DNA of 64,000 nucleotides from Rhodoferax ferrireducens (GTDB lineage Bacteria > Pseudomonadota > Gammaproteobacteria > Burkholderiales > Burkholderiaceae_C). Where the stretch lies: positions 62,001 to 126,000 of the forward strand of contig NZ_QEII01000318.1 of the NCBI RefSeq assembly GCF_003347515.1, given 5' to 3'. Shown here in pieces: positions 1 through 64,000 of the stretch (position 1 is its first letter; the number at the start of each line of letters is the position of its first letter). The position numbers and the translations under genes were made by a program. The notes under the pieces are model-generated. The model had not been told where the DNA came from. It saw only the letters and a list, made by a program, of their open reading frames with translations, and ran no database searches.

Positions 1-1134
1 GCGGTCATCAACGCGTCACCGTTTCATGTCGGCAAGGGCGACGAGCGCGAGCAGATGATGCGCATCCGGGTGGCGGCCTGTGGCTTGCCCTTGGTGTACG
101 CGCATTTGGTGGGTGGTCAGGACGAAGTGATTTTTGAAGGGCATTCGTTTGCGCTCAACGCGGACGGCACGGTCGCCGGTCGCGCCCCTAGTTTTATAGA
201 GAATGTGTTTGTAGTAGCCGTCGATCGGGCGCAGGCAGCTATTCATTTGGTAGCAAAGGTGGCGCCGCAACGATCTCCCGAGGCAGATCTGTGGGACGCA
301 TTGGTGCTGGGCGTACGCGACTATATCGGCAAGAACGGCTTTCCCAGTGTGATTCTGGGCCTGTCGGGTGGCATTGATTCGGCGCTGGTACTGGCCGTGG
401 CGGTGGACGCGCTGGGCAAGGACAGGGTCCGTACAGTCATGATGCCTTCGCCCTACACGGCCGACATCAGCTGGATTGACGCGCGTGACATGGCGGCTCG
501 CCTGGGCGTGCGCTATGACGAGATTTCCATCGTGCCGGAGTTTGATGCCTTCAAAGCCTCGTTGGCAGGTGAGTTCAAGGGTCTGGCAGAGGACACGACC
601 GAGGAGAATATCCAGGCCCGTATTCGGGGCACGCTGCTGATGGCGCTCTCCAACAAATTCGGCAGCATCGTTTTGACGACTGGCAACAAGTCTGAAATGG
701 CAACGGGGTATTGCACACTCTACGGCGACATGGCCGGGGGTTTTGCCGTGATCAAGGATCTGGCCAAAACCACGGTGTTCAGGCTGGCGCGCTGGCGCAA
801 CGTCAACGACCCCTACGGCACTCATCCTGAGCCGATTCCGGAGCGCATCATTACCCGTCCACCCAGTGCCGAGTTGCGCCCTGACCAGACTGATCAGGAC
901 AGTTTGCCCCCCTATGAGGTGCTGGACGCGATTTTGGAGCGTTACATGGAGAACGACCAAGGCATGGAAGACATCATTGCCGCTGGCTTTGCCCGTGCCG
1001 ATGTGGAGAAAGTGACCCGCCTTATCAAGATCAACGAATACAAACGCCGACAGGCGCCTGTGGGCATTCGTGTAACTCACCGCAGCTTCGGCAAGGATTG
1101 GCGTTATCCTATTACCAATCGATTTCGCGCTTGA
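1..1134 (+). CDS. nadE: NAD+ synthetase, glutamine-hydrolysing (3' part, start outside window)
   Basis: Catalyses the last step of NAD synthesis, amidating deamido-NAD with ATP and glutamine-derived ammonia in the cytoplasm. The reading frame is open from base 1, so the gene is cut by the window edge; the ATG at 55 is internal. What remains is the end of the N-terminal nitrilase-type glutaminase domain and the whole synthetase domain, with the ATP PP-loop SGGIDS encoded near 364-381 and TTGNKSEMATGY near 675-713. The C-terminal KRRQAPVGIRV and SFGKDWRYP stretches are typical of the family. It ends 15 bases before glnB, and both may be co-transcribed. Confidence 0.95.
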   Translation, partial: AVINASPFHVGKGDEREQMMRIRVAACGLPLVYAHLVGGQDEVIFEGHSFALNADGTVAGRAPSFIENVFVVAVDRAQAAIHLVAKVAPQRSPEADLWDALVLGVRDYIGKNGFPSVILGLSGGIDSALVLAVAVDALGKDRVRTVMMPSPYTADISWIDARDMAARLGVRYDEISIVPEFDAFKASLAGEFKGLAEDTTEENIQARIRGTLLMALSNKFGSIVLTTGNKSEMATGYCTLYGDMAGGFAVIKDLAKTTVFRLARWRNVNDPYGTHPEPIPERIITRPPSAELRPDQTDQDSLPPYEVLDAILERYMENDQGMEDIIAAGFARADVEKVTRLIKINEYKRRQAPVGIRVTHRSFGKDWRYPITNRFRA

Positions 1135-1140
1135 AGCTAA

Positions 1141-1488
<348 letters not shown>

Positions 1489-1500
1489 GAAATGCCGGAT

Positions 1501-2025
1501 TCACCGAGCTTGGGGACTCAGGCGTGGTTTTGACACCAGTCGGGTGCCCGCCAAGGCATCATGCCAAAACTGCTGTTGTGGATGAAAGCGGCTCAGAATG
1601 GCCCACACGGCTACCCAGCCGACAACGATAACGAGAGATTCAGCGCCCGTTAGGTTGAAGGGGGCTACTGCAGCCAGTGCCGGCAGGAACCAGAGCCAGC
1701 TCAATACGTAGCGCAGCAGCGCACGGGCCTGCGTTATCGGTTGCCCTTCAAGGTCCACGACCGTGATGTCCCAGGTTTTCATTGCAAGGGTTTGTCCCTT
1801 GGCCCAGAACCATACGAAATAGATGCCGAACACGACAAAAAGGAAGGCCTGAAGTGCGTGGCGGTTGTCCATGGCGTTGCGGGTTTGGCTCAGGGTGCCA
1901 AACAAGTAGCCGGCGATGAACACAACGCCGAACATCAACATACCTTCATAAAGCCAGCAGGCCATGCGGCGGGCCAGGCTGGGCGCCTTCAAATCGGGGC
2001 TTCTACTTGTTGGGAGCACCTGCAC
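1501..2025 (-). CDS. RDD family membrane protein
   Basis: A 174-residue inner-membrane protein with about four hydrophobic segments (roughly residues 25-48, 58-76, 100-122 and 126-145). It has the family's N-terminal arginine pair followed by a tyrosine-glutamate (ARRMACWLYEG) and a C-terminal FWHDALAGTRLV that matches the RDD end motif. It starts 3 bases after the stop of the DUF3106 gene, so it is the last gene of the sigma-factor operon. RDD proteins have no single known function; some act in ion exchange. Its place in a sigma-factor operon suggests an envelope-related role, which is inference. Confidence 0.8.
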   Translation of the reverse strand: MQVLPTSRSPDLKAPSLARRMACWLYEGMLMFGVVFIAGYLFGTLSQTRNAMDNRHALQAFLFVVFGIYFVWFWAKGQTLAMKTWDITVVDLEGQPITQARALLRYVLSWLWFLPALAAVAPFNLTGAESLVIVVGWVAVWAILSRFHPQQQFWHDALAGTRLVSKPRLSPQAR

Positions 2026-2028
2026 TAT

Positions 2029-2754
2029 TCAGTCTTTCTGCGCGGTCGATGGCTTGGCTGGTAGCGGCGCATTCGGGAGTAAGGTGTTGCGATTCACCGC
2101 CTGGGTGGAGACGGAGAGTTTCGGCAATTGTTTTGGCGTGTGTCTGGTCACAGGCACGGTCGCCAGTTTTTGAGGTGGTACAGGCTTTACTGCCGCAGCG
2201 GCGCCGGCGGGTTTGGGTGTGGCTGACTTCGCCAGTTTTTGCTTTTCTTCCGGGCTGAGTGCCTGGTAGGCCTGCCAGGTGGCTGCCTTCTGGCTTGGCG
2301 AGAGCTGTTTGGATTGGGCGAAATTCAAACGGGCCTGTGCGCGCTGCTGTTTGCTGAGTAAGACCCATTCGGTCATGCGACTGTGCAGCTTTTCCTGCTC
2401 GGCTGACGCAAGGGCTGGATAATTCGCCGCGATGGCAATCCATTTCCGCTTGTTGGATTCCCCCAAAGTGCTCCAGATCGCGGCCAATGGCATCAGTGAC
2501 ACCTGCTGCGCAGGTGTCAGGTCTTGCCAAGCCGGCTTGGACGGGCTGACATGCGCTTTCGAGTTTTTTGTCGAAGCGCTTGCGCTGGGTAGCTTCGCGG
2601 GAGCCGGTGCCACAAGTGGGGGACCTGCCACTCCTTGAGCCAACACGCTTGCGGCGGATGCACACAAAGCCACCAAAATGCATAAAGTGACTCCTACCGC
2701 CACTGCACCTGCAATGGGTTGGCGTTCGAGCTGACCAATGGCGCGCATGAACAT
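2029..2754 (-). CDS. DUF3106 family protein, membrane-anchored or exported
   Basis: About 241 residues from the ATG at 2754, chosen because it falls 13 bases after the upstream stop; an in-frame ATG at 2844 would overlap that gene by 77 bases. A hydrophobic segment near residues 14-38 serves as signal or anchor. An Ala/Pro-rich linker follows. The body is the DUF3106 region rich in W and Q, with repeated LTPAQQ, LSKQQRAQA, LSPSQKAATW and LSPEEKQKL units of helix-turn type. A Pro/Lys-rich tail follows. The function is unknown; the repeats resemble the Spy/CpxP-type 'L(S/T)PEQR' helices of periplasmic chaperones only loosely. Third gene of the sigma-factor operon. Confidence 0.75.
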   Translation of the reverse strand: MFMRAIGQLERQPIAGAVAVGVTLCILVALCASAASVLAQGVAGPPLVAPAPAKLPSASASTKNSKAHVSPSKPAWQDLTPAQQVSLMPLAAIWSTLGESNKRKWIAIAANYPALASAEQEKLHSRMTEWVLLSKQQRAQARLNFAQSKQLSPSQKAATWQAYQALSPEEKQKLAKSATPKPAGAAAAVKPVPPQKLATVPVTRHTPKQLPKLSVSTQAVNRNTLLPNAPLPAKPSTAQKD

Positions 2755-2767
2755 CGTTGTGGACAAG

Positions 2768-3205
2768 CTACTGGCTCTGCCCCGCGTTCGTTTTGACAAA
2801 CTGCGCGAAGCCCGGGTCTGTGTAAGCTGTTGGCGGTAAATCATCGGTCAGCAACGCGGCATCAATTTCGGCCAATTCGTTGTCACGGTTGTCGTTTTGA
2901 ATGACACTGATGGCGATCAGTCCAAGAACCAACGCCAGCAATGGAAGCGCGGCGCCAATACGGTTCCACCAACTCAAGTGCTCATTTCCAAATGTGAGCG
3001 TTGCGGCGCGACCGGACGGAGTTACAACGGTGGCTGTACGGGTAACGGAAACTTTTCTTTTGCCCAGTGCCTGCACCCGGGCAGCGCGCAGACGCTCTGA
3101 AATGTCGTAGGGAACGTCGTCGGCCGCGTCAGACAGGCGCGCAGCGACACGTAACCCGAAACGGTCTTGAGCCAGCTGATTCCGGTATTGATATGACGTG
3201 TTCAT
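2768..3205 (-). CDS. DUF3619 family single-pass membrane protein, possible anti-sigma factor
   Basis: A 145-residue product from the ATG at 3205. That ATG overlaps the TGA of the sigma factor (3202-3205) and sits behind an AAGGG ribosome site; a longer frame to 3331 would run deep into the sigma gene. The first ~85 residues are charged and soluble, then one transmembrane helix (about residues 88-107), then a short acidic tail. This topology and the translational coupling to a sigma factor are what an anti-sigma factor would show, but no zinc-binding HxxxCxxC motif is visible and DUF3619 has no proven function. Confidence 0.75.
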   Translation of the reverse strand: MNTSYQYRNQLAQDRFGLRVAARLSDAADDVPYDISERLRAARVQALGKRKVSVTRTATVVTPSGRAATLTFGNEHLSWWNRIGAALPLLALVLGLIAISVIQNDNRDNELAEIDAALLTDDLPPTAYTDPGFAQFVKTNAGQSQ

Positions 3206-3768
3206 AGTGATATTCCCTTTGCCCTCAGTGCTTTGGCGAGGGCCTGAACAGCCCGCGAACAATGAGTTTTGACACTGCCTTCTGAGCAACCCATAGCTGC
3301 AGCAGTTTCTGCCACATCCAACTCCTCCCAATAACGCATAAGGAAGGCTTCCCGTTGACGGGCAGGAAGCCCCTGAATTTCAGTTTCGATTCCATGCAAG
3401 GTCTGTGCCCGTTGTGTCGTGCTCTCTGCGCTTTCCGTTTGGTCTGAGTGGCTTTGAACGTTTAAAGTTTCAAGAAGATCAAACTCCCCGTCCTCCCCTG
3501 CGGATTCGAAATCACTCATATTCGAAAAAAGCGCATTTCGGGTCTTTTGGCGCCGAAACCAGTCCAGAGTGCAGTTGGACAAAATGCGCTGAAACAGCAT
3601 GGGTAGCTCGGAGGCAGGTTTGTGCCCGTAATGCTCGGCCAGTTTCATCATGCTGTCTTGCACGATGTCCAGGGCAGACGCTTCATTGCGCACGTGGTAA
3701 ACCGAACGTTTGAAGGCGCGTTTCTCGACACTTTTCAGAAAATCGGAGAGTTCTTGTTCAGTTGCCAA
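3202..3768 (-). CDS. RNA polymerase sigma-70 family factor, ECF type
   Basis: A 188-residue sigma factor with region 2 (DIVQDSMMKLAEHY, about residues 35-48, and FQRILSNCTLDWFRR near 60-74) and a C-terminal region 4 helix-turn-helix (LPARQREAFLMRYWEELDVAETAAAMGCSEGSVKTH in two blocks, about 134-170). The acidic Ser/Glu-rich linker between them is long. The start shown is TTG, with AAGG about ten bases upstream. It heads an operon with DUF3619, DUF3106 and RDD proteins, an arrangement I recognise from Burkholderiales. The signal it answers to is unknown; an envelope stress role is inferred from its partners. Confidence 0.85.
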   Translation of the reverse strand: MATEQELSDFLKSVEKRAFKRSVYHVRNEASALDIVQDSMMKLAEHYGHKPASELPMLFQRILSNCTLDWFRRQKTRNALFSNMSDFESAGEDGEFDLLETLNVQSHSDQTESAESTTQRAQTLHGIETEIQGLPARQREAFLMRYWEELDVAETAAAMGCSEGSVKTHCSRAVQALAKALRAKGISL

Positions 3769-4064
3769 GAGATTGTTGCCTTATTGGCTGTGAATTTTGT
3801 TTGCCTCGTTTTGATGTGATCAAGACGAACTTGGGTACTGCTTTGCGCGAATTATGGCATTCTGAAGGCTTTTTTTGGTTTTTCTGGACGTTTCAATGGG
3901 CGCAGTGAGATAATTCGGTTTGCAAATCAAAAGGCAAACGGGTTATGGTCCGGCGCAATATTCACTGCGCTTATGGCCTTGGCCTTAAGTTTCGACGCGA
4001 CGCCACAAGTGTTTGCGAAGGAGCACCCAAGGTTTTTCGTCAGAGAAATTCACAAAGGTTCATC
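3769..4064. other. Divergent intergenic region between the sigma operon and ilvB
   Basis: About 296 bases that must hold the promoters of both the sigma operon and the ilvBHC operon. An open frame in phase with ilvB reaches back to an ATG at 3945, but its residues show no acetolactate synthase similarity. I see no Leu/Ile/Val-rich leader peptide and no strong terminator hairpin, so an attenuator like the one before leuA is not evident here. No promoter could be assigned with confidence. Confidence 0.4.
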
Positions 4065-5891
4065 ATGGAAATATCAAAAGCCGAAATCGCTTCGGCCGCG
4101 GCTGCAACGTCCGCAGCAAAAAGCCCGACATCAGCGACCGGAGGCAAACCGCCTGCCGTGACGCCTAATCACCAGGAGCTTCGGGGTGCCGAAATCCTGA
4201 TAAAAGCCTTGCAGGCTGAGGGCGTCAAGTACGTCTGGGGCTACCCTGGTGGTGCCGTGCTTCATATTTATGACGCTTTCTACAAGCAGGACACCATCCA
4301 GCACATTCTGGTTCGGCATGAGCAGGCTGCCGTTCATGCCGCCGATGGTTATGCTCGCGCTACCGGTGACGTAGGCGTTGCCTTGGTGACATCGGGTCCG
4401 GGCGTGACCAATGCAATCACCGGTATTGCCACGGCATATATGGACAGTATTCCGATGGTGATTGTGACGGGGCAGGTACCCACGCATGCGATTGGTCTCG
4501 ATGCTTTCCAGGAATGCGATACCGTCGGCATTACCCGCCCCATCGTGAAGCACAATTTTCTGGTCAAGGACGCACGGGACCTGGCTGAAACCTTGAAGAA
4601 AGCCTTTCACATCGCCCGTACGGGGCGGCCCGGCCCTGTGGTGGTGGATATTCCGAAAGACGTTTCGTTCAATAAGGTGCCCTATTCGGGCTATCCTGAG
4701 ACCGTGGAAATGCGTTCTTACAACCCGGTTCGCAAAGGGCACGGCGGACAAATCCGCAAGGCGTTGCAGCTTTTGTTGGCCGCCAAACGCCCCTACATCT
4801 ATACCGGCGGTGGCGTGATTCTGAGTAACGCCTCAGCCGAGTTGCGTACGCTGGTCGATATGCTGGGGTATCCCTGTACCAATACTTTGATGGGTTTGGG
4901 CGCGTATCCAGCAAGTGATCGCAAGTTCTTGGGCATGCTGGGCATGCATGGCACAGTAGAAGCGAACAACGCGATGCAGCATTGCGACGTTCTGTTGGCT
5001 GTAGGCGCCCGGTTTGATGACCGGGTGATTGGTAATCCCAAACACTTTGCTCAGAATGAACGCAAGATCATTCACATTGACATTGATCCGTCGAGCATTT
5101 CCAAGCGCGTGAAAGTGGATATCCCTATTGTTGGGGACGTCAAGGATGTGCTGTCCGAGATGATTGCGATGATTAAGGAGGGCGTGGTCAAACCGGACGC
5201 CCATGCCTTGGGCGCCTGGTGGGACACCATAGAGGGCTGGCGCAAGCGTGATTGCCTCAAGTACGACCATGGCAAGAATGACGTAATCAAGCCGCAGTAC
5301 GTGGTTGAGACGCTCTGGAACATGACCAAAGACGTGGACACCTACATCACTTCCGACGTTGGCCAGCATCAGATGTGGGCAGCGCAGTACTATCGTTTTG
5401 ATGAGCCACGTCGCTGGATCAATTCCGGCGGGCTGGGTACCATGGGTGTTGGTATTCCATATGCCATGGGTATCAAGCTTGCGAAGCCTGACAGCGAGGT
5501 GTTTTGCGTCACAGGAGAAGGTTCCGTGCAGATGTGCATCCAGGAGCTCTCCACCTGCTTGCAGTACAACACGCCGATCAAAATCGTTGCACTCAATAAT
5601 CGGTATCTGGGCATGGTGCGTCAGTGGCAGGAAATCGATTACGAAGGACGTTACAGCCATAGCTATATGGATGCACTGCCAAATTTTGTGAAGCTGGCAG
5701 AAGCCTACGGCCACGTCGGTATGCTGATTGAGCGTGCGCAAGATGTGGAGCCTGCATTGCGCGAGGCGCGCAAACTGAAGGACCGCACCGTTTTCATGGA
5801 TTTCCGCACGGATCCCACTGAAAATGTGTTTCCCATGGTGCAGGCTGGCAAGGGCATTACCGAAATGCTGCTTGGCTCTGAAGATCTTTAA
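4065..5891 (+). CDS. ilvB: Acetolactate synthase, large (catalytic) subunit
   Basis: First common enzyme of valine, leucine and isoleucine synthesis. It condenses two pyruvates, or pyruvate with 2-oxobutyrate, using thiamine diphosphate and FAD. From the ATG at 4065 (AAAGG upstream) the product is 608 residues. Residues 1-40 form an Ala/Ser/Thr-rich extension before the conserved RGAEILIKALQAEGVKYVWGYPGG. The TPP-activating glutamate is in VRHEQAAVHAADGYARATG, and the metal/TPP motif is in VTGEGSVQMC to LNNRYLGMV. ilvH and ilvC follow on the same strand, so this is the catalytic subunit of the feedback-inhibited heteromeric enzyme. Confidence 0.96.
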   Translation: MEISKAEIASAAAATSAAKSPTSATGGKPPAVTPNHQELRGAEILIKALQAEGVKYVWGYPGGAVLHIYDAFYKQDTIQHILVRHEQAAVHAADGYARATGDVGVALVTSGPGVTNAITGIATAYMDSIPMVIVTGQVPTHAIGLDAFQECDTVGITRPIVKHNFLVKDARDLAETLKKAFHIARTGRPGPVVVDIPKDVSFNKVPYSGYPETVEMRSYNPVRKGHGGQIRKALQLLLAAKRPYIYTGGGVILSNASAELRTLVDMLGYPCTNTLMGLGAYPASDRKFLGMLGMHGTVEANNAMQHCDVLLAVGARFDDRVIGNPKHFAQNERKIIHIDIDPSSISKRVKVDIPIVGDVKDVLSEMIAMIKEGVVKPDAHALGAWWDTIEGWRKRDCLKYDHGKNDVIKPQYVVETLWNMTKDVDTYITSDVGQHQMWAAQYYRFDEPRRWINSGGLGTMGVGIPYAMGIKLAKPDSEVFCVTGEGSVQMCIQELSTCLQYNTPIKIVALNNRYLGMVRQWQEIDYEGRYSHSYMDALPNFVKLAEAYGHVGMLIERAQDVEPALREARKLKDRTVFMDFRTDPTENVFPMVQAGKGITEMLLGSEDL

Positions 5892-5975
5892 CTAACCTTT
5901 CAGCGAATCTATTGTTTGCCAAGCCCTGGGGTTACCGCCACAGGGGGAGGGCAGCGAAAAGAGGAGTCTTATCTT

Positions 5976-6467
5976 ATGAAACATATTATTGCGGTGTTGC
6001 TGGAAAATGAGCCGGGCGCTCTTTCGCGCGTCGTTGGCCTGTTTTCGGCCCGTGGCTACAACATCGAATCCCTCACCGTTGCGCCGACCGAGGATCCAAG
6101 CCTGTCTCGCATGACGATTCAGACGACGGGATCAGATGACGTTATTGAGCAGATCACCAAGCACCTGAACCGCTTGATCGAAGTCGTGAAGGTGGTTGAT
6201 CTGACCGAGGGTGCTTACACCGAGCGCGAACTCATGATGGTGAAGGTGCGCGCCGTGGGCAAGGAGCGTGAAGAGATGAAGCGCATGGCTGACATTTTTC
6301 GGGGGCGCATCATTGATGTGACGGAGAAAAGTTACACCATCGAGTTAACCGGCGTTCAGTCAAAGAACGATGCGTTTCTGGAGGCCATTGAACATGGTGC
6401 CATTCTGGAAACTGTCCGGACCGGTTCGAGCGGCATTGGCCGCGGCGAACGTATTTTGAGAGTTTAA
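5976..6467 (+). CDS. ilvH: Acetolactate synthase, small (regulatory) subunit
   Basis: The 163-residue regulatory partner of IlvB, which stimulates catalysis and confers valine inhibition. The N-terminal ACT domain begins MKHIIAVLLENEPGALSRVVGLF, written here as the family start (MKHIIAVLLENEPGALSRV), with GYNIESLTVAPTED and SRMTIQT following. The second half is the ACT-like C-terminal domain found in IlvH. The start at 5976 has a GAGGAG site ten bases upstream; the frame stays open to 5916 without similarity. It lies 84 bases after ilvB and 21 bases before ilvC in one operon. Confidence 0.96.
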   Translation: MKHIIAVLLENEPGALSRVVGLFSARGYNIESLTVAPTEDPSLSRMTIQTTGSDDVIEQITKHLNRLIEVVKVVDLTEGAYTERELMMVKVRAVGKEREEMKRMADIFRGRIIDVTEKSYTIELTGVQSKNDAFLEAIEHGAILETVRTGSSGIGRGERILRV

Positions 6468-7505
<1,038 letters not shown>

Positions 7506-7520
7506 GTCACGCGACTCCTG

Positions 7521-7550
7521 TAACAAAGGCCACTTCGGTGGCCTTTGTTA
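7521..7550 (+). terminator. Hairpin after ilvC
   Basis: A perfect 13-base stem (TAACAAAGGCCAC with its complement) closed by a TTCG tetraloop, 15 bases after the ilvC stop. It lacks a long run of T after the stem, so it may be a weak intrinsic terminator or an mRNA 3'-end stabiliser. pssA begins 26 bases later. Confidence 0.65.
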
Positions 7551-7575
7551 CTATTGAAAAATGGAGGCCAATTCT

Positions 7576-8391
7576 ATGCATGACGGGGACGAAACAGAAT
7601 TAGCTGAGGGCGACGCAGTAGTGGTGAGAAAGCGTCGAAAGGGTATTTACATATTGCCCAACTTGTTCACGTTGGCTGCACTTTTTGGCGGTTTCTATGC
7701 CATTGTCATGGCGATCAACGGTCGATTTGATTTGGCTGCTATTGGCGTTTTTTGTGCCATGGTGCTCGATAGTCTTGATGGACGAGTGGCGCGCATGACA
7801 AACACGCAGAGTGCGTTTGGTGAACAGATGGATTCACTTTCGGACATGGTTTCATTTGGCGCCGCACCTGCGCTAATTGCTTACGTGTGGGCGCTTCAGG
7901 GTTTGGGCCGTTGGGGATGGATTGCGGCCTTTGTCTATTGCGCATGTGCCGCCTTGCGACTGGCAAGATTTAACGTTAATACGGCAGTCGTTGATAAAAG
8001 TTATTTTCAGGGTTTGCCGTCCCCAGCCGCCGCCGCATTGGTTGCTGGGTTCATTTGGTTGATGACTGACCTTGGCGTGAAGGGGTCGACTGTGGCTTGG
8101 CCTATGTTTGCGCTAGCTTTGTATTCGGGGCTGACCATGGTGACCAACGTTCCGTTCTATAGCTTCAAAGATCTTCACATGAAAAGGAGTGTGCCTTTTG
8201 TGGTGATTGTTCTTATCGCGTTAGGTATTGCTGTCATCAACATCGATCCGCCCATCGTCATGTTCAGTGTGTTTGTTGTGTACGGATTTAGTGGATACGC
8301 CATTTATGTGTGGCGCAAGACCAAAGGTGTTCAGACCAGTGTCATCAGCACTTCGACGGAGGAGCCCGATGAGCGAGGACTTCACAAATGA
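7576..8391 (+). CDS. pssA: CDP-diacylglycerol--serine O-phosphatidyltransferase
   Basis: Makes phosphatidylserine, the precursor of phosphatidylethanolamine, at the inner membrane. I chose the ATG at 7576 because GGAGG at 7563-7567 fits it; an in-frame ATG at 7561 would place that site inside the gene. The 271-residue product has the CDP-alcohol phosphotransferase signature DG-x2-AR-x8-G-x3-D-x3-D (DSLDGRVAR ... FGEQMDSLSD, residues ~66-92) in its N-terminal third. About seven membrane helices and a charged tail follow. It sits between ilvC and leuA, as in many betaproteobacteria. Confidence 0.93.
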   Translation: MHDGDETELAEGDAVVVRKRRKGIYILPNLFTLAALFGGFYAIVMAINGRFDLAAIGVFCAMVLDSLDGRVARMTNTQSAFGEQMDSLSDMVSFGAAPALIAYVWALQGLGRWGWIAAFVYCACAALRLARFNVNTAVVDKSYFQGLPSPAAAALVAGFIWLMTDLGVKGSTVAWPMFALALYSGLTMVTNVPFYSFKDLHMKRSVPFVVIVLIALGIAVINIDPPIVMFSVFVVYGFSGYAIYVWRKTKGVQTSVISTSTEEPDERGLHK

Positions 8392-8423
8392 ACGATGCGC
8401 GAAACAGCCGATAGGATGAGTAT

Positions 8424-8452
8424 CTTCACTAAATAAAAACCTGTGGTATATT
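8424..8452 (+). promoter_or_regulatory. Candidate leu leader promoter with extended -10
   Basis: TATATT at 8447-8452 is preceded by TGG, an extended -10 arrangement. A weak -35 (CTTCAC, 8424-8429) lies 17 bases upstream. Transcription would begin about 8458-8460, on or beside the ATG of the leader peptide at 8459, so the leader could be translated from a leaderless mRNA. This is read from pattern only. Confidence 0.4.
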
Positions 8453-8458
8453 GAATTT

Positions 8459-8512
8459 ATGAAACTGATTTCGCTATCACTACTGCGATCGCCAGACGGG
8501 CGGATACGGTAG
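8459..8512 (+). CDS. leuL: leu operon leader peptide
   Basis: A 17-codon frame, [17 protein letters not shown], with four leucine codons among its first nine (CTG, CTA, CTA, CTG). It lies 107 bases before leuA and is followed by a terminator hairpin. This is the layout of ribosome-mediated attenuation: scarcity of charged leucyl-tRNA would stall the ribosome on the Leu codons and let transcription proceed into leuA. CTA is a rare codon in GC-rich genomes of this kind and would sharpen the response. ATACGG at 8504-8509 can pair with CCGTAT at 8538-8543 inside the terminator's left arm, a possible antiterminator. It is too short to be found by usual gene callers. Confidence 0.7.
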
Positions 8513-8532
8513 CGCACGCGTTCACCAATACC

Positions 8533-8568
8533 AAAGCCCGTATGCATTCGCAGCGGGCTTTTTGTTTT
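8533..8568 (+). terminator. leuA attenuator terminator
   Basis: AAAGCCCG (8533-8540) pairs with CGGGCTTT (8554-8561) over a 13-base loop, followed by TTTTTGTTTT (8559-8568). It sits between the Leu-rich leader frame and leuA, about 50 bases before the leuA start, so as an intrinsic terminator it would cut leuA transcription when leucine is plentiful. Confidence 0.75.
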
Positions 8569-8618
8569 ATGCGCTGATTTTTTTGATTTTGAAATTTCAG
8601 AAACACAGGAGAGACCAA

Positions 8619-10157
8619 GTGGCTGACAAACTGATAATTTTTGATACTACGTTGCGTGATGGCGAGCAGTCGCCCGGAGCATCCATGAACAAGGATGAGA
8701 AGCTGCGTATTGCCCGTCAGCTGGAACGTTTGAAAGTGGATGTCATTGAAGCTGGTTTCGCCGCTAGTTCAAATGGTGATTTCGAGGCCGTGCAGTGCAT
8801 TGCCCATGCGATCAAGGATTCAACCATTTGTTCACTTTCTCGCGCCAATGATCGAGATATTTCGCGGGCTGCCGAGGCACTTAAAGGAGCCAACAGCGCC
8901 CGTATCCATACCTTCATTGCAACGTCAGCATTGCATATGGAGAAAAAGCTGCGGATGACACCAGAGCAAGTGTTCGAACAGGCCAGGCTTGCGGTCCGCT
9001 TTGCGCGTAATCTCGTAGCTGATGTGGAGTTCAGTCCAGAGGATGGTTACCGAAGCGATATGGATTTCCTTTGCCGCGTTCTGGAGACCGTCATCAGCGA
9101 GGGGGCAACCACGATCAACGTCCCCGACACAGTGGGGTATGCCGTGCCCGAACTTTATGGCAATTTCATAAAAACCTTGCGCGAGCGGATTCCCAATTCG
9201 GATAAGGCCATCTGGTCTGTTCATTGCCACAATGATTTGGGGATGGCGGTCGCCAACTCACTGGCAGGCGTGAAAATTGGCGGCGCCCGCCAGGTGGAAT
9301 GCACTATCAATGGATTAGGCGAACGGGCCGGTAATTGCAGTCTTGAAGAGATTGTCATGGCCGTCAAGACGCGGCGGGACTATTTTGGACTCGATTTGGG
9401 TATCGATACCAAGCATATTCTGGCTGCAAGTCGCATGGTCAGCCAGACCACGGGTTTTGTGGTTCAACCCAATAAGGCAGTAGTCGGGGCCAACGCTTTT
9501 GCTCACGCCTCAGGCATTCACCAAGACGGTGTTCTCAAGGCGCGTGACACCTATGAGATCATGCGGGCGGAGGATGTGGGCTGGACAGCCAACAAGATTG
9601 TTCTGGGCAAACTTAGCGGGCGCAACGCATTCAAGCAGCGTCTGATTGAGTTGGGCGTGCAAATGGAAAGCGAGGCGGACATCAACACCGCTTTCGCCAA
9701 ATTCAAGGAATTGGCTGATCGGAAAAGCGAGATTTTTGACGAGGATATTTTGGCGCTGGTGAGCGACGAGAGCGTAACGCACGAAAAGGAGCAGTATGGC
9801 TTCGTTTCCCTGTCGCAGCATAGCGAAACCGGCGAACGTCCTCAGGCGAGCATTGTTTTCACAATGGATGGCAAAGAAGTCACAGGGTCATCAGACGGTA
9901 ATGGTCCTGTTGACGCATCCCTCAAGGCAATAGAAGCACATGTCAAAAGCGGCGCAGAAATGGTCCTCTATTCCGTGAATGCAATTAGCGGTTCGACCGA
10001 GAGCCAAGGCGAAGTGACAGTCCGTCTGCAAAATAGCGGACGAGTGGTCAACGGTGTTGGAGCCGACCCCGATATCGTCGTGGCGTCCGCGAAGGCCTAC
10101 TTGAGTGCGCTCAATAAACTGCATAGCAAAGCTGATCGGGTCGCCGCACAGGGCTAG
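8619..10157 (+). CDS. leuA: 2-isopropylmalate synthase
   Basis: Commits 2-ketoisovalerate to leucine by condensing it with acetyl-CoA. I place the start at the GTG at 8619, behind AGGAGAG; the frame extends upstream to 8562 but that part encodes a hydrophobic stretch from the attenuator region. The 512-residue protein begins [20 protein letters not shown], the HMGL-like catalytic start with metal ligand Asp. [14 protein letters not shown] and [14 protein letters not shown] follow, and the last ~130 residues form the LeuA dimer regulatory domain for leucine feedback inhibition. Length fits the ~515-residue bacterial type 1 enzyme. Confidence 0.96.
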
Positions 10158-10185
10158 GTTACTATCTTTACTCCTCTTGTTTAAG

Positions 10186-10222
10186 AAAGTCGCGCAAGTA
10201 TTTGATATTGCGCGACTTTTTT
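10186..10222 (+). terminator. Intrinsic terminator after leuA
   Basis: A perfect 12-base stem (AAAGTCGCGCAA, 10186-10197, with 10208-10219), ten-base loop, then a T run to 10222. It lies about 30 bases after the leuA stop, a strong rho-independent terminator. Confidence 0.9.
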
Positions 10223-10264
10223 GTATAAACTTGCAACATCGAGAAACAATTCGGAGATGGATAT

Positions 10265-11311
10265 ATGTCCTGTTCTCATCAGACTCCATTTGAAAACATT
10301 TTGCGCCGACTATTTTTCTTCTTTGGGCTTATAGGTTTCATTTTTGCCCTGTCGGTGCCGCAGGCTGATGCAGCTCAGAGGAAACGCCAAATTACAAAGT
10401 CTTCCAAAAGCCCGATTGTTGCGAAGCGAAAGATATCCAAGACATTTGGTGTCGTCAAGCGCAAGTCTGTCGTTCGTGCGGATGCTGTGCTATTGCGGCC
10501 GTCGTTTGGACAGATTGCCGGTTTGCATGGAGCGCAGGACGCACTGGATCTGAAGTCCAGTGTGGCTCTGGTGATTGACCAAGAGACCAGTGAAGTGCTG
10601 TTCAGCAAGAATGACAAAGCCATTTTGCCAATTGCATCGCTCACCAAGCTCATGACGGGATTGGTCATCAGTGAAGCACGCTTGCCCATGGAAGAGATAA
10701 TCACGATTTCTCAAGCAGACGTGGATACCGAAAAAGGTAGTTCATCCCGTTTGAGAGTGGGGACTGAGTTGAGTCGAGGTGAGCTGTTGCATCTGGCTCT
10801 AATGTCAAGCGAAAATCGCGCAGCGCATGCACTTGGCCGTAGTTATCCCGGTGGATTGCCTGTTTTTGTTGGGCTGATGAATGCAAAAGCCCAATTGATA
10901 GGCATGAAAGACACCGTTTATGCGGAGCCGACCGGGCTCTCAAGCAAAAATCAGTCCAGTGCGCGGGATCTCGTCAAACTGGTCAATATTGCGTATGGCG
11001 ATCCGATTTTGCGTGAGTTGTCTACCTCACCCGGACATCAAGTGGCCATTGGGAACCGGATGCTTCAATACAACAACACCAATCGTTTGGTGAAGAATCC
11101 ATCGTGGGACATCGGCCTGCAAAAGACCGGCTATATTACTGAAGCAGGTCAATGTCTGGTCATGCAAGCCAAAGTTGCAGGACGCAAACTGATCATGGTG
11201 TTTCTTGATTCGGCAGGGAAACTCAGTCGTATTGGTGATGCTGAGCGTGTTCGGCACTGGGTGGAGTCAATTCCCATAGCATCAGGATCGACTCCGCTGG
11301 CTGTGCAGTAG
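10265..11311 (+). CDS. pbpG: D-alanyl-D-alanine endopeptidase (penicillin-binding protein 7 type)
   Basis: A 348-residue periplasmic serine peptidase of the S11 family that trims peptidoglycan cross-links. A hydrophobic signal or anchor segment lies at about residues 14-36, ending PQADA. A basic Lys/Arg-rich linker (about 38-72) that may contact the wall follows. The three penicillin-binding motifs are present: SLTK at 125-128, SEN at 182-184 and KTG at 287-289. There is no long C-terminal amphipathic anchor as in PBP5. It is alone between a leuA terminator and a convergent IclR gene. Confidence 0.9.
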   Translation: MSCSHQTPFENILRRLFFFFGLIGFIFALSVPQADAAQRKRQITKSSKSPIVAKRKISKTFGVVKRKSVVRADAVLLRPSFGQIAGLHGAQDALDLKSSVALVIDQETSEVLFSKNDKAILPIASLTKLMTGLVISEARLPMEEIITISQADVDTEKGSSSRLRVGTELSRGELLHLALMSSENRAAHALGRSYPGGLPVFVGLMNAKAQLIGMKDTVYAEPTGLSSKNQSSARDLVKLVNIAYGDPILRELSTSPGHQVAIGNRMLQYNNTNRLVKNPSWDIGLQKTGYITEAGQCLVMQAKVAGRKLIMVFLDSAGKLSRIGDAERVRHWVESIPIASGSTPLAVQ

Positions 11312-11316
11312 ATTAC

Positions 11317-11342
11317 AGCTCCCTAATAAGGAATTAGGAGTT
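11317..11342. terminator. Weak hairpin between convergent genes
   Basis: CTCCCTAAT and ATTAGGAG pair across a 5-base loop with one bulged C, located between the 3' ends of pbpG and the IclR gene. It could serve as a two-way terminator, but the stem is short and T runs are poor. Confidence 0.35.
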
Positions 11343-11355
11343 CCTTGCTTTGCCA

Positions 11356-12144
11356 TTAACTGACAGAGTCAGGTTTATAGCCCAAAGTCGTTGAAATTTC
11401 CCGTGCGGTCGCCTGCAATTTGGGTAGCCACTCTTCTTCCAATCGTCCTGCTGGCGCAGAAATTGACAGGCCGGCTATCAATGTGCCTTGGTCGTCGTAA
11501 ATGCCAGCGGCCATGCAACGTACGCCAAGTTCAAGTTCTTCGTTGTCATGAGCATTGCCATACTGACGCACTTTTGAAAGTTCACGTTCCAGTGCAGGCA
11601 ATTGGGTCAGGCTGTTTTTGGTGTGACCACTCAATCCAGTACGTGTGGCGTAGGCTCGTACCCGTTGCGGGTCGTCTGCCGCCAAAAAAAGTTTGCCCAC
11701 TGAAGTCAGATGCAATGGGGCACGTCCTCCGATGGCTCGGACGACCTGCATACCTGACCGTTCGCTGTAAGTGCGTTCGATATACACGATTTCGTCGCCT
11801 TGGCGCACGCTCAAATTGACGGGTTGTTGGATCAATTTGTGCAGTTCCCGCATTGGCACCAATGCTGCATCACGCACATTGAGACGGTTTTTTACCAGAT
11901 TTCCCAGTTCAAGCAGTCGCATGCCGAGGCGGTAACATCCCGGCTGAGGTCGATCAACAAAACGGCCAGTAGCCAGATCATTTAGCAGACGGTGTGTTGT
12001 GGATGGATGCAGGCCAGTTTTCTCACTGATCTCTTTGAGAGAAATCGCTTCTTCTCGAGACGCCAAAACGTCCATCAGCATGAACATGCGTTCAATGACC
12101 TGAACTGTCGGGGTGGTCGGAATGCTGGAATCATTTTTTCGCAT
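11356..12144 (-). CDS. IclR family transcriptional regulator
   Basis: A 262-residue regulator from the ATG at 12144, which has AGGAG seven bases upstream; a longer frame to 12255 lacks a site and similarity. The N-terminal winged helix-turn-helix includes ISLKEISEKTGLHPSTTHRLL (about residues 35-55, given here in family form as KEISEKTGLHPSTTHRLL). The C-terminal IclR effector domain contains GGRAPLHLTSVGKLFLA, ELELGVRCMAAGIYD and LSISAPAGR. The target is not evident: neighbours are pbpG and the aat-bpt pair, neither a usual IclR target. It probably regulates a catabolic operon elsewhere. Confidence 0.88.
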   Translation of the reverse strand: MRKNDSSIPTTPTVQVIERMFMLMDVLASREEAISLKEISEKTGLHPSTTHRLLNDLATGRFVDRPQPGCYRLGMRLLELGNLVKNRLNVRDAALVPMRELHKLIQQPVNLSVRQGDEIVYIERTYSERSGMQVVRAIGGRAPLHLTSVGKLFLAADDPQRVRAYATRTGLSGHTKNSLTQLPALERELSKVRQYGNAHDNEELELGVRCMAAGIYDDQGTLIAGLSISAPAGRLEEEWLPKLQATAREISTTLGYKPDSVS

Positions 12145-12221
12145 GGTGCTCCTGATGTGCGCGCCTATTATTTTATCTGGTGAAATGCTATTCTTGCTTG
12201 GGGAAACTAGGGGCGTCAAAT

Positions 12222-12974
12222 TTACGTCTGGTTGAGGCGCTTGCCTGAAACCCACGTACCATCTATAAGGAGTTCCAACGGTTTGAATCTCGCCTTGTAG
12301 TTCATTTTTTGACTCTCGTTAATCCAATAGCCGAGATAGACGTGCGGAAGCTTGAGTGTCTTTGCTTGTGCGATCTGCCATAAGACGTTGTATGTGCCAT
12401 AGCTGCTATTGGACTCGGGTTCATAAAAGGTGTATACAGCCGAAATCCCGTCATCGAGCACGTCAAGGATCGAGACCATTTTCAATGCTCCGGGCATGCC
12501 GTCGGCCTGCGTCTCACGGAATTCAACCAGTCGCGAGTTCACCCGGCTCTGCAGCAGGAATTGCGTGTACTGGTCGATGCTGTCTTGGTCCATGCCGCCG
12601 CCAGCGTGCCGCCCGTGTTGATAACGGAGATACAGACTGTAGTGTTCTTGTACGAAACACAGTTTGAGCACTCTGGCTTGCAGGTTCAAATGACGTGACC
12701 ATGCGCGACGCTGGCTTCTGTCGGGCTGAAATTCGTTTGCTAGTACCCGCAACGGTGTGCAGGCATGGCATCCGTCGCAATAAGGCCGGTAGGTAAACAC
12801 GCCGCTACGTCGAAAACCCTTGCCTACCAGTTCGGAGTAGGTGACGTTGTTGATCAAATGGCTGGGTGTCGCCACTTGAGACCTGGCCTGCTTTCCTGGC
12901 AGATAGCTACAGGGATAGGGCGCGGTCGCATAAAACTGCAGCGCCTGTAAAGGAAGGTCCTTAAGATGCGTCAC
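12222..12974 (-). CDS. bpt: Aspartate/glutamate leucyltransferase (Bpt, ATE family)
   Basis: Transfers leucine from Leu-tRNA to N-terminal Asp or Glu of proteins, marking them for ClpS/ClpAP degradation. The likely start is the GTG at 12974 overlapping the TGA of aat (GTGA), giving 250 residues, close to the family's ~247; an ATG at 13031 lies inside aat. The ATE N-terminal cysteine motif is [16 protein letters not shown] (C-x2-C-x2-C). The C-terminal domain has [20 protein letters not shown], here split as YLGYWI and [12 protein letters not shown]. Coupling to aat puts both N-degron transferases in one operon. Confidence 0.9.
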
Positions 12975-13735
12975 GTTGGTGTCGCTTTCAATGGCAGTAG
13001 CTCTTGCCAGTATAGGGGGGCGAATTTCCACACCGGGCCTGGCTGAACGAGATCTGTCGCCACTTGCGTCAAAAACACATCACGGGAGATTTCATGTGCG
13101 CCCAAAGAGGCCAGATGGCGGGTGTTTTGCTGACAATCGATCTGCCGGATCCCGTGGTGACGACAAAACCCAACCAGCGCCGCGAGTGCAATTTTGGAGG
13201 CGTCAGTTGAGTAGCTGAACATTGATTCACCGAATACGGCCTTCCCCAGCGCAACGCAGTACAAGCCGCCAGCAAGCTTGCCATTGGCCCAAGTCTCTAC
13301 ACTGTGGGCAAAGCCTGCCCCGTGCAATTTGCCATAGGCCGCAATCATGTCAGGTACTATCCACGTGCCTGACTGGCCATCGCGGGGGCTTGTTGAACAG
13401 GCTTGAATCACTTGTTCAAAGGCTGAGTCCATGCGAATTTCGCAGCTGGGTGTCCTGCAAAATTTTTCAAGAGTTTTCCGAAATGATGGGTGCACCCGGA
13501 ATTTGGAGACATCAAGCACCATTCTGGGATTGGGGCTCCACCAAAGTGTGGGCTGCCCTTCGCTGTACCAAGGAAAAATCCCATGACTGTAAGCTTGCCG
13601 CAGCGTGTCGACATCCAACGCACCACCTGCAGCCAGCAGTCCCGGCGCCGGTGAATTTTCGTCCCATGCTTGACTTGCTGGTGGAAAGCATTGACTCGGC
13701 GCGAGCCAGGGGATCGGTGGAGGTTGGGGTGGCAT
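12971..13735 (-). CDS. aat: Leucyl/phenylalanyl-tRNA--protein transferase
   Basis: Adds Leu or Phe to N-terminal Arg or Lys of proteins, creating primary N-degrons for the ClpS adaptor. The 254-residue protein has the family core [29 protein letters not shown] (around residues 32-60), [27 protein letters not shown] sequence (here [18 protein letters not shown]) and [18 protein letters not shown]. Upstream are a short Pro-rich start and the tRNA pair on the other strand. Start taken at the first [14 protein letters not shown] is typical of a variable N-terminus. Confidence 0.94.
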
Positions 13736-13864
13736 TGTCAGACTGTAGCCGATGGGGGAGATATGTAGATCTCGTTTTTTTGTTGAAATCCCTTTGCTTA
13801 TTCATCAGAAAATGTCAGTTTTGCGGGGGAATAGGTGTTGTGACCCGTTACAATGCATGCATGT

Positions 13865-13941
<77 letters not shown>

Positions 13942-13961
13942 TATCTTCTTTCTCTCGATCT

Positions 13962-14038
13962 CTGCCCGTAGCTCAGTTGGATAGAGCAACAGCCTTCTAA
14001 GCTGTGGGTCGGGGGTTCGATCCCCTCCGGGCAGACCA
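13962..14038 (+). tRNA. tRNA-Arg (anticodon TCT)
   Basis: A 77-base cloverleaf with acceptor arms CTGCCCG and CGGGCAG, anticodon stem ACAGC/GCTGT around loop CTTCTAA (anticodon TCT), T-arm GGTTCGATCC, and encoded ACCA end. It lies 20 bases after tRNA-Pro and is likely co-transcribed. Reads the rare AGA/AGG codons. Confidence 0.95.
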
Positions 14039-14260
14039 TGCCAGACGATCATAGCCACTATTTATGCTTTTCGGCATCAAGTCAGGGTGTCGCCAGGCAG
14101 CCAGGGTGGAAGTAACACGAAATTCCTTCTCTCACTTCATTCTTGAAGACCTCGATTTTTGCGATATTCGATGCAGATTAATGCCAGACAAATAAATCTA
14201 TTGGTCAGGCTGGCTATGATCGTCGCGAAGGCTTGACTAAATAGGGGGGAGGATCTCGGT

Positions 14261-14494
14261 ATGAGGATGGTTTTTGGCGTTTTGAGTTTATTGGTCGTCG
14301 TCGCAGTGATAGGTATCTTGGCCAAGCAACAGTTTGGGTCACTGACAGGCGCACTCCCTGCAACCGGTGCGTCTTCTGTCGTTTCCTCGCCCGTGGCGAC
14401 AGCGCAGCAACAAAGTCTCCAGCTACAAAACCAGGTCAGGAAATCGGTAGCAGACGCGATGCAGCAGGCGCGACCCGAGGCCGACGAAAAATGA
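14261..14494 (+). CDS. Small single-pass membrane protein, unknown function
   Basis: A 77-residue product with a hydrophobic N-terminal helix (about residues 3-21) then a polar Ala/Ser/Gln-rich region ending in charged residues. GGGGAGG lies about nine bases before the ATG at 14261. Its stop overlaps the start of the DUF2844 gene (ATGA, 14491-14494), so it is the first gene of a three-gene operon of exported or membrane proteins. I do not recognise a family. It may assist export or anchoring of its partners, but this is only context. Confidence 0.65.
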   Translation: MRMVFGVLSLLVVVAVIGILAKQQFGSLTGALPATGASSVVSSPVATAQQQSLQLQNQVRKSVADAMQQARPEADEK

Positions 14495-14994
14495 AGGGCC
14501 TGAACTATTGGTCCAATACGGTTCGAGTACTGTTGTTCATTTTGGCGCTGGCGGCCAACTCGGGTGAAGTGATGGCCGCACTGGGGCGTGGGCCATCCGA
14601 GCTTCCGGCGGCCGTATCGTCGAACCCGGCATCCGGTGCACGAATGTCTGCGGCTTCTCCAGCTCTCAGATCCAGCCCTTACACGCTTTACGAAGTCCTG
14701 CTTGAAAATGGGACAACCGTTCGGGAATATGCAACGCCTGCTGGGCTGGTTTTCGCGGTGACTTGGCGTGGGCCTGTGTTGCCAGACCTGAATGTCCTGT
14801 TGGGTGACTATTTCAAAACCTTCAAGGTCGAAACGGACCAGATGCGACAGGCCGGCAGACGAGGTTCACCCGTCAGTATTGAAGGCGGCGGACTGGTCGT
14901 CAGGTCCAACGGGCGCATGCGCAATTTTTTCGGTTACGCCTATGTGCCCGACCTGGTTCCGGCCGGTGTCAATATCAAAGATGTACTGCAGTAA
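14491..14994 (+). CDS. DUF2844 family exported protein
   Basis: A 167-residue protein with a signal peptide (hydrophobic residues ~12-30, ending VMAA). The mature region contains YTLYEVLLENGTTVREYA, GLVFAVTWRGPVLPDL and LLGDYF, the pattern of DUF2844. The C-terminal half is Gly/Arg-rich with LVVRSNGRMRNFFGYAYVPDLVP. DUF2844 genes are commonly followed by DUF3443 genes in Burkholderiales, as here, with a 4-base gap to the next start. Function unknown; the pairing suggests a partner or chaperone of the DUF3443 lipoprotein. Confidence 0.8.
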   Translation: MKGLNYWSNTVRVLLFILALAANSGEVMAALGRGPSELPAAVSSNPASGARMSAASPALRSSPYTLYEVLLENGTTVREYATPAGLVFAVTWRGPVLPDLNVLLGDYFKTFKVETDQMRQAGRRGSPVSIEGGGLVVRSNGRMRNFFGYAYVPDLVPAGVNIKDVLQ

Positions 14995-14998
14995 TACT

Positions 14999-16255
14999 AT
15001 GAGTCGTGCCGTCGCCCTTGCCCTTGCCCTTGTGATGACCTTGGTGACAGCCTGCGGCGGCGGTGGCGGCGGATCAGCGCCTGAGGTGACCAGCGCGGCC
15101 GGCCTCCCCACGTTGAATATTCCACCCAGTCAACTTGGCGCGAGCAATGTGCTTCCCGTTACGGTAGATGCGGGCCCTGCCAACACCGGCTACAACGTCA
15201 ACCGTTTGTACACGGATGTCACTATCTGCCAGCCCGGTAGCAGCACCCAATGCCAAACCATTCACCATGTGCTGGTGGATACCGGTTCCACCGGCCTTCG
15301 CCTATTGTCCAGCGCAATGGCGCCTGCCTTGAATTTGAACCGCCAGACCGTCAGTGCTGGCTTGCCGTTGCTGAATTGCGCGCAGTTCGTTGACAACACC
15401 TTCGCTTGGGGGCCAGTGGCGACGGCTGACATATGGCTGGCTGGTAAAACTGCCGCGAACGTGCCGATTCAGATTATTGCAGACCAGGCCTATAACAGTC
15501 AGGCTGCGGCATGTTCGGTCGGTGGCTCGGCGATCACTACCGCTGCGGTGCTTGGCGCCAACGGTATTATTGGACTTGGATTGTTCAAGGAAGACTGTGG
15601 GTCGGGCTGCGCCGCCATTACCAACAACGGTTTCTATTACACCTGCACCGATGCCACCTGCGCAGCCATCAGCGGCGTCAAGATAAGTAAGGACCAGCAG
15701 GTGAAGAATCCGGTGGCCTTGTTCGCGACAGATAACAACGGCGTGCTGATCGATTTGCCAGCCGTCAGCGCAGCCGGCGCAAGCACCTTGAGCGGTTCGC
15801 TTGTTTTCGGTATCAGTACCCAGTCCAACAATCAGTTCACCTCCGGTGCAATTCTGACGACAAGCGCCTCGGGCTACATCACTACTGTGCTTGCGGGGCA
15901 AAGCCTGAGCACCAGCTTTATCGACACTGGATCCAATGGCCTGTACTTTGATTCCAGCACGATTCCCCGCTGCACAGGCAGCAGCGCCGGTTTTTATTGC
16001 CCGACCTCACTCACCACCTTGTCGGCCACGCTGCGTGGTGCCAATACGGTGGCTGCGCCAGTTTCGTTTTCTGTAGACAATGCATCGGCGATGTTTGTGG
16101 GGGGCACCAAGACCGTTCTTCCAACCTTGGCTGGCAATATAGGTGACTCGAATACTTTTGATTGGGGTTTGCCCTTCTTTTACGGACGCCGGGTGTTTAT
16201 CGGCATCGAGGGGCAATCCTCAACGCTTGGAACCGGTCCTCTCTACGCTTTCTGA
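14999..16255 (+). CDS. DUF3443 family lipoprotein with two pepsin-like DTGS motifs
   Basis: From the ATG at 14999 the product is 418 residues; the open frame reaching 14792 runs through the upstream gene and is not used. A lipoprotein signal ends LVTAC at Cys19, followed by a Gly run as flexible linker. The body has two lobes. Lobe one has VDTGSTGLRLL (Asp94) and later NGIIGLGLF (~189-196). Lobe two has IDTGSNGLYF (Asp309) and LPFFYGRRVFIGIE (~391-404). This order mirrors pepsin-family aspartic proteases (DTGS, GILGL, DTG[ST], and a final LG-D-FxxxxYxVFD-type strand). DUF3443 has no assigned function known to me; proteolysis is an inference from motif layout. Nine or more cysteines suggest disulfides in the envelope. 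Confidence 0.82.
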   Translation: MSRAVALALALVMTLVTACGGGGGGSAPEVTSAAGLPTLNIPPSQLGASNVLPVTVDAGPANTGYNVNRLYTDVTICQPGSSTQCQTIHHVLVDTGSTGLRLLSSAMAPALNLNRQTVSAGLPLLNCAQFVDNTFAWGPVATADIWLAGKTAANVPIQIIADQAYNSQAAACSVGGSAITTAAVLGANGIIGLGLFKEDCGSGCAAITNNGFYYTCTDATCAAISGVKISKDQQVKNPVALFATDNNGVLIDLPAVSAAGASTLSGSLVFGISTQSNNQFTSGAILTTSASGYITTVLAGQSLSTSFIDTGSNGLYFDSSTIPRCTGSSAGFYCPTSLTTLSATLRGANTVAAPVSFSVDNASAMFVGGTKTVLPTLAGNIGDSNTFDWGLPFFYGRRVFIGIEGQSSTLGTGPLYAF

Positions 16256-16266
16256 AACTACGCGGT

Positions 16267-16914
16267 TCAGATGGCCGCTTCCAGGCCGTTCTTGAAGTGT
16301 TCCTGCATGCGCTGCATCGCCAGCGCTGCATCCCTTGCCGCAATGGCGGCAATCACGGCGCGGTGCTCATTCAATGATTCGCCGATGCGACCTGATTTCA
16401 GGAGCGAGTTGTGACGGTTCAACTTCATGACCTTGCGCAGGTCGGCCACCATCTGATCGCGCCAGCGGTTGTTGGCAATCTCCAGCAGCCGTGTGTGAAA
16501 GCGTTCGTTGATTTCGAAAAAACGTTCACGGTCTTGCACCTCGGGCCTGGCTGCAGCCTCCAACTCATCATGCAGGGTTTGCAGTTCCCTAATTTGAGGT
16601 TCGCTGGCCGTCGCCGCTACCACGCCTGCCGCGTCCGCCTCCAGCAAGGCGAGCAGGTGATAAACATCGGTCAGGTCGCGTTCTGACACTTCAGTCACGT
16701 AGGCGCCACGCCTTACTTTCATGGTGACCAGGCCTTCCGCGGCCAGCACCTTGAGCGCCTCCCTAAGGGGTGTACGGCTGATGCCATAGGCTTCGGCAAT
16801 CTTCAACTCGTCAATCCAGCTACCAGGCTCCAGTTCACGGTTGAAAATTCGCTGACGCAGGAGTTCGGCCACCTCTTCATAGAGTGCACGGGGAGATAGG
16901 GAAAGTGCTGCCAT
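16267..16914 (-). CDS. GntR family regulator, FadR/FCD subfamily
   Basis: A 215-residue regulator with an N-terminal winged helix (YEEVAELLRQRIFNRELEPG, then LKIAEAYGISRTPLREALKVL) and a helical C-terminal FCD ligand domain containing ETNERFH-type sequence (here FFEINERFHTRLLEIANN) and a late EHRAVIAAIAARD with metal-binding histidines. It is divergent from the methylmalonyl-CoA mutase gene across a 154-base AT-rich gap, so it probably controls the propionyl-CoA pathway genes and itself. The effector would then be a pathway intermediate; this is inference. Confidence 0.9.
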   Translation of the reverse strand: MAALSLSPRALYEEVAELLRQRIFNRELEPGSWIDELKIAEAYGISRTPLREALKVLAAEGLVTMKVRRGAYVTEVSERDLTDVYHLLALLEADAAGVVAATASEPQIRELQTLHDELEAAARPEVQDRERFFEINERFHTRLLEIANNRWRDQMVADLRKVMKLNRHNSLLKSGRIGESLNEHRAVIAAIAARDAALAMQRMQEHFKNGLEAAI

Positions 16915-16990
16915 GGCACGAATTGTAAGCTTGAAACAATTTTTTTAATCAATAATTATAAATAACGTAAACTAGTGCTAATTCCTTCAA

Positions 16991-17028
16991 GCACGCTCAG
17001 GCCTGGATTCTTTCAGGCCTGAGCGTGC
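16991..17028 (+). other. Perfect 15-base hairpin in the mcm leader
   Basis: GCACGCTCAGGCCTG (16991-17005) pairs exactly with 17014-17028 around an 8-base loop, 41 bases before the mcm ATG. A T-rich stretch (17031-17041) follows. It could be an attenuator, an mRNA-stability element or a repeat copy. It is far too small to be a cobalamin riboswitch. Confidence 0.6.
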
Positions 17029-17068
17029 CATACTTATTTTTACAAACCCACCGCGAACGACAGCCGTC

Positions 17069-19225
<2,157 letters not shown>

Positions 19226-19259
19226 AGGAGTTGGCGTCAGATCCCAATTCAAAACAACA

Positions 19260-20294
19260 ATGCCGACGGAGACAAACAGCGTGCCGCGAAATGGAGCTTT
19301 CAATCCGGTTTCCCTTGCCGCGATCGTGCAGGGCGCAGGTGCGCAGCAACGTCGCGCCATCGCCAAGGCTATCACCCTGCTCGAATCGACCCGCGCCGAT
19401 CACCGTGTGCTGGCCGATGAATTGCTGACGGCGCTGCTGCCGCACACCGGCAAGTCGTTTCGCCTGGGCATCAGCGGCGTGCCGGGCGTTGGCAAATCGA
19501 CCTTCATCGAAGTACTCGGTCTGTACTTGATCAATCAAGGCCACCGTGTGGCGGTGCTCACCATCGACCCCTCTTCCACGGTCTCGGGTGGCTCCATCCT
19601 GGGCGACAAGACCCGCATGGAGAAACTTTCGATGCACGAGAGTGCCTATATCCGCCCCAGCCCCAGCAGCGGCACATTGGGTGGCGTGGCTGAAAAAACG
19701 CGCGAGGCCGTGCTGGTCTGTGAGGCGGCAGGTTATGACATCGTGATTGTGGAAACGGTCGGTGTCGGTCAATCGGAGACCGCTGTCGCCAATATGACCG
19801 ACATGTTTGTTTTGATGCAACTGCCCAACGCGGGCGATGATCTGCAGGCCATCAAAAAGGGTGTGATGGAGCTGGCCGATCTGGTGGTGATCAATAAGGC
19901 CGATATCGACGCCATTGCCGCCCAGCGCGCGCAGCTGCAAATCACGGCAGCGATGCAACTGCTGGGACTGTTTGGTAGCCACGATGAAAAAAACTGGCAC
20001 CCCAAGGCGCTGCAGCTCAGTGCCTTGAACGGGCAGGGCGTGGACACCTTTTGGGCGGCCGTGACCGAATTCAGAACCCTGCAAACCGCCAACGGCAAGC
20101 TGGCCGTGCGCCGCCAGCAGCAGTCGCTGGCCTGGATGTGGGAGCGCATTGACGCCGGTCTGAAACAGGCGTTTCGTCAGCATCCCGTAGTGCAGGCCTT
20201 GCTGCCCCAGCTTACCCAAGAGGTACTGGCAGGCCGCATGGCGGCCTCTACTGCAGCACGAAATATGCTCCTGGCCCAGATGAATAGAGCGTAA
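19260..20294 (+). CDS. meaB: MeaB/ArgK-type GTPase, mutase chaperone
   Basis: A G3E-family GTPase that protects methylmalonyl-CoA mutase and helps load and repair its adenosylcobalamin. From the ATG at 19260 the product is 344 residues. The open frame runs far into mcm in another phase, so this start is a judgement; it lies just behind mcm and precedes [16 protein letters not shown]. Walker A is GVPGVGKST near residues 74-82. The [21 protein letters not shown] block, quoted in parts ([16 protein letters not shown]), and the [10 protein letters not shown] and NKAD nucleotide motifs follow. The gene pairing with mcm supports the chaperone role. Confidence 0.94.
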
Positions 20295-20297
20295 GTA

Positions 20298-20314
20298 GCT
20301 ATAAAAACAATAGC
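20298..20314. repeat. Short hairpin repeat, copy 1
   Basis: GCTATAAAAACAATAGC, a 5-base stem with 7-base loop, just after the meaB stop. Sixteen of its bases recur exactly at 34661-34676. The form resembles a small hairpin repeat that I associate with Comamonadaceae genomes. Confidence 0.5.
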
Positions 20315-20372
20315 AATAACCGAATCGCAATCAACGACAGAGACGATCAGGACTTCGTAAAGAAAGAAAACC

Positions 20373-21905
<1,533 letters not shown>

Positions 21906-21920
21906 GTGCAAGGTGCTGCT

Positions 21921-22208
21921 ATGCCCAAAGCCGCTCACGCTTCGCAAGCCAAAGTGCTGACCGATATCCCCAATATCGGAAAGTCCATCGCGCAAGACTT
22001 GCGCGGCCTGGGCATTACGACGCCGGCCCAGGTGGCTGCCATGGACCCGATTGCGGTGTATGACGCCTTGCGCACCCCTATGGGGCATCGGCACGATCCC
22101 TGTGTGCTGGACACTTTTTTGGCTGCCAAGGACTTTATGAGCGGCGGTCCTGCGCTGCCTTGGTGGCACTTCACGCCGCTGCGCAAGGCTATGAAGCTGG
22201 GGGCTTGA
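21921..22208 (+). CDS. Helix-hairpin-helix protein (Cdd1-like)
   Basis: A 95-residue protein with an N-terminal helix-hairpin-helix, LTDIPNIGKSIAQDLRGLGI, and a body of Cdd1 ('pathogenicity locus') type: DPIAVYDALRTPMGHRHDPCVLDTFLAA and LPWWHFTPLRKA (in parts). I use the ATG at 21921 with AAGG upstream; the frame begins at a GTG directly after pccB. The domain is related to the C-terminal part of TfoX-type proteins and may bind DNA, but no function is established. It sits within the pccB-pccA operon and may simply be a passenger. Confidence 0.8.
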   Translation: MPKAAHASQAKVLTDIPNIGKSIAQDLRGLGITTPAQVAAMDPIAVYDALRTPMGHRHDPCVLDTFLAAKDFMSGGPALPWWHFTPLRKAMKLGA

Positions 22209-22246
22209 TAGATATGAGACTGAAAGCTGTGAGCCTATTTCGTTCC

Positions 22247-22466
22247 GGGTCAGGCTGCCTGGGTGCTCTGCTTCGTGTCCCCCGGCCTTCGGCCTCCTCC
22301 TTGACCTGCGCAGAACACCCAGGCAGCCTGACCCTTCCGTTGCGTGGTTTTCTTGGCCGCAGAAAAGACCATTCGCAGCGGCAGGCTTGGGGTATCTGCC
22401 GCGGCGAAGTCAAGGAGGAGGCCGAAGGCCGGGGGACATGAGCGGCGGCGGATACCCCAAGCCTGC
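22247..22466. repeat. Composite palindromic element, units 1 and 2
   Basis: Two structured units in opposite orientation between the HhH gene and pccA. Unit 1: outer stem 22247-22265 with 22316-22334 (19 of 19 paired). Its core is at 22277-22305, reading GTCAAGGAGGAGG...GGGGGAC on the minus strand. Unit 2: stem 22381-22396 with 22451-22466 (16 of 16), core at 22409-22437 on the plus strand. The two 29-base cores are exact reverse complements. Each core contains a small hairpin GGCC-GAA-GGCC. Several short frames here are by-products. This stretch is the 333-base gap before pccA; I see no gene in it. Confidence 0.85.
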
Positions 22467-22541
22467 TGCGGGCTCATACGGGCGAAGACTTGGTTTTGTA
22501 CTGAATTCCAATCTTGCCGATTTCATAAAGTTAGGAAACCT

Positions 22542-24596
22542 ATGTTTACAAAAATACTGATAGCCAACCGTGGCGAGATTGCCTGCCGAGTCATCAAGAC
22601 GGCCCAAAAAATGGGCATCAAGACCGTCGCCGTGTATTCGGATGCCGACCGCGACGCCCGCCACGTACTGCTGGCCGACGAGGCCGTCAACATCGGCCCG
22701 GCGCCCAGCCGCGAGAGCTATTTGCTGGCCGACAAAATCATTGCGGCCTGCAAGCAGACCGGCGCGCAGGCGGTGCACCCTGGCTACGGCTTCTTGAGCG
22801 AGAACGCCGGTTTTGCCAAGCGCGTCGAAGAAGAGGGCATTGTCTTCATTGGCCCCAAGCACCACTCTATTGCCGCCATGGGCGACAAGATCGAGTCGAA
22901 AAAACTCGCTGGCAAGGCGGGCGTCAACTGCATCCCTGGCGTCAATGATGCGATTGATACGCCAGAGCGCGCCGTCGAGATTGCCCAGGGCATCGGGTAT
23001 CCCGTCATGATCAAGGCCAGTGCCGGCGGCGGTGGCAAAGGCCTGCGCGTGGCCTTCAACGACAAGGAAGCTTTCGAGGGCTTCACCAGCTGCAAAAACG
23101 AGGCGCGCAACAGCTTTGGCGACGACCGCGTGTTCATCGAGAAATTCGTCGAGGAACCGCGCCACATCGAGATCCAGCTGATTGGCGACAGTTTTGGCAA
23201 TGTGGTTTACCTGAATGAGCGTGAATGCTCGATCCAGCGCCGCCACCAGAAGGTGATTGAAGAAGCGCCATCACCTTTCATCTCTGAAGCGACGCGTAAA
23301 GCCATGGGCGAGCAGGCCGTGCAATTGGCCAAGGCCGTGAACTACCAAAGCGCGGGTACGGTGGAGTTTGTGGTCGGCAAGGACCAGAGCTTTTACTTCC
23401 TGGAAATGAACACCCGCTTGCAGGTGGAACACCCGGTAACCGAGTGCATCACCGGCCTCGATTTGGTGGAGCTGATGATTTGCGTCGCTGCCGGCGAGAA
23501 GCTGCCGTTGACGCAAGCCGAGGTCAAGCGTGACGGCTGGGCGATCGAATGTCGCATCAACGCCGAAGACCCATTCCGCAACTTCCTGCCCTCCACTGGA
23601 CGCCTGGTGCGCTTCCAGCCACCGACCGAGACCATGTTTTCAGCCGATACCAGCCAGTGGTATGGCGTGCGGGTCGACACCGGCGTGCAGGATGGTGGCG
23701 AAATTCCCATGTTTTACGACTCAATGATCGGCAAGCTGATCGTGCACGGCAAAGACCGGCTCGATGCGATTGCCAAGATGCGTGAGGCCCTGAATGGCTT
23801 TGTGATTCGCGGCATCAGCAGCAACATCCCGTTTCAGGCGGCTTTGCTGGCGCACCCCAAATTTGTCGCTGGGGACTTCAACACCGGCTTCATTGCCGAA
23901 AATTATGCGCAAGGCTTTCGGGCCGAAGACGTGCCGCACGACGACGCCGACCTGCTGATCGCGCTGGCGGCGTTTGTCAACCGCAAGTACCGCAACCGCG
24001 CCACAAAAATCAGCGGTCAGATGGAAGGTCATGAGGTCGAGGTGGGAGAAGATTTTGTCGTGGTGACCCTGGGTCAGCAAGGCAGTTCCACGCCAACCCC
24101 AGTATCGGTCACGGATTTTGAAGGAAAAACAGGCTCTAGCGCAATCACAGTGGGCGCTAACAGCTACAAAATATGTAGCAACTACCGCCTCGGCGAGGTT
24201 CGCATCACGGGCACTTGCAACGGTGATCCGTTCACGGCCCAGGTCGAACGCGGTGGTCTGGCGAGCAAGAACCCGCTGGCCATCCGGGTCTCGCACAACG
24301 GCACGCAGATTGACGCGCTGGTGCTTTCCAAGCGTAGCGCCGAGCTGTATGCCCTGATGCCTTACAAGGCGCCGCCGGACATGAGCCGCTACGTGTTGTC
24401 GCCCATGCCGGGCCTGCTGGTTGAAGTGGCGGTGCAGCCCGGCCAGAAGGTGCAGGCCGGTGAGCGCGTGGCCGTGATCGAGGCCATGAAGATGGAGAAC
24501 GTGCTGTTTGCCGCGGCCGACGGCGTGGTGGGCAAGGTGCTGGCGACCAAGGGCGAGAGCCTGACGGTGGACCAGGCGATTGTGGAGTTCGTCTGA
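22542..24596 (+). CDS. pccA: Propionyl-CoA carboxylase, alpha (biotin carboxylase/BCCP) subunit
   Basis: ATP-dependent biotin carboxylase fused to its biotin carrier. The ATG at 22542 follows TTAGGAAACC; the frame reaches 22344 only through the repeat element. The 684-residue protein starts [18 protein letters not shown] and has the ATP-grasp glycine loop [13 protein letters not shown] near residue 160, [27 protein letters not shown] and the C-terminal biotin site EAMKMEN with Lys650. Between them lies the BT oligomerisation domain. Residues ~530-546 of that domain are encoded by a double-hairpin repeat (24131-24180), an apparent in-frame insertion. Confidence 0.95.
24131..24180 (+). repeat. 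Double-hairpin repeat inside pccA coding sequence
   Basis: AGCGC (24138-24142) pairs with GCGCT (24154-24158), and GCTAC (24163-24167) pairs with GTAGC (24175-24179) around a 7-base loop. The second hairpin has the same 5-7-5 layout as the copy at 20298-20314, with a compensating base change. It is read through in frame. Confidence 0.5.
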
Positions 24597-24598
24597 CC

Positions 24599-25081
24599 AT
24601 GAGCCGCCCTTTCAAAGTGCTGGGTATCCAGCAAATCGCCATTGGCGGCCCCGACAAAACCCGGCTGCAGAAGCTCTGGGTCGAGATGTTGGGCCTGGAA
24701 GTGACCGGCACCTTCCGCAGCGAGCGCGAAAACGTGGATGAAGACATCTGTGCCATCGGCAGCGGCCCGTTCAAGGTCGAGGTTGACTTGATGCAGCCGC
24801 TGGACCCGGATAAAAAACCGGCCGTGCACACCACGCCGCTGAATCACGTCGGTCTGTGGATTGATGACCTGCCTCGCGCGGTGGAGTGGCTCACAGTCAA
24901 AGGCGTACGCTTCGCTCCGGGCGGCATCCGCAAGGGGGCCGCGGGCTTTGACATCTGTTTTCTGCACCCCAAGTCCAATGAAGAATTCCCCATCAGCGGC
25001 GAGGGGGTTTTGATCGAGTTGGTGCAGGCGCCGGCGGAGGTCGTTGTGGCCTTTGGCAAACTCGCGGCAGGAGCGATCTGA
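24599..25081 (+). CDS. VOC/glyoxalase-fold protein, possible methylmalonyl-CoA epimerase
   Basis: A 160-residue vicinal-oxygen-chelate protein starting 2 bases after pccA. Two beta-alpha-beta modules are visible: [11 protein letters not shown] with LWVEMLGLE, and [20 protein letters not shown] with [10 protein letters not shown]. Position after pccA and the pathway around it point to the epimerase that turns (S)- into (R)-methylmalonyl-CoA. However, the usual first metal ligand His (as in DHVAIA) is Gln here (IQQIAIG); the second His (NHVGLW) and the final Glu (IELVQ) are kept. It may be a divergent epimerase or a glyoxalase-like protein. Confidence 0.78.
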
Positions 25082-25244
25082 CGTTGCGGTGTTGTGGTTG
25101 GGGTAAATGTTTGCGTTACGTCAAGAACTGACGCGACTATGGGCTCCCACTAGGGGATTCACCTGAGCGTTTTTTTGCACGCAGGCGTAGACTGTTTCCA
25201 CCCCCAGCCGCTGCTGCGGCGCAAGCGGGGCAGAGGAGACAGAT

Positions 25245-27077
25245 TTGCAGCCTACCAATCTGACCGATCCGGCTTATTTCCACAAAGTCGTTGACTGTCA
25301 ATGGGCCTGCCCGGCCCACACCCCCGTTCCTGAATACATCCGCCTGATTGGTCAGGGTCGCTACAGCGATGCCTACATGATCAATTGGGTGTCCAACGTG
25401 TTTCCCGGTATTCTGGGTCGCACCTGTGACCGGCCTTGCGAGCCCGCTTGCCGGCGCGGGCGGGTCGAGGAAAACAATGGCGAGAAACCCGAACCGGTGG
25501 CGATCTGCCGGCTCAAGCGCGTGGCCGCCGACTTCAAGGACGACGTGAAAGGACGCATGCCGACGCTGGCGCCGCGCAACGGCAAACGTATTGCCTGCGT
25601 AGGCGCGGGGCCGTCTTCGCTGACGGTGGCGCGCGACTTGGCACCCTTGGGTTACGAGGTGACCGTATTCGATGGCGAGGCCAAGGCGGGCGGTTTTATC
25701 CGCACACAGATTCCGCGCTTTCGTCTGCCTGAGTCGGTGATTGACGAGGAGACGGGTTACATCCTGGATTTGGGTGTGGCGTTCAAAAGCGGCCAGCGCG
25801 TCGAGTCCATGAAGGCTTTGCTGGCACAGGGTTATGACGCCGTGTTTGTGGGTTGCGGGGCGCCCCGAGGGCGCGGCCTGGAGTTGCCGGGTCGCCAGGA
25901 GGCGGCGGCTCACATTCACATTGGTATCGATTGGCTGGCCTCGGTCTCGTTTGGGCATATCACCAGCGTAGGTCAGCGGGTCATCGTGCTCGGTGGCGGC
26001 AACACGGCCATGGACTGCTGTCGTTCGGCCCGGCGTCTGGGCGGCACCGATGTGAAGGTGATTGTGCGCAGTGGTTTCGATGAAATGAAAGCCTCGCCTT
26101 GGGAAAAGGAGGACGCAGTTCACGAGGGCATCCCGATCATCAACTTCCATGTGCCCAAGAGTTTCGAGCATCAAGACGGTCGATTGCTGGGCATGAAGTT
26201 CGAGGTGGTCGAGGCGGTGTATGACGGGCAGGGCCGTCGCAGCCTGGTGGCGATCGGCGCGCCGGACGTGTTCTTTGCCTGCGATACCGTGCTGGTGGCG
26301 GTGGGCCAGGAAAATGCCTTTCCGTGGATCGAGCGCGACAGCGGCATTGCATTCGATCGCAGCGGGCTGCCGCTGCTGGGCAAGGGTACTTTTCAGTCCA
26401 CCGTGCCTCAGGTATTCTTTGGCGGTGACGCCGCTTTCGGGCCCAAGAACATCATCACCGCAGTGGCGCATGGACACGAGGCGGCGGTATCGATCGACCG
26501 GCTGTTGCATGGCGAAAACCCGGCCCGTCGTCCGGCACCGATGACCAACCTGATGTCGCAAAAAATGGGCATACACGAGTGGAGTTACCACAACGACGTG
26601 TCGGTTGACACGCGTTTTAAAGTGCCGTGGGCCAAAGCCGAAGTGGCCCTGGCCAGCATCCGGGTGGAGGTGGAGCTGGGCTTCGACGCTGCTACGGCCT
26701 TTCGGGAAGCCAGCCGCTGCCTGAATTGCGATGTACAGACGGTGTTCAATCGGGAAACCTGTATTGAATGTGATGCTTGTGTCGACATCTGCCCCATGGA
26801 CTGCATCACCTTCACCGCCAATGGAGAGGAGGCTGACCTGCGCACCCGGTTGAAGGCGCCGGCGCTGCATGCCGGGCAGGACCTTTATGTGTCGGGTGAA
26901 CTGAAAACAGGGCTCGTCATGGTGAAGGATGAAGACGTGTGCTTGCACTGCGGTTTGTGCGCCGAACGCTGTCCCACGGGCGCATGGGACATGCAGAAGT
27001 TCCTGCTCGACACGACCCAGGCGGGTCCGCAATGTCGTGATGGAAAAACCGGTAAACGTGTTCTGGAGGCCGCATGA
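25245..27077 (+). CDS. GltD-like FAD/NAD(P) oxidoreductase with two 4Fe-4S clusters (KorC-like subunit)
   Basis: A 610-residue protein read from TTG at 25245 with GAGGAG eight bases upstream. Order: an N-terminal cysteine domain (CQWACPAH, CDRPCEPACRRG) as in GltD; FAD site GAGPSSLTVARDL (~116-128); NAD(P) site VLGGGNTAMDCCRSA (~247-261); FGGDAAFGPKNIITA (~393-407); and C-terminal ferredoxin motifs CIECDACVDICPMDC and CLHCGLCAERCP. It overlaps the next gene by ATGA. It probably passes electrons between NAD(P) and the 2-oxoacid oxidoreductase made by the next two genes, as KorC does in the 2-oxoglutarate:NADP+ oxidoreductase of Azoarcus evansii. The direction is unknown. Confidence 0.85.
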   Translation: MQPTNLTDPAYFHKVVDCQWACPAHTPVPEYIRLIGQGRYSDAYMINWVSNVFPGILGRTCDRPCEPACRRGRVEENNGEKPEPVAICRLKRVAADFKDDVKGRMPTLAPRNGKRIACVGAGPSSLTVARDLAPLGYEVTVFDGEAKAGGFIRTQIPRFRLPESVIDEETGYILDLGVAFKSGQRVESMKALLAQGYDAVFVGCGAPRGRGLELPGRQEAAAHIHIGIDWLASVSFGHITSVGQRVIVLGGGNTAMDCCRSARRLGGTDVKVIVRSGFDEMKASPWEKEDAVHEGIPIINFHVPKSFEHQDGRLLGMKFEVVEAVYDGQGRRSLVAIGAPDVFFACDTVLVAVGQENAFPWIERDSGIAFDRSGLPLLGKGTFQSTVPQVFFGGDAAFGPKNIITAVAHGHEAAVSIDRLLHGENPARRPAPMTNLMSQKMGIHEWSYHNDVSVDTRFKVPWAKAEVALASIRVEVELGFDAATAFREASRCLNCDVQTVFNRETCIECDACVDICPMDCITFTANGEEADLRTRLKAPALHAGQDLYVSGELKTGLVMVKDEDVCLHCGLCAERCPTGAWDMQKFLLDTTQAGPQCRDGKTGKRVLEAA

Positions 27078-28924
27078 AGCGCATCGAAGCCATCAACGAT
27101 TTCGTCATCAAATTTGCCAATGTCAACGGCTCCGGTTCGGCGTCCGCCAATGAACTGTTCGCCAAGGCTATTTTGCGCATGGGGGTGCCGGTGAGCCCGC
27201 GCAACATCTTTCCCAGCAACATCCAGGGCATGCCCACCTGGTATGAAGCGCGGGTGTGCGAGAAAGGCTACCAGGGGCGGCGCGGCGGCGTGGACATGAT
27301 GGTGGCGATGAATCCGCAGACCTGGGACGCGGATCTGGCGGAAATCGAGCCCGGTGGTTATCTGTTTTACGACAGCACACGGCCTGTTCCCCCTTCCAAA
27401 TTCCGCGAAGACATTCACGTCATTGGCATGCCTTTGACCGAGATCAGCAACGCAGCCTATGCCGATCCCCGGCAACGCCAATTGTTCAAGAACATCATTT
27501 ACGTCGGTGCCTTGTCGGTGCTGCTGGACGTCGAAGCCGATGTGTTCGAGAAGCTGTTTGCGCAGCAGTACAAGGGCAAGGAGATGTTGCTCGACGCCAA
27601 TGTGCGGGCGCTTCACCTGGGGCGCGACTATGTCAAACAGCATCTGGACGCGCCGCTGGGCATCCGGGTCCGCCGCGCGGACAAGGTGGGCCAGCAGATC
27701 TTTACGGATGGCAACAGTGCTGCCGCACTGGGTTGCGTCTATGGCGGCGCTACGGTCGCCGCCTGGTATCCCATCACACCTTCGTCGTCCGTGCCGGAGG
27801 CATTTCAGAAGTACTGCGACAAGTACCGGGTAGACCCCGCAACCGGCCAGCATTACTACGCTATCGTGCAAGCCGAAGACGAATTGGCTTCTATCGGCAT
27901 GGTCGTGGGCGCGGGCTGGAACGGGGCGCGGGCCTTTACTGCGACCTCCGGGCCCGGTGTGTCGCTGATGACAGAGTTTATTGGCCTGGCCTACTTCGCC
28001 GAAATCCCGGTGACCATCATCAACGTGCAGCGCGGCGGGCCCTCCACCGGCATGCCGACCCGCACACAACAATCCGATTTGCTCAGCTGCGCCTATGCCT
28101 CGCATGGCGACACCAAGCATGTGCTGCTGTTTCCGGAAGACCCGTACGAGTGCTTCGAGCACGCCGCTGCCGCGCTCGATCTGGCGGACCGTTTGCAGAC
28201 GCCCATCTTCGTGATGACTGACCTGGATATCGGCATGAACCAGCGACTGTGCAAGCCCTTTGTGTGGGACGACGCGCAGGCCTACGACCGCGGCAAGGTC
28301 ATGACGGCAGCCGAACTCGAAGCCGGGAAGGATTTCGGTCGCTACAAGGACGTCGATGGCGACGGCATTCCCTGGCGCACGCTACCTGGAACGCACCCGA
28401 GCAAAGGCAGTTTCTTCACGCGTGGCACCACGCGCGACCCCTATGCGCGTTACTCCGAGCGTGGACCGGACTACATCTACAACATGGAACGCCTGCTGCG
28501 CAAATTCAAAACGGCGGCTGATCTCGTGCCGCAGCCGGTGCTGCGCCAAGCGGATAACCCGACCCGCGTTGGTGTACTCTACTTTGGTTCGACCAGTCCG
28601 GCCATGCAGGAAGCGCTGGACGTGCTCACGGAAGAGGGCATCGATCTGGACGCCATGCGCTTGCGGGCGTTTCCTTTTCCCGAGTCGGTCAATCGCTTCA
28701 TCGCCACGCACGACAAAGTGTTTGTCGTCGAGCAAAACCGGGATGCACAAATGCACATGCTCCTGGTGAATGAGCTGGCCGTCGATCCTGCGCGCCTCAT
28801 CAAGGTCTTGCACTACGACGGCACACCCATCACCGCGCGCTTTATCACCCAGTTCATTGAGAAGAGTCTGCAACCGGCATCACCGCCCATTCAATTGACG
28901 CCCCTGCACAAGGAGGCCGCATGA
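27074..28924 (+). CDS. korA: 2-oxoacid:acceptor oxidoreductase, fused gamma-alpha subunit
   Basis: A 616-residue chain. Residues 1-~185 are the gamma domain (NGSGSASANELFAKAI, GMPTWYEARVCEKGYQGRRGGVDMMV in parts). From ~210 comes the alpha (pyrimidine-binding) domain: GNSAAALGCVYGGATVAAWYPITPSSS in parts, QAEDELASIGMVVGAGWNGARAFTATSGPG in parts, and QRGGPSTGMPTRTQQSD. This is the KorA fused type that uses 2-oxoglutarate or related acids. The substrate cannot be fixed from sequence. Both ends overlap neighbours by ATGA, so three genes are translationally coupled. Confidence 0.92.
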   Translation: MKRIEAINDFVIKFANVNGSGSASANELFAKAILRMGVPVSPRNIFPSNIQGMPTWYEARVCEKGYQGRRGGVDMMVAMNPQTWDADLAEIEPGGYLFYDSTRPVPPSKFREDIHVIGMPLTEISNAAYADPRQRQLFKNIIYVGALSVLLDVEADVFEKLFAQQYKGKEMLLDANVRALHLGRDYVKQHLDAPLGIRVRRADKVGQQIFTDGNSAAALGCVYGGATVAAWYPITPSSSVPEAFQKYCDKYRVDPATGQHYYAIVQAEDELASIGMVVGAGWNGARAFTATSGPGVSLMTEFIGLAYFAEIPVTIINVQRGGPSTGMPTRTQQSDLLSCAYASHGDTKHVLLFPEDPYECFEHAAAALDLADRLQTPIFVMTDLDIGMNQRLCKPFVWDDAQAYDRGKVMTAAELEAGKDFGRYKDVDGDGIPWRTLPGTHPSKGSFFTRGTTRDPYARYSERGPDYIYNMERLLRKFKTAADLVPQPVLRQADNPTRVGVLYFGSTSPAMQEALDVLTEEGIDLDAMRLRAFPFPESVNRFIATHDKVFVVEQNRDAQMHMLLVNELAVDPARLIKVLHYDGTPITARFITQFIEKSLQPASPPIQLTPLHKEAA

Positions 28925-29976
28925 CCTACCTCGCAAAACCAGTGCTTCACCACCCGTCGCTGACCACCAACAAAGTTGGCTACACCCGGCGGGATTACGA
29001 AGGCCGCATCTCCACCCTGTGCGCCGGCTGCGGCCACGACTCGATTTCGGCGGCCATCATCCAGGCGTGCTGGGAACTGGACATTGAGCCGCACCGCGTG
29101 GCCAAGCTCTCGGGCATTGGCTGCAGTTCCAAGACGCCGGACTACTTTCTGGGCGCTTCGCATGGTTTCAATACCGTGCATGGGCGCATGCCGTCCGTGT
29201 TGACCGGCGCTAATTTGGCCAACCGCGACCTGCTGTACCTCGGCGTGTCAGGTGACGGCGACTCGGCGTCCATCGGACTGGGCCAGTTTGCCAACGCCAT
29301 GCGCCGCGGTGTGTGCATGGCCTATATCGTGGAGAACAACGGGGTTTATGGCCTGACCAAGGGCCAGTTTTCCGCCACGGCAGACCGGGGTTCCAAAAGC
29401 AAAAAGGGTGTAATCAACAGCGACAGTCCGATTGATCTGGTGGGGCTCGCCCTGCAACTGGGTGCCACCTATGTGGCTCGCAGCTTTTCGGGTGACAAGG
29501 CGCAACTGGTGCCTCTCATCAAGGGTGCCATCGGGCATGGCGGGGCCGCGTTCATTGATGTCATTAGCCCCTGTGTGACCTTCAACAACCATGGCGGTAG
29601 CACCAAGAGCTACGACTACGTGCGCCAGCACAACGAGGCGGTCAGCCGAATTGATTTCATCACGCCACACAGTGAAATTACCACCGACTACGCACCGGGC
29701 GAGGTGGTGGAAGTGCCACAACATGACGGCACCAGCCTGCGACTGCGCAAACTGCACACCGACTACGATCCGACCGATCGCTATGCTGCCTTGAGCTATA
29801 TCAATGCGCATCAGGCCCGTGGCGAAGTGGTGACCGGCTTGCTTTATCTGGATCCGCTCGCCACAGACCTGCATTTGGCGCTCAACACCAGTGACACGCC
29901 ACTCAACCAGTTGGACGTCGCCCAGTTATGTCCGGGTTCGGCGGCGCTTGACCGGCTCAACGCCTCCCTTCGCTGA
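28921..29976 (+). CDS. korB: 2-oxoacid:acceptor oxidoreductase, beta (TPP/Fe-S) subunit
   Basis: A 351-residue beta subunit binding thiamine diphosphate and one 4Fe-4S cluster. Cluster ligands are in TLCAGCGHDS, SGIGCSSKTPDYF and ISPCVTFNN. The TPP/Mg motif is GDGDSASIGLGQFANAMRRG with VENNGVYGLTKGQFS. With the preceding KorA-type chain it would decarboxylate a 2-oxoacid to its acyl-CoA and reduce ferredoxin or NAD(P), or do the reverse at low potential. A CBS-domain gene follows 25 bases later. Confidence 0.93.
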   Translation: MTYLAKPVLHHPSLTTNKVGYTRRDYEGRISTLCAGCGHDSISAAIIQACWELDIEPHRVAKLSGIGCSSKTPDYFLGASHGFNTVHGRMPSVLTGANLANRDLLYLGVSGDGDSASIGLGQFANAMRRGVCMAYIVENNGVYGLTKGQFSATADRGSKSKKGVINSDSPIDLVGLALQLGATYVARSFSGDKAQLVPLIKGAIGHGGAAFIDVISPCVTFNNHGGSTKSYDYVRQHNEAVSRIDFITPHSEITTDYAPGEVVEVPQHDGTSLRLRKLHTDYDPTDRYAALSYINAHQARGEVVTGLLYLDPLATDLHLALNTSDTPLNQLDVAQLCPGSAALDRLNASLR

Positions 29977-30001
29977 TTTTGATGTGAGCAGGAGCGAAAT
30001 C

Positions 30002-30442
30002 ATGTCTGAACGTACCGTTTTTCAATCCATGTCACAGCGACATGTGGTGAGCCTGCCTCCGAAAGCCAGCGTGTGGGAGGCTGCGTGTGTCATGACCAAA
30101 GCCAACTGCGGCAGCGTTCTGATCATCGACAGCGCAGGGGTTATGCAAGGCATTCTGACCGAGCGTGACCTGATGACCCGCGTGCTGGCCAAGGCCCTGA
30201 ATGCCGAAAAGACGCTGGTGTCCGAGGTGATGACGCACCAGCCCCAGTGCGTTGCGCCTGAGACGACCGTGCCAAATGCGGTGCTCATCATGATTGAGCG
30301 CGGATTCCGGCACTTGCCCATTGTGTCTTCGACCGGCAAAATTCTGGGCGTTTTCTCAGTTCGTGATGCCCTGCCGCGCGAGATTGGCAACGCCGTTAGT
30401 CTTGCCGAATTTCATGACCAGGTGAATGATGCGCTTGGGTAA
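30002..30442 (+). CDS. CBS domain pair protein
   Basis: A 146-residue protein from the ATG at 30002 behind CAGGAG. It is made of two CBS motifs: VVSLPPKASVWEAACVM with GSVLIIDSAGVMQGILTERDL, split here, and PQCVAPETTVPNAVLIMIERGFRHLPIV with GVFSVRDAL. Such pairs bind adenine nucleotides and modulate partner enzymes. It lies directly behind the kor genes and may sense energy charge for that oxidoreductase, which is inference. Confidence 0.88.
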   Translation: MSERTVFQSMSQRHVVSLPPKASVWEAACVMTKANCGSVLIIDSAGVMQGILTERDLMTRVLAKALNAEKTLVSEVMTHQPQCVAPETTVPNAVLIMIERGFRHLPIVSSTGKILGVFSVRDALPREIGNAVSLAEFHDQVNDALG

Positions 30443-30584
30443 GGCCTTGCCAAGTCGCTTGTTCACGCTCCTGCGGGCGGCATTTTGGGATAAATTTTGA
30501 AGCACGGATTGAATTTGTAAGCTTGCCGCTGGACTCCAGCCTGTATAAGGGCGGGTAAATTAAAACTATGAGCGAGACTGAGTC

Positions 30585-32111
30585 ATGATCTTAGAAAGAT
30601 TGCTTTCCCCGGCGCTGTGGTTGATGCGGCACCTGCGTCTTGCCGCCAAGTGCCTGCTGCTGGCGGCGATTTTGATGACGCTGCCGGTCGTGATGCTGCT
30701 TCAACATTTACTGACTGAATCTGCTGGCGCTGGTGCAGCCTGGGTGGCTTGGTTGAGTGGTGTGTGCGTGGTGTTGTCTGTGTATTTTTTGCTGGCCTTC
30801 CATCGGAGCATTGCCCAGGATTTGGGTGTGGTGACACAAGCCCTGGACCAGTTGGTGCGGGGTGATTTACGCTTGAGTCTGGTAACGCGCGGTCGGGATG
30901 AGCTTGCCAATCTGGCGTCGGCAACCAACAAGATTGGCGCCACGGTGTCTGCAATGGTGGCCAATGTGCGCAGTAATGCCGCTTTCGTCGCACATTCTGG
31001 CAAGAGTCTGGCGACGGGTAACCGTGAGCTGTCAGATCGGACCGAGCAGCAGGCGGCCAATCTGGAACAAACAGCGGCCAGTGTGGAGCAGTTGTCTTCC
31101 ACCGTGCAAGGCAACGCGCAGACTGCGGCCCAAGCCAACGCTCAGGCTGCCAGCGTGCGCGATGTTGCCGATCGGGGCGCTTCCACCATGGCAGAGGCCA
31201 TCGCATCGGTTGAGGCTATCCAGAGCAGCGCCAAACGGATGGATGAAATTGTCAGCGTGATCGACGGGCTGGCCTTTCAGACCAATATCCTGGCGCTTAA
31301 TGCTGCCGTGGAGGCTGCCCGGGCGGGGGAGTCCGGCCGTGGTTTCGCCGTGGTTGCCAGCGAGGTCAGGTCCCTGGCCCAACGTTCGGCCGAGTCGGCC
31401 AAAGAGATTCGACAACTCATCGGCGCATCGTCTTCCCAGGTGGCGTCCAGCGTTTTGAGGATTCGCGCTGCGGGCAGCAACATCACGCAGATCGTGTCGG
31501 GCATTCGCGATGTGGCCACCAATATGTCGCAGATATCGACTTCCAGTGCAGAACAGAGCTCGGGGCTGACCGAGATAACGACGGCGGTGCGCCAGCTCGA
31601 TGAAATCACGCAGCGTAACGCGCAGATGGTCGAGCATGCGGTGACGCAGGCATCCAATCTGGAAGGCCGGGCATCGACGCTGGTGGAGGCTGTGGCCATG
31701 TTCAAGCTGCAGCAGGGCTCGGCGGAGGAAGCGATTGAACTCGTCAACCGGGCTGTGGCGCAGCGCCGACGCAGTGCCTCTCGCGATTCATATCTGCGTG
31801 AAGTGACCGATCCCACTCAGGGGTTTCACGACCGCGATATGTATGTCTTTGTGCTTGACCGCAACGGTACTTATGTGGCGTTTGGTGGCAACCCGGCCAA
31901 GGTCGGCACTCGGGTGCAGGATATCGCCGGCATTGACGGACAGGGTCTGGTGGATGACATCCTGAACCAGGCGGCGATGGAGCCGGGCTGGGTGGAATAT
32001 GACATCACCAACCCGACGACCGGACGCGTACAAAGCAAGATGTCTTTTGTGCAGCAGGTGGACGACCTGTTCGTCGGTTGCGGCGTTTACAAAAACCTGG
32101 TGCTCACTTAG
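30585..32111 (+). CDS. Methyl-accepting chemotaxis protein with C-terminal Cache-like domain
   Basis: A 508-residue receptor. Two membrane helices (about residues 18-42 and 52-73) are separated by fewer than a dozen residues, so almost no periplasmic sensor exists. A HAMP-like linker ([15 protein letters not shown]) and a full signalling domain follow, with hairpin tip [25 protein letters not shown] and [19 protein letters not shown] in parts. After about residue 395 comes an unusual C-terminal Cache-type domain ([44 protein letters not shown] in parts, [11 protein letters not shown]). It would lie in the cytoplasm and sense an internal ligand. Confidence 0.9.
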
Positions 32112-32122
32112 TCCGGACCGAC

Positions 32123-32791
32123 TTACCCAACGCCTTGCCCTGTATCACGCTTGGCCCGTGCGCGCTTCAGCGCCGCTTCAATTACGGCGCGTTTCTTGTC
32201 CAATACCGCGGGGTCGGTGTGCTGGGAGTGGTGGGGTAAGTCCGCCAGTTTCACCAGCGCCTTTTCTTCAAGCCTTTTTTCGTTCTCGGCCTCGTCCCGA
32301 TTGCGTTTGTAGCTATGAAACAAATAGCGATTTTGTGCCAAATCGGCTTGAGGATGCGACCAGGCGGCCCAGCCGGTTGCAGTACCCGTCACATTTTCAA
32401 GCTCAATGCAATCCACCGGGCAGACTGGAAGGCACAACTCGCAGCCAGTGCAGTAGGCCTCGATCACCGTGTGCATCTGCTTGTTACTGCCCATGATCGC
32501 GTCGGTCGGGCAGACCTTGATGCACAGCGTGCAGCCGATACACCAGTTTTCATCAATGAACGCAACAGTGCGCGGACCCTCTGCGCCATGGATCGGGCTC
32601 AACACCAAGGCCGGCTGACCCGTGATGGCTGCCAGCCGTTCAATACCTTGTGCACCGCCGGGCGGACACTGGTTAATGCCCGCCGTGCCTTGTGCAATGG
32701 CCTGCGCGTAAGCCGCGCAGTCGGGGTAGCCGCAACGGGTGCACTGGGTTTGAGGCAGCGCCGCGAGGATAGTGGCGGCCAGCGCAGTCAT
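32123..32791 (-). CDS. RnfB/RsxB-like 4Fe-4S ferredoxin protein
   Basis: A 222-residue protein with an N-terminal Fe-S domain QTQCTRCGYPDCAAYAQAI ending CPPGG (a third type of 4Fe-4S site, residues ~17-45), then two bacterial ferredoxin motifs, CIGCTLCIKVCPTDAI (~84-99) and CTGCELCLPVCPVDCI (~114-129), and a charged helical tail. It resembles RnfB but lacks the N-terminal membrane helix and no other rnf genes are near. Such solitary proteins in betaproteobacteria are annotated RsxB. It may feed electrons from ferredoxin, possibly linked to the kor enzyme nearby. It is 2 bases after phaZ. Confidence 0.88.
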   Translation of the reverse strand: MTALAATILAALPQTQCTRCGYPDCAAYAQAIAQGTAGINQCPPGGAQGIERLAAITGQPALVLSPIHGAEGPRTVAFIDENWCIGCTLCIKVCPTDAIMGSNKQMHTVIEAYCTGCELCLPVCPVDCIELENVTGTATGWAAWSHPQADLAQNRYLFHSYKRNRDEAENEKRLEEKALVKLADLPHHSQHTDPAVLDKKRAVIEAALKRARAKRDTGQGVG

Positions 32792-32793
32792 TG

Positions 32794-34230
32794 CTATTTG
32801 CGCGTAACCTTCTTTGCTGCAGTTTTGACAGCCTCTGGTGCCCTATTGGCTGCCGCTGTAACTGGTTTTGTAGACGTGCTTGCTGCCTTCGCGGCAGAGG
32901 TCACTGCTTTGACCGGCTCAGCTGCTTTCGTCACGTTCACAGCGGAGGCTGCGACTGGTTTTGCAGCCGGCTGATGGGTCAGAATGAATGACTTGACCTG
33001 CGGGTACACCAGTTCACGCCAGCGGCGACCACTGAAGATGCCATAGTGACCGGCGCCGGGCACTTCCAGGTGTTTTTGCTCCGAAGCAACCACACCACTA
33101 CAGATGTTATGGACGGCCTCAGTTTGGCCGGAACCGGAAATGTCGTCAAGTTCGCCTTCCACAGAGAATAAGGCGGTCGTAACGATGTCCTGGGGGCGCA
33201 CACGTTCTATTTTTCCATCCACGCCCTTGACATCCCAAGTGCCGTTCACCAGACTGAATTCCTGAAAAACAACTCGAATCGTTTCCAGGTAGTAGTCCGC
33301 GTCCATGTCCAGCACAGCGTTGTACTCGTCATAGAACTTGCGGTGCGCTTCGGTGCTTGCATCGTCGCCCTTGATCAGGTCCTTGAAGTATTCGTAATGG
33401 CTCTTGGCGTGGTTGCTGGGGTTCATTGCCACAAAACCGGTGTGCTGCAGGAAGCCAGGGTAGACGCGCCGTCCAGCGCCCGGGAAGTTGGTGGGAACGC
33501 GGTAAATGACGTTGTTTTCAAACCATTCGAAGGGCTTGTTCATGGCCAGGTTGTTCACCGCCGTCGGGGACTTGCGGGCATCAATCGGGCCGCCCATCAT
33601 GGTCATGCTCAATGGCGTCAACTCACCGCGGCTGGCCATCAAAGAAACGGCAGCCAGCACCGGCACCGTGGGCTGGCACACGCTGACCACGTGGCAATTG
33701 CCGTAAATGCCCTGCAGGTGGCGGATGAACTCTTGTATGTAGTTTACATAGTCATCCAGATGGAACTCACCCTCCGATAGCGGAATCAGGCGTGCATTTT
33801 TCCAGTCCGTGATGTAAACCTTGTGATCCTTGAGCATGGTCTTGACCGTATCGCGCAACAGCGTCGCATAGTGGCCAGACAAGGGGGCTACGATCAAGAC
33901 GGCGGGCTGACCCTTGAGTTTGCCGAGCGTCGCCGGATCATCACTGAAACGTTTGAAACGGCGCAATTCACAAAATGGCTTGTCGATTTCAACGCGTTCA
34001 TGAATTGCAATATCGACCCCGTCTACATCGATCGTGCGAATGCCAAATTCCGGTTTCTCGTAATCCTTGCCCAGACGATGCATCAAGTCATAGCCGGCTG
34101 AAATACGCTGTGCAAACGGGTTTTGCCCCAGCATTGAAAGCGGGTTGCCATAGACCTTGGCAGCTGACTGAGCCAAGTCAGTGAAAGGCTCCATCAGGGA
34201 ACGTTGTGTTTCGTAGAGTTGGTAGAGCAC
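32794..34230 (-). CDS. phaZ: Intracellular polyhydroxyalkanoate depolymerase
   Basis: Mobilises stored PHA granules. The 478-residue protein has the alpha/beta-hydrolase core of iPhaZ with a cysteine nucleophile in VVSVCQPTVPVLAA (Cys185), plus MTMMGGPIDARKSPTAVN, NFPGAGRRVYPGFLQ and a late GAGHYGIFSGRRWRE holding the catalytic His. From about residue 413 the chain continues as a 65-residue Ala/Lys/Val-rich tail (KPVAAS, KPVTAAANRAPEAVK), longer than usual. This tail resembles PhaM/phasin low-complexity tails and may bind the granule or DNA. Likely a monocistronic unit with the ferredoxin gene. Confidence 0.92.
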   Translation of the reverse strand: MLYQLYETQRSLMEPFTDLAQSAAKVYGNPLSMLGQNPFAQRISAGYDLMHRLGKDYEKPEFGIRTIDVDGVDIAIHERVEIDKPFCELRRFKRFSDDPATLGKLKGQPAVLIVAPLSGHYATLLRDTVKTMLKDHKVYITDWKNARLIPLSEGEFHLDDYVNYIQEFIRHLQGIYGNCHVVSVCQPTVPVLAAVSLMASRGELTPLSMTMMGGPIDARKSPTAVNNLAMNKPFEWFENNVIYRVPTNFPGAGRRVYPGFLQHTGFVAMNPSNHAKSHYEYFKDLIKGDDASTEAHRKFYDEYNAVLDMDADYYLETIRVVFQEFSLVNGTWDVKGVDGKIERVRPQDIVTTALFSVEGELDDISGSGQTEAVHNICSGVVASEQKHLEVPGAGHYGIFSGRRWRELVYPQVKSFILTHQPAAKPVAASAVNVTKAAEPVKAVTSAAKAASTSTKPVTAAANRAPEAVKTAAKKVTRK

Positions 34231-34253
34231 GATGAATTCACTTTCAGGAAATG

Positions 34254-34264
34254 TTGCAGTGCAA
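34254..34264. promoter_or_regulatory. TTGCA-G-TGCAA palindrome before phaZ
   Basis: A perfect 11-base palindrome 24 bases upstream of the phaZ start, with a further TTGCATTG at 34284-34291. PHA regulators of the PhaR family recognise TGC/GCA-type repeats; assignment here is a guess from context. Confidence 0.3.
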
Positions 34265-34727
34265 TATAACAGTTATAAAAGGCGTTGCATTGGAGTGGAA
34301 ACACCAATTTTCTCGGCCATTTGTTACCTTTGTGTAAGCTTGAGGCCAGAAATCGTCTGCTACCGGGCAATTTAATTCCAGAGTGATGAATGCGAATAAA
34401 TTAACATAGATTGGCGAACTTTGCCATCAGTGTTGCTTCGTGGCATTTAGGGGGGAACTTGATGCGCGGCTTTTTGGATGCTAGCGCGTTTGAATCACCC
34501 TAACCATTGAAAAAATGGCCAAAATGCCCTTCATTTTTCGGGGTCTCCGCTACCCCGTGAAAGCTAATGAAGACCGGCCCTTGTCACTTCTGCCCTGAGG
34601 CGATCCGGGCGACGGTCAAGACACCCGGCCCCGGACCTGCCCGCGCGAAATGGTTGTTTACTATAAAAACAATAGCTACTTGCGCTTATAGGACGGGGAC
34701 TAGATGGCTATTTGATCTAAATAATGG
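34265..34727. other. Intergenic stretch between phaZ and tyrB, with hairpin repeat copy
   Basis: About 460 bases without a convincing gene. It holds the phaZ upstream region. At 34661-34676 it carries CTATAAAAACAATAGC, the same 16 bases as at 20299-20314, next to TGCGCTTATA; on the minus strand this reads as a small-hairpin repeat like those at 20298 and in pccA. A 64-codon frame at 34567-34761 crosses the repeat and the end of tyrB and is not supported. Confidence 0.5.
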
Positions 34728-35924
34728 TCAAACCACCTTGGCAATCGATGCACACACGTAATCAATGTTCTTGCTGTTCAGGGCCGCTACACACATGCGC
34801 CCGGTGTCCGTGCCGTACACGCCAAATTCGCTGCGCAAGCGTACCATTTGGTCTTTGGTCAAGCCCGAATAGCTGAACATCCCGATCTGGCTGGTGATGA
34901 AGCTCATGTCCTGCTTCACTCCGGCAGCCTTGAGGCCGTCCACCAGCTTCTGGCGCATGGCCTTGATGCGTACGCGCATCTCGCCCAGTTCCTTCTCCCA
35001 CAAGGCCCGCAGTTCGGGGTTGCCCAACACGGCCGCCACAATCGCACCACCGTGGATCGGCGGGTTGGAGTAGTTGGTGCGGATCGCAATCTTGAGTTGG
35101 CTCAGAACGCGGCCAGCTTCTTCTTTGCTCTCGCAGACCACCGACAGGGCGCCGACGCGTTCGCCGTACAGGCTGAAGCTCTTGCTGAAGGAGGTCGAGA
35201 CGAAAAAGTCCAGGCCGGCGGCGACGAACTTGCCGATGACCGCGCCATCTTCCTCAATGCCGTAGCCGAAGCCCTGGTAAGCCATGTCGAGGAAGGCGAC
35301 CAGGTTTTTCGCCTTGACGGCCGTGATCACTTGATCCCACTGTGCAGCGGTGATGTCGTAGCCGGTTGGGTTGTGGCAGCAGGCGTGCAGCAGAATGATG
35401 CTGCCCGGCGCGGCGGCGTTCAGGTCGGCCAGCATGCCTTCAAAGTCGACACCGCGCTTGGCTGCGTCGTAATAGCGGTAGCTTTCGACCGGAAAACCCG
35501 CGTTGGTGAACAGGGCACGGTGGTTTTCCCAGCTGGGGTCGGAGATCAGCACGGTGGCGTTGGGATTGAGCTTCTTGAGAAAGTCGGCCCCGATCTTCAG
35601 GCCGCCGGTGCCGCCAATGCCTTGCACGGTCGCTACGCGACCGGACTTGACGGGTTCGCTGTCGGCGCCGAACACCAGACTTTTGACTGCTGCGTCATAG
35701 GCGGCAATGCCGTCAATGGGCAGGTAACCGCGCGCTGTGGGCTTGTCCATCATTGTCTTTTCGGCGGCCTGCACGCATTGGAGCAGGGGCAGCTTACCGT
35801 TGTCGTCGAAATACACGCCGACGCCCAGATTGACTTTGGCGGGGTTGGTGTCGGCGTTAAATTGCTCGTTCAAACCCAGAATCGGGTCGCGGGGGGCCAT
35901 TTCGACAGCGGAAAAGAGAGACAT
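34728..35924 (-). CDS. tyrB: Aromatic/aspartate aminotransferase, class I
   Basis: A PLP-dependent transaminase of subgroup I-alpha, 398 residues. It has NLGVGVYFDDNGKLPLLQCV, ISDPSWENHRALFTNAGF, LHACCHNPTGYD, and the PLP-lysine motif STSFSKSFSLYGERVGAL (Lys near residue 247). The C-terminus has QIGMFSYSGL and the substrate-binding RMCVAALN. This group exchanges amino groups among aspartate, glutamate and aromatic amino acids; AspC and TyrB cannot be told apart reliably by eye. It is divergent from uvrB. Confidence 0.93.
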   Translation of the reverse strand: MSLFSAVEMAPRDPILGLNEQFNADTNPAKVNLGVGVYFDDNGKLPLLQCVQAAEKTMMDKPTARGYLPIDGIAAYDAAVKSLVFGADSEPVKSGRVATVQGIGGTGGLKIGADFLKKLNPNATVLISDPSWENHRALFTNAGFPVESYRYYDAAKRGVDFEGMLADLNAAAPGSIILLHACCHNPTGYDITAAQWDQVITAVKAKNLVAFLDMAYQGFGYGIEEDGAVIGKFVAAGLDFFVSTSFSKSFSLYGERVGALSVVCESKEEAGRVLSQLKIAIRTNYSNPPIHGGAIVAAVLGNPELRALWEKELGEMRVRIKAMRQKLVDGLKAAGVKQDMSFITSQIGMFSYSGLTKDQMVRLRSEFGVYGTDTGRMCVAALNSKNIDYVCASIAKVV

Positions 35925-36077
35925 GTGAGGGTCCTGTTAATGGAAGTCTGGAGAAAAGGCGGTTTGCCGCCAGGGTGCCAGGCATTTTAGCGGCCGATCC
36001 GTTCAGCACTTGACAGTGCGACGTCTGCGCAATTCGATAACATTCCGGGTTGCCCCGTATTTTTGAATAGTCTCCTC

Positions 36078-38213
36078 ATGCCCGCACCCACCCCGATTGC
36101 TCTTGCCGCTACTGACGATGCCGCCACAGTGCGCACCGGCACATTTGTGCGTTTTCCCGACTCGCCATTCGAGTTGTACCAGCCTTATCCGCCGGCCGGG
36201 GACCAGCCCGAAGCCATCAACAAACTGGTCGAGGGGGTGAATGACGGCGAGGTATTTCAGACCCTGCTGGGTGTGACCGGCTCGGGCAAGACCTTCACCA
36301 TGGCCAATGTGATTGCGCGCCTGGGCCGACCCGCCATTGTGTTTGCGCCCAACAAGACACTGGCGGCGCAGTTGTACAGCGAATTTCGCGAATTTTTCCC
36401 GAATAACGCGGTGGAGTACTTCGTCAGCTACTACGACTACTACCAGCCCGAGGCTTATGTGCCGCAGCGCGACCTGTTCATCGAGAAGGACTCTGCGATC
36501 AACGAACACATCGAGCAGATGCGCCTGTCGTGTACCAAGAGCGTGCTGGAACGGCGTGACGTGGTGATTGTGGCGACCGTCTCGGCCATCTACGGCATTG
36601 GCCAGCCCGAGGCCTACCACCAGATGGTGATGACGTTACGCGCAGGCGACAAAATGGGCCAGCGTGATGTGATCACCCAGCTGGTGCGCATGCAGTACCA
36701 GCGCAACGACATGGAGTTTTCACGCGGCAAGTTTCGGGTGCGCGGCGACACGATTGACGTGTTTCCGGCCGAGCACAGCGAGATGGCGATTCGCATTGAG
36801 CTGTTTGATGACGAGATCGAGTCGCTGCAGCTGTTTGACCCGCTGACCGGGCGCATCCGGCAGAAAATTCCGCGTTTTACCGTGTACCCAAGCAGCCATT
36901 ACGTCACGCCGCGTGACCAGGTGCTGGCGGCGGTGGAAACCATCAAGGTCGAGCTGTCAGACCGGGTGAAAGAATTCGTGGGCCAGGGCAAGCTGGTGGA
37001 AGCGCAACGGCTGGAGCAGCGCACCCGCTTTGATCTGGAAATGTTGAACGAAGTCGGGCACTGCAAGGGCATCGAAAATTACACGCGCCACCTCAGCGGC
37101 GCCGCACCGGGCTCGCCGCCCGCCACCCTGACCGACTACCTGCCCAAGGACGCGATGATGTTTCTGGACGAAAGCCATGTGCTGATCGGCCAGTTTGGCG
37201 GCATGTACAACGGCGATCGATCGCGCAAGACCACGCTGGTGGAATACGGCTTTCGCCTGCCCAGCGCGCTGGACAACAGGCCGCTCAAGTTTGAAGAATT
37301 CGAAACCAAGATGCGCCAGGCCATCTTTGTCTCGGCGACCCCGGGGCAGTGGGAAAAAGACCATGCCGGGCAGGTGGTGGAGCAGCTGGTGCGCCCCACC
37401 GGGCTGGTAGACCCCGAAGTCGAGGTGCGCCCCGCCACCAACCAGGTAGACGACGTGCTGCAGGAAATCCGCATCCGCGTGGAGAAGAGTGAGCGGGTGC
37501 TGATCACCACGCTCACCAAACGCATGGCCGAGCAGCTGACCGACTATTTGAGCGACAACGGCGTGAAGGTGCGCTATCTGCACAGCGATGTCGACACGGT
37601 GGAGCGGGTGGAGATCCTGCGCGATCTGCGTTTGGGCACCTTTGACGTGCTGGTGGGTATCAACTTGCTGCGCGAGGGCCTGGACATTCCGGAGGTGTCC
37701 CTGGTTGCGATTCTGGATGCCGACAAAGAGGGATTTTTGCGCTCGGAACGTTCACTGATCCAGACCATTGGCCGGGCCGCGCGCAATCTGCATGGACGGG
37801 CGATTTTGTATGCCGACAAGGTCACCGAATCGATGAAAAAGGCGATGGGCGAGACCGAGCGGCGCCGCGCCACCCAGGTGGCACACAACCTGACCCATGG
37901 CATCACGCCGCGCTCGATCATTAAACAGGTGAAAGACCTGATTGACGGGGTGTACAGCGAAAAAGCCGGCAAAGAGGCCGACAAGCTGGAACGTGATGCG
38001 ATGCAGCGGGCGCAGGTGGAGGAGATGAGCGAAAAAGACATTTCGCGTGAGATCAAGCGTCTCGAGAAGCTGATGCTGGAGCACGCCCGTAACCTGGAAT
38101 TCGAGAAAGCAGCGCGGGTGCGCGATCAACTGGGTATTTTGAAGGAGCAGGCCTTTGGTGCGGCCGGCCACGATAATCTGGCTGTTATTGCGTCCGGGAG
38201 TGAAAAATCGTAG
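36078..38213 (+). CDS. uvrB: Excinuclease ABC subunit B
   Basis: Damage-verifying helicase of nucleotide excision repair. From the ATG at 36078 the product is 711 residues; a TTG at 36063 is a possible earlier start. About 25 variable residues precede [17 protein letters not shown]. Walker A is [14 protein letters not shown], the beta-hairpin region is [16 protein letters not shown], and DEAD-type box is [11 protein letters not shown]. The helicase C-terminal has [20 protein letters not shown], and the UvrC-binding UVR domain is near the end ([23 protein letters not shown] in parts). No clear LexA box was seen in the 153-base upstream gap. Confidence 0.97.
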
Positions 38214-38256
38214 TTGTGAGTGATTTATCTAGTACCTGAGTGAATTACTCGGACTC

Positions 38257-38285
38257 TGTTATACTTGACTTAAATAGTCAACTAA
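38257..38285 (+). promoter_or_regulatory. isc promoter with type 1 IscR site
   Basis: An extended -10 (TGT-TATACT, 38257-38265) overlaps ATACTTGACT-TAAAT-AGTCAACTA (38261-38284), which fits the type 1 IscR consensus (ATASYYGACT...AGTCRRSTAT). This is the binding site of [2Fe-2S]-IscR, so the operon would be repressed when iron-sulfur clusters are ample. The iscR ATG is 22 bases downstream. Confidence 0.8.
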
Positions 38286-38306
38286 ATACGACTGAAGGAG
38301 TATGCG

Positions 38307-38843
38307 ATGCGTCTCACCACCAAAGGCCGTTTTGCGGTCACCGCAATGATTGATCTGGGTCTGCGTCAAAGCAACGGCCCGGTGACCTTGGCCGCCATCA
38401 GCCAGCGCCAGCAGATTTCTCTTTCCTATCTGGAGCAATTGTTTGGCAAGTTGCGTCGGCACGAGTTGGTTGAATCCACCCGTGGCCCCGGCGGCGGTTA
38501 CACCCTGGCGCGCAATCCATCTGAAATCACGGTGGCTGACATTATCGTTTCGGTTGATGAACCCATTGACGCAACACAGTGCGGCGGCAAGGAAAACTGC
38601 CTGGGCGAGGGTACTCGTTGCATGACGCATGACCTGTGGGCAGCGCTGAATGTGCGGATGGTCGAGTTTTTGGAGTCGGTGACGCTGCAAAAGCTGGTGG
38701 ATGATCAATTGGCGAAAGGCCTGCAGATTGAAGATAAGCCTACGCTCAAGCGGGCGATTTCCAGCATGCCGGCGGTCAAGCCTATTCGCATGAACATACC
38801 GAACTCTGTTTTTGCGCTGGGAAATGCATTTTCCAAAATTTAA
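38307..38843 (+). CDS. iscR: Fe-S cluster regulator IscR
   Basis: A 178-residue Rrf2-family regulator, [19 protein letters not shown] at its start, with winged helix ([19 protein letters not shown]) and the DNA-contact wing [13 protein letters not shown]. Cluster ligands are Cys92, Cys98 and Cys105 followed by His108; the second spacing is one residue longer than in E. coli IscR. It represses the isc operon as a [2Fe-2S] form and in apo form regulates other genes. The C-terminal ~40 residues are an extension of unknown role. AAGGAG precedes the ATG. Confidence 0.96.
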
Positions 38844-38893
38844 CAGCACCCGGCCTTGGTCGATCTTCAAACAACAGTAGCAGTGAGCTAGCA

Positions 38894-40114
38894 ATGGATA
38901 CAACACCGCATTTCCCGATCTACATGGACTACAGCGCCACCAATCCCTGCGACGAGCGGGTGGTCGATGCCATGATCCCCTGGTTGCGTCAGCACTTTGG
39001 CAATCCGGCGTCCCGTAGCCATGCCTGGGGTTGGGAAGCCGAAGCTGCGGTTGAAAAAGCCCGCGAGCAGGTGGCCGCGCTGATCGGTGCCGACCCGCGT
39101 GAAATTGTCTGGACCTCCGGTGCAACGGAGTCCAACAACCTAGCGCTCAAAGGAGCTGCAGGCTTTTACAAGACCAAGGGCAAGCACATCATCACGGTCA
39201 AGACCGAGCACAAAGCGGTGCTGGACACCTGTCGCGAACTCGAGCGCCAGGGTTTTGATGTGACTTACCTTGATGTGCAGCCGGATGGGCTGATTGATCT
39301 GAACGCCTTCAAGGCTGCGATCCGTCCGGACACCATTCTGGCCAGCGTCATGTTTGTCAACAATGAAATTGGCGTGATCCAGGACATTGCCGCGATCGGG
39401 ACGATCTGCCGCGAAAAAGGCATTGTTTTTCACGTTGACGCAGCGCAGGCCACGGGCCGGGTGGAGATTGACTTGAGCAAACTGCCGGTCGACTTGATGA
39501 GTTTGACAGCGCACAAGACTTATGGCCCCAAAGGCATTGGCGCCCTGTTTGTCCGTCGCAAGCCGCGTGTGCGGATTGAGGCGCAAATGCACGGGGGCGG
39601 GCATGAGCGCGGTATGCGCTCCGGAACCCTGCCAACGCACCAGATCGTTGGCATGGGCGAGGCGTACCGTATTGCCAAGGAAGAGATGACCGGCGAAAAC
39701 GTGCGCATTCAGGCGCTGCATGACCGTATGCTGGCCGGCCTTCAGGGCATAGAGCAGGTGTTCATCAACGGCCACTTGGAAAAGCGTGTGCCGCATAACC
39801 TGAATATGAGTTTTAACTATGTGGAGGGCGAGTCCTTGATCATGGGTATCAAGGGGCTGGCAGTATCCAGTGGCTCCGCCTGTACCTCGGCCAGTCTTGA
39901 GCCCAGCTATGTGTTGCGCGCTTTGGGGCGCAGCGATGAGTTGGCGCACAGCAGCCTGCGCATGACGATTGGTCGCTACACCACCGAGGCGGAAATTGAC
40001 TATGCGATTGAGACCATCAAAGTCAACGTCGCCAAACTGCGCGATTTGAGTCCTTTGTGGGACATGTACAAAGATGGAATTGATATCAGCACCATTCAGT
40101 GGGCTGCGCACTGA
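38894..40114 (+). CDS. iscS: Cysteine desulfurase
   Basis: PLP enzyme that takes sulfur from cysteine for Fe-S clusters, thiolated tRNA and other cofactors. The 406 residues include [43 protein letters not shown], the PLP lysine in [16 protein letters not shown] and the mobile sulfur-carrying loop cysteine in [17 protein letters not shown]. Length equals the IscS type (group I). It lies between iscR and iscU in the standard order. Confidence 0.97.
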
Positions 40115-40188
40115 ATATTTGAACTTTGCGGGACAGGCCGCAGCGGCGCGGTCGCAAGCCCTGTTCTCAACTGACTGAAGGAAATAAA

Positions 40189-40587
40189 ATGGCATATTCT
40201 GACAAGGTCATAGACCACTACGAAAACCCCCGTAACGTCGGCTCGTTCGAAAAGGGTGATGAATCGGTCGGTACCGGCATGGTCGGAGCGCCCGCCTGCG
40301 GCGACGTCATGAAGCTGCAGATCAAGGTCAACCCGGTAACTGGGGTAATTGAGGATGCACGCTTCAAGACTTATGGTTGTGGCTCGGCCATTGCCTCGTC
40401 GTCCCTCGTGACGGAATGGGTCAAAGGCAAGACACTGGATCAGGCCGCGGCGCTTAAGAATAGCGAGATTGCTGAAGAGCTGGCGCTGCCACCGGTCAAA
40501 ATTCATTGCTCCATCCTGGCTGAAGATGCCATCAAGGCTGCGGTGAACGACTACAAACAAAAACACAACGTAGCACTGACACACTGA
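40189..40587 (+). CDS. iscU: Fe-S cluster scaffold IscU
   Basis: Scaffold on which [2Fe-2S] and [4Fe-4S] clusters are assembled. The 132-residue protein starts at the ATG at 40189 (GAAGGAAAT upstream) with [20 protein letters not shown]. Cluster ligands are Cys37 in APACGDV, Cys64 in YGCGSA and Cys107 in HCSIL, and the HscA-recognition motif LPPVK is at 100-104. The frame reaches 40126 without similarity. Confidence 0.97.
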
Positions 40588-40588
40588 C

Positions 40589-40912
40589 ATGGCCGTTACG
40601 CTGACAGAAGCCGCTGCCCGGCACGTGACCCGCTACCTTGCCAAACGCGGCAAGGGCGTAGGGGTGCGACTGGGCGTCAAGACCACAGGCTGCTCGGGTC
40701 TGGCTTATAAACTTGAATACGTGGACGAAGTCGGTCCTGAAGACCTGGTCTTTGAGGGCCACGGCGTCAAGGTGCTGATCGAGCCCAAAAGTTTTGCCTA
40801 CCTTGATGGCACTGAGCTTGATTTTGTCCGTGAAGGCCTGAATGAAGGCTTCAAGTTCAACAACCCGCGCGAGCGTGATCGCTGTGGTTGTGGTGAGTCT
40901 TTTCGCGTATGA
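40589..40912 (+). CDS. iscA: Fe-S assembly A-type carrier IscA
   Basis: Carrier that accepts clusters or iron and hands them to target proteins. It has 107 residues with the A-type cysteines Cys35 (TGCSGL), Cys99 and Cys101 (CGCGESF). It starts 1 base after the iscU stop and overlaps hscB by ATGA. Confidence 0.96.
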
Positions 40913-41442
40913 ATCTGCAGTCAAACGATTTCGAACTCTTCGGTCTTCCTCCGCAATTTGCACAAGACCGCACGGCCATTGACGCGCGTTGGAAAGAGTT
41001 GCAGCGCGAAGCGCATCCCGACAAGTTTGCAGCACAAGGCGCTGCGGCGCAGCGCGTGGCGATGCAGTGGTCTGTGCGAATCAATGAGGCCTACCAGCGG
41101 CTCAAGGAGCCTCTCCACCGCGCCGCCTATTTGTGCGAGTTGAATGCCGCTCCGGTGAATGCCGAGAACAACACGGCCATGCCTGCTGCGTTCTTGATGC
41201 AGCAAATGGAATGGCGCGAGGCCCTGGATGAGGCGAATAGCGCGGCTGACCTGGATGCGCTCGGTGCGCAAGTCCTGGCGGCCCGGCGCGAGGCGCTGAA
41301 AAAATGTGGCCAATTGCTGGACGAGCAGCAGGACTACAAAGGGGCGGTGCAGCAGGTGCGGGGACTGATGTTCATCGAGAAGTTCGCCAACGATGTCGAT
41401 GCCCGCCTTGACCGAATGGACACTGAGGAGCGGGGACAATAG
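40909..41442 (+). CDS. hscB: Co-chaperone HscB
   Basis: J-type co-chaperone that brings IscU to HscA and stimulates its ATPase. The 177 residues include the N-terminal J domain with the HPD motif (EAHPDKF, ~38-44) and [18 protein letters not shown], then the C-terminal three-helix IscU-binding domain ([10 protein letters not shown]). It is translationally coupled to iscA. Confidence 0.94.
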
Positions 41443-41468
41443 CGCCTCGAATCCGACAAAAAGTACAC

Positions 41469-43325
41469 ATGGCGCTTCTACAAATCTCCGAACCCGGTCA
41501 GACCCCCAACCCCCATCAGCGACGTATAGCGGTAGGCATTGATCTGGGCACCACCCATTCGCTGGTCGCCGCAGTGCGTCATGGTGTGGCCGAATGCCTG
41601 CCTGATGCACAGGGCCGTGTCATCTTGCCGTCGGTTGTTCGCTACCTTCAAGGTGGTGGCCGGCAAATCGGCTTCGACGCTCAGGAGGCGCTCGCGCTGG
41701 ATCCCGAGAACTCCATCGCTTCGGTCAAACGTTTCATGGGGCGCAGCGTCGCGGATGTCACCGGGCATGGCAGGCTACCCTACCATTTTGTCGATCACCC
41801 GGGCATGCTTGGCTTGCAGACGGTTCAGGGTGAGAAATCACCGGTGGAGGTGAGCGCCGATATTCTGGCTACCTTGCGTTACCGCGCCGAAGATACTTTT
41901 AGCGACGATCTGTTTGGCGCCGTGATCACGGTGCCGGCGTATTTTGATGACGCACAGCGTCAGGCGACCAAAGACGCCGCGCAGTTGGCCAGCCTGAATG
42001 TGTTGCGGCTCATCAACGAGCCCACTGCGGCGGCAATCGCTTACGGACTCGACAATGCCAGTGAAGGCATTTACGCCATCTACGATCTCGGCGGCGGCAC
42101 CTTTGACATCTCGATTTTGCGACTTACCAAAGGCGTCTTCGAAGTAGTGGCCACGGGCGGCGACTCGGCGCTCGGCGGTGACGACTACGACCATGCGCTG
42201 GCCGATTGGGTATTGGCGCAAACCGGCACGCGGGCGCTGTCGGCATCCGACAAGGCCGTCCTCAAGGTGGCCGCCCGTGCCTGCAAGGAAGCGTTGACTG
42301 CTGCAGAATCAGTAGCATTCTCTGCTGAATTGACGGGGGCTGCAGTCATATTTGATGTCAATGTTTCGCAGTTTGAGACCGTCACGAGCAGTCTGACTGC
42401 CCGAACCCTTGCAGCCGTGCGCAAAGCCTTGCGCGATGCCAGGCTGTCGGTGGACGAGGTCAAAGGCGTGGTCATGGTGGGGGGCTCTACCCGCATGCCG
42501 CAAATTCAAAAAGCCGTGGCCAGTTTCTTTGGCCGCGAGCCGCTGAACAACCTCAACCCCGATGAAGTCGTGGCCCTGGGCGCAGCTATTCAGGCCAACC
42601 AACTGGCGGGTAACAACTTGGCAGGTGACTTGCTGTTGCTGGACGTGATTCCCCTGTCCCTGGGCATTGAGACTATGGGCGGGCTGGTGGAGCGCATCGT
42701 GCCGCGCAACGAAACCATTCCGACTGCCAAGGCGCAAGACTTCACGACCTACAAAGACGGCCAGACTGCACTGGCTCTGCATGTCGTGCAGGGTGAGCGA
42801 GACTTGGTGGCCGACTGCCGCAGTCTGGCGCGCTTTGAGTTGCGCGGCATTCCGCCGATGGCCGCAGGTGCCGCACGCATCCGGGTCACCTTCACCGTGG
42901 ATGCGGACGGGCTCTTGAACGTCAGTGCCAAAGAGCAGATCAGTGGTGTGGAAGCCCGCATTGACGTCAAGCCCTCGTACGGTCTGGCCGATGATCAAAT
43001 TGCCAGGATGCTGCAAGACAGCTTTACCACGGCCGAGGCAGACATGAAAGCCCGTGCGCTGGTCGAGGCACGTGTCGATGGTGACCGCATGCTGCTGGCG
43101 ACGCAAAGCGCGCTGGCGGCCGACGGCGATTTGCTCTCTGACGCCGAACGTGCCGATATCGATGCACTGATGGTTGCGGTACACGCCGCAAGGCCGCTGG
43201 AGGACGCGGCCCTCATTGAGGCCGCCACACAGGCGCTGGGCAAGGGCACCGAGGCATTCGCCGCCATGCGGATGAACCGGGGCATTCAAAAAGCACTGGC
43301 CGGAAAGAACATCGAGACGGTCTGA
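41469..43325 (+). CDS. hscA: Chaperone HscA
   Basis: A specialised Hsp70 that binds the IscU LPPVK motif and drives cluster transfer. The 618 residues contain [60 protein letters not shown] and [14 protein letters not shown] in the nucleotide-binding domain, then the substrate-binding domain with [18 protein letters not shown]. Residues ~278-305 are encoded by a locally AT-richer stretch (about 42298-42372), but the frame and fold motifs are intact. Confidence 0.96.
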
Positions 43326-43347
43326 ACCAGACCCACCGGAACAATAC

Positions 43348-43686
43348 ATGCCCATCATCAAAATACTGCCCCATCCCGAGTACTGCCCGCAGGGCGCCGA
43401 AATATCGGCACCTGCCGGCACCTCGGTTTGCGAGGCCTTGCTGGACAACCATATCAACATCGAGCATGCATGTGACATGGTGTGTGCTTGCACGACCTGC
43501 CACGTTATCGTGCGTGAAGGGTTTGCGTCACTGAATGAACTCGATGAAAACGAGGAAGATCTGCTCGACCGTGCCTGGGGCCTGGAGCCCAATTCGCGGC
43601 TAAGTTGCCAAGCCATACTCGCACAAAAAGACTTGGTCGTGGAGATCCCCAAGTACTCTATCAATCATGCCAAAGAAGCTCACTGA
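43348..43686 (+). CDS. fdx: [2Fe-2S] ferredoxin, ISC type
   Basis: Adrenodoxin-type ferredoxin that supplies electrons for cluster assembly. The 112 residues have ligands Cys42, Cys48, Cys51 and Cys87 (HACDMVCACTTCHV, LSCQA) with the additional Cys46 typical of bacterial Fdx. It ends the isc operon, 22 bases after hscA. No iscX follows. Confidence 0.96.
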   Translation: MPIIKILPHPEYCPQGAEISAPAGTSVCEALLDNHINIEHACDMVCACTTCHVIVREGFASLNELDENEEDLLDRAWGLEPNSRLSCQAILAQKDLVVEIPKYSINHAKEAH

Positions 43687-43700
43687 CTGTTAACCGCCCC

Positions 43701-44402
43701 ATGCGTCAAATTTTTTTGGATACCGAAACAACAGGCCTGTCAGCCGACAACGGTGACCGCGTGATTGAAATTGGCTGCGTTGAGTTGTTCAACCGGAAAC
43801 TGACCGGCAACAACAAGCATTTTTACTTGAACCCCGGGCGTGAAAGCCACGAAGAAGCGCTCAAGGTGCACGGCATTACCAGCGAGTTTTTGAAGGACAA
43901 GCCCAAGTTCGACGCTGTGGCAGACGAGCTGCTGGCGTATCTGCAAGACGCCGACATCGTCATTCACAACGCAGCTTTTGACGTGGGGTTTTTGAACAAG
44001 GAACTGGCGCTGATGGGTCGCCCCTTGTTCAAGGACTATGTGGCCAGCGTGACCGATACCTTGGTCATGGCCAAGGAGATGTTCCCTGGCAAGCGCAATT
44101 CACTGGATGCGCTGTGTTCGCGGCTGGGTGTTGACAATTCAGGGCGAACCCTGCACGGCGCCTTGCTGGATGCTGAACTGCTGGCCGATGTGTATATCAA
44201 CCTGACGCGAGGGCAGGATGCCTTGCTGATCGATGTGGGCTCGACGGAAAGTACGGGACTCAACGTTGTGGCAATTGACCTGCTTGGTTTTGATCTGCCG
44301 GTGCTGGCCGCCAATGACCAGGAGATTGCCGCGCATGAAGAGGTTCTCAAGCAGATTGACAAAGCCAGCAGCAGTAAAACGGTTTGGCGTTTGTCGGCTT
44401 AA
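43701..44402 (+). CDS. dnaQ: DNA polymerase III subunit epsilon
   Basis: Proofreading 3'-5' exonuclease of the replicase. I use the ATG at 43701, giving 233 residues; the longer frame to 43605 lies inside fdx. The exonuclease motifs are Exo I IFLDTETTGL (residues 4-13), Exo II HNAAFDVGFLNKEL and Exo III HGALLDAELLADVYINL. The C-terminal part (VLAANDQEIAAHE) binds the alpha subunit. It is read in the same direction as the isc operon, 14 bases after fdx. Confidence 0.94.
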   Translation: MRQIFLDTETTGLSADNGDRVIEIGCVELFNRKLTGNNKHFYLNPGRESHEEALKVHGITSEFLKDKPKFDAVADELLAYLQDADIVIHNAAFDVGFLNKELALMGRPLFKDYVASVTDTLVMAKEMFPGKRNSLDALCSRLGVDNSGRTLHGALLDAELLADVYINLTRGQDALLIDVGSTESTGLNVVAIDLLGFDLPVLAANDQEIAAHEEVLKQIDKASSSKTVWRLSA

Positions 44403-44441
44403 AAGTATGGCATAATTCTAGGCTTTCCTGAAACGAATTCA

Positions 44442-44516
44442 GGGCGGTTAGCTCAGGGGTAGAGCACTGCATTCACACTGCAGGGGTCGCAAGTTCGAAA
44501 CTTGCACTGCCCACCA
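44442..44516 (+). tRNA. tRNA-Val (anticodon CAC)
   Basis: A 75-base cloverleaf with acceptor arms GGGCGGT and ACTGCCC (one G-T pair), anticodon stem CTGCA/TGCAG around loop TTCACAC (anticodon CAC), T-arm AAGTTCGAAACTT and encoded ACCA end. Reads GTG. Confidence 0.95.
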
Positions 44517-44534
44517 ATTTATTGGTAATAGATC

Positions 44535-44566
44535 AAGGACTTACGAGAAATCGTAAGTCCTTTTTT
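44535..44566 (+). terminator. Intrinsic terminator after tRNA-Val
   Basis: A perfect 12-base stem (AAGGACTTACGA with complement) and GAAA tetraloop, then six T residues. It ends the tRNA-Val transcript. Confidence 0.92.
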
Positions 44567-44643
44567 ATCGCCTCTGCGAAAAACGGTGGATGGGGTAGAT
44601 GCCATTCATCGTTTCCCGGGGACTATTTTGAATTGCACAATAA

Positions 44644-44657
44644 GCGTATATTCGAAT
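44644..44657 (+). promoter_or_regulatory. Candidate ArsR operator before its own gene
   Basis: GCGTATATTCGAAT contains the palindrome ATTCGAAT (44650-44657) over a TATATT -10-like box, 25 bases before the regulator's ATG. GCGTATAT also occurs at the promoter of the sulfide dehydrogenase genes (45652-45659), suggesting a common operator. Confidence 0.4.
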
Positions 44658-44681
44658 CAACGAAATTAAGAGCAGGGCGTC

Positions 44682-45047
44682 ATGCCTGCATGCGAAATTC
44701 CTATGGCAAAACCTTCAGTACACGTGACCCCATCCGAACTGGATAAACCGGATGAAGTCTTTGACATGGCCGCGGAGTTATTCCGGGTCATGTCTGCGCC
44801 CATGCGGCTGAAAATTATCAGTTGTCTTTGCGATGGCGAGAAGAATGTGAGCTATCTGCTCGGGAAAATCGACACCACCCAGCCCAATATGTCGCAGCAC
44901 CTGAATACCCTGTATCAGGCGGGAATTCTGGGAAAACGGCGCGAAGGCGTCCAGATTCATTATCGAATCATTGACGACCGGGTAGCCGCCCTTTGCCGTG
45001 CCGTGTGCACGCAGATTGCGACTGAGGGAAACTTCCAGGATACCTGA
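44682..45047 (+). CDS. ArsR family repressor, probable sulfide/persulfide sensor
   Basis: A 121-residue winged-helix repressor. The core reads LFRVMSAPMRLKIISCLCDGEKNVSYLLGKI in parts, with recognition helix TTQPNMSQHLNTLYQAGIL and wing KRREGVQIHYRI. It lacks the classical metal-site ELCVCDL. Instead it has Cys48 and Cys50 in helix 3 and Cys105 and Cys109 near the C-terminus. SqrR/BigR-type repressors use one cysteine from each of these two regions to form a tetrasulfide bridge. Placement before DsrE, flavocytochrome c and thiosulfate-transporter genes supports this. Start at 44682 has GCAGGG upstream; ATG at 44703 is an alternative. Confidence 0.85.
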   Translation: MPACEIPMAKPSVHVTPSELDKPDEVFDMAAELFRVMSAPMRLKIISCLCDGEKNVSYLLGKIDTTQPNMSQHLNTLYQAGILGKRREGVQIHYRIIDDRVAALCRAVCTQIATEGNFQDT

Positions 45048-45081
45048 CCGTGCAGGGTGCAGACTCCCGGCTCGAAGTGCA

Positions 45082-45495
45082 TCAGGGCTTGATGTAGACG
45101 AAGCCTTCTTTGGCTTGCAGTTTGGCTGCTTCCGAAACGCCTGAAGGCACAATTTTGGTCTCCATCAGGAGCTTGTCGGGCGCAATATTGCGCACTGTCA
45201 GGGTGTTGTTGCAGACACGGAATTCGACGCCACGACCGGCGAGCGTACTCACCGACGAGCTGAATTCACGTCCCCGGCTGTCTTTTGCGTCCTGCAGCAG
45301 GAAATCAATGCCGGGTCCATTGGTGACCACCACAATCCTCGCCTTGGGGTCTGCGTCCAAATGATTCTGAATGTTATTCAGCGCTGCTGCAGCCGTGTCA
45401 ATGCCCGTGGTGATGTGATAGACGGCTTTGACGTCTTGTGCGCTGGCAAAGCTGACCCAAGCGGCCAGGACGAAGGTGAAAAGTAGTTTGTACAT
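45082..45495 (-). CDS. Periplasmic DsrE/F-like protein
   Basis: A 137-residue protein from the ATG at 45495 (AGGAGACAATCC upstream) with a signal peptide ending SFASA near residue 19. The mature part has the DsrE fold pattern: VKAVYHITTGIDTAAAALNNIQNHL, ARIVVVTNGPGIDFLL and GVEFRVCNNTL with a single conserved-position cysteine. Cytoplasmic DsrE proteins carry sulfur; exported ones accompany sulfur-oxidation genes. It is divergent from the cytochrome/sulfide dehydrogenase operon and convergent with the ArsR gene. Confidence 0.85.
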   Translation of the reverse strand: MYKLLFTFVLAAWVSFASAQDVKAVYHITTGIDTAAAALNNIQNHLDADPKARIVVVTNGPGIDFLLQDAKDSRGREFSSSVSTLAGRGVEFRVCNNTLTVRNIAPDKLLMETKIVPSGVSEAAKLQAKEGFVYIKP

Positions 45496-45633
45496 GGATT
45501 GTCTCCTATAGGAATTTTGGGGTGTTGACCGGGCCCTGAGCAAACCGGAACCGCGTCATTAGACGCATTCCGGCGCCCCGCATTCACGTCTTTGATGCAC
45601 GTCCTTCGGGTTTGTACGGTATTTGATTCCACG

Positions 45634-45681
45634 TTGAATGTATTACCATTTGCGTATATAAGATGCGGCGAATAAATATTC
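45634..45681 (+). promoter_or_regulatory. Candidate promoter and operator of the sulfide dehydrogenase operon
   Basis: TTGAAT (45634-45639) and TATAAG (45657-45662) are 17 bases apart. The palindrome GAATA-AA-TATTC (45670-45681) sits at the expected start of transcription, and ATTC-N6-GAAT (45626-45639) overlaps the -35. Such sites suit repression by the neighbouring ArsR protein. The 245-base divergent gap also serves the DsrE gene. Confidence 0.45.
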
Positions 45682-45740
45682 CAACAGATTCTTTTTGCCA
45701 GCCGCAAGCGTCCGGATTGTGAATACTTCAAGGAGACAAC

Positions 45741-46046
45741 ATGAAAAAACGGATCAAAGGGCTGGCAGGCATCGCGCTGGCCACCTTGTCCGCGTGGGCC
45801 ATGGGTGCCGACGCATTGCAGGTGCGCAGCATGGCGGCGTCCTGTGCCGGTTGCCATGGCACCAGCGGCGTCGCCCAGCAGGGAATGGAGTCCCTGGCCG
45901 GTCAGTCCAAAGAAGATTTACTCAAAAAAATGCTTGACTTCAAAACTGGCAAAAAGCCCGCCACGCTCATGCATCAGCTCTCCAAGGGCTACTCGGATGA
46001 GCAACTTGAGCAACTGGCCAGCTATTTCGCTGCCTTGAAAAAATAA
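45741..46046 (+). CDS. fccA: Small c-type cytochrome, sulfide dehydrogenase haem subunit type
   Basis: A 101-residue periplasmic monohaem cytochrome. The signal peptide (~residues 1-22) ends AMGADA. Haem site CAGCH is at 35-39 (Cys35, Cys38, His39), with a likely distal Met in TLMHQL near residue 67. AAGGAG precedes the ATG. It lies 11 bases before the flavoprotein gene and is probably its electron acceptor, making it a FccA/SoxE-type subunit. Confidence 0.85.
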   Translation: MKKRIKGLAGIALATLSAWAMGADALQVRSMAASCAGCHGTSGVAQQGMESLAGQSKEDLLKKMLDFKTGKKPATLMHQLSKGYSDEQLEQLASYFAALKK

Positions 46047-46057
46047 GGGAGCCCGCC

Positions 46058-47332
46058 ATGAAACGTCGTCAATTTGTGCAAACCGTCGGTGCCATCGGCG
46101 CGCTAGGTCTGATGTCGGGCTGTTCGACCACCGGGGCCAGTCGCGGGCCCAAAGTGGTGGTGGTCGGGGGCGGATATGGTGGCGCCACCGCCGCAAAATA
46201 CGTGCGCATGTGGTCCGATTACGGTATTCAGGTCACACTGGTGGAGCCCAATGCGTCGTTTATTTCCTGCCCGATCTCCAATCTCGTGCTGGGCGGCAGC
46301 AAGACCATGGCCGACATCACGACGCCGTATGACAACCTGGTCAAGCGCCACGGCGTCAATCTGGTGCGTGACATGGTCACCTCCATTGATGCGGAGAAGC
46401 GGCTGGTAAAACTCGCCAGTGGAGGCGAATTGCCTTATGACCGTTTAATCTTGTCGCCTGGCGTGGACTTCATGTGGGACACCCTGCCTGGTATGGCCAA
46501 GGCCGGCGCGCAGGACAAGGTGCTGCATTCCTGGAAAGCCGGCACCCAAACGGTCGCCCTGCGCAAACAGCTTGAAGCCATGCCGGATGGTGGCGTGTAT
46601 GCATTGTCGATTCCGCTGGCTCCCTACCGATGTCCTCCCGGCCCGTATGAGCGGGCCTGCCAGGTGGCGCACTACTTCAGCAAAACAAAACCCAGGAGCA
46701 AGGTGCTGATCCTGGACGCCAATGACGACGTCACCTCCAAAGGTCCCTTGTTTAAAAAGGCGTGGGCAGAGCGTTACAAAGGCATTGTCGAATACCGTCC
46801 CAAGCATGGTGCTGTGGATGTGGATGCTGCCGCCAACACATTGAAGTTTGAGTTCAATGACGAGGTCAGGGCCGACGTGCTCAATGTCATTCCCGGCATG
46901 CGAGCGGGCGATATTGCGGTCAAGACCGGGCTGGCCACGGCCAACAAGCGTTGGTGCGAAGTGGACTTCTTGACCTTTGAATCCAAGGCTGCGAAAAACA
47001 TTCATGTGCTGGGGGACTCCATTCAAATCTCCCCCGCCATGCCCAAGTCGGGTCACATGGCCAACCAGCACGGTAAAACTTGCGCCGCGGCCGTTGTCGC
47101 CTTGCTGACGGGCAAGGCACCCAACGACATGCCAATTTACAACAATACCTGCTACAGCTTTGTCAGTGACGAGGATGTGGTGCACGTGGCCAGTGTTCAT
47201 CGCTACGACGCAGAGAAGAAAACCATGCTGACTGTGGCTGGTTCTGGAGGCGTGTCCAGTGGTGCCAACGAGCTGGAGGGACGCTACGCTCTGGCTTGGG
47301 CGCGCGGCATCTGGGCCGATACACTGGGTTGA
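46058..47332 (+). CDS. fccB: Flavocytochrome c sulfide dehydrogenase, flavoprotein subunit
   Basis: Oxidises sulfide to sulfur in the periplasm and passes electrons to cytochrome c. The 424-residue protein has a twin-arginine-type leader (KRRQFVQTVGAIGALGL), with LMSGC also allowing lipid attachment. FAD site VVVVGGGYGGATAAKY is at ~33-48. The redox-active disulfide partners are visible as Cys192 in YRCPPGPYERA and Cys365 in NNTCYSF. The FAD-binding C-terminal motif HVLGDSIQISPAMPKSGHMAN also matches FccB/SoxF. A dihaem cytochrome gene follows 4 bases later. Confidence 0.93.
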   Translation: MKRRQFVQTVGAIGALGLMSGCSTTGASRGPKVVVVGGGYGGATAAKYVRMWSDYGIQVTLVEPNASFISCPISNLVLGGSKTMADITTPYDNLVKRHGVNLVRDMVTSIDAEKRLVKLASGGELPYDRLILSPGVDFMWDTLPGMAKAGAQDKVLHSWKAGTQTVALRKQLEAMPDGGVYALSIPLAPYRCPPGPYERACQVAHYFSKTKPRSKVLILDANDDVTSKGPLFKKAWAERYKGIVEYRPKHGAVDVDAAANTLKFEFNDEVRADVLNVIPGMRAGDIAVKTGLATANKRWCEVDFLTFESKAAKNIHVLGDSIQISPAMPKSGHMANQHGKTCAAAVVALLTGKAPNDMPIYNNTCYSFVSDEDVVHVASVHRYDAEKKTMLTVAGSGGVSSGANELEGRYALAWARGIWADTLG

Positions 47333-47336
47333 TCAA

Positions 47337-47936
47337 ATGAAAACTGTCAGTAAGTGGAGTGCAGTGGCCGCGTGCCTGATGGTGGGTTCCGTTTGGGCCC
47401 AGGCGGATGAGGCCCGGGCGAAGAAAATTGTGTCTGGCGTCTGTTTCCTGTGTCACGGCGCTGAAGGGGAATCGTCCAGTGAGGTGTTCCCCCGGCTTGC
47501 TGGCCAGCACTGGGAATACGTCGCCAAGCAGCTGGAGAACTTCAAATCCGGCAAGCGCAAAAGCACCACCATGGTCGACATGGCTGCCAAACTCACGTCC
47601 GATGAAATGGTCGCGCTTGGCAAGTATTTTGAAAAAATGTCGGTGTCCCCTGAACCGGCCAAGGATGCTGAGCTGGCCGCTGTCGGCAAGTACATTTTTT
47701 ATTCAGGCGACAAGTTCAGTGGCGTGGCGGCGTGCGCCAGTTGTCACGGCAAAGAAGCCATGGGGACGGCCGCACTGCCGCGCCTGGCCGGCCAGTACGC
47801 GTCCTATATTGAGATGCAGCTCAGGCATTTTGGAAAACGTGAACGTACCAATGACAACGCCGTCATGCATGCCATTGCTAACAAAATGACAGCGCTTGAA
47901 ATGGCTGCCGTGGCCGAATACTTGGGCGGCAAGTAG
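47337..47936 (+). CDS. Dihaem cytochrome c, c4 type
   Basis: A 199-residue periplasmic protein with signal peptide ending VWAQA and two cytochrome domains: CFLCH at 36-40 and CASCH at 133-137. Each is followed by LAGQ motifs (FPRLAGQHWEYV, LPRLAGQYASYI) as in cytochrome c4, and candidate axial Met in STTMVDMA and NAVMHAIA. It could carry electrons from sulfide dehydrogenase to the terminal oxidase. It overlaps no gene; translation probably couples to fccB. Confidence 0.88.
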   Translation: MKTVSKWSAVAACLMVGSVWAQADEARAKKIVSGVCFLCHGAEGESSSEVFPRLAGQHWEYVAKQLENFKSGKRKSTTMVDMAAKLTSDEMVALGKYFEKMSVSPEPAKDAELAAVGKYIFYSGDKFSGVAACASCHGKEAMGTAALPRLAGQYASYIEMQLRHFGKRERTNDNAVMHAIANKMTALEMAAVAEYLGGK

Positions 47937-47945
47937 TGCCGTGAT

Positions 47946-49043
47946 TCAGGTTGCGAGTGCCGCCTGTGTTTGTTTCTTGCTGGCGGACGTGCTGACGGCG
48001 ACCGGATCCAGCAGGCGGTCAGTCAGACCGGCACCGGCCCACATGCCAACCAGTGTCACCCAGGCGGTCAATGCAAAAACGGCACCGCCAGTCATGCCGG
48101 CACCCACGGCGCAACCGCCGGCCAGCATGGAACCAAAACCCATCAAGATAGCGCCAGCGATATAGCGACGCATGCTGTAGCCATCCTTGAATCCTTCGAG
48201 CTTGAGGTCCTTGCCTATCCAGGCCCCGACAAAGGAGCCGACAAATACGCCTGGCAACAGGCCAAAATCAAATCCGATGGCGGGTGTCGGTGAGGCCAGC
48301 ACGCGCATCAGCCACTCCGCCGAAGGGCCGCTGAAAGTCAGGCCCTGCACCTGGACCACCTGGAACGAATTGATTGATATGAGGTGGGTGTACCACCATC
48401 CGGCTGCTACCGCCAGGCCGGTGCCGATGCCGCCGACCCATTTCCAGAAGCCCCACCCGCTACGCACCGAGAAGAACAGCGCGGCAGCAAACCACACCAG
48501 TCCAAAGAGAAGTCCGCCCCAGTGGCCCAGGCCGGTAATGGCCAGCAAGTCACGCGAACTACCCCCTTCTACGGTCCACCAGGTGCTGATGGTGTTGCGC
48601 AATGGCGCCAGAGATCCTGAGAGCGAGGCCTGGGCCGTGACGGCAAAGATCAGGCCAGACAGCAGCGCCCGCAAGTTGCCATTGGCCGACAAAATCAGCA
48701 AACGACTGGCGCAGCCCCGGGACATGATCATGCCAGCACCAAACAGCAGGCCTCCGATCAAGGCGCCGGAGATGCTGCCGCGTGTCGCAATTTGGCGTGC
48801 TGTGCTCACATCCAGCGAATGCGTCAGGATGAGCAACTGAACGCCAACGACGGCACTGGAAAACGCGAGCAACCACACGGAGAGTTTTTCGCCGAATTTT
48901 CGATGCCAGAACTCGATAGCTGCAGCCCGCATGCAGAATTTTGAACGCTGGGCAAAAAATCCAAATAAAACACCTATAACAAGACCCCCAAGCGCCAGGA
49001 CCAAGCTATCACCATAGCGCTCAAGAATGCTTGCAGGGTTCAT
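47946..49043 (-). CDS. YeeE/YedE family transporter (thiosulfate/sulfur-compound uptake type)
   Basis: A 365-residue inner-membrane protein of about nine to ten helices with the internally repeated YeeE/YedE architecture. Conserved cysteines lie in QRSKFCMRAA, SRGCASRLL and AGGCAVGAGMTGG. In the TsuA branch such cysteines pass thiosulfate along the pore. Its neighbours (FccAB, DsrE, SoxH, SoxW) fit uptake of thiosulfate or other reduced sulfur. The gene is convergent with the cytochrome operon and divergent from the SoxH-like gene. Confidence 0.88.
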   Translation of the reverse strand: MNPASILERYGDSLVLALGGLVIGVLFGFFAQRSKFCMRAAAIEFWHRKFGEKLSVWLLAFSSAVVGVQLLILTHSLDVSTARQIATRGSISGALIGGLLFGAGMIMSRGCASRLLILSANGNLRALLSGLIFAVTAQASLSGSLAPLRNTISTWWTVEGGSSRDLLAITGLGHWGGLLFGLVWFAAALFFSVRSGWGFWKWVGGIGTGLAVAAGWWYTHLISINSFQVVQVQGLTFSGPSAEWLMRVLASPTPAIGFDFGLLPGVFVGSFVGAWIGKDLKLEGFKDGYSMRRYIAGAILMGFGSMLAGGCAVGAGMTGGAVFALTAWVTLVGMWAGAGLTDRLLDPVAVSTSASKKQTQAALAT

Positions 49044-49182
49044 ACGGATTCCAAATAGTTCAGTAATAGCTTATATTAATGGTAAGTTTGAAAACCTGAG
49101 TGCTGTTTGATCTTGCTCAAGTTTTGTTTTGATGAGCTCCCGTGAGCTGATGCGGCGCAGATCGCCTTATTTTGGACAACCC

Positions 49183-50142
49183 ATGAAGACAATGAGAGAC
49201 TCGTTTCTGTGGCACTGCACGGTCGCACTGCTGGTCACGCTGAGCACCGCAATGGCCTGCGCTGACGAGGTGCCCGCCATGGTTGCTCACAAGGTGTCGG
49301 CTTCCGCCTGGTACGTGGAGGGCGTGTCCGCCCTGGGCTCGCCAGCCAACCAGAACTTCATCTCCAACGCGGCCTTTGTGGTGACGCCTGCTGGCGTGGT
49401 GGTGATCGATGCGCTCGGGTCGCCTGCCTTGGCGACGCGTTTGATCGCCGAGATCCGCAAAATTACGCCACAACCCATCACCCATCTGATCGTGACGCAT
49501 TACCACGCCGACCACATCTACGGTCTGCAGACGTTCAAGGCGCTGGGAACCCGAATCATTGCGCATGGTGCGGCACGGGCGTATCTGAATTCGGAAACCG
49601 CGCGCCTGCGACTTGAGGCGTCGCGCCAAGAACTCGCGCCCTGGGTCGACGCCCAAACCCGGCTGGTCGAGGCAGACGAGTGGATAGATGCTGAAAAAGA
49701 ATTCGCGGTGGGGGGTGTGCGTTTCCAGCTCAAACCCGTGGGTCCGTCGCACACGCCGGAAGATATGGCAATTTACATGCCCGCGGAAAAAGTGTTATTT
49801 GCTGGCGATCTGGTGTTTCGCAGCCGTATCCCTTTTGTTGGCCAGGCTGACAGTCGTCACTGGATCGCTGCGCTCGATAACCTGCTCGCCTTTGATACGA
49901 ACATCATCGTGCCTGGTCATGGCCCCCTTTCCAGCGAAGCCCGCAAGGACATGCAGCTCACGCGCGACTACCTCGTTTATCTTCGTACCTCCATGGGACA
50001 GGCGGCAAAGAACCTCGAACCATTTGAAGAGGCCTACAAGTCCACGGACTGGACCCAATTTGAACACCTGCCCCTGTTTCGGGTCGCCAATCGCATGAAC
50101 GCCTATAACACCTACCTGCTGCTCGAACACGAGGCCAATTGA
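49183..50142 (+). CDS. Exported MBL-fold hydrolase, SoxH-like
   Basis: A 319-residue metallo-beta-lactamase-fold protein, ATG at 49183 preceding a signal peptide that ends MACA near residue 27. Zinc motif HYHADH is at 106-111, with later ligands in GPSHTPED, FAGDLVFRSRI and VPGHGP. Similar proteins (SoxH) belong to sox clusters, where their role is unclear. The frame extends to 49129 but without a signal. Its stop overlaps the next start (TGATG). Confidence 0.85.
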   Translation: MKTMRDSFLWHCTVALLVTLSTAMACADEVPAMVAHKVSASAWYVEGVSALGSPANQNFISNAAFVVTPAGVVVIDALGSPALATRLIAEIRKITPQPITHLIVTHYHADHIYGLQTFKALGTRIIAHGAARAYLNSETARLRLEASRQELAPWVDAQTRLVEADEWIDAEKEFAVGGVRFQLKPVGPSHTPEDMAIYMPAEKVLFAGDLVFRSRIPFVGQADSRHWIAALDNLLAFDTNIIVPGHGPLSSEARKDMQLTRDYLVYLRTSMGQAAKNLEPFEEAYKSTDWTQFEHLPLFRVANRMNAYNTYLLLEHEAN

Positions 50143-50621
50143 TGCTGATACCTCTACAGCCTCTCTCGCGTCGTCTGCTGCTGGCGGGCGCTGCTGTTTC
50201 TGCCTGGAGGTCAAGTCAGGCCGCGCCAGTTACCTTGCCCACGCCAGTGTCACTGCCTGATGAGCTCGCACAGGCCCTGAAAAAAGGCAGTCCCTTGCTG
50301 GTGTTGGTCAGCCTTGAGGGTTGCCCGTTCTGCAGAGTGGCCCGCGAGAACTATCTTGGCCCCATGCGCGAGCAGCAGGGATTGGATGTCGTGCAGGTTG
50401 ACATGCGCAGCAGCAGGACGATCAAGGGCTTCAAAGGGGAGACCCTCACCCAGGATGAATTGATCCGCGCCTGGCGCATCAAGGTGGCGCCTAGCGTCCT
50501 GTTTTTTGGACGTGGTGGTGTGGAAGTCGTTGAGCGCCTGGTGGGTGGCTACATACCTGACTTTTACGGGGCTTATCTCGATGACCGGCTGCGTCTGGCG
50601 CGTGCGGCGCTGCGATCCTGA
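50142..50621 (+). CDS. Exported thioredoxin-like protein, SoxW-type
   Basis: A 159-residue protein with a signal peptide ([14 protein letters not shown]) and a thioredoxin fold. The redox motif CPFC (Cys61, Cys64) is in [14 protein letters not shown]; cis-Pro is in KVAPSVLFF. Its start overlaps the SoxH-like stop. SoxW proteins keep Sox cysteines reduced in the periplasm; here no soxXYZABCD are present in the window, so its client is unknown. Confidence 0.85.
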
Positions 50622-50665
50622 TACCCAGGTTCTATTTTGCCGAGACTGGGGTCTGGAGAGTCCAA

Positions 50666-51850
50666 ATGAACTATACGCAAAAGCTCACCTTGTCGATGAT
50701 CGTGCCAACAGCCATGGTGGCTGGGGCCGGCTCCGCGGTGGTTCTCGGAGCCAGTTGGCTCCAGGGGCAGGCGCGCACCGAGTCGTCCCAGGTCATCGCC
50801 GACTACTTGACGCTCGGAGGGGCGCTCACGGCATTGTTGACAGCGATTTGTGTCCTTGCCTGTATCGGTTTCACCGTCTGGATTCGACGCACCGCCCTGA
50901 GCGTCTTGGGCGGTGATCCATCGGAGTCCCGTGTGGCCCTGGCTGCTCTGGCCGATGGCAATTTGGCGGTCAGCATTCCACAAGCCAGGGATGGCAGCTT
51001 GTTGCACTCACTCAAACGTCTGGCGACTGTTCTGCAGTCGACGCTTGGGGATATTCGCAGTGCAACGCAAAGTATTTCAGTGGCTTCCAGCGAAATTGCC
51101 ATCGGCAACCAGGACTTGAGCGTGCGCACTGAGCAAACTGCCAGCAACCTGCAGTACATTGCATCGAGCATGGAGCAGCTCACCATGGCCGTGAGGCAAT
51201 CGGCCGATGCTGCGCGCCTGGCCAAGCAGTTGGCCGCCTCAGCTGCTGAAGTGGCGGCTCGCGGCGGCGAAGTCGTCGGTCACGTTGTTAGCACCATGTT
51301 GGATATCAACCACCGCTCCAGGAAGATAGCCGACATCATCGGCGTCATCGATGGCATTGCCTTCCAGACCAACATTCTGGCCCTCAACGCCGCCGTGGAG
51401 GCCGCTCGTGCCGGCGAGCAGGGCCGTGGCTTTGCCGTGGTGGCATCCGAGGTGCGTAGCCTGGCTGGTCGCAGCGCAGAAGCGGCCATGGAAATCAAGA
51501 AGCTGATCAATGCCTCGGTCGATAAAGTGGAATCCGGTTCGCGGCTGGTGCAGGAGGCCGGCAACACCATGGACGAGATCGTGGGCTCGGTCAGAAAAGT
51601 CAGTGACATCATTGGAGAGATCTCGGCGGCTTCAGCCGATCAGTCCGAGGGCATCGGCCAGGTGAGCATGGCAATCGCTCAGCTTGACCAGATGACGCAG
51701 CAGAACGCCGCGCTGGTGGAGCAGTCAGCGGCGGCGGCCGAGAGCCTCAAGGGGCAGGCACACCATCTGGCGCAGGCGGTCGCGGTGTTCAAAGTGTCGG
51801 ACAGCCAGCTACGCCGGTTGGGTCAAAATTTCAATTACCAAGGTAAGTAG
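50666..51850 (+). CDS. Methyl-accepting chemotaxis protein with minimal periplasmic part
   Basis: A 394-residue receptor with two hydrophobic helices (about residues 8-32 and 47-70) and only ~14 residues between. A HAMP-like stretch ([16 protein letters not shown]) and a standard signalling domain follow, with tip [25 protein letters not shown] in parts and [18 protein letters not shown]. With no ligand domain it may respond to energy state through other receptors or to membrane conditions. It sits between the sulfur genes and a CRP/FNR gene. Confidence 0.9.
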
Positions 51851-51856
51851 CCCTCG

Positions 51857-52561
51857 ATGATCCCGATAAATACAGAATCCGCCTGGCGTGGCCGATCAAA
51901 TTGCAGCACCTGCGGCATGCGCGACCTGGCCCTGTTTGCCGACCTCAACGAACAGGATTTCGGCATGATTCATGCGCCGATTGACGACCTTGCGTTCAAG
52001 CAGGGTGCGACGCTTTATGACGAGGGCAGCCGTGCACAAGGTGTGTTCACGGTGCGCACCGGCATGATCAAGTTGGTGCGGGTGACCTCCGATGGGCGGC
52101 ATCGCATCGTGCGCGTGCTACGCCCCGGCGATGTGGCCGGGCTGGAAGCCTTGGCGACCTCGCGCTACGACAGCGAAGCGGTGGCCCTGACTGACGTTGC
52201 CGTGTGCCGGATTCCCCTGGAAGTGATTCACACTTTGGGTGGCAGCAGCCATCGCCTTCACCACATGCTCATGCAAAAGTGGCAAAAAGCGCTCAAGGAT
52301 GCAGATGACTGGCTGGCCGACCTCAACTTTGGCACGGCCAGGCAGCGGGTCTCCAACCTCATTCTCAAAATGCGCAGTCCCGCTGACAGCCAGATCAGCA
52401 CACTGTTCGCGCGGGACGACATGGGCGCCATGCTGAACCTGAAGTTGGAGACCGTCAGCCGCGAGGTCAGCCGCCTGGTGCGCGAAGAGGTGATAGAGCC
52501 GCAGGACCGACTGGGGCGTGTTTATCGGGTGCAACAACTGGCGCGTTTGCAGGTCGCCTGA
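51857..52561 (+). CDS. CRP/FNR family regulator, FNR-like with incomplete cysteine set
   Basis: A 234-residue regulator with a cyclic-nucleotide-binding-fold sensor (~residues 25-140) and a C-terminal helix-turn-helix (MGAMLNLKLETVSREVSRLV). The recognition helix has E-xx-S-R (ETVSR), so FNR-type TTGAT half-sites are likely. Of the four FNR cluster ligands it keeps Cys16 and Cys19 (NCSTC) and Cys117 (AVCRIP) but lacks the cysteine expected near residue 25. It may use a different ligand, sense another signal or have lost the cluster. It lies 6 bases after the receptor gene. Confidence 0.88.
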   Translation: MIPINTESAWRGRSNCSTCGMRDLALFADLNEQDFGMIHAPIDDLAFKQGATLYDEGSRAQGVFTVRTGMIKLVRVTSDGRHRIVRVLRPGDVAGLEALATSRYDSEAVALTDVAVCRIPLEVIHTLGGSSHRLHHMLMQKWQKALKDADDWLADLNFGTARQRVSNLILKMRSPADSQISTLFARDDMGAMLNLKLETVSREVSRLVREEVIEPQDRLGRVYRVQQLARLQVA

Positions 52562-52589
52562 ACGCTGGCAGCGCGGCGCTGCGTGTGAC

Positions 52590-54863
52590 TCAACGCGTCA
52601 GGGCCATGAACAGCTTGGGCAGTTGCTCGGGCAAACGCTCAATATGGTCAATCACCGTGTACTGGTGGCCGAATATGTCGCTCACGTAGGCGTCGGCCTT
52701 GGGGTCCAGGTTGATGCAGTAGCTGAAGATACCTTGCTGGTCCAGCTCTCTGACCGATTGACGCGCATCTTGAATCAACAGGCGTTCATCGTGCGCGTCG
52801 ACATCGGACGGCTGTCCATCGGTCAGGACCAGCAAAAGCTTCTTGTCGGCCGGCTGCAGCTCAAGGTAATGGGCGGCATGGCGCATGGCGGCGCCCATGC
52901 GGGTGGAGTAGCCGGCCTGCATCGCCGCCAGCCTTCCCTTGACGTCGTCATTCCAGTGTTCCCCAAAGCCTTTGATGTGCAGGTAGCGCACGTCATGCCG
53001 CGTATTCGAATGAAAGCCGGCAATGGCAAAGCGGTCGCCCAGTTGTTCAATCGACCAGGCCAGCAAAGACACGGCTTCCTGGCTGAGTTGGAGCACGCTC
53101 TGGTGTGAGCCGGCGGCTTTTTCGTTCAGTGATTCGGACAGGTCGAGCAGCAGCATGACGGCGATATTGCGTCCGTCGGTCTTATGGCTCATGTTGATGC
53201 GCACATCGGGCTGGCTGCCGCTTTTGAAATCGATGAGCGATCGCACGGCCACATCCAGATCGAGTTCGCTGCCTTCTTCCTGGTAGCGCACGCGCACCTT
53301 GTCCTGCGGCTTGAGCAGGTCCAGCAGGCGTTTGAGGCGCTTGGCCAGTCCGGCATGTTTGGCCAGCAAGGTGTCGATGTCGGCCGGGTTGCCGCTGGGG
53401 TGCAGCCGCTCATACAGGCTGACCCAGTCCGGGCGGTAGGTCTGGCTGGCGTAGTCCCATTCCGGGTAGTGGCGCGGCGGCAGACCCTTGGCCTCGTCGC
53501 TCGCGGTGCTGGGGGGGCGATGTTCCTCGAACATCTCCTCGTCGTCACTGAGTTCGTGAAAGCGCCACAGGTGGCGGTTGTCGTCACGGTAATCGACTTC
53601 GGTGTCCTTGAAATAGGTCTTGGCCAACTGGTCGCTCTGGCGCCGGGTTTTTGCCACATAAGACAGGGCCAGCGCAGCGATCTCCTCGGTGCTCGATTCG
53701 CCTTGCGCCATGCAGTCATGGAATCGCTGGACGAAGTCATTGAGCGCGGCATCCTGGTAGCCGTGCGCCGGCGCCTGGGCGGGTTCCAGCAAGGCGCGCG
53801 ACAGCATGGCCAGGCGATGGCGCAGGCAGGAGTGGGTCTCTGGATCGCAAGCGCCCTCGACCGGCGCCGGATGCAAGGCGATAAAAATGCGCCGCAGACC
53901 CGGGTACGCGCGCATGGTCAGGGTTTCCACCCGCGCATCCTCGAAAAACTCCACCGCCATGCGCTGGAACGGGCTGTAGTTGTCGGCAAAGATGGCACGG
54001 CTCCAGCGCCGGTGCGCGGCCATGTGCGCCAGCGCCGCGCGGTAGCGGTCCAGCCCGCTGATGTTGTTGCAATCGTCATAGACATCGGGCAGTCGGATGC
54101 CCAGCTTGTCAAAGTAGGGGACGGGCTTGCGCAACTCGTCAAAGCCGGTGGAGTAGGGCACCAACAGGTCAGCGTCTTGCCACAGCCCGAGCAGGTACAA
54201 ATCGAGCTGACGCGTGTGGTCCACCAACAGCGTGCCGTGGCGCTCGCGCTGCAATACGGCGCGGCTGTCGGCCGACTGCAGGCTGAAGTAGTCGCGCTGG
54301 CGCTCCGGGTGGTGGCTGTAGTTGCGCACGCCATAGTCCACCCAGTGGCGCAGGCCTTCCATCGACAGCAGGTTCAGCAGATGGGGCGATTGTTGGAAAA
54401 AGTCCGGGAGGCTGGGGCTGGCATAAGTCTTGTGGATGCCGTGAATGGAGCCGCTGGTGCGGTCCATGAAACTCAGCGTCAAATCCAGATAGTGCTGCAG
54501 CTGTTCCCGCGAGGGCAGGCGCCGGGCAATGGCCGCCAACGATTGCAAAAAGGGCGAGATGGCCTTGCCATTGGGCGACTTCGTCATCGCCCGAACCGTG
54601 TCCATGATGGCCGGCAGGGCGGCCTCGCCCAGCGTCTGGGCGACGGGCGGCCACTCCTGCAAAAAGATTAACACCGGCTCCACGCCACGCCCCATCTTCG
54701 CTAAGACCCGGCCTTGTTCCAGATAGGCGTTCATGCCCTCGGGCGTGAGCACAGCCTGGGCCTCGGTCATGCAGTCTTCAAACACATCGGCCACTTGCGC
54801 GAAGCCGCAGTCGAGCTGCTCACGCCAGGCGGCGATCTGTTCCGGTGCGGGGCCTGTGTGCAC
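52590..54863 (-). CDS. cbbO: RuBisCO activation protein CbbO (VWA domain)
   Basis: A 757-residue adaptor that binds RuBisCO and, with the CbbQ AAA+ ring, removes inhibitory sugar phosphates. The N-terminal ~540 residues are helical. The C-terminal von Willebrand factor A domain has the MIDAS motif DLSES near residue 573 and LLVLTDGQPSD as the second metal loop. It is the last gene of the cbbM-cbbQ-cbbO unit, 11 bases after cbbQ. NorD is a paralogue, but the RuBisCO context decides. Confidence 0.92.
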   Translation of the reverse strand: MHTGPAPEQIAAWREQLDCGFAQVADVFEDCMTEAQAVLTPEGMNAYLEQGRVLAKMGRGVEPVLIFLQEWPPVAQTLGEAALPAIMDTVRAMTKSPNGKAISPFLQSLAAIARRLPSREQLQHYLDLTLSFMDRTSGSIHGIHKTYASPSLPDFFQQSPHLLNLLSMEGLRHWVDYGVRNYSHHPERQRDYFSLQSADSRAVLQRERHGTLLVDHTRQLDLYLLGLWQDADLLVPYSTGFDELRKPVPYFDKLGIRLPDVYDDCNNISGLDRYRAALAHMAAHRRWSRAIFADNYSPFQRMAVEFFEDARVETLTMRAYPGLRRIFIALHPAPVEGACDPETHSCLRHRLAMLSRALLEPAQAPAHGYQDAALNDFVQRFHDCMAQGESSTEEIAALALSYVAKTRRQSDQLAKTYFKDTEVDYRDDNRHLWRFHELSDDEEMFEEHRPPSTASDEAKGLPPRHYPEWDYASQTYRPDWVSLYERLHPSGNPADIDTLLAKHAGLAKRLKRLLDLLKPQDKVRVRYQEEGSELDLDVAVRSLIDFKSGSQPDVRINMSHKTDGRNIAVMLLLDLSESLNEKAAGSHQSVLQLSQEAVSLLAWSIEQLGDRFAIAGFHSNTRHDVRYLHIKGFGEHWNDDVKGRLAAMQAGYSTRMGAAMRHAAHYLELQPADKKLLLVLTDGQPSDVDAHDERLLIQDARQSVRELDQQGIFSYCINLDPKADAYVSDIFGHQYTVIDHIERLPEQLPKLFMALTR

Positions 54864-54874
54864 GGCGGCCGGCT

Positions 54875-55681
54875 TCAGGCAAAGACGGCGTCAATCGCGT
54901 GGTCCAGCGTCGCGCGGATGTCGGCGTCGTCGGTGATGGGGCGCACCAGCGCCATGCGGCAGGCGTCCACCGGAGCCACACCACCCTTGATCAAGGTGGC
55001 GGCGTAGACCAGCAACCGGGTCGAGATGCCCTCGTCCAGGCCATGGCCCTTGAGTTGGCGTGCAATGCTGCCAATCTTCACCAGCCTGGCGCTAACTTCC
55101 AAGTCCGTGCCGGTTTCCGCCGCCACGATGGAAGCCTCCAACTCGGCGCTCGGATAATCAAAATCAAAACCCACAAAACGCTGCTTGGTCGACTGCTTCA
55201 GGTCTTTCATCAGACTCTGGTAGCCGGGGTTGTAGGAGATCACGAGCTGAAAATCAGGGTGCGCGTGGATCAACTCGCCGCGCTTGTCCAGCGGCAGCTG
55301 GCGGCGGTGATCGGTCAGCGGGTGGATCACCACCGTCGTGTCCTGTCGGGCTTCCACAATTTCATCGAGGTAGCAGATGGCGCCGATGCGCGCGGCCGCG
55401 GTCAGCGGTCCATCGAGCCAGCGTGTGCCATTGGCTTCCAGCAAGTAGCGCCCCAGCAGGTCGGACGCTGTCATGTCCTCGTTGCACGCCACCGTGATGA
55501 GTGGCTTGCCCAGCTTCCAGGCCATGTATTCGATAAACCGCGACTTGCCGCACCCGGTCGGCCCCTTCACCATCACTGGCAGGCGGGCTTTGTACGCTGC
55601 CTCGTACAGCGTCACTTCGTTGGACTGCTGCTGGTAGAACGGCTCCTGGATGATGCTGTATTGCTGTGCCAGATTCGTCAT
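54875..55681 (-). CDS. cbbQ: RuBisCO activase CbbQ (AAA+ ATPase)
   Basis: MoxR-type AAA+ motor that reactivates RuBisCO together with CbbO. From the ATG at 55681 (AGGAAACCGCA upstream) it has 268 residues, the normal CbbQ length. Walker A is GPTGCGKS at 40-47; Walker B AICYLDEIVEAR follows, with QLVISYNPGYQ as sensor region and the CbbQ C-terminal domain. It is separated from cbbM by 378 bases carrying a palindromic repeat element. Confidence 0.94.
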   Translation of the reverse strand: MTNLAQQYSIIQEPFYQQQSNEVTLYEAAYKARLPVMVKGPTGCGKSRFIEYMAWKLGKPLITVACNEDMTASDLLGRYLLEANGTRWLDGPLTAAARIGAICYLDEIVEARQDTTVVIHPLTDHRRQLPLDKRGELIHAHPDFQLVISYNPGYQSLMKDLKQSTKQRFVGFDFDYPSAELEASIVAAETGTDLEVSARLVKIGSIARQLKGHGLDEGISTRLLVYAATLIKGGVAPVDACRMALVRPITDDADIRATLDHAIDAVFA

Positions 55682-55747
55682 TGCGGTTTCCTGTGTGATC
55701 CCCATTGGGAATAGGTGGCATGGGGGGAAGGCTCGGCGTATCTACCC

Positions 55748-56010
55748 GCAGAGCGCATTGGGTATCCGACTCCGCTCATGTCCCCCGGTTCGGGCTTTGC
55801 CCGACCCTCCTCCTTGACTTAGCTGCGTCAGATACCCAATGCACTCTGCTAGCGATGTGGTTTGCCCGCCTGTCTGCATTGAACTGTACGTGGCGCCAAT
55901 ACCGTTTGCGGCTTGTTGCGGCAGGCTGTCTTGCAAAGCGAGGTCAAGGAGGAGGAGGCTGCAAGCCGCCGGAGGACACGAGCGACGCAAGGCAGCCTGT
56001 CGCAACAAGC
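55748..56010. repeat. Composite palindromic element, units 3 and 4
   Basis: Between cbbM and cbbQ. Unit 3: stem 55748-55766 with 55831-55849 (18 of 19 pair), core 55780-55818 on the minus strand with inner hairpin CGGGC-AAA-GCCCG. Unit 4: stem 55911-55928 with 55993-56010 (17 Watson-Crick pairs plus one G-T), core 55943-55977 on the plus strand with inner hairpin GGCT-GCA-AGCC. Both cores share GTCAAGGAGGAGG and a final GGAC with units 1 and 2, while stems and hairpins differ. This 378-base gap holds no gene that I can support. Confidence 0.82.
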
Positions 56011-56059
56011 CCCCCGCAACTTCACCCAAAGGAAAGGTATTCCTTCAGCGAACACCAAT

Positions 56060-57439
56060 CTACCTGTGCACGCCCAGCTTCTCGCGCCAGCCCGGATACA
56101 ACTTATCCGAATCCCCCGGAAACGACTCAAACGCCCGCGCAAATTCTTTGTGCTCCTTTGCAAACTGGATCGGATCAGCGCCGGACTTCCAGCATTCGTA
56201 CGACTGGCGCAGCGAAATCGCACCCGCCGCCGGGCTGTCGATATGCCCATAGGCGCCCCCGCCAGAAGTGTTGATCACGTTGCCGTGGCCCAGGTTCTCG
56301 AAGAAACCCGGCAGGCGCAACGCGTTCATGCCGCCCGAGATGATCGGCGTGGTGGGCTTCATGCCGTACCACTTCTGGAAGTAGATCGGGCCTTCGCACT
56401 CGTCACGTTCGATCATGTAGGCGATCACCTTGTCCGAATTTTCGCCTTCCATCTTGCCGTAGCCCATGGTGCCGACGTGGATGCCGGAGGCGCCCTGCAG
56501 ACGCGACATCTTGGCCAGCACAAAGGCCGTGTAGCCGCGTTTGGCGGAGGGCGAGGTGACCATGCCGTGGCCGGCGCGGTGGTAATGCAGGTACTGATTG
56601 GGGTACTGACGGCGGGCGGTGGTGACCATGCCGGGACCGCCGACAAAACCGTCCACCAGAAAAGCGACTTTGTCGGCGTCCGGGCCAAAGGTTTCCAGGA
56701 TGAAGTCAGCCCGGGCGCACATTTCAAAATGGTCATCGGCTGTGATGTTGGCCGAGAACAGCTTGGCCTGGCCGGTTTCGTCCTGCGCCCGTTTCATGGC
56801 GTCCGCCACCAGGGGGATCACCTTTTTGGCCGGGCAGAACACCTGGTTGCCCTGTGGTTCGTCGTTTTTAATGAAGTCGCCGCCCAGCCAGAACTGGTAA
56901 GCCGCCGCCGCAAACGGCTCGGGGCGCAGGCCCAGCTTGGGTTTGATGATGGTGCCGGCAATGTAGCCGCCGTTCTTGATCGGACGGCCCAGGATGCGCC
57001 ACAGGTCGGAGATGTCTTTGGCCGGGCCATCGAACAGCTGGATGGCGCGCTCGGGCATGTAAAAGTCATGAATCTTGGCGTGTTCGATGTCGCCCATGCC
57101 CTGGTTGTTGCCGATCACCAGTGTCAGGAAGGACACGATCATCATGCGGCCGTCGGTCATGTTCCGATCGAACAGGTCGAGTGGGTAGGCAATGCGCATG
57201 TCTTCGGTGGCTTCGTCGATGTAATACACCAGGGCATCCACGCCGCGGGTGAAATCATCGGTGGTGCTGACCTCGACATTGGTGCCGGTGGACGACTCGG
57301 CGGCAAAGTGGGCCGCTGCTTCCAGGTAGGCGTGGCCCGATTTGGGCTTCATCTTGTAGGCGACCAGAATGTGCTGGCCCCCCTTGATCAGGTCGGCCTC
57401 CTTGAGGCTCAGGTCAGCGTAGCGGTTGGATTGGTCCAT
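56060..57439 (-). CDS. cbbM: Ribulose-1,5-bisphosphate carboxylase/oxygenase, form II
   Basis: The CO2-fixing enzyme of the Calvin cycle, form II with large subunits only. The 459-residue length and numbering match Rhodospirillum rubrum: Lys166 and Lys168 in IIKPKLG, the carbamylated Lys191 in [11 protein letters not shown], and loop-6 Lys329 in [10 protein letters not shown]. No small subunit gene is present. Form II enzymes have low CO2/O2 specificity and suit high-CO2 or low-oxygen habitats. The upstream 168 bases separate it from a divergent parA gene. CbbQ and CbbO follow. Confidence 0.97.
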
Positions 57440-57607
57440 GCAAAATCTCCGTGAGTGTGTGGCGATGGGTTGGACTATAGGGAGGCTTATTCATAATTAA
57501 AATTCAAATAAACTCTTTGTTTGATCAGTTTTTAATGATGCGTTGAAGCCGGGCACAATCGGATACATCTGTTTGTCCATTCGTCCACCCGCACAAGGAA
57601 CCGTGTC
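57440..57607 (-). promoter_or_regulatory. cbbM upstream region
   Basis: An AT-rich stretch (TTATTCATAATTAAAATTC, from 57487) with several T-N11-A patterns suitable for the LysR-type regulator CbbR, and GTTTGATCAG at 57519-57528, which recurs before cbbR/cbbY at 61792-61801. Binding is inferred only. Confidence 0.35.
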
Positions 57608-58369
57608 ATGCCGCTCGTCGTCTTCAATCAAAAAGGTGGGGTAGGCAAATCCACCATCACCTGCAACCTGGCCGCCATCAGTGCCAGCCAGGGCCTGCGT
57701 ACCCTGGTGATTGACCTGGACCCGCAGGGCAACTCCAGCAGCTACCTGCTGGGCGCGCAAGCCAGCGAAGACCAGCCGACCGTGGCCGGTTTTTTTGAGC
57801 ATTGCCTGAGTTACAGCTTGCGCACCGTGCTGCCCACGGAATTCATCGTGACCACACCGCACGAGCACCTGCACGTCATGGCGTCGAGTCCGGCTTTGAA
57901 TGAGCTGCAGGGCAAGCTGGAATCGCGGCAAAAGATGTACAAGCTGCGCGAGGCGCTGCAACAGCTGGCTGGCGGCTATGACCGCATTTACATCGACACG
58001 CCGCCGGCGCTGAATTTCTTTACCCGCTCGGCCCTGATTGGTGCCTCGGGCTGCCTGATTCCGTTTGACTGCGATGAATTTGCCCGCAAGGCGCTTTACA
58101 CCCTGATGGACAACGTGCAGGAAATCCGTGCCGACCACAACCCGAAGCTGGAGGTGAAGGGTATTGTGGTAAATCAGTTCCAGCCGCGGGCCAACCTGCC
58201 CCAGCGCATGGTGGCCGAGCTGGTCGCCGAAGGGCTGCCCGTGCTGCAGCCCTACCTGCCGTCTTCGGTCAAGATCCGCGAATCACACGAACAGTCGCTG
58301 CCCATGATCTACCTGGACCCCAACCACAAGCTGACGCAAGCCCTGGTGGCGCTGCACGCGGCGTTGTAA
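57608..58369 (+). CDS. ParA family ATPase, orphan
   Basis: A 253-residue ParA/MinD-type ATPase with deviant Walker A KGGVGKST (Lys9 signature, Lys14), LVIDLDPQGNSSSYLLG near residue 35, Walker B YIDTPPALNFFT and VNQFQPRANLP. No ParB or parS-like sites are beside it, so it is unlikely to segregate the chromosome. It is divergent from cbbM and convergent with an SDR gene. Orphan ParA proteins position cellular cargo such as carboxysomes (McdA) or chemoreceptor clusters; here a role with RuBisCO or PHA granules is possible but unproven. Confidence 0.88.
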   Translation: MPLVVFNQKGGVGKSTITCNLAAISASQGLRTLVIDLDPQGNSSSYLLGAQASEDQPTVAGFFEHCLSYSLRTVLPTEFIVTTPHEHLHVMASSPALNELQGKLESRQKMYKLREALQQLAGGYDRIYIDTPPALNFFTRSALIGASGCLIPFDCDEFARKALYTLMDNVQEIRADHNPKLEVKGIVVNQFQPRANLPQRMVAELVAEGLPVLQPYLPSSVKIRESHEQSLPMIYLDPNHKLTQALVALHAAL

Positions 58370-58378
58370 CCGTGGTCC

Positions 58379-58443
58379 CGTCATTGCGAGCGCAGCGCGG
58401 CAATCCATGAACGCTGGATTGCCGCGCTGCGCTCGCAATGACG
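58379..58443. repeat. 29-base inverted repeat of the CGTCATTGCGAG type
   Basis: Arms 58379-58407 and 58415-58443 are perfect reverse complements over a 7-base loop. They begin CGTCATTGCGAGCGCAGCG, a dispersed repeat sequence known from many bacterial genomes. It lies between two convergent genes (parA and the SDR gene) and could terminate both. Confidence 0.85.
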
Positions 58444-58469
58444 GTCAAGTGGAATGACGGAAGTGATTT

Positions 58470-59219
58470 TTAGAGCGACATGCCGCCCGACACCTCAATC
58501 ACTGCGCCATTGATGTAGCTGGCCTCGTCGCTGGCCAGGAAGGCGTAAACGTTGGCAATCTCTTCCGGCTTGCCCAGGCGTTTGAGTGGCACTTTGGCCT
58601 CCAGGTCCTTCAGCACTTTTTCGGGCATGGCGGTCACCATCGGGGTGGTGATAAAGCCGGGCGCCACGGCGTTCACCCGAATGCCCTTGGGGCCCAGTTC
58701 GCGGCTCCAGGTCTTGGTGAAACCGATCACGCCGAACTTGGTGGCGGCGTAGTTGGTCTGACCGAAGTTGCCATAAATACCCACCACCGAGCTGGCGTTG
58801 AGAATCACGCCGCTGCCCTGGGCCACCATGATGTCGGCCACGGCCTGCGCGCAATGGAATACGCCGCGCAGGTTGACGTCGATCACGCGGTCAAACTGCT
58901 CCAGCGTCATTTTTTGCAGCCGCGCGTCCTGGGTGATGCCGGCGTTGTTGACCAGCACGTCGATGTGCCCGAATTTTTCCTTCACGCGGGCCATCACGTC
59001 GTTGACCATGGCGCGCTGCGTCACATCCATCAGATAGCCTTCTGCCGTCGCACCGAGCGCCCGGCACTGCGCCACGGCCTCGTCCACGCCGGACTGCTTG
59101 ATGTCACAGACGATGACGGTGGCGCCTTCGGTGGCGAACTTGAGGGCCGTGGCCAGGCCAATGCCCTGGGCGGCACCGGTGATGAGGCTGATTTTGTTGA
59201 GCAAGCGGGGAGCGGACAT
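58470..59219 (-). CDS. SDR family 3-oxoacyl reductase, FabG/PhaB-like
   Basis: A 249-residue short-chain dehydrogenase from the ATG at 59219. The cofactor motif is TGAAQGIG (14-21), NNAG is at 91-94, and the catalytic residues are Ser near 143-144, Tyr157 and Lys161 in [22 protein letters not shown] and [11 protein letters not shown] are typical of FabG. It could be a fatty-acid synthesis enzyme or an acetoacetyl-CoA reductase for PHA; motifs do not decide. Neither fab nor pha genes are adjacent. Confidence 0.88.
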
Positions 59220-59574
59220 GATTGTTTTGGTGTGCTTGGTTGCGAAGCGGATCATCTTAGTCGTTGAATCTTTCGGGTTGGTGACGCGTCAGGTAGGTCA
59301 CCGGTGGTGCAGCGGGGTGCCATGGGGTGCCGTGGGCAGCAGTCCGCCGGTGCCCTCATGAAACCTCCGAAATCGGGCACCGGCGGACTGCTGCCCACGG
59401 CCGACAAGCTGTCGCTGCGCTTCGCTATTTCAAGCACGGATTGGCCGTGTCAGACGAAGTGCTGGTCGCTTGAATTGCTGCGTTCGCCACCGTACAGACC
59501 CTGCGAAACATAGCGCCTATAACCTGAACCATCAAGGGTGACCCCACATTTGATGAACAGCTCAATGGAGAAAA
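59220..59574. other. Intergenic region with a 26-base perfect inverted repeat
   Basis: A 355-base gap between divergent genes. Arms 59330-59355 and 59375-59400 (starting CCGTGGGCAGCAGTCCGCCG) are exact reverse complements around a 19-base loop. A related shorter direct repeat GGGGTGCC occurs just before. No gene is evident; promoters of the SDR and DUF4398 genes must lie in it. Confidence 0.7.
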
Positions 59575-59955
59575 ATGATGACGAAAAAGACAAAGCAATG
59601 GTTCACGGTCCTGGGCGGCGCAGCCGTGGTTCTGATGGTCGGCTGCAGCAGCATGAAGACCCCGGCGACGGCCGACGTGGCGGTCTCCAAAGCGGCGGTT
59701 GACAACGCCGCGGGTGCCGGTGGGGCTGAGTTTGCACCGGCCGAGATGAACTCGGCGCGCGAAAAACTGGCATTGGCCAACAAGGCGATGGCGGCCAAGG
59801 ATTACAAGCTGGCCGCCGATTTGGCAAACCAAGCCCAGGCCGACGCCAAACTGGCGCAAGGCAAGGCCAACTCAGCCAAAGCGCAAGCGGCGGCGAATGC
59901 CTTGCAAGACAACATCCGGGTCCTGCGTGAAGAGCTGGATCGCAACAACAAATAA
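59575..59955 (+). CDS. DUF4398 domain lipoprotein
   Basis: A 126-residue protein (two adjacent ATG codons; GGAG precedes both). A lipoprotein signal ends LMVGC near residue 24. The mature part is Ala/Lys-rich and helical, with the DUF4398 pattern FAPAEMNSAREKLALANKAMAAKDY, split here, and AADLANQAQADAKLA, resembling paired helices of TPR type. It precedes an OmpA-family gene whose N-terminus is of the same kind. Function unknown; an outer-membrane role beside OmpA is inferred. Confidence 0.88.
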   Translation: MMTKKTKQWFTVLGGAAVVLMVGCSSMKTPATADVAVSKAAVDNAAGAGGAEFAPAEMNSAREKLALANKAMAAKDYKLAADLANQAQADAKLAQGKANSAKAQAAANALQDNIRVLREELDRNNK

Positions 59956-59981
59956 CACCCACTGAATTGAAGGACTTTGCT

Positions 59982-60872
59982 ATGAAAAACGTTTACCTGA
60001 CCCCCGTCCTGCTCGCCATTGCCGTTCTCGTCGGCGCCTGCAGTTCCGGCCCCAAGACCACCGGTTTGCTCGACCTGACGCGCAGCGAATACCGCATGGC
60101 CCAAAGCAACCCCAAAGTGGCTGCTTATGCACCGGTGGAAATGAGACTAGCCAGCGTCGCGATGGCGCAAGCCGAAGCCGCCGCCATAGACAAAGACAGC
60201 GATACAAAAATTGACAAGCTGGCCTACCTGGCGCGGCAAAAGATTGCGCTGACGCAGGAAGTGGCGAAGCAAAAATCTGCCGAGTTGGAAGTGGCCGCTT
60301 CCGGCAAAGAGCGTGATCAATTGCTGATCGACCAGCGCACGAATGAAGCCAATATTGCCAAAATGAATGCCGAGAAAGCCAGGCTGGCGACGCAGCAAGC
60401 CCAGGGCCAGACCGCCGATGCACAGCGTCAGGCGCAGGAGGCCCAGGCTCGTGCCGCACAACTCGAAGCCCAGCTGGCTGACCTGGCGGCCAAAAAGACC
60501 GAACGCGGGATGGTTATCACCCTGGGTGATGTCTTGTTTGGCACCGACCTCGCACGCCTGAATGCCGATGGCATGCGCACCGCGCAAAAGTTGGCCGATG
60601 TGCTGCAGCAAAACCCGCAGCGCACCGTGCTGGTGGAAGGATTTACCGACAGCACTGGCGCCGCCGACCATAACCAGGCCTTGTCAGAGCGCCGCGCCAC
60701 GGCGGTGCAGAGCGCCTTGCAGGACTTGGGCGTGGCGCGTACGCGCGTCGCCATTCGCGGCTACGGCGAGTCCCATCCAGTGGCCTCCAACGACAGCGCA
60801 CAGAGCCGCCAGTTGAACCGCCGCGTCGAAATTGTCCTGTCCGATGACAGCGGCAAGGTGATGGCGCGCTAA
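59982..60872 (+). CDS. OmpA family lipoprotein with DUF4398-like N-terminus
   Basis: A 296-residue protein from the ATG at 59982 (AAGGA upstream). The lipoprotein signal ends LVGAC near residue 20. Next is a DUF4398-like helical part (APVEMRLASVAMAQAEAAA), then a coiled-coil rich in Ala/Gln/Lys (~90-165), then a C-terminal OmpA peptidoglycan-binding domain (~172-290) with VLVEGFTDSTGAADHNQALSERRA in parts, RVAIRGYGES and RQLNRRVEIVL. It likely links the outer membrane to the wall. It is 26 bases after the DUF4398 gene. Confidence 0.92.
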   Translation: MKNVYLTPVLLAIAVLVGACSSGPKTTGLLDLTRSEYRMAQSNPKVAAYAPVEMRLASVAMAQAEAAAIDKDSDTKIDKLAYLARQKIALTQEVAKQKSAELEVAASGKERDQLLIDQRTNEANIAKMNAEKARLATQQAQGQTADAQRQAQEAQARAAQLEAQLADLAAKKTERGMVITLGDVLFGTDLARLNADGMRTAQKLADVLQQNPQRTVLVEGFTDSTGAADHNQALSERRATAVQSALQDLGVARTRVAIRGYGESHPVASNDSAQSRQLNRRVEIVLSDDSGKVMAR

Positions 60873-61780
60873 CTCCACGAGTCCATCAACGCACCCCCTT
60901 GCTCGATCAAAAACTCCTTGAACGCCCGTGCGGCGGGGGAGAGTTTCTTCTGGCTCAGGTGGGTGATGTACCAGTTCCCCACCATGGGCATGCCTTCAAT
61001 GTCCACCAGTGCGATGTGACCGCTGGCCAGCTCATGGCGCACGGTGCGCATCGATAAAAAGCTCAGACCCATGCCGGCCATCACGGCCTGCTTGATGGTC
61101 TCGTTGCTGGGCATTTCCATCACCACTTTGAGCGGCGTGTCGTGCTCGGCAAACAGCCGCTCCATCGCCGCGCGCGTGCCCGAGCCTTCTTCGCGCACCA
61201 CAAAACTGTAGTCGGCCAGTGCGGAGAACGGCAGGTGCTTGCGCCGCACCAGGGCGTGGTCGGGTGCCGCCACGATGGCCAGCGGATTCGTGGCAAACGG
61301 GGTGGCTTCACAGTCCAGGTTGGCGGGGGCGCGGCCCATGACCACCAGATCGGCCTCGTTGCGCGCCAGCAGGCCCAGAATGTTTTCGCGGTTGTCGATT
61401 TTCAGGTGGATGTCAATGCCCTGAAACAGCTTGTTGAAGCGCACCAGCAGCATGGGGATGAAGTATTTGGCGGTGCTCACCACCGCCAGGTCAATGCGGC
61501 CCCGTTTCAAACCCACATGCTCGGCCATCAAGGCCTCCAGGTCCTTGAGCTGGCCCATGGCGGCAATCGCATGCGTCAGGAAGGCTTCCCCGGCATGGGT
61601 GAGCCCGATGTTGCGGCCCACCGGCTCAATCAGCGGCACCCCAAAAGCGTCTTCCAGTTGGCGGATTTGCATGGACACGGCCGGCTGGGTCACAAACAGG
61701 CGCTCTGCCGCCTTGGACACCGAACGCTGGCGCGCCACTTCCATGAAGGTCTGGATCTGTTTCAGGGTATAGGGGCGCAT
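60869..61780 (-). CDS. cbbR: LysR family regulator CbbR
   Basis: Activator of Calvin-cycle operons that responds to pathway metabolites. From the ATG at 61780 (GGAG upstream) it has 303 residues. The N-terminal helix-turn-helix reads FMEVARQRSVSKAAERLFVTQPAVSMQIRQLE in parts. The effector domain has LKRGRIDLAVVSTAKYFIPMLL and GMGLSFLSMRTVRHEL, the latter typical of CbbR. It is divergent from cbbY-rpe-fbp, and cbbM lies 3.4 kb away, which supports the assignment. Its stop overlaps the OmpA-family gene stop by 4 bases. Confidence 0.92.
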   Translation of the reverse strand: MRPYTLKQIQTFMEVARQRSVSKAAERLFVTQPAVSMQIRQLEDAFGVPLIEPVGRNIGLTHAGEAFLTHAIAAMGQLKDLEALMAEHVGLKRGRIDLAVVSTAKYFIPMLLVRFNKLFQGIDIHLKIDNRENILGLLARNEADLVVMGRAPANLDCEATPFATNPLAIVAAPDHALVRRKHLPFSALADYSFVVREEGSGTRAAMERLFAEHDTPLKVVMEMPSNETIKQAVMAGMGLSFLSMRTVRHELASGHIALVDIEGMPMVGNWYITHLSQKKLSPAARAFKEFLIEQGGALMDSWS

Positions 61781-61918
61781 GGAAGACTCCTGTTTGATCA
61801 GCTTTGCCTGATGATTTTTCAATAAAACGTGATTAGAGTTTATGGGTTCGGGCGATTAAAGTAAATCATTCTTCACTGATTCATGTATTCCAATCCTTCG
61901 TTGACTTGAAAGAAACCT
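61781..61918. promoter_or_regulatory. Divergent cbbR / cbbY regulatory region
   Basis: 138 bases between the two starts. Contains GTTTGATCAG (61792-61801), shared with the cbbM upstream region, and AT-rich T-N11-A patterns between about 61815 and 61885 that could bind CbbR. No promoter boxes can be fixed by eye. Confidence 0.4.
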
Positions 61919-62662
61919 ATGTCCGCAAGCACGCTTCAAGCCCTGATTTTTGATGTGGATGGCACCCTGGCCGATACCGAGAGCGCGCACCTGGCGGCGT
62001 TCAACCAGGCCTTTGCCGACATGGGTCTGGAGTGGACATGGGACGAGGCGCTTTACACCGAGCTGCTCAATATTTCGGGCGGCAAGGAGCGCATCCTGCA
62101 TTACTGGAAAACCAGCCGGCCCGATATGCGCGAGCTGGAATCCATGGCCTTGGACGAAACCGTGAACCGCCTGCACGAGCTCAAAACCGCCGCCTACGAG
62201 AGCGCCGTGAACAGCGGCGCGGTCAGCCTGCGCCCGGGTGTGCTCAAGCTGATGGACGAGGCGCTGGGCCAGGGCCTGCAGCTGGCGATTGCCACCACCA
62301 CCTCGCCGGTCAATATTGCGGCCTTGTTGCGCCGCGCGCTGGGGCCGGACTGGCGAACGAACTTCATCGCCATCGGTGATGCGTCGACGGCGCCGGTCAA
62401 AAAACCGCACCCGCAGGTGTACCTGCAAATGCTGGCGGCGCTCCGACTGGCGCCAGACCAATGTCTGGCTTTTGAGGACTCCAGCAACGGCCTGCGTTCG
62501 GCCACCGCCGCCGGGCTGGCCACGCTGATCACGCCGACAAGTTACACCGCGCACCATGACTTCACGGGCGCCCTGCGCGTGCTGCCCGACTTGAGCCAGG
62601 TCACGCTGGCGCAACTGCGGCAGTGGCATGCCGGGCACCAGCGCGCGACGCATGCCGTCTGA
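61919..62662 (+). CDS. cbbY: HAD hydrolase CbbY (xylulose-1,5-bisphosphate phosphatase type)
   Basis: Destroys RuBisCO inhibitors formed by misfire, chiefly xylulose-1,5-bisphosphate. The 247 residues have the HAD motif I FDVDGTLADTES (Asp12, Asp14), a C1 cap domain, motif II IATTTSP, motif III Lys in PVKKPHPQVY and motif IV FEDSSNGLRSA. The CbbY family is recognised by the cap and by its place downstream of cbbR. Phosphoglycolate phosphatase (CbbZ/Gph) is the alternative, but the sequence LFDVDGTLADTE favours CbbY. Confidence 0.9.
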   Translation: MSASTLQALIFDVDGTLADTESAHLAAFNQAFADMGLEWTWDEALYTELLNISGGKERILHYWKTSRPDMRELESMALDETVNRLHELKTAAYESAVNSGAVSLRPGVLKLMDEALGQGLQLAIATTTSPVNIAALLRRALGPDWRTNFIAIGDASTAPVKKPHPQVYLQMLAALRLAPDQCLAFEDSSNGLRSATAAGLATLITPTSYTAHHDFTGALRVLPDLSQVTLAQLRQWHAGHQRATHAV

Positions 62663-62707
62663 TGTGTGCCAGCCAGAACCCCTGATTATTTTTAAAGAAA
62701 GCCGCCC

Positions 62708-63430
62708 ATGTCCTCCTCATCCTCATCTTCGCCGACGCCGACACCGATTCTTCGCCTGGCCCCGTCCATCCTGTCCGCCGACTTTGCCCGCCTGGGCGAG
62801 GAAGTGCGCGCAATCCAGGCCGCCGGCGCCGACCTGGTGCACTTTGATGTGATGGACAACCATTACGTGCCCAATCTGACCATCGGGCCGCTGGTGTGCG
62901 AGGCGATTCGCCCGCATGTGACGATCCCGATTGATGTGCATCTGATGGTGGAGCCGGTGGACTCGCTGATTCCACTGTTTGCCAAGGCCGGCGCCAACAT
63001 CATCACCTTTCACCCCGAAGCCAGCAAGCATGTGGACCGCACCTTGCAGCTGATCAAGGAGCACGGCTGCAAGGCCGGGCTGGTGCTGAACCCGGCGACT
63101 TCAGTGGAGTGGCTGGACCATGTGATGGACAAGCTGGACATCATTTTGCTCATGAGCGTGAACCCCGGTTTTGGCGGGCAAAAGTTCATCCCCTCAACAC
63201 TGGCCAAGCTGCGCACCGTGCGCCAGCGCATCGCGGCGCATCAGGCCCAAGGCGGTCAGCCGATCTGGCTGGAAGTCGATGGTGGTGTCAAGATCGACAA
63301 CATTGCCGAGATCGTGTCTGCCGGCGCCGACACCTGCGTGGCGGGCAGCGCCGTGTTTAGCGCGCCGGACCCCGAAGGCGGTTACCACGGCGTGATGCAG
63401 GCGCTCCGCCGTGCCGCGCATCCGGCCTGA
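62708..63430 (+). CDS. rpe: Ribulose-phosphate 3-epimerase
   Basis: Interconverts ribulose-5-phosphate and xylulose-5-phosphate for the Calvin and pentose phosphate routes. The 240-residue TIM barrel has [65 protein letters not shown] and [10 protein letters not shown], with metal-binding His, Asp and His. A Ser/Thr/Pro-rich 12-residue start precedes the conserved part. It follows cbbY by 45 bases in the cbb operon; the symbol cbbE is also used. Confidence 0.96.
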
Positions 63431-63484
63431 GCGTCGCCCCGTCCTATACAGCCAACCATTATTTAACGACAAAGAGACTTCGCC

Positions 63485-64000
63485 ATGCCACTCACCAACC
63501 GCCCCAATCGCTCCACCTTGACCCAGTTCCTGATCGAGGAACGGCGCCGCTTTCCCAGTGCCAGCGGCGACTTCAACGCCCTGATTCTGGACGTGGCGCT
63601 GGCCTGCAAAGCCATTGCCCGCGCGGTCGCCTTTGGCGAGTTGGGCGGCGTCATGGGCAACCATGCGGCCGAGGAGGGCGGCTCGGTCAACGTGCAGGGC
63701 GAGACGCAGAAAAAGCTCGACGTGCTCTCCAACGATGTCTTCATCCGGCGCACCGAATGGGCCGGCAATCTGGCCGGCATGGCCTCGGAAGAGATGGACC
63801 TGCCGTACCAGATTCCGGGCCAGTACCCGCGCGGCAAATACCTGATTGTTTTTGACCCGCTGGACGGCTCCAGCAACATTGACGTGAATGTGTCGGTGGG
63901 CAGCATTTTCTCAATCCTGCGGGCGCCGCAAGAGGTGATTGACAGTGGCCGTGACGTGGTCGACGCTGATTTTTTTCAGCCGGGTGCACAGCAGCTCGCC
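63485..64000 (+). CDS. fbp: Fructose-1,6-bisphosphatase class I (5' part, runs off window)
   Basis: Regenerates fructose-6-phosphate in gluconeogenesis and the Calvin cycle. The first 172 residues are present: a helical N-terminus (NRSTLTQFLIEERRR), VQGETQKKLDVLSNDVF, ASEEMDLPYQI with metal-binding Glu, and the signature FDPLDGSSNIDVNVSVGSIFSIL. The frame is open to the window end. It lies 54 bases after rpe, so cbbY-rpe-fbp form one unit; the Calvin name is cbbF. Confidence 0.94.
   Translation, partial: MPLTNRPNRSTLTQFLIEERRRFPSASGDFNALILDVALACKAIARAVAFGELGGVMGNHAAEEGGSVNVQGETQKKLDVLSNDVFIRRTEWAGNLAGMASEEMDLPYQIPGQYPRGKYLIVFDPLDGSSNIDVNVSVGSIFSILRAPQEVIDSGRDVVDADFFQPGAQQLA

Follow-up and report, generated by a model that had tools for sequence, protein, structure and literature searches.

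What is the function of the lipoprotein encoded at positions 14999..16255 of the forward strand? The window, the whole stretch of 64,000 nucleotides of Rhodoferax ferrireducens that was analysed, holds there a protein of 418 residues from the DUF3443 family (PF11925), which an earlier note took to be a two-lobed pepsin-type aspartic protease. DUF3443 is probably an envelope-anchored, single-chain aspartic endopeptidase with a two-lobed pepsin fold, and DUF2844, the product of the adjacent gene, is most likely its working partner or its substrate.

The product matches PF11925 over its residues 48-418 (Pfam, E 3.1e-134) and over profile positions 3-367 of 367, with 448 bits against a curated cut-off of 25. 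The ORF begins at 14792 in the mechanical ORF list, but the ATG at 14999 is the start that fits both the lipoprotein signal and the aligned relatives. The operon layout is as earlier described: a small membrane protein of 77 residues (14261..14494, forward strand) is followed by the DUF2844 gene (PF11005, Pfam E 1.4e-39; 14491..14994, forward strand), encoding a small exported protein of 167 residues, and then by DUF3443 from 14999. An ATGA overlap joins the first two genes, and four bases separate DUF2844 from DUF3443. NCBIfam gives no match to the DUF3443 or the DUF2844 protein, and the 77-residue protein has no family over a cut-off in Pfam or NCBIfam. The genome of the window has a single match each to DUF3443 and DUF2844. 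Genes for tRNA-Pro (tgg) and tRNA-Arg (tct) lie directly upstream of the operon (13865-14038 of the window), and downstream are genes for a GntR/FCD regulator and a methylmalonyl-CoA mutase. Both neighbours had been proposed as partners, and DUF2844 does accompany the DUF3443 family, but the small membrane protein does not. Apart from the copy in its own genome, relatives of the latter were found at only four loci of other genomes among the loci examined, so that it is an operon member here and stands outside the conserved pair.

DUF3443 has a lipobox, VTA-C19, followed by glycine at +2 (15044..15055, forward strand), as had been claimed. The cysteine is invariant in 24 of 24 sequences, and the strict pattern is found upstream of the core in 85/94 relatives; of the other nine, eight have a looser [GAS]CGG that closes a hydrophobic run and one is truncated by a contig end. 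Glycine at +2 directs a lipoprotein to the outer membrane. DUF3443 is thus, from its sequence, most likely lipidated on Cys19 with the outer membrane as its destination. Between Cys19 and the core lies a short linker with few conserved residues, and on that basis no prosegment like that of pepsinogen is seen.

The two DTGS motifs reported earlier are at residues 94-97 (15278..15289, forward strand) and 309-312 (15923..15934, forward strand), 215 residues apart. In the window protein they read LVDTGS and FIDTGS, which agrees with the family A1 motif xxD[ST]G[ST], where x is hydrophobic. A pair of D[TS]G[ST] motifs is by itself modest evidence, since 527 of 200,000 shuffles of the window protein contain at least two. 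Conservation is the strong part of the case, as read from sequence, that the pair exceeds chance. Asp94 and Asp309 are each present in 103/103 aligned sequences and are among the 20 invariant columns of 400, while residue 310 is Ser in 69/103 and Thr in 34/103. Members of this alignment are 40-78% identical to the window protein, and most come from a scan seeded with WGLPFFYGR, as the best 80 of 562 relatives, so that the set is biased for that element and not for the Asp residues; it includes a few near-duplicate rows, and L014 and L059 are the same gene. A less biased set comes from the DUF3443 places in 250 genomes drawn evenly from the order; it comprises 21 further loci (L105-L125), of which the weakest scores E 1.2e-60 with a purpose-built DUF3443 profile. 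L126, which is below the family cut-off, and G926, at a contig end, were left out of this count. Both Asp residues are kept in 21/21 of these further members, including L122, where the gene is split over two frames. In profile comparison with A1 peptidases of bacterial and metagenomic origin, D94 aligns with the catalytic Asp of the N-lobe and D309 with that of the C-lobe.

The fold is consistent with the motifs. The earlier note had set a pepsin-like fold as the test of its reading, and the AF2 model gives a two-lobed pepsin-like fold with high confidence over the full chain; structural matches to the pepsin fold span residues 29-400 of the model (VIA/Foldseek). By prediction, then, a single chain carries two pepsin-fold lobes, and together with the alignment of both Asp residues on the A1 catalytic Asp the model supports the pepsin-type reading at the level of prediction. 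Each lobe had also been said to have a second element in the right place. The N-lobe psi-loop element, N-G-I-I-G at residues 188-192 (15560..15574, forward strand), aligns with GILGL of A1 and has the hydrophobic-hydrophobic-Gly pattern in I190-I191-G192. The C-lobe element, W389-G-L-P-F-F-Y-G-R397 (16163..16189, forward strand), aligns through its GLPF with the GLPL of the bacterial and metagenomic A1 set. Both are conserved (G192 and G390 in 103/103, R397 in 101/103), but the likeness to pepsin does not extend to the whole C-lobe element, whose glycine is preceded by D388 and W389 instead of the two hydrophobic residues of pepsin. Asp is in the first place of this Asp-Trp-Gly in at least 90% of the 103 sequences, and that position is hydrophobic in some divergent members. 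By motif register, L391 is at the position of pepsin Asp303, where passages in PMC2761423 also report Leu in Shewanella and Colwellia homologues.

The pairing with DUF2844 is the new element and raises the interest of the finding. DUF2844 adjoins DUF3443 at 88/95 loci, among them L029, where the frame is broken; a fusion of the two proteins was considered for L029 and rejected, as the DUF2844 end is out of frame and an assembly frameshift is likelier. Seven loci are without an adjacent DUF2844. Four of these are at contig ends (L034, L075, L079 and L095), which leaves true nearby absence at L026, L049 and L063, or 3/91 once loci truncated by a contig end are set aside. For L063, from Variovorax, the genome encodes another DUF3443 that adjoins a DUF2844. 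L026 and L049 come from metagenome-assembled genomes outside the 250-genome draw, and in both of these genomes DUF3443 is present with no detectable DUF2844. The genes are adjacent in 21/21 of the further loci L105-L125, with DUF2844 downstream rather than upstream in L118 and L120. In the order draw of 250 genomes, 24 have a DUF3443 match over its cut-off; 22 of these same genomes, and no others, have DUF2844 over its own (hypergeometric P 1.4e-29, kinship ignored). As for the two that have DUF3443 without DUF2844 over cut-off, G819 has a diverged adjacent copy by a purpose-built profile, and in G926 the DUF3443 match starts at base 5 of the contig. In G953 the pair is accompanied by an additional, partial DUF2844 match, whose contig shows no match to DUF3443. 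When neighbours were clustered at 59 loci of at least 9 kb, no cluster apart from the pair covered more than 12 loci, and the smaller clusters look like lineage synteny; the clustering dropped ORFs overlapping longer ones, so that its counts of 55/59 for DUF3443 and 22/59 for DUF2844 are too low and are not relied on. One of these clusters, of a gene for a zinc ribbon plus a putative metallopeptidase near DUF3443 at eight Paraburkholderia-type loci, was seen at L059:6228-7724 on the reverse strand (Peptidase_Mx, scanned in L059 only) and also looks like lineage synteny. Tandem DUF3443 genes occur in three metagenome-assembled contigs, L040, L075 and L097.

DUF2844 itself has W92, G105, G148 and P157 in 78/78 aligned sequences. 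Its predicted model is moderate, and no fold was assigned. Directly past the signal cleavage site, as read by eye, is a conserved Leu-Gly (L31 in 74/78, G32 in 72/78), which sits at the edge of a low-confidence stretch of the model. One form of the best explanation, held as a minority view, is that DUF2844 is the physiological substrate, trimmed or matured by DUF3443 in the periplasm, the pair forming one envelope module. The adjacent genes, the conserved Leu-Gly and the fact that DUF2844 never occurs without DUF3443 in the 250-genome draw (22/22) are consistent with this, but an inhibitor, a chaperone or a pro-domain predicts the same pattern, and the sequence gives no readable cleavage site. 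It is just as tentatively suggested that the two proteins form an envelope pepsin system in which a free-standing pro-domain or inhibitor, DUF2844, inserts its Leu-Gly N-terminus into the cleft, with Phe130 and Arg101 tuning the enzyme to near-neutral pH. The regulatory role played by the prosegment in eukaryotic pepsins would then fall to the product of a separate neighbouring gene.

DUF3443 departs from typical A1 enzymes at several positions. The flap hairpin, C127-A-Q-F130...W137-G138...D144 (15377..15430, forward strand), aligns with the flap of the A1 sequences, Y-x-D...W. Profile alignment places F130 at the flap Tyr75 of pepsin; Phe is found there in 100/103 sequences and Tyr in 3/103, so that most members lack the A1 flap Tyr, which is present in 5/21 further members. 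The flap Trp, W137, is kept in 102/103. Seven residues past Asp94 is R101, at the position that we take to be Trp39 of pepsin; it is Arg in 103/103 and Arg or Lys across the 21 further members. The bacterial and metagenomic A1 set has Tyr at the flap position in 25/26 and Ala at +7 in 23/26. None of the 103 DUF3443 members has a PF00026 match at E up to 1. Given the flap Phe, the Arg at the Trp39 position and the missing A1 Pfam match, DUF3443 is a variant rather than a typical A1 enzyme. Ten Cys residues are kept in at least 100/103 sequences, which suggests an exported protein with disulphides.

These departures bear on the main rival, a catalytically silent binding protein with a pepsin fold, which would be peptide-binding or inhibitor-like in the manner of the A1 xylanase inhibitors and the pregnancy-associated glycoproteins, its cleft binding DUF2844 or another ligand. 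The flap Phe (100/103) and the Arg at the Trp39 position (103/103) fit such a protein, as does the tight pairing with a small exported partner. According to passages in PMC2761423, activity had not been shown by 2009 for any A1 homologue with Phe75, and a fungal enzyme changed from Tyr75 to Phe kept a weakened activity. The A1 non-peptidases named in PMC2761423 are without a conserved active-site Asp, whereas DUF3443 keeps both (103/103 and 21/21), along with the DTG/DSG residues and both psi-loop glycines. As judged from sequence, the Asp pair argues against a silent protein but the Phe flap would allow one, and we regard this rival as rather unlikely. That the likeness to pepsin reflects chance motifs in a different fold is highly improbable, for although searches with sequence only are weak (Asp_protease_2 in Pfam at E 0.11, below the family cut-off; no match of the DUF3443 profile to PDB sequences at E up to 10), it is contradicted by the high-confidence model, the full-length structural matches and the profile alignment of both active-site motifs. 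The C-lobe alone matches the A1 profile weakly (E 0.0032, probability 10).

The preferred reading, an aspartic endopeptidase of the cell envelope, can be set beside several known systems. Family A1 (pepsin, endothiapepsin, rhizopuspepsin; PF00026) shares the two-lobed chain, a D[TS]G[ST] in each lobe and a full-length structural match, but DUF3443 differs in its 103 members without a PF00026 match, in its Phe and Arg at the flap Tyr and Trp39 positions, and in having the Asp-Trp-Gly element in the C-lobe, a lipid anchor, ten conserved Cys and no visible pepsinogen-like prosegment. The A1 peptidases of Bradyrhizobium, Acidobacteria and metagenomes (among P0121-P0240) are closer in having both Asp residues, the flap Trp and a GLPL similar to GLPF, yet they carry the flap Tyr (25/26) and the Ala at +7 (23/26), and PF00026 is found in 120/120 of the matches listed. 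Shewasins A and D of Shewanella are two-lobed bacterial pepsin types, like the prediction for DUF3443. Passages in PMC4814920 describe their activity as requiring both Asp residues and blocked by pepstatin, and the proteins as mainly cytoplasmic and without a signal peptide, which sets them apart from DUF3443 with its lipobox in strict form in 85/94 relatives. PecA is a mycobacterial surface enzyme, and the C-terminal domain of PecA/PE_PGRS16 (PF20729) resembles DUF3443 in being bacterial, at the cell surface and with DTG followed by DSG, but PE_PGRS proteins leave by type VII secretion (passages in PMC6819658). PF20729 matches 3/103 DUF3443 members at E up to 1 (best E 7.7e-5) and gives no match in the window protein, nor in 10 divergent members at E up to 0.5; PE_PGRS16 (4EHC) is absent among the 50 VIA matches listed, which carries no weight either way. 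The Rlo proteases of Pseudomonas (PMC12239564) share with the DUF3443 prediction that they are aspartic, bacterial and exported, but they are retropepsin-like, and retropepsins as a class have one lobe per chain (passages in PMC2761423). A retropepsin-type (family A2) reading of DUF3443 was rejected, with both lobes and both Asp residues in one chain.

DUF3443 is over its cut-off in 4/369 genomes of a class draw, 10/398 of a phylum draw and 24/250 of the order draw, counts that include the genome of the window in every draw; PF00026 is over its cut-off in 4/299 genomes of a phylum draw. A protein search gave 5708 DUF3443 relatives at E up to 0.001 among 7995 candidates scored, and the named loci include Rhodoferax, Polaromonas, Paraburkholderia, Caballeronia, Variovorax, Chromobacterium and Acidobacteria. 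One relative, P0050, is labelled 'predicted aspartyl protease' by its source, so that the link to aspartic proteases is not wholly new. The open-licence PMC literature yielded nothing on DUF3443, DUF2844 or PF11925, which is weak evidence of absence, and no activity for any DUF3443 member; nor did it yield anything on pepsin-type aspartic protease lipoproteins of bacteria or on pepsin-like aspartic proteases of Acidobacteria. Pepsin-like proteins had been called rare in bacteria, and passages in PMC2761423 report bacterial A1 peptidases in seven species in 2009. They may be less rare, since one bacterial A1 peptidase has 1128 relatives at E up to 0.001, mostly from unnamed or metagenomic sources, and PecA adds to these. 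Other types may exist as well. L013:1-3240 (reverse strand) encodes a large protein that combines Ig-like domains with a two-motif Asp_protease_2 region (E 8.2e-7) and WD40-like propeller repeats and matches DUF3443 weakly; it may be a further type of two-lobed aspartic protease in bacteria. L126:349-2391 (forward strand) encodes 681 residues with weak matches to Asp_protease_2 and, below the cut-off, to DUF3443, and looks like a different aspartic-protease-like protein. G893, of the same genus as L126, has a similar below-cut-off DUF3443 match.

The motifs, their conservation and the gene pairing are established, and so, as a prediction, is the fold. Fold and conservation carry the mechanism; catalysis, the pH range, the location and the role of DUF2844 are inferred. 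DUF3443 would be exported and lipidated on Cys19, and would most likely act as an outer-membrane or periplasmic endopeptidase. Asp94 and Asp309, one per lobe, would activate a water molecule between them, and the flap hairpin with Phe130, in the place of pepsin Tyr75, would close on the peptide substrate. DUF2844 would most likely work in trans, as a folding helper, an inhibitor or a pro-domain, or else be the substrate.

If true, two families of unassigned function would gain one together, and Burkholderiales, Acidobacteriota and others would have a pepsin-type enzyme in their cell envelope; the characterised two-lobed bacterial examples seen in print, in passages in PMC4814920 and PMC6819658, are cytoplasmic (shewasins) or mycobacterial (PecA). 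With its Phe flap and fully conserved Asp pair, DUF3443 would offer a direct test of A1-like activity with Phe75, a question open in 2009 according to passages in PMC2761423. The DUF2844-DUF3443 gene pair may represent regulation of an aspartic protease in trans, and it suggests that envelope proteases include an as yet unstudied kind that has its own dedicated partner.
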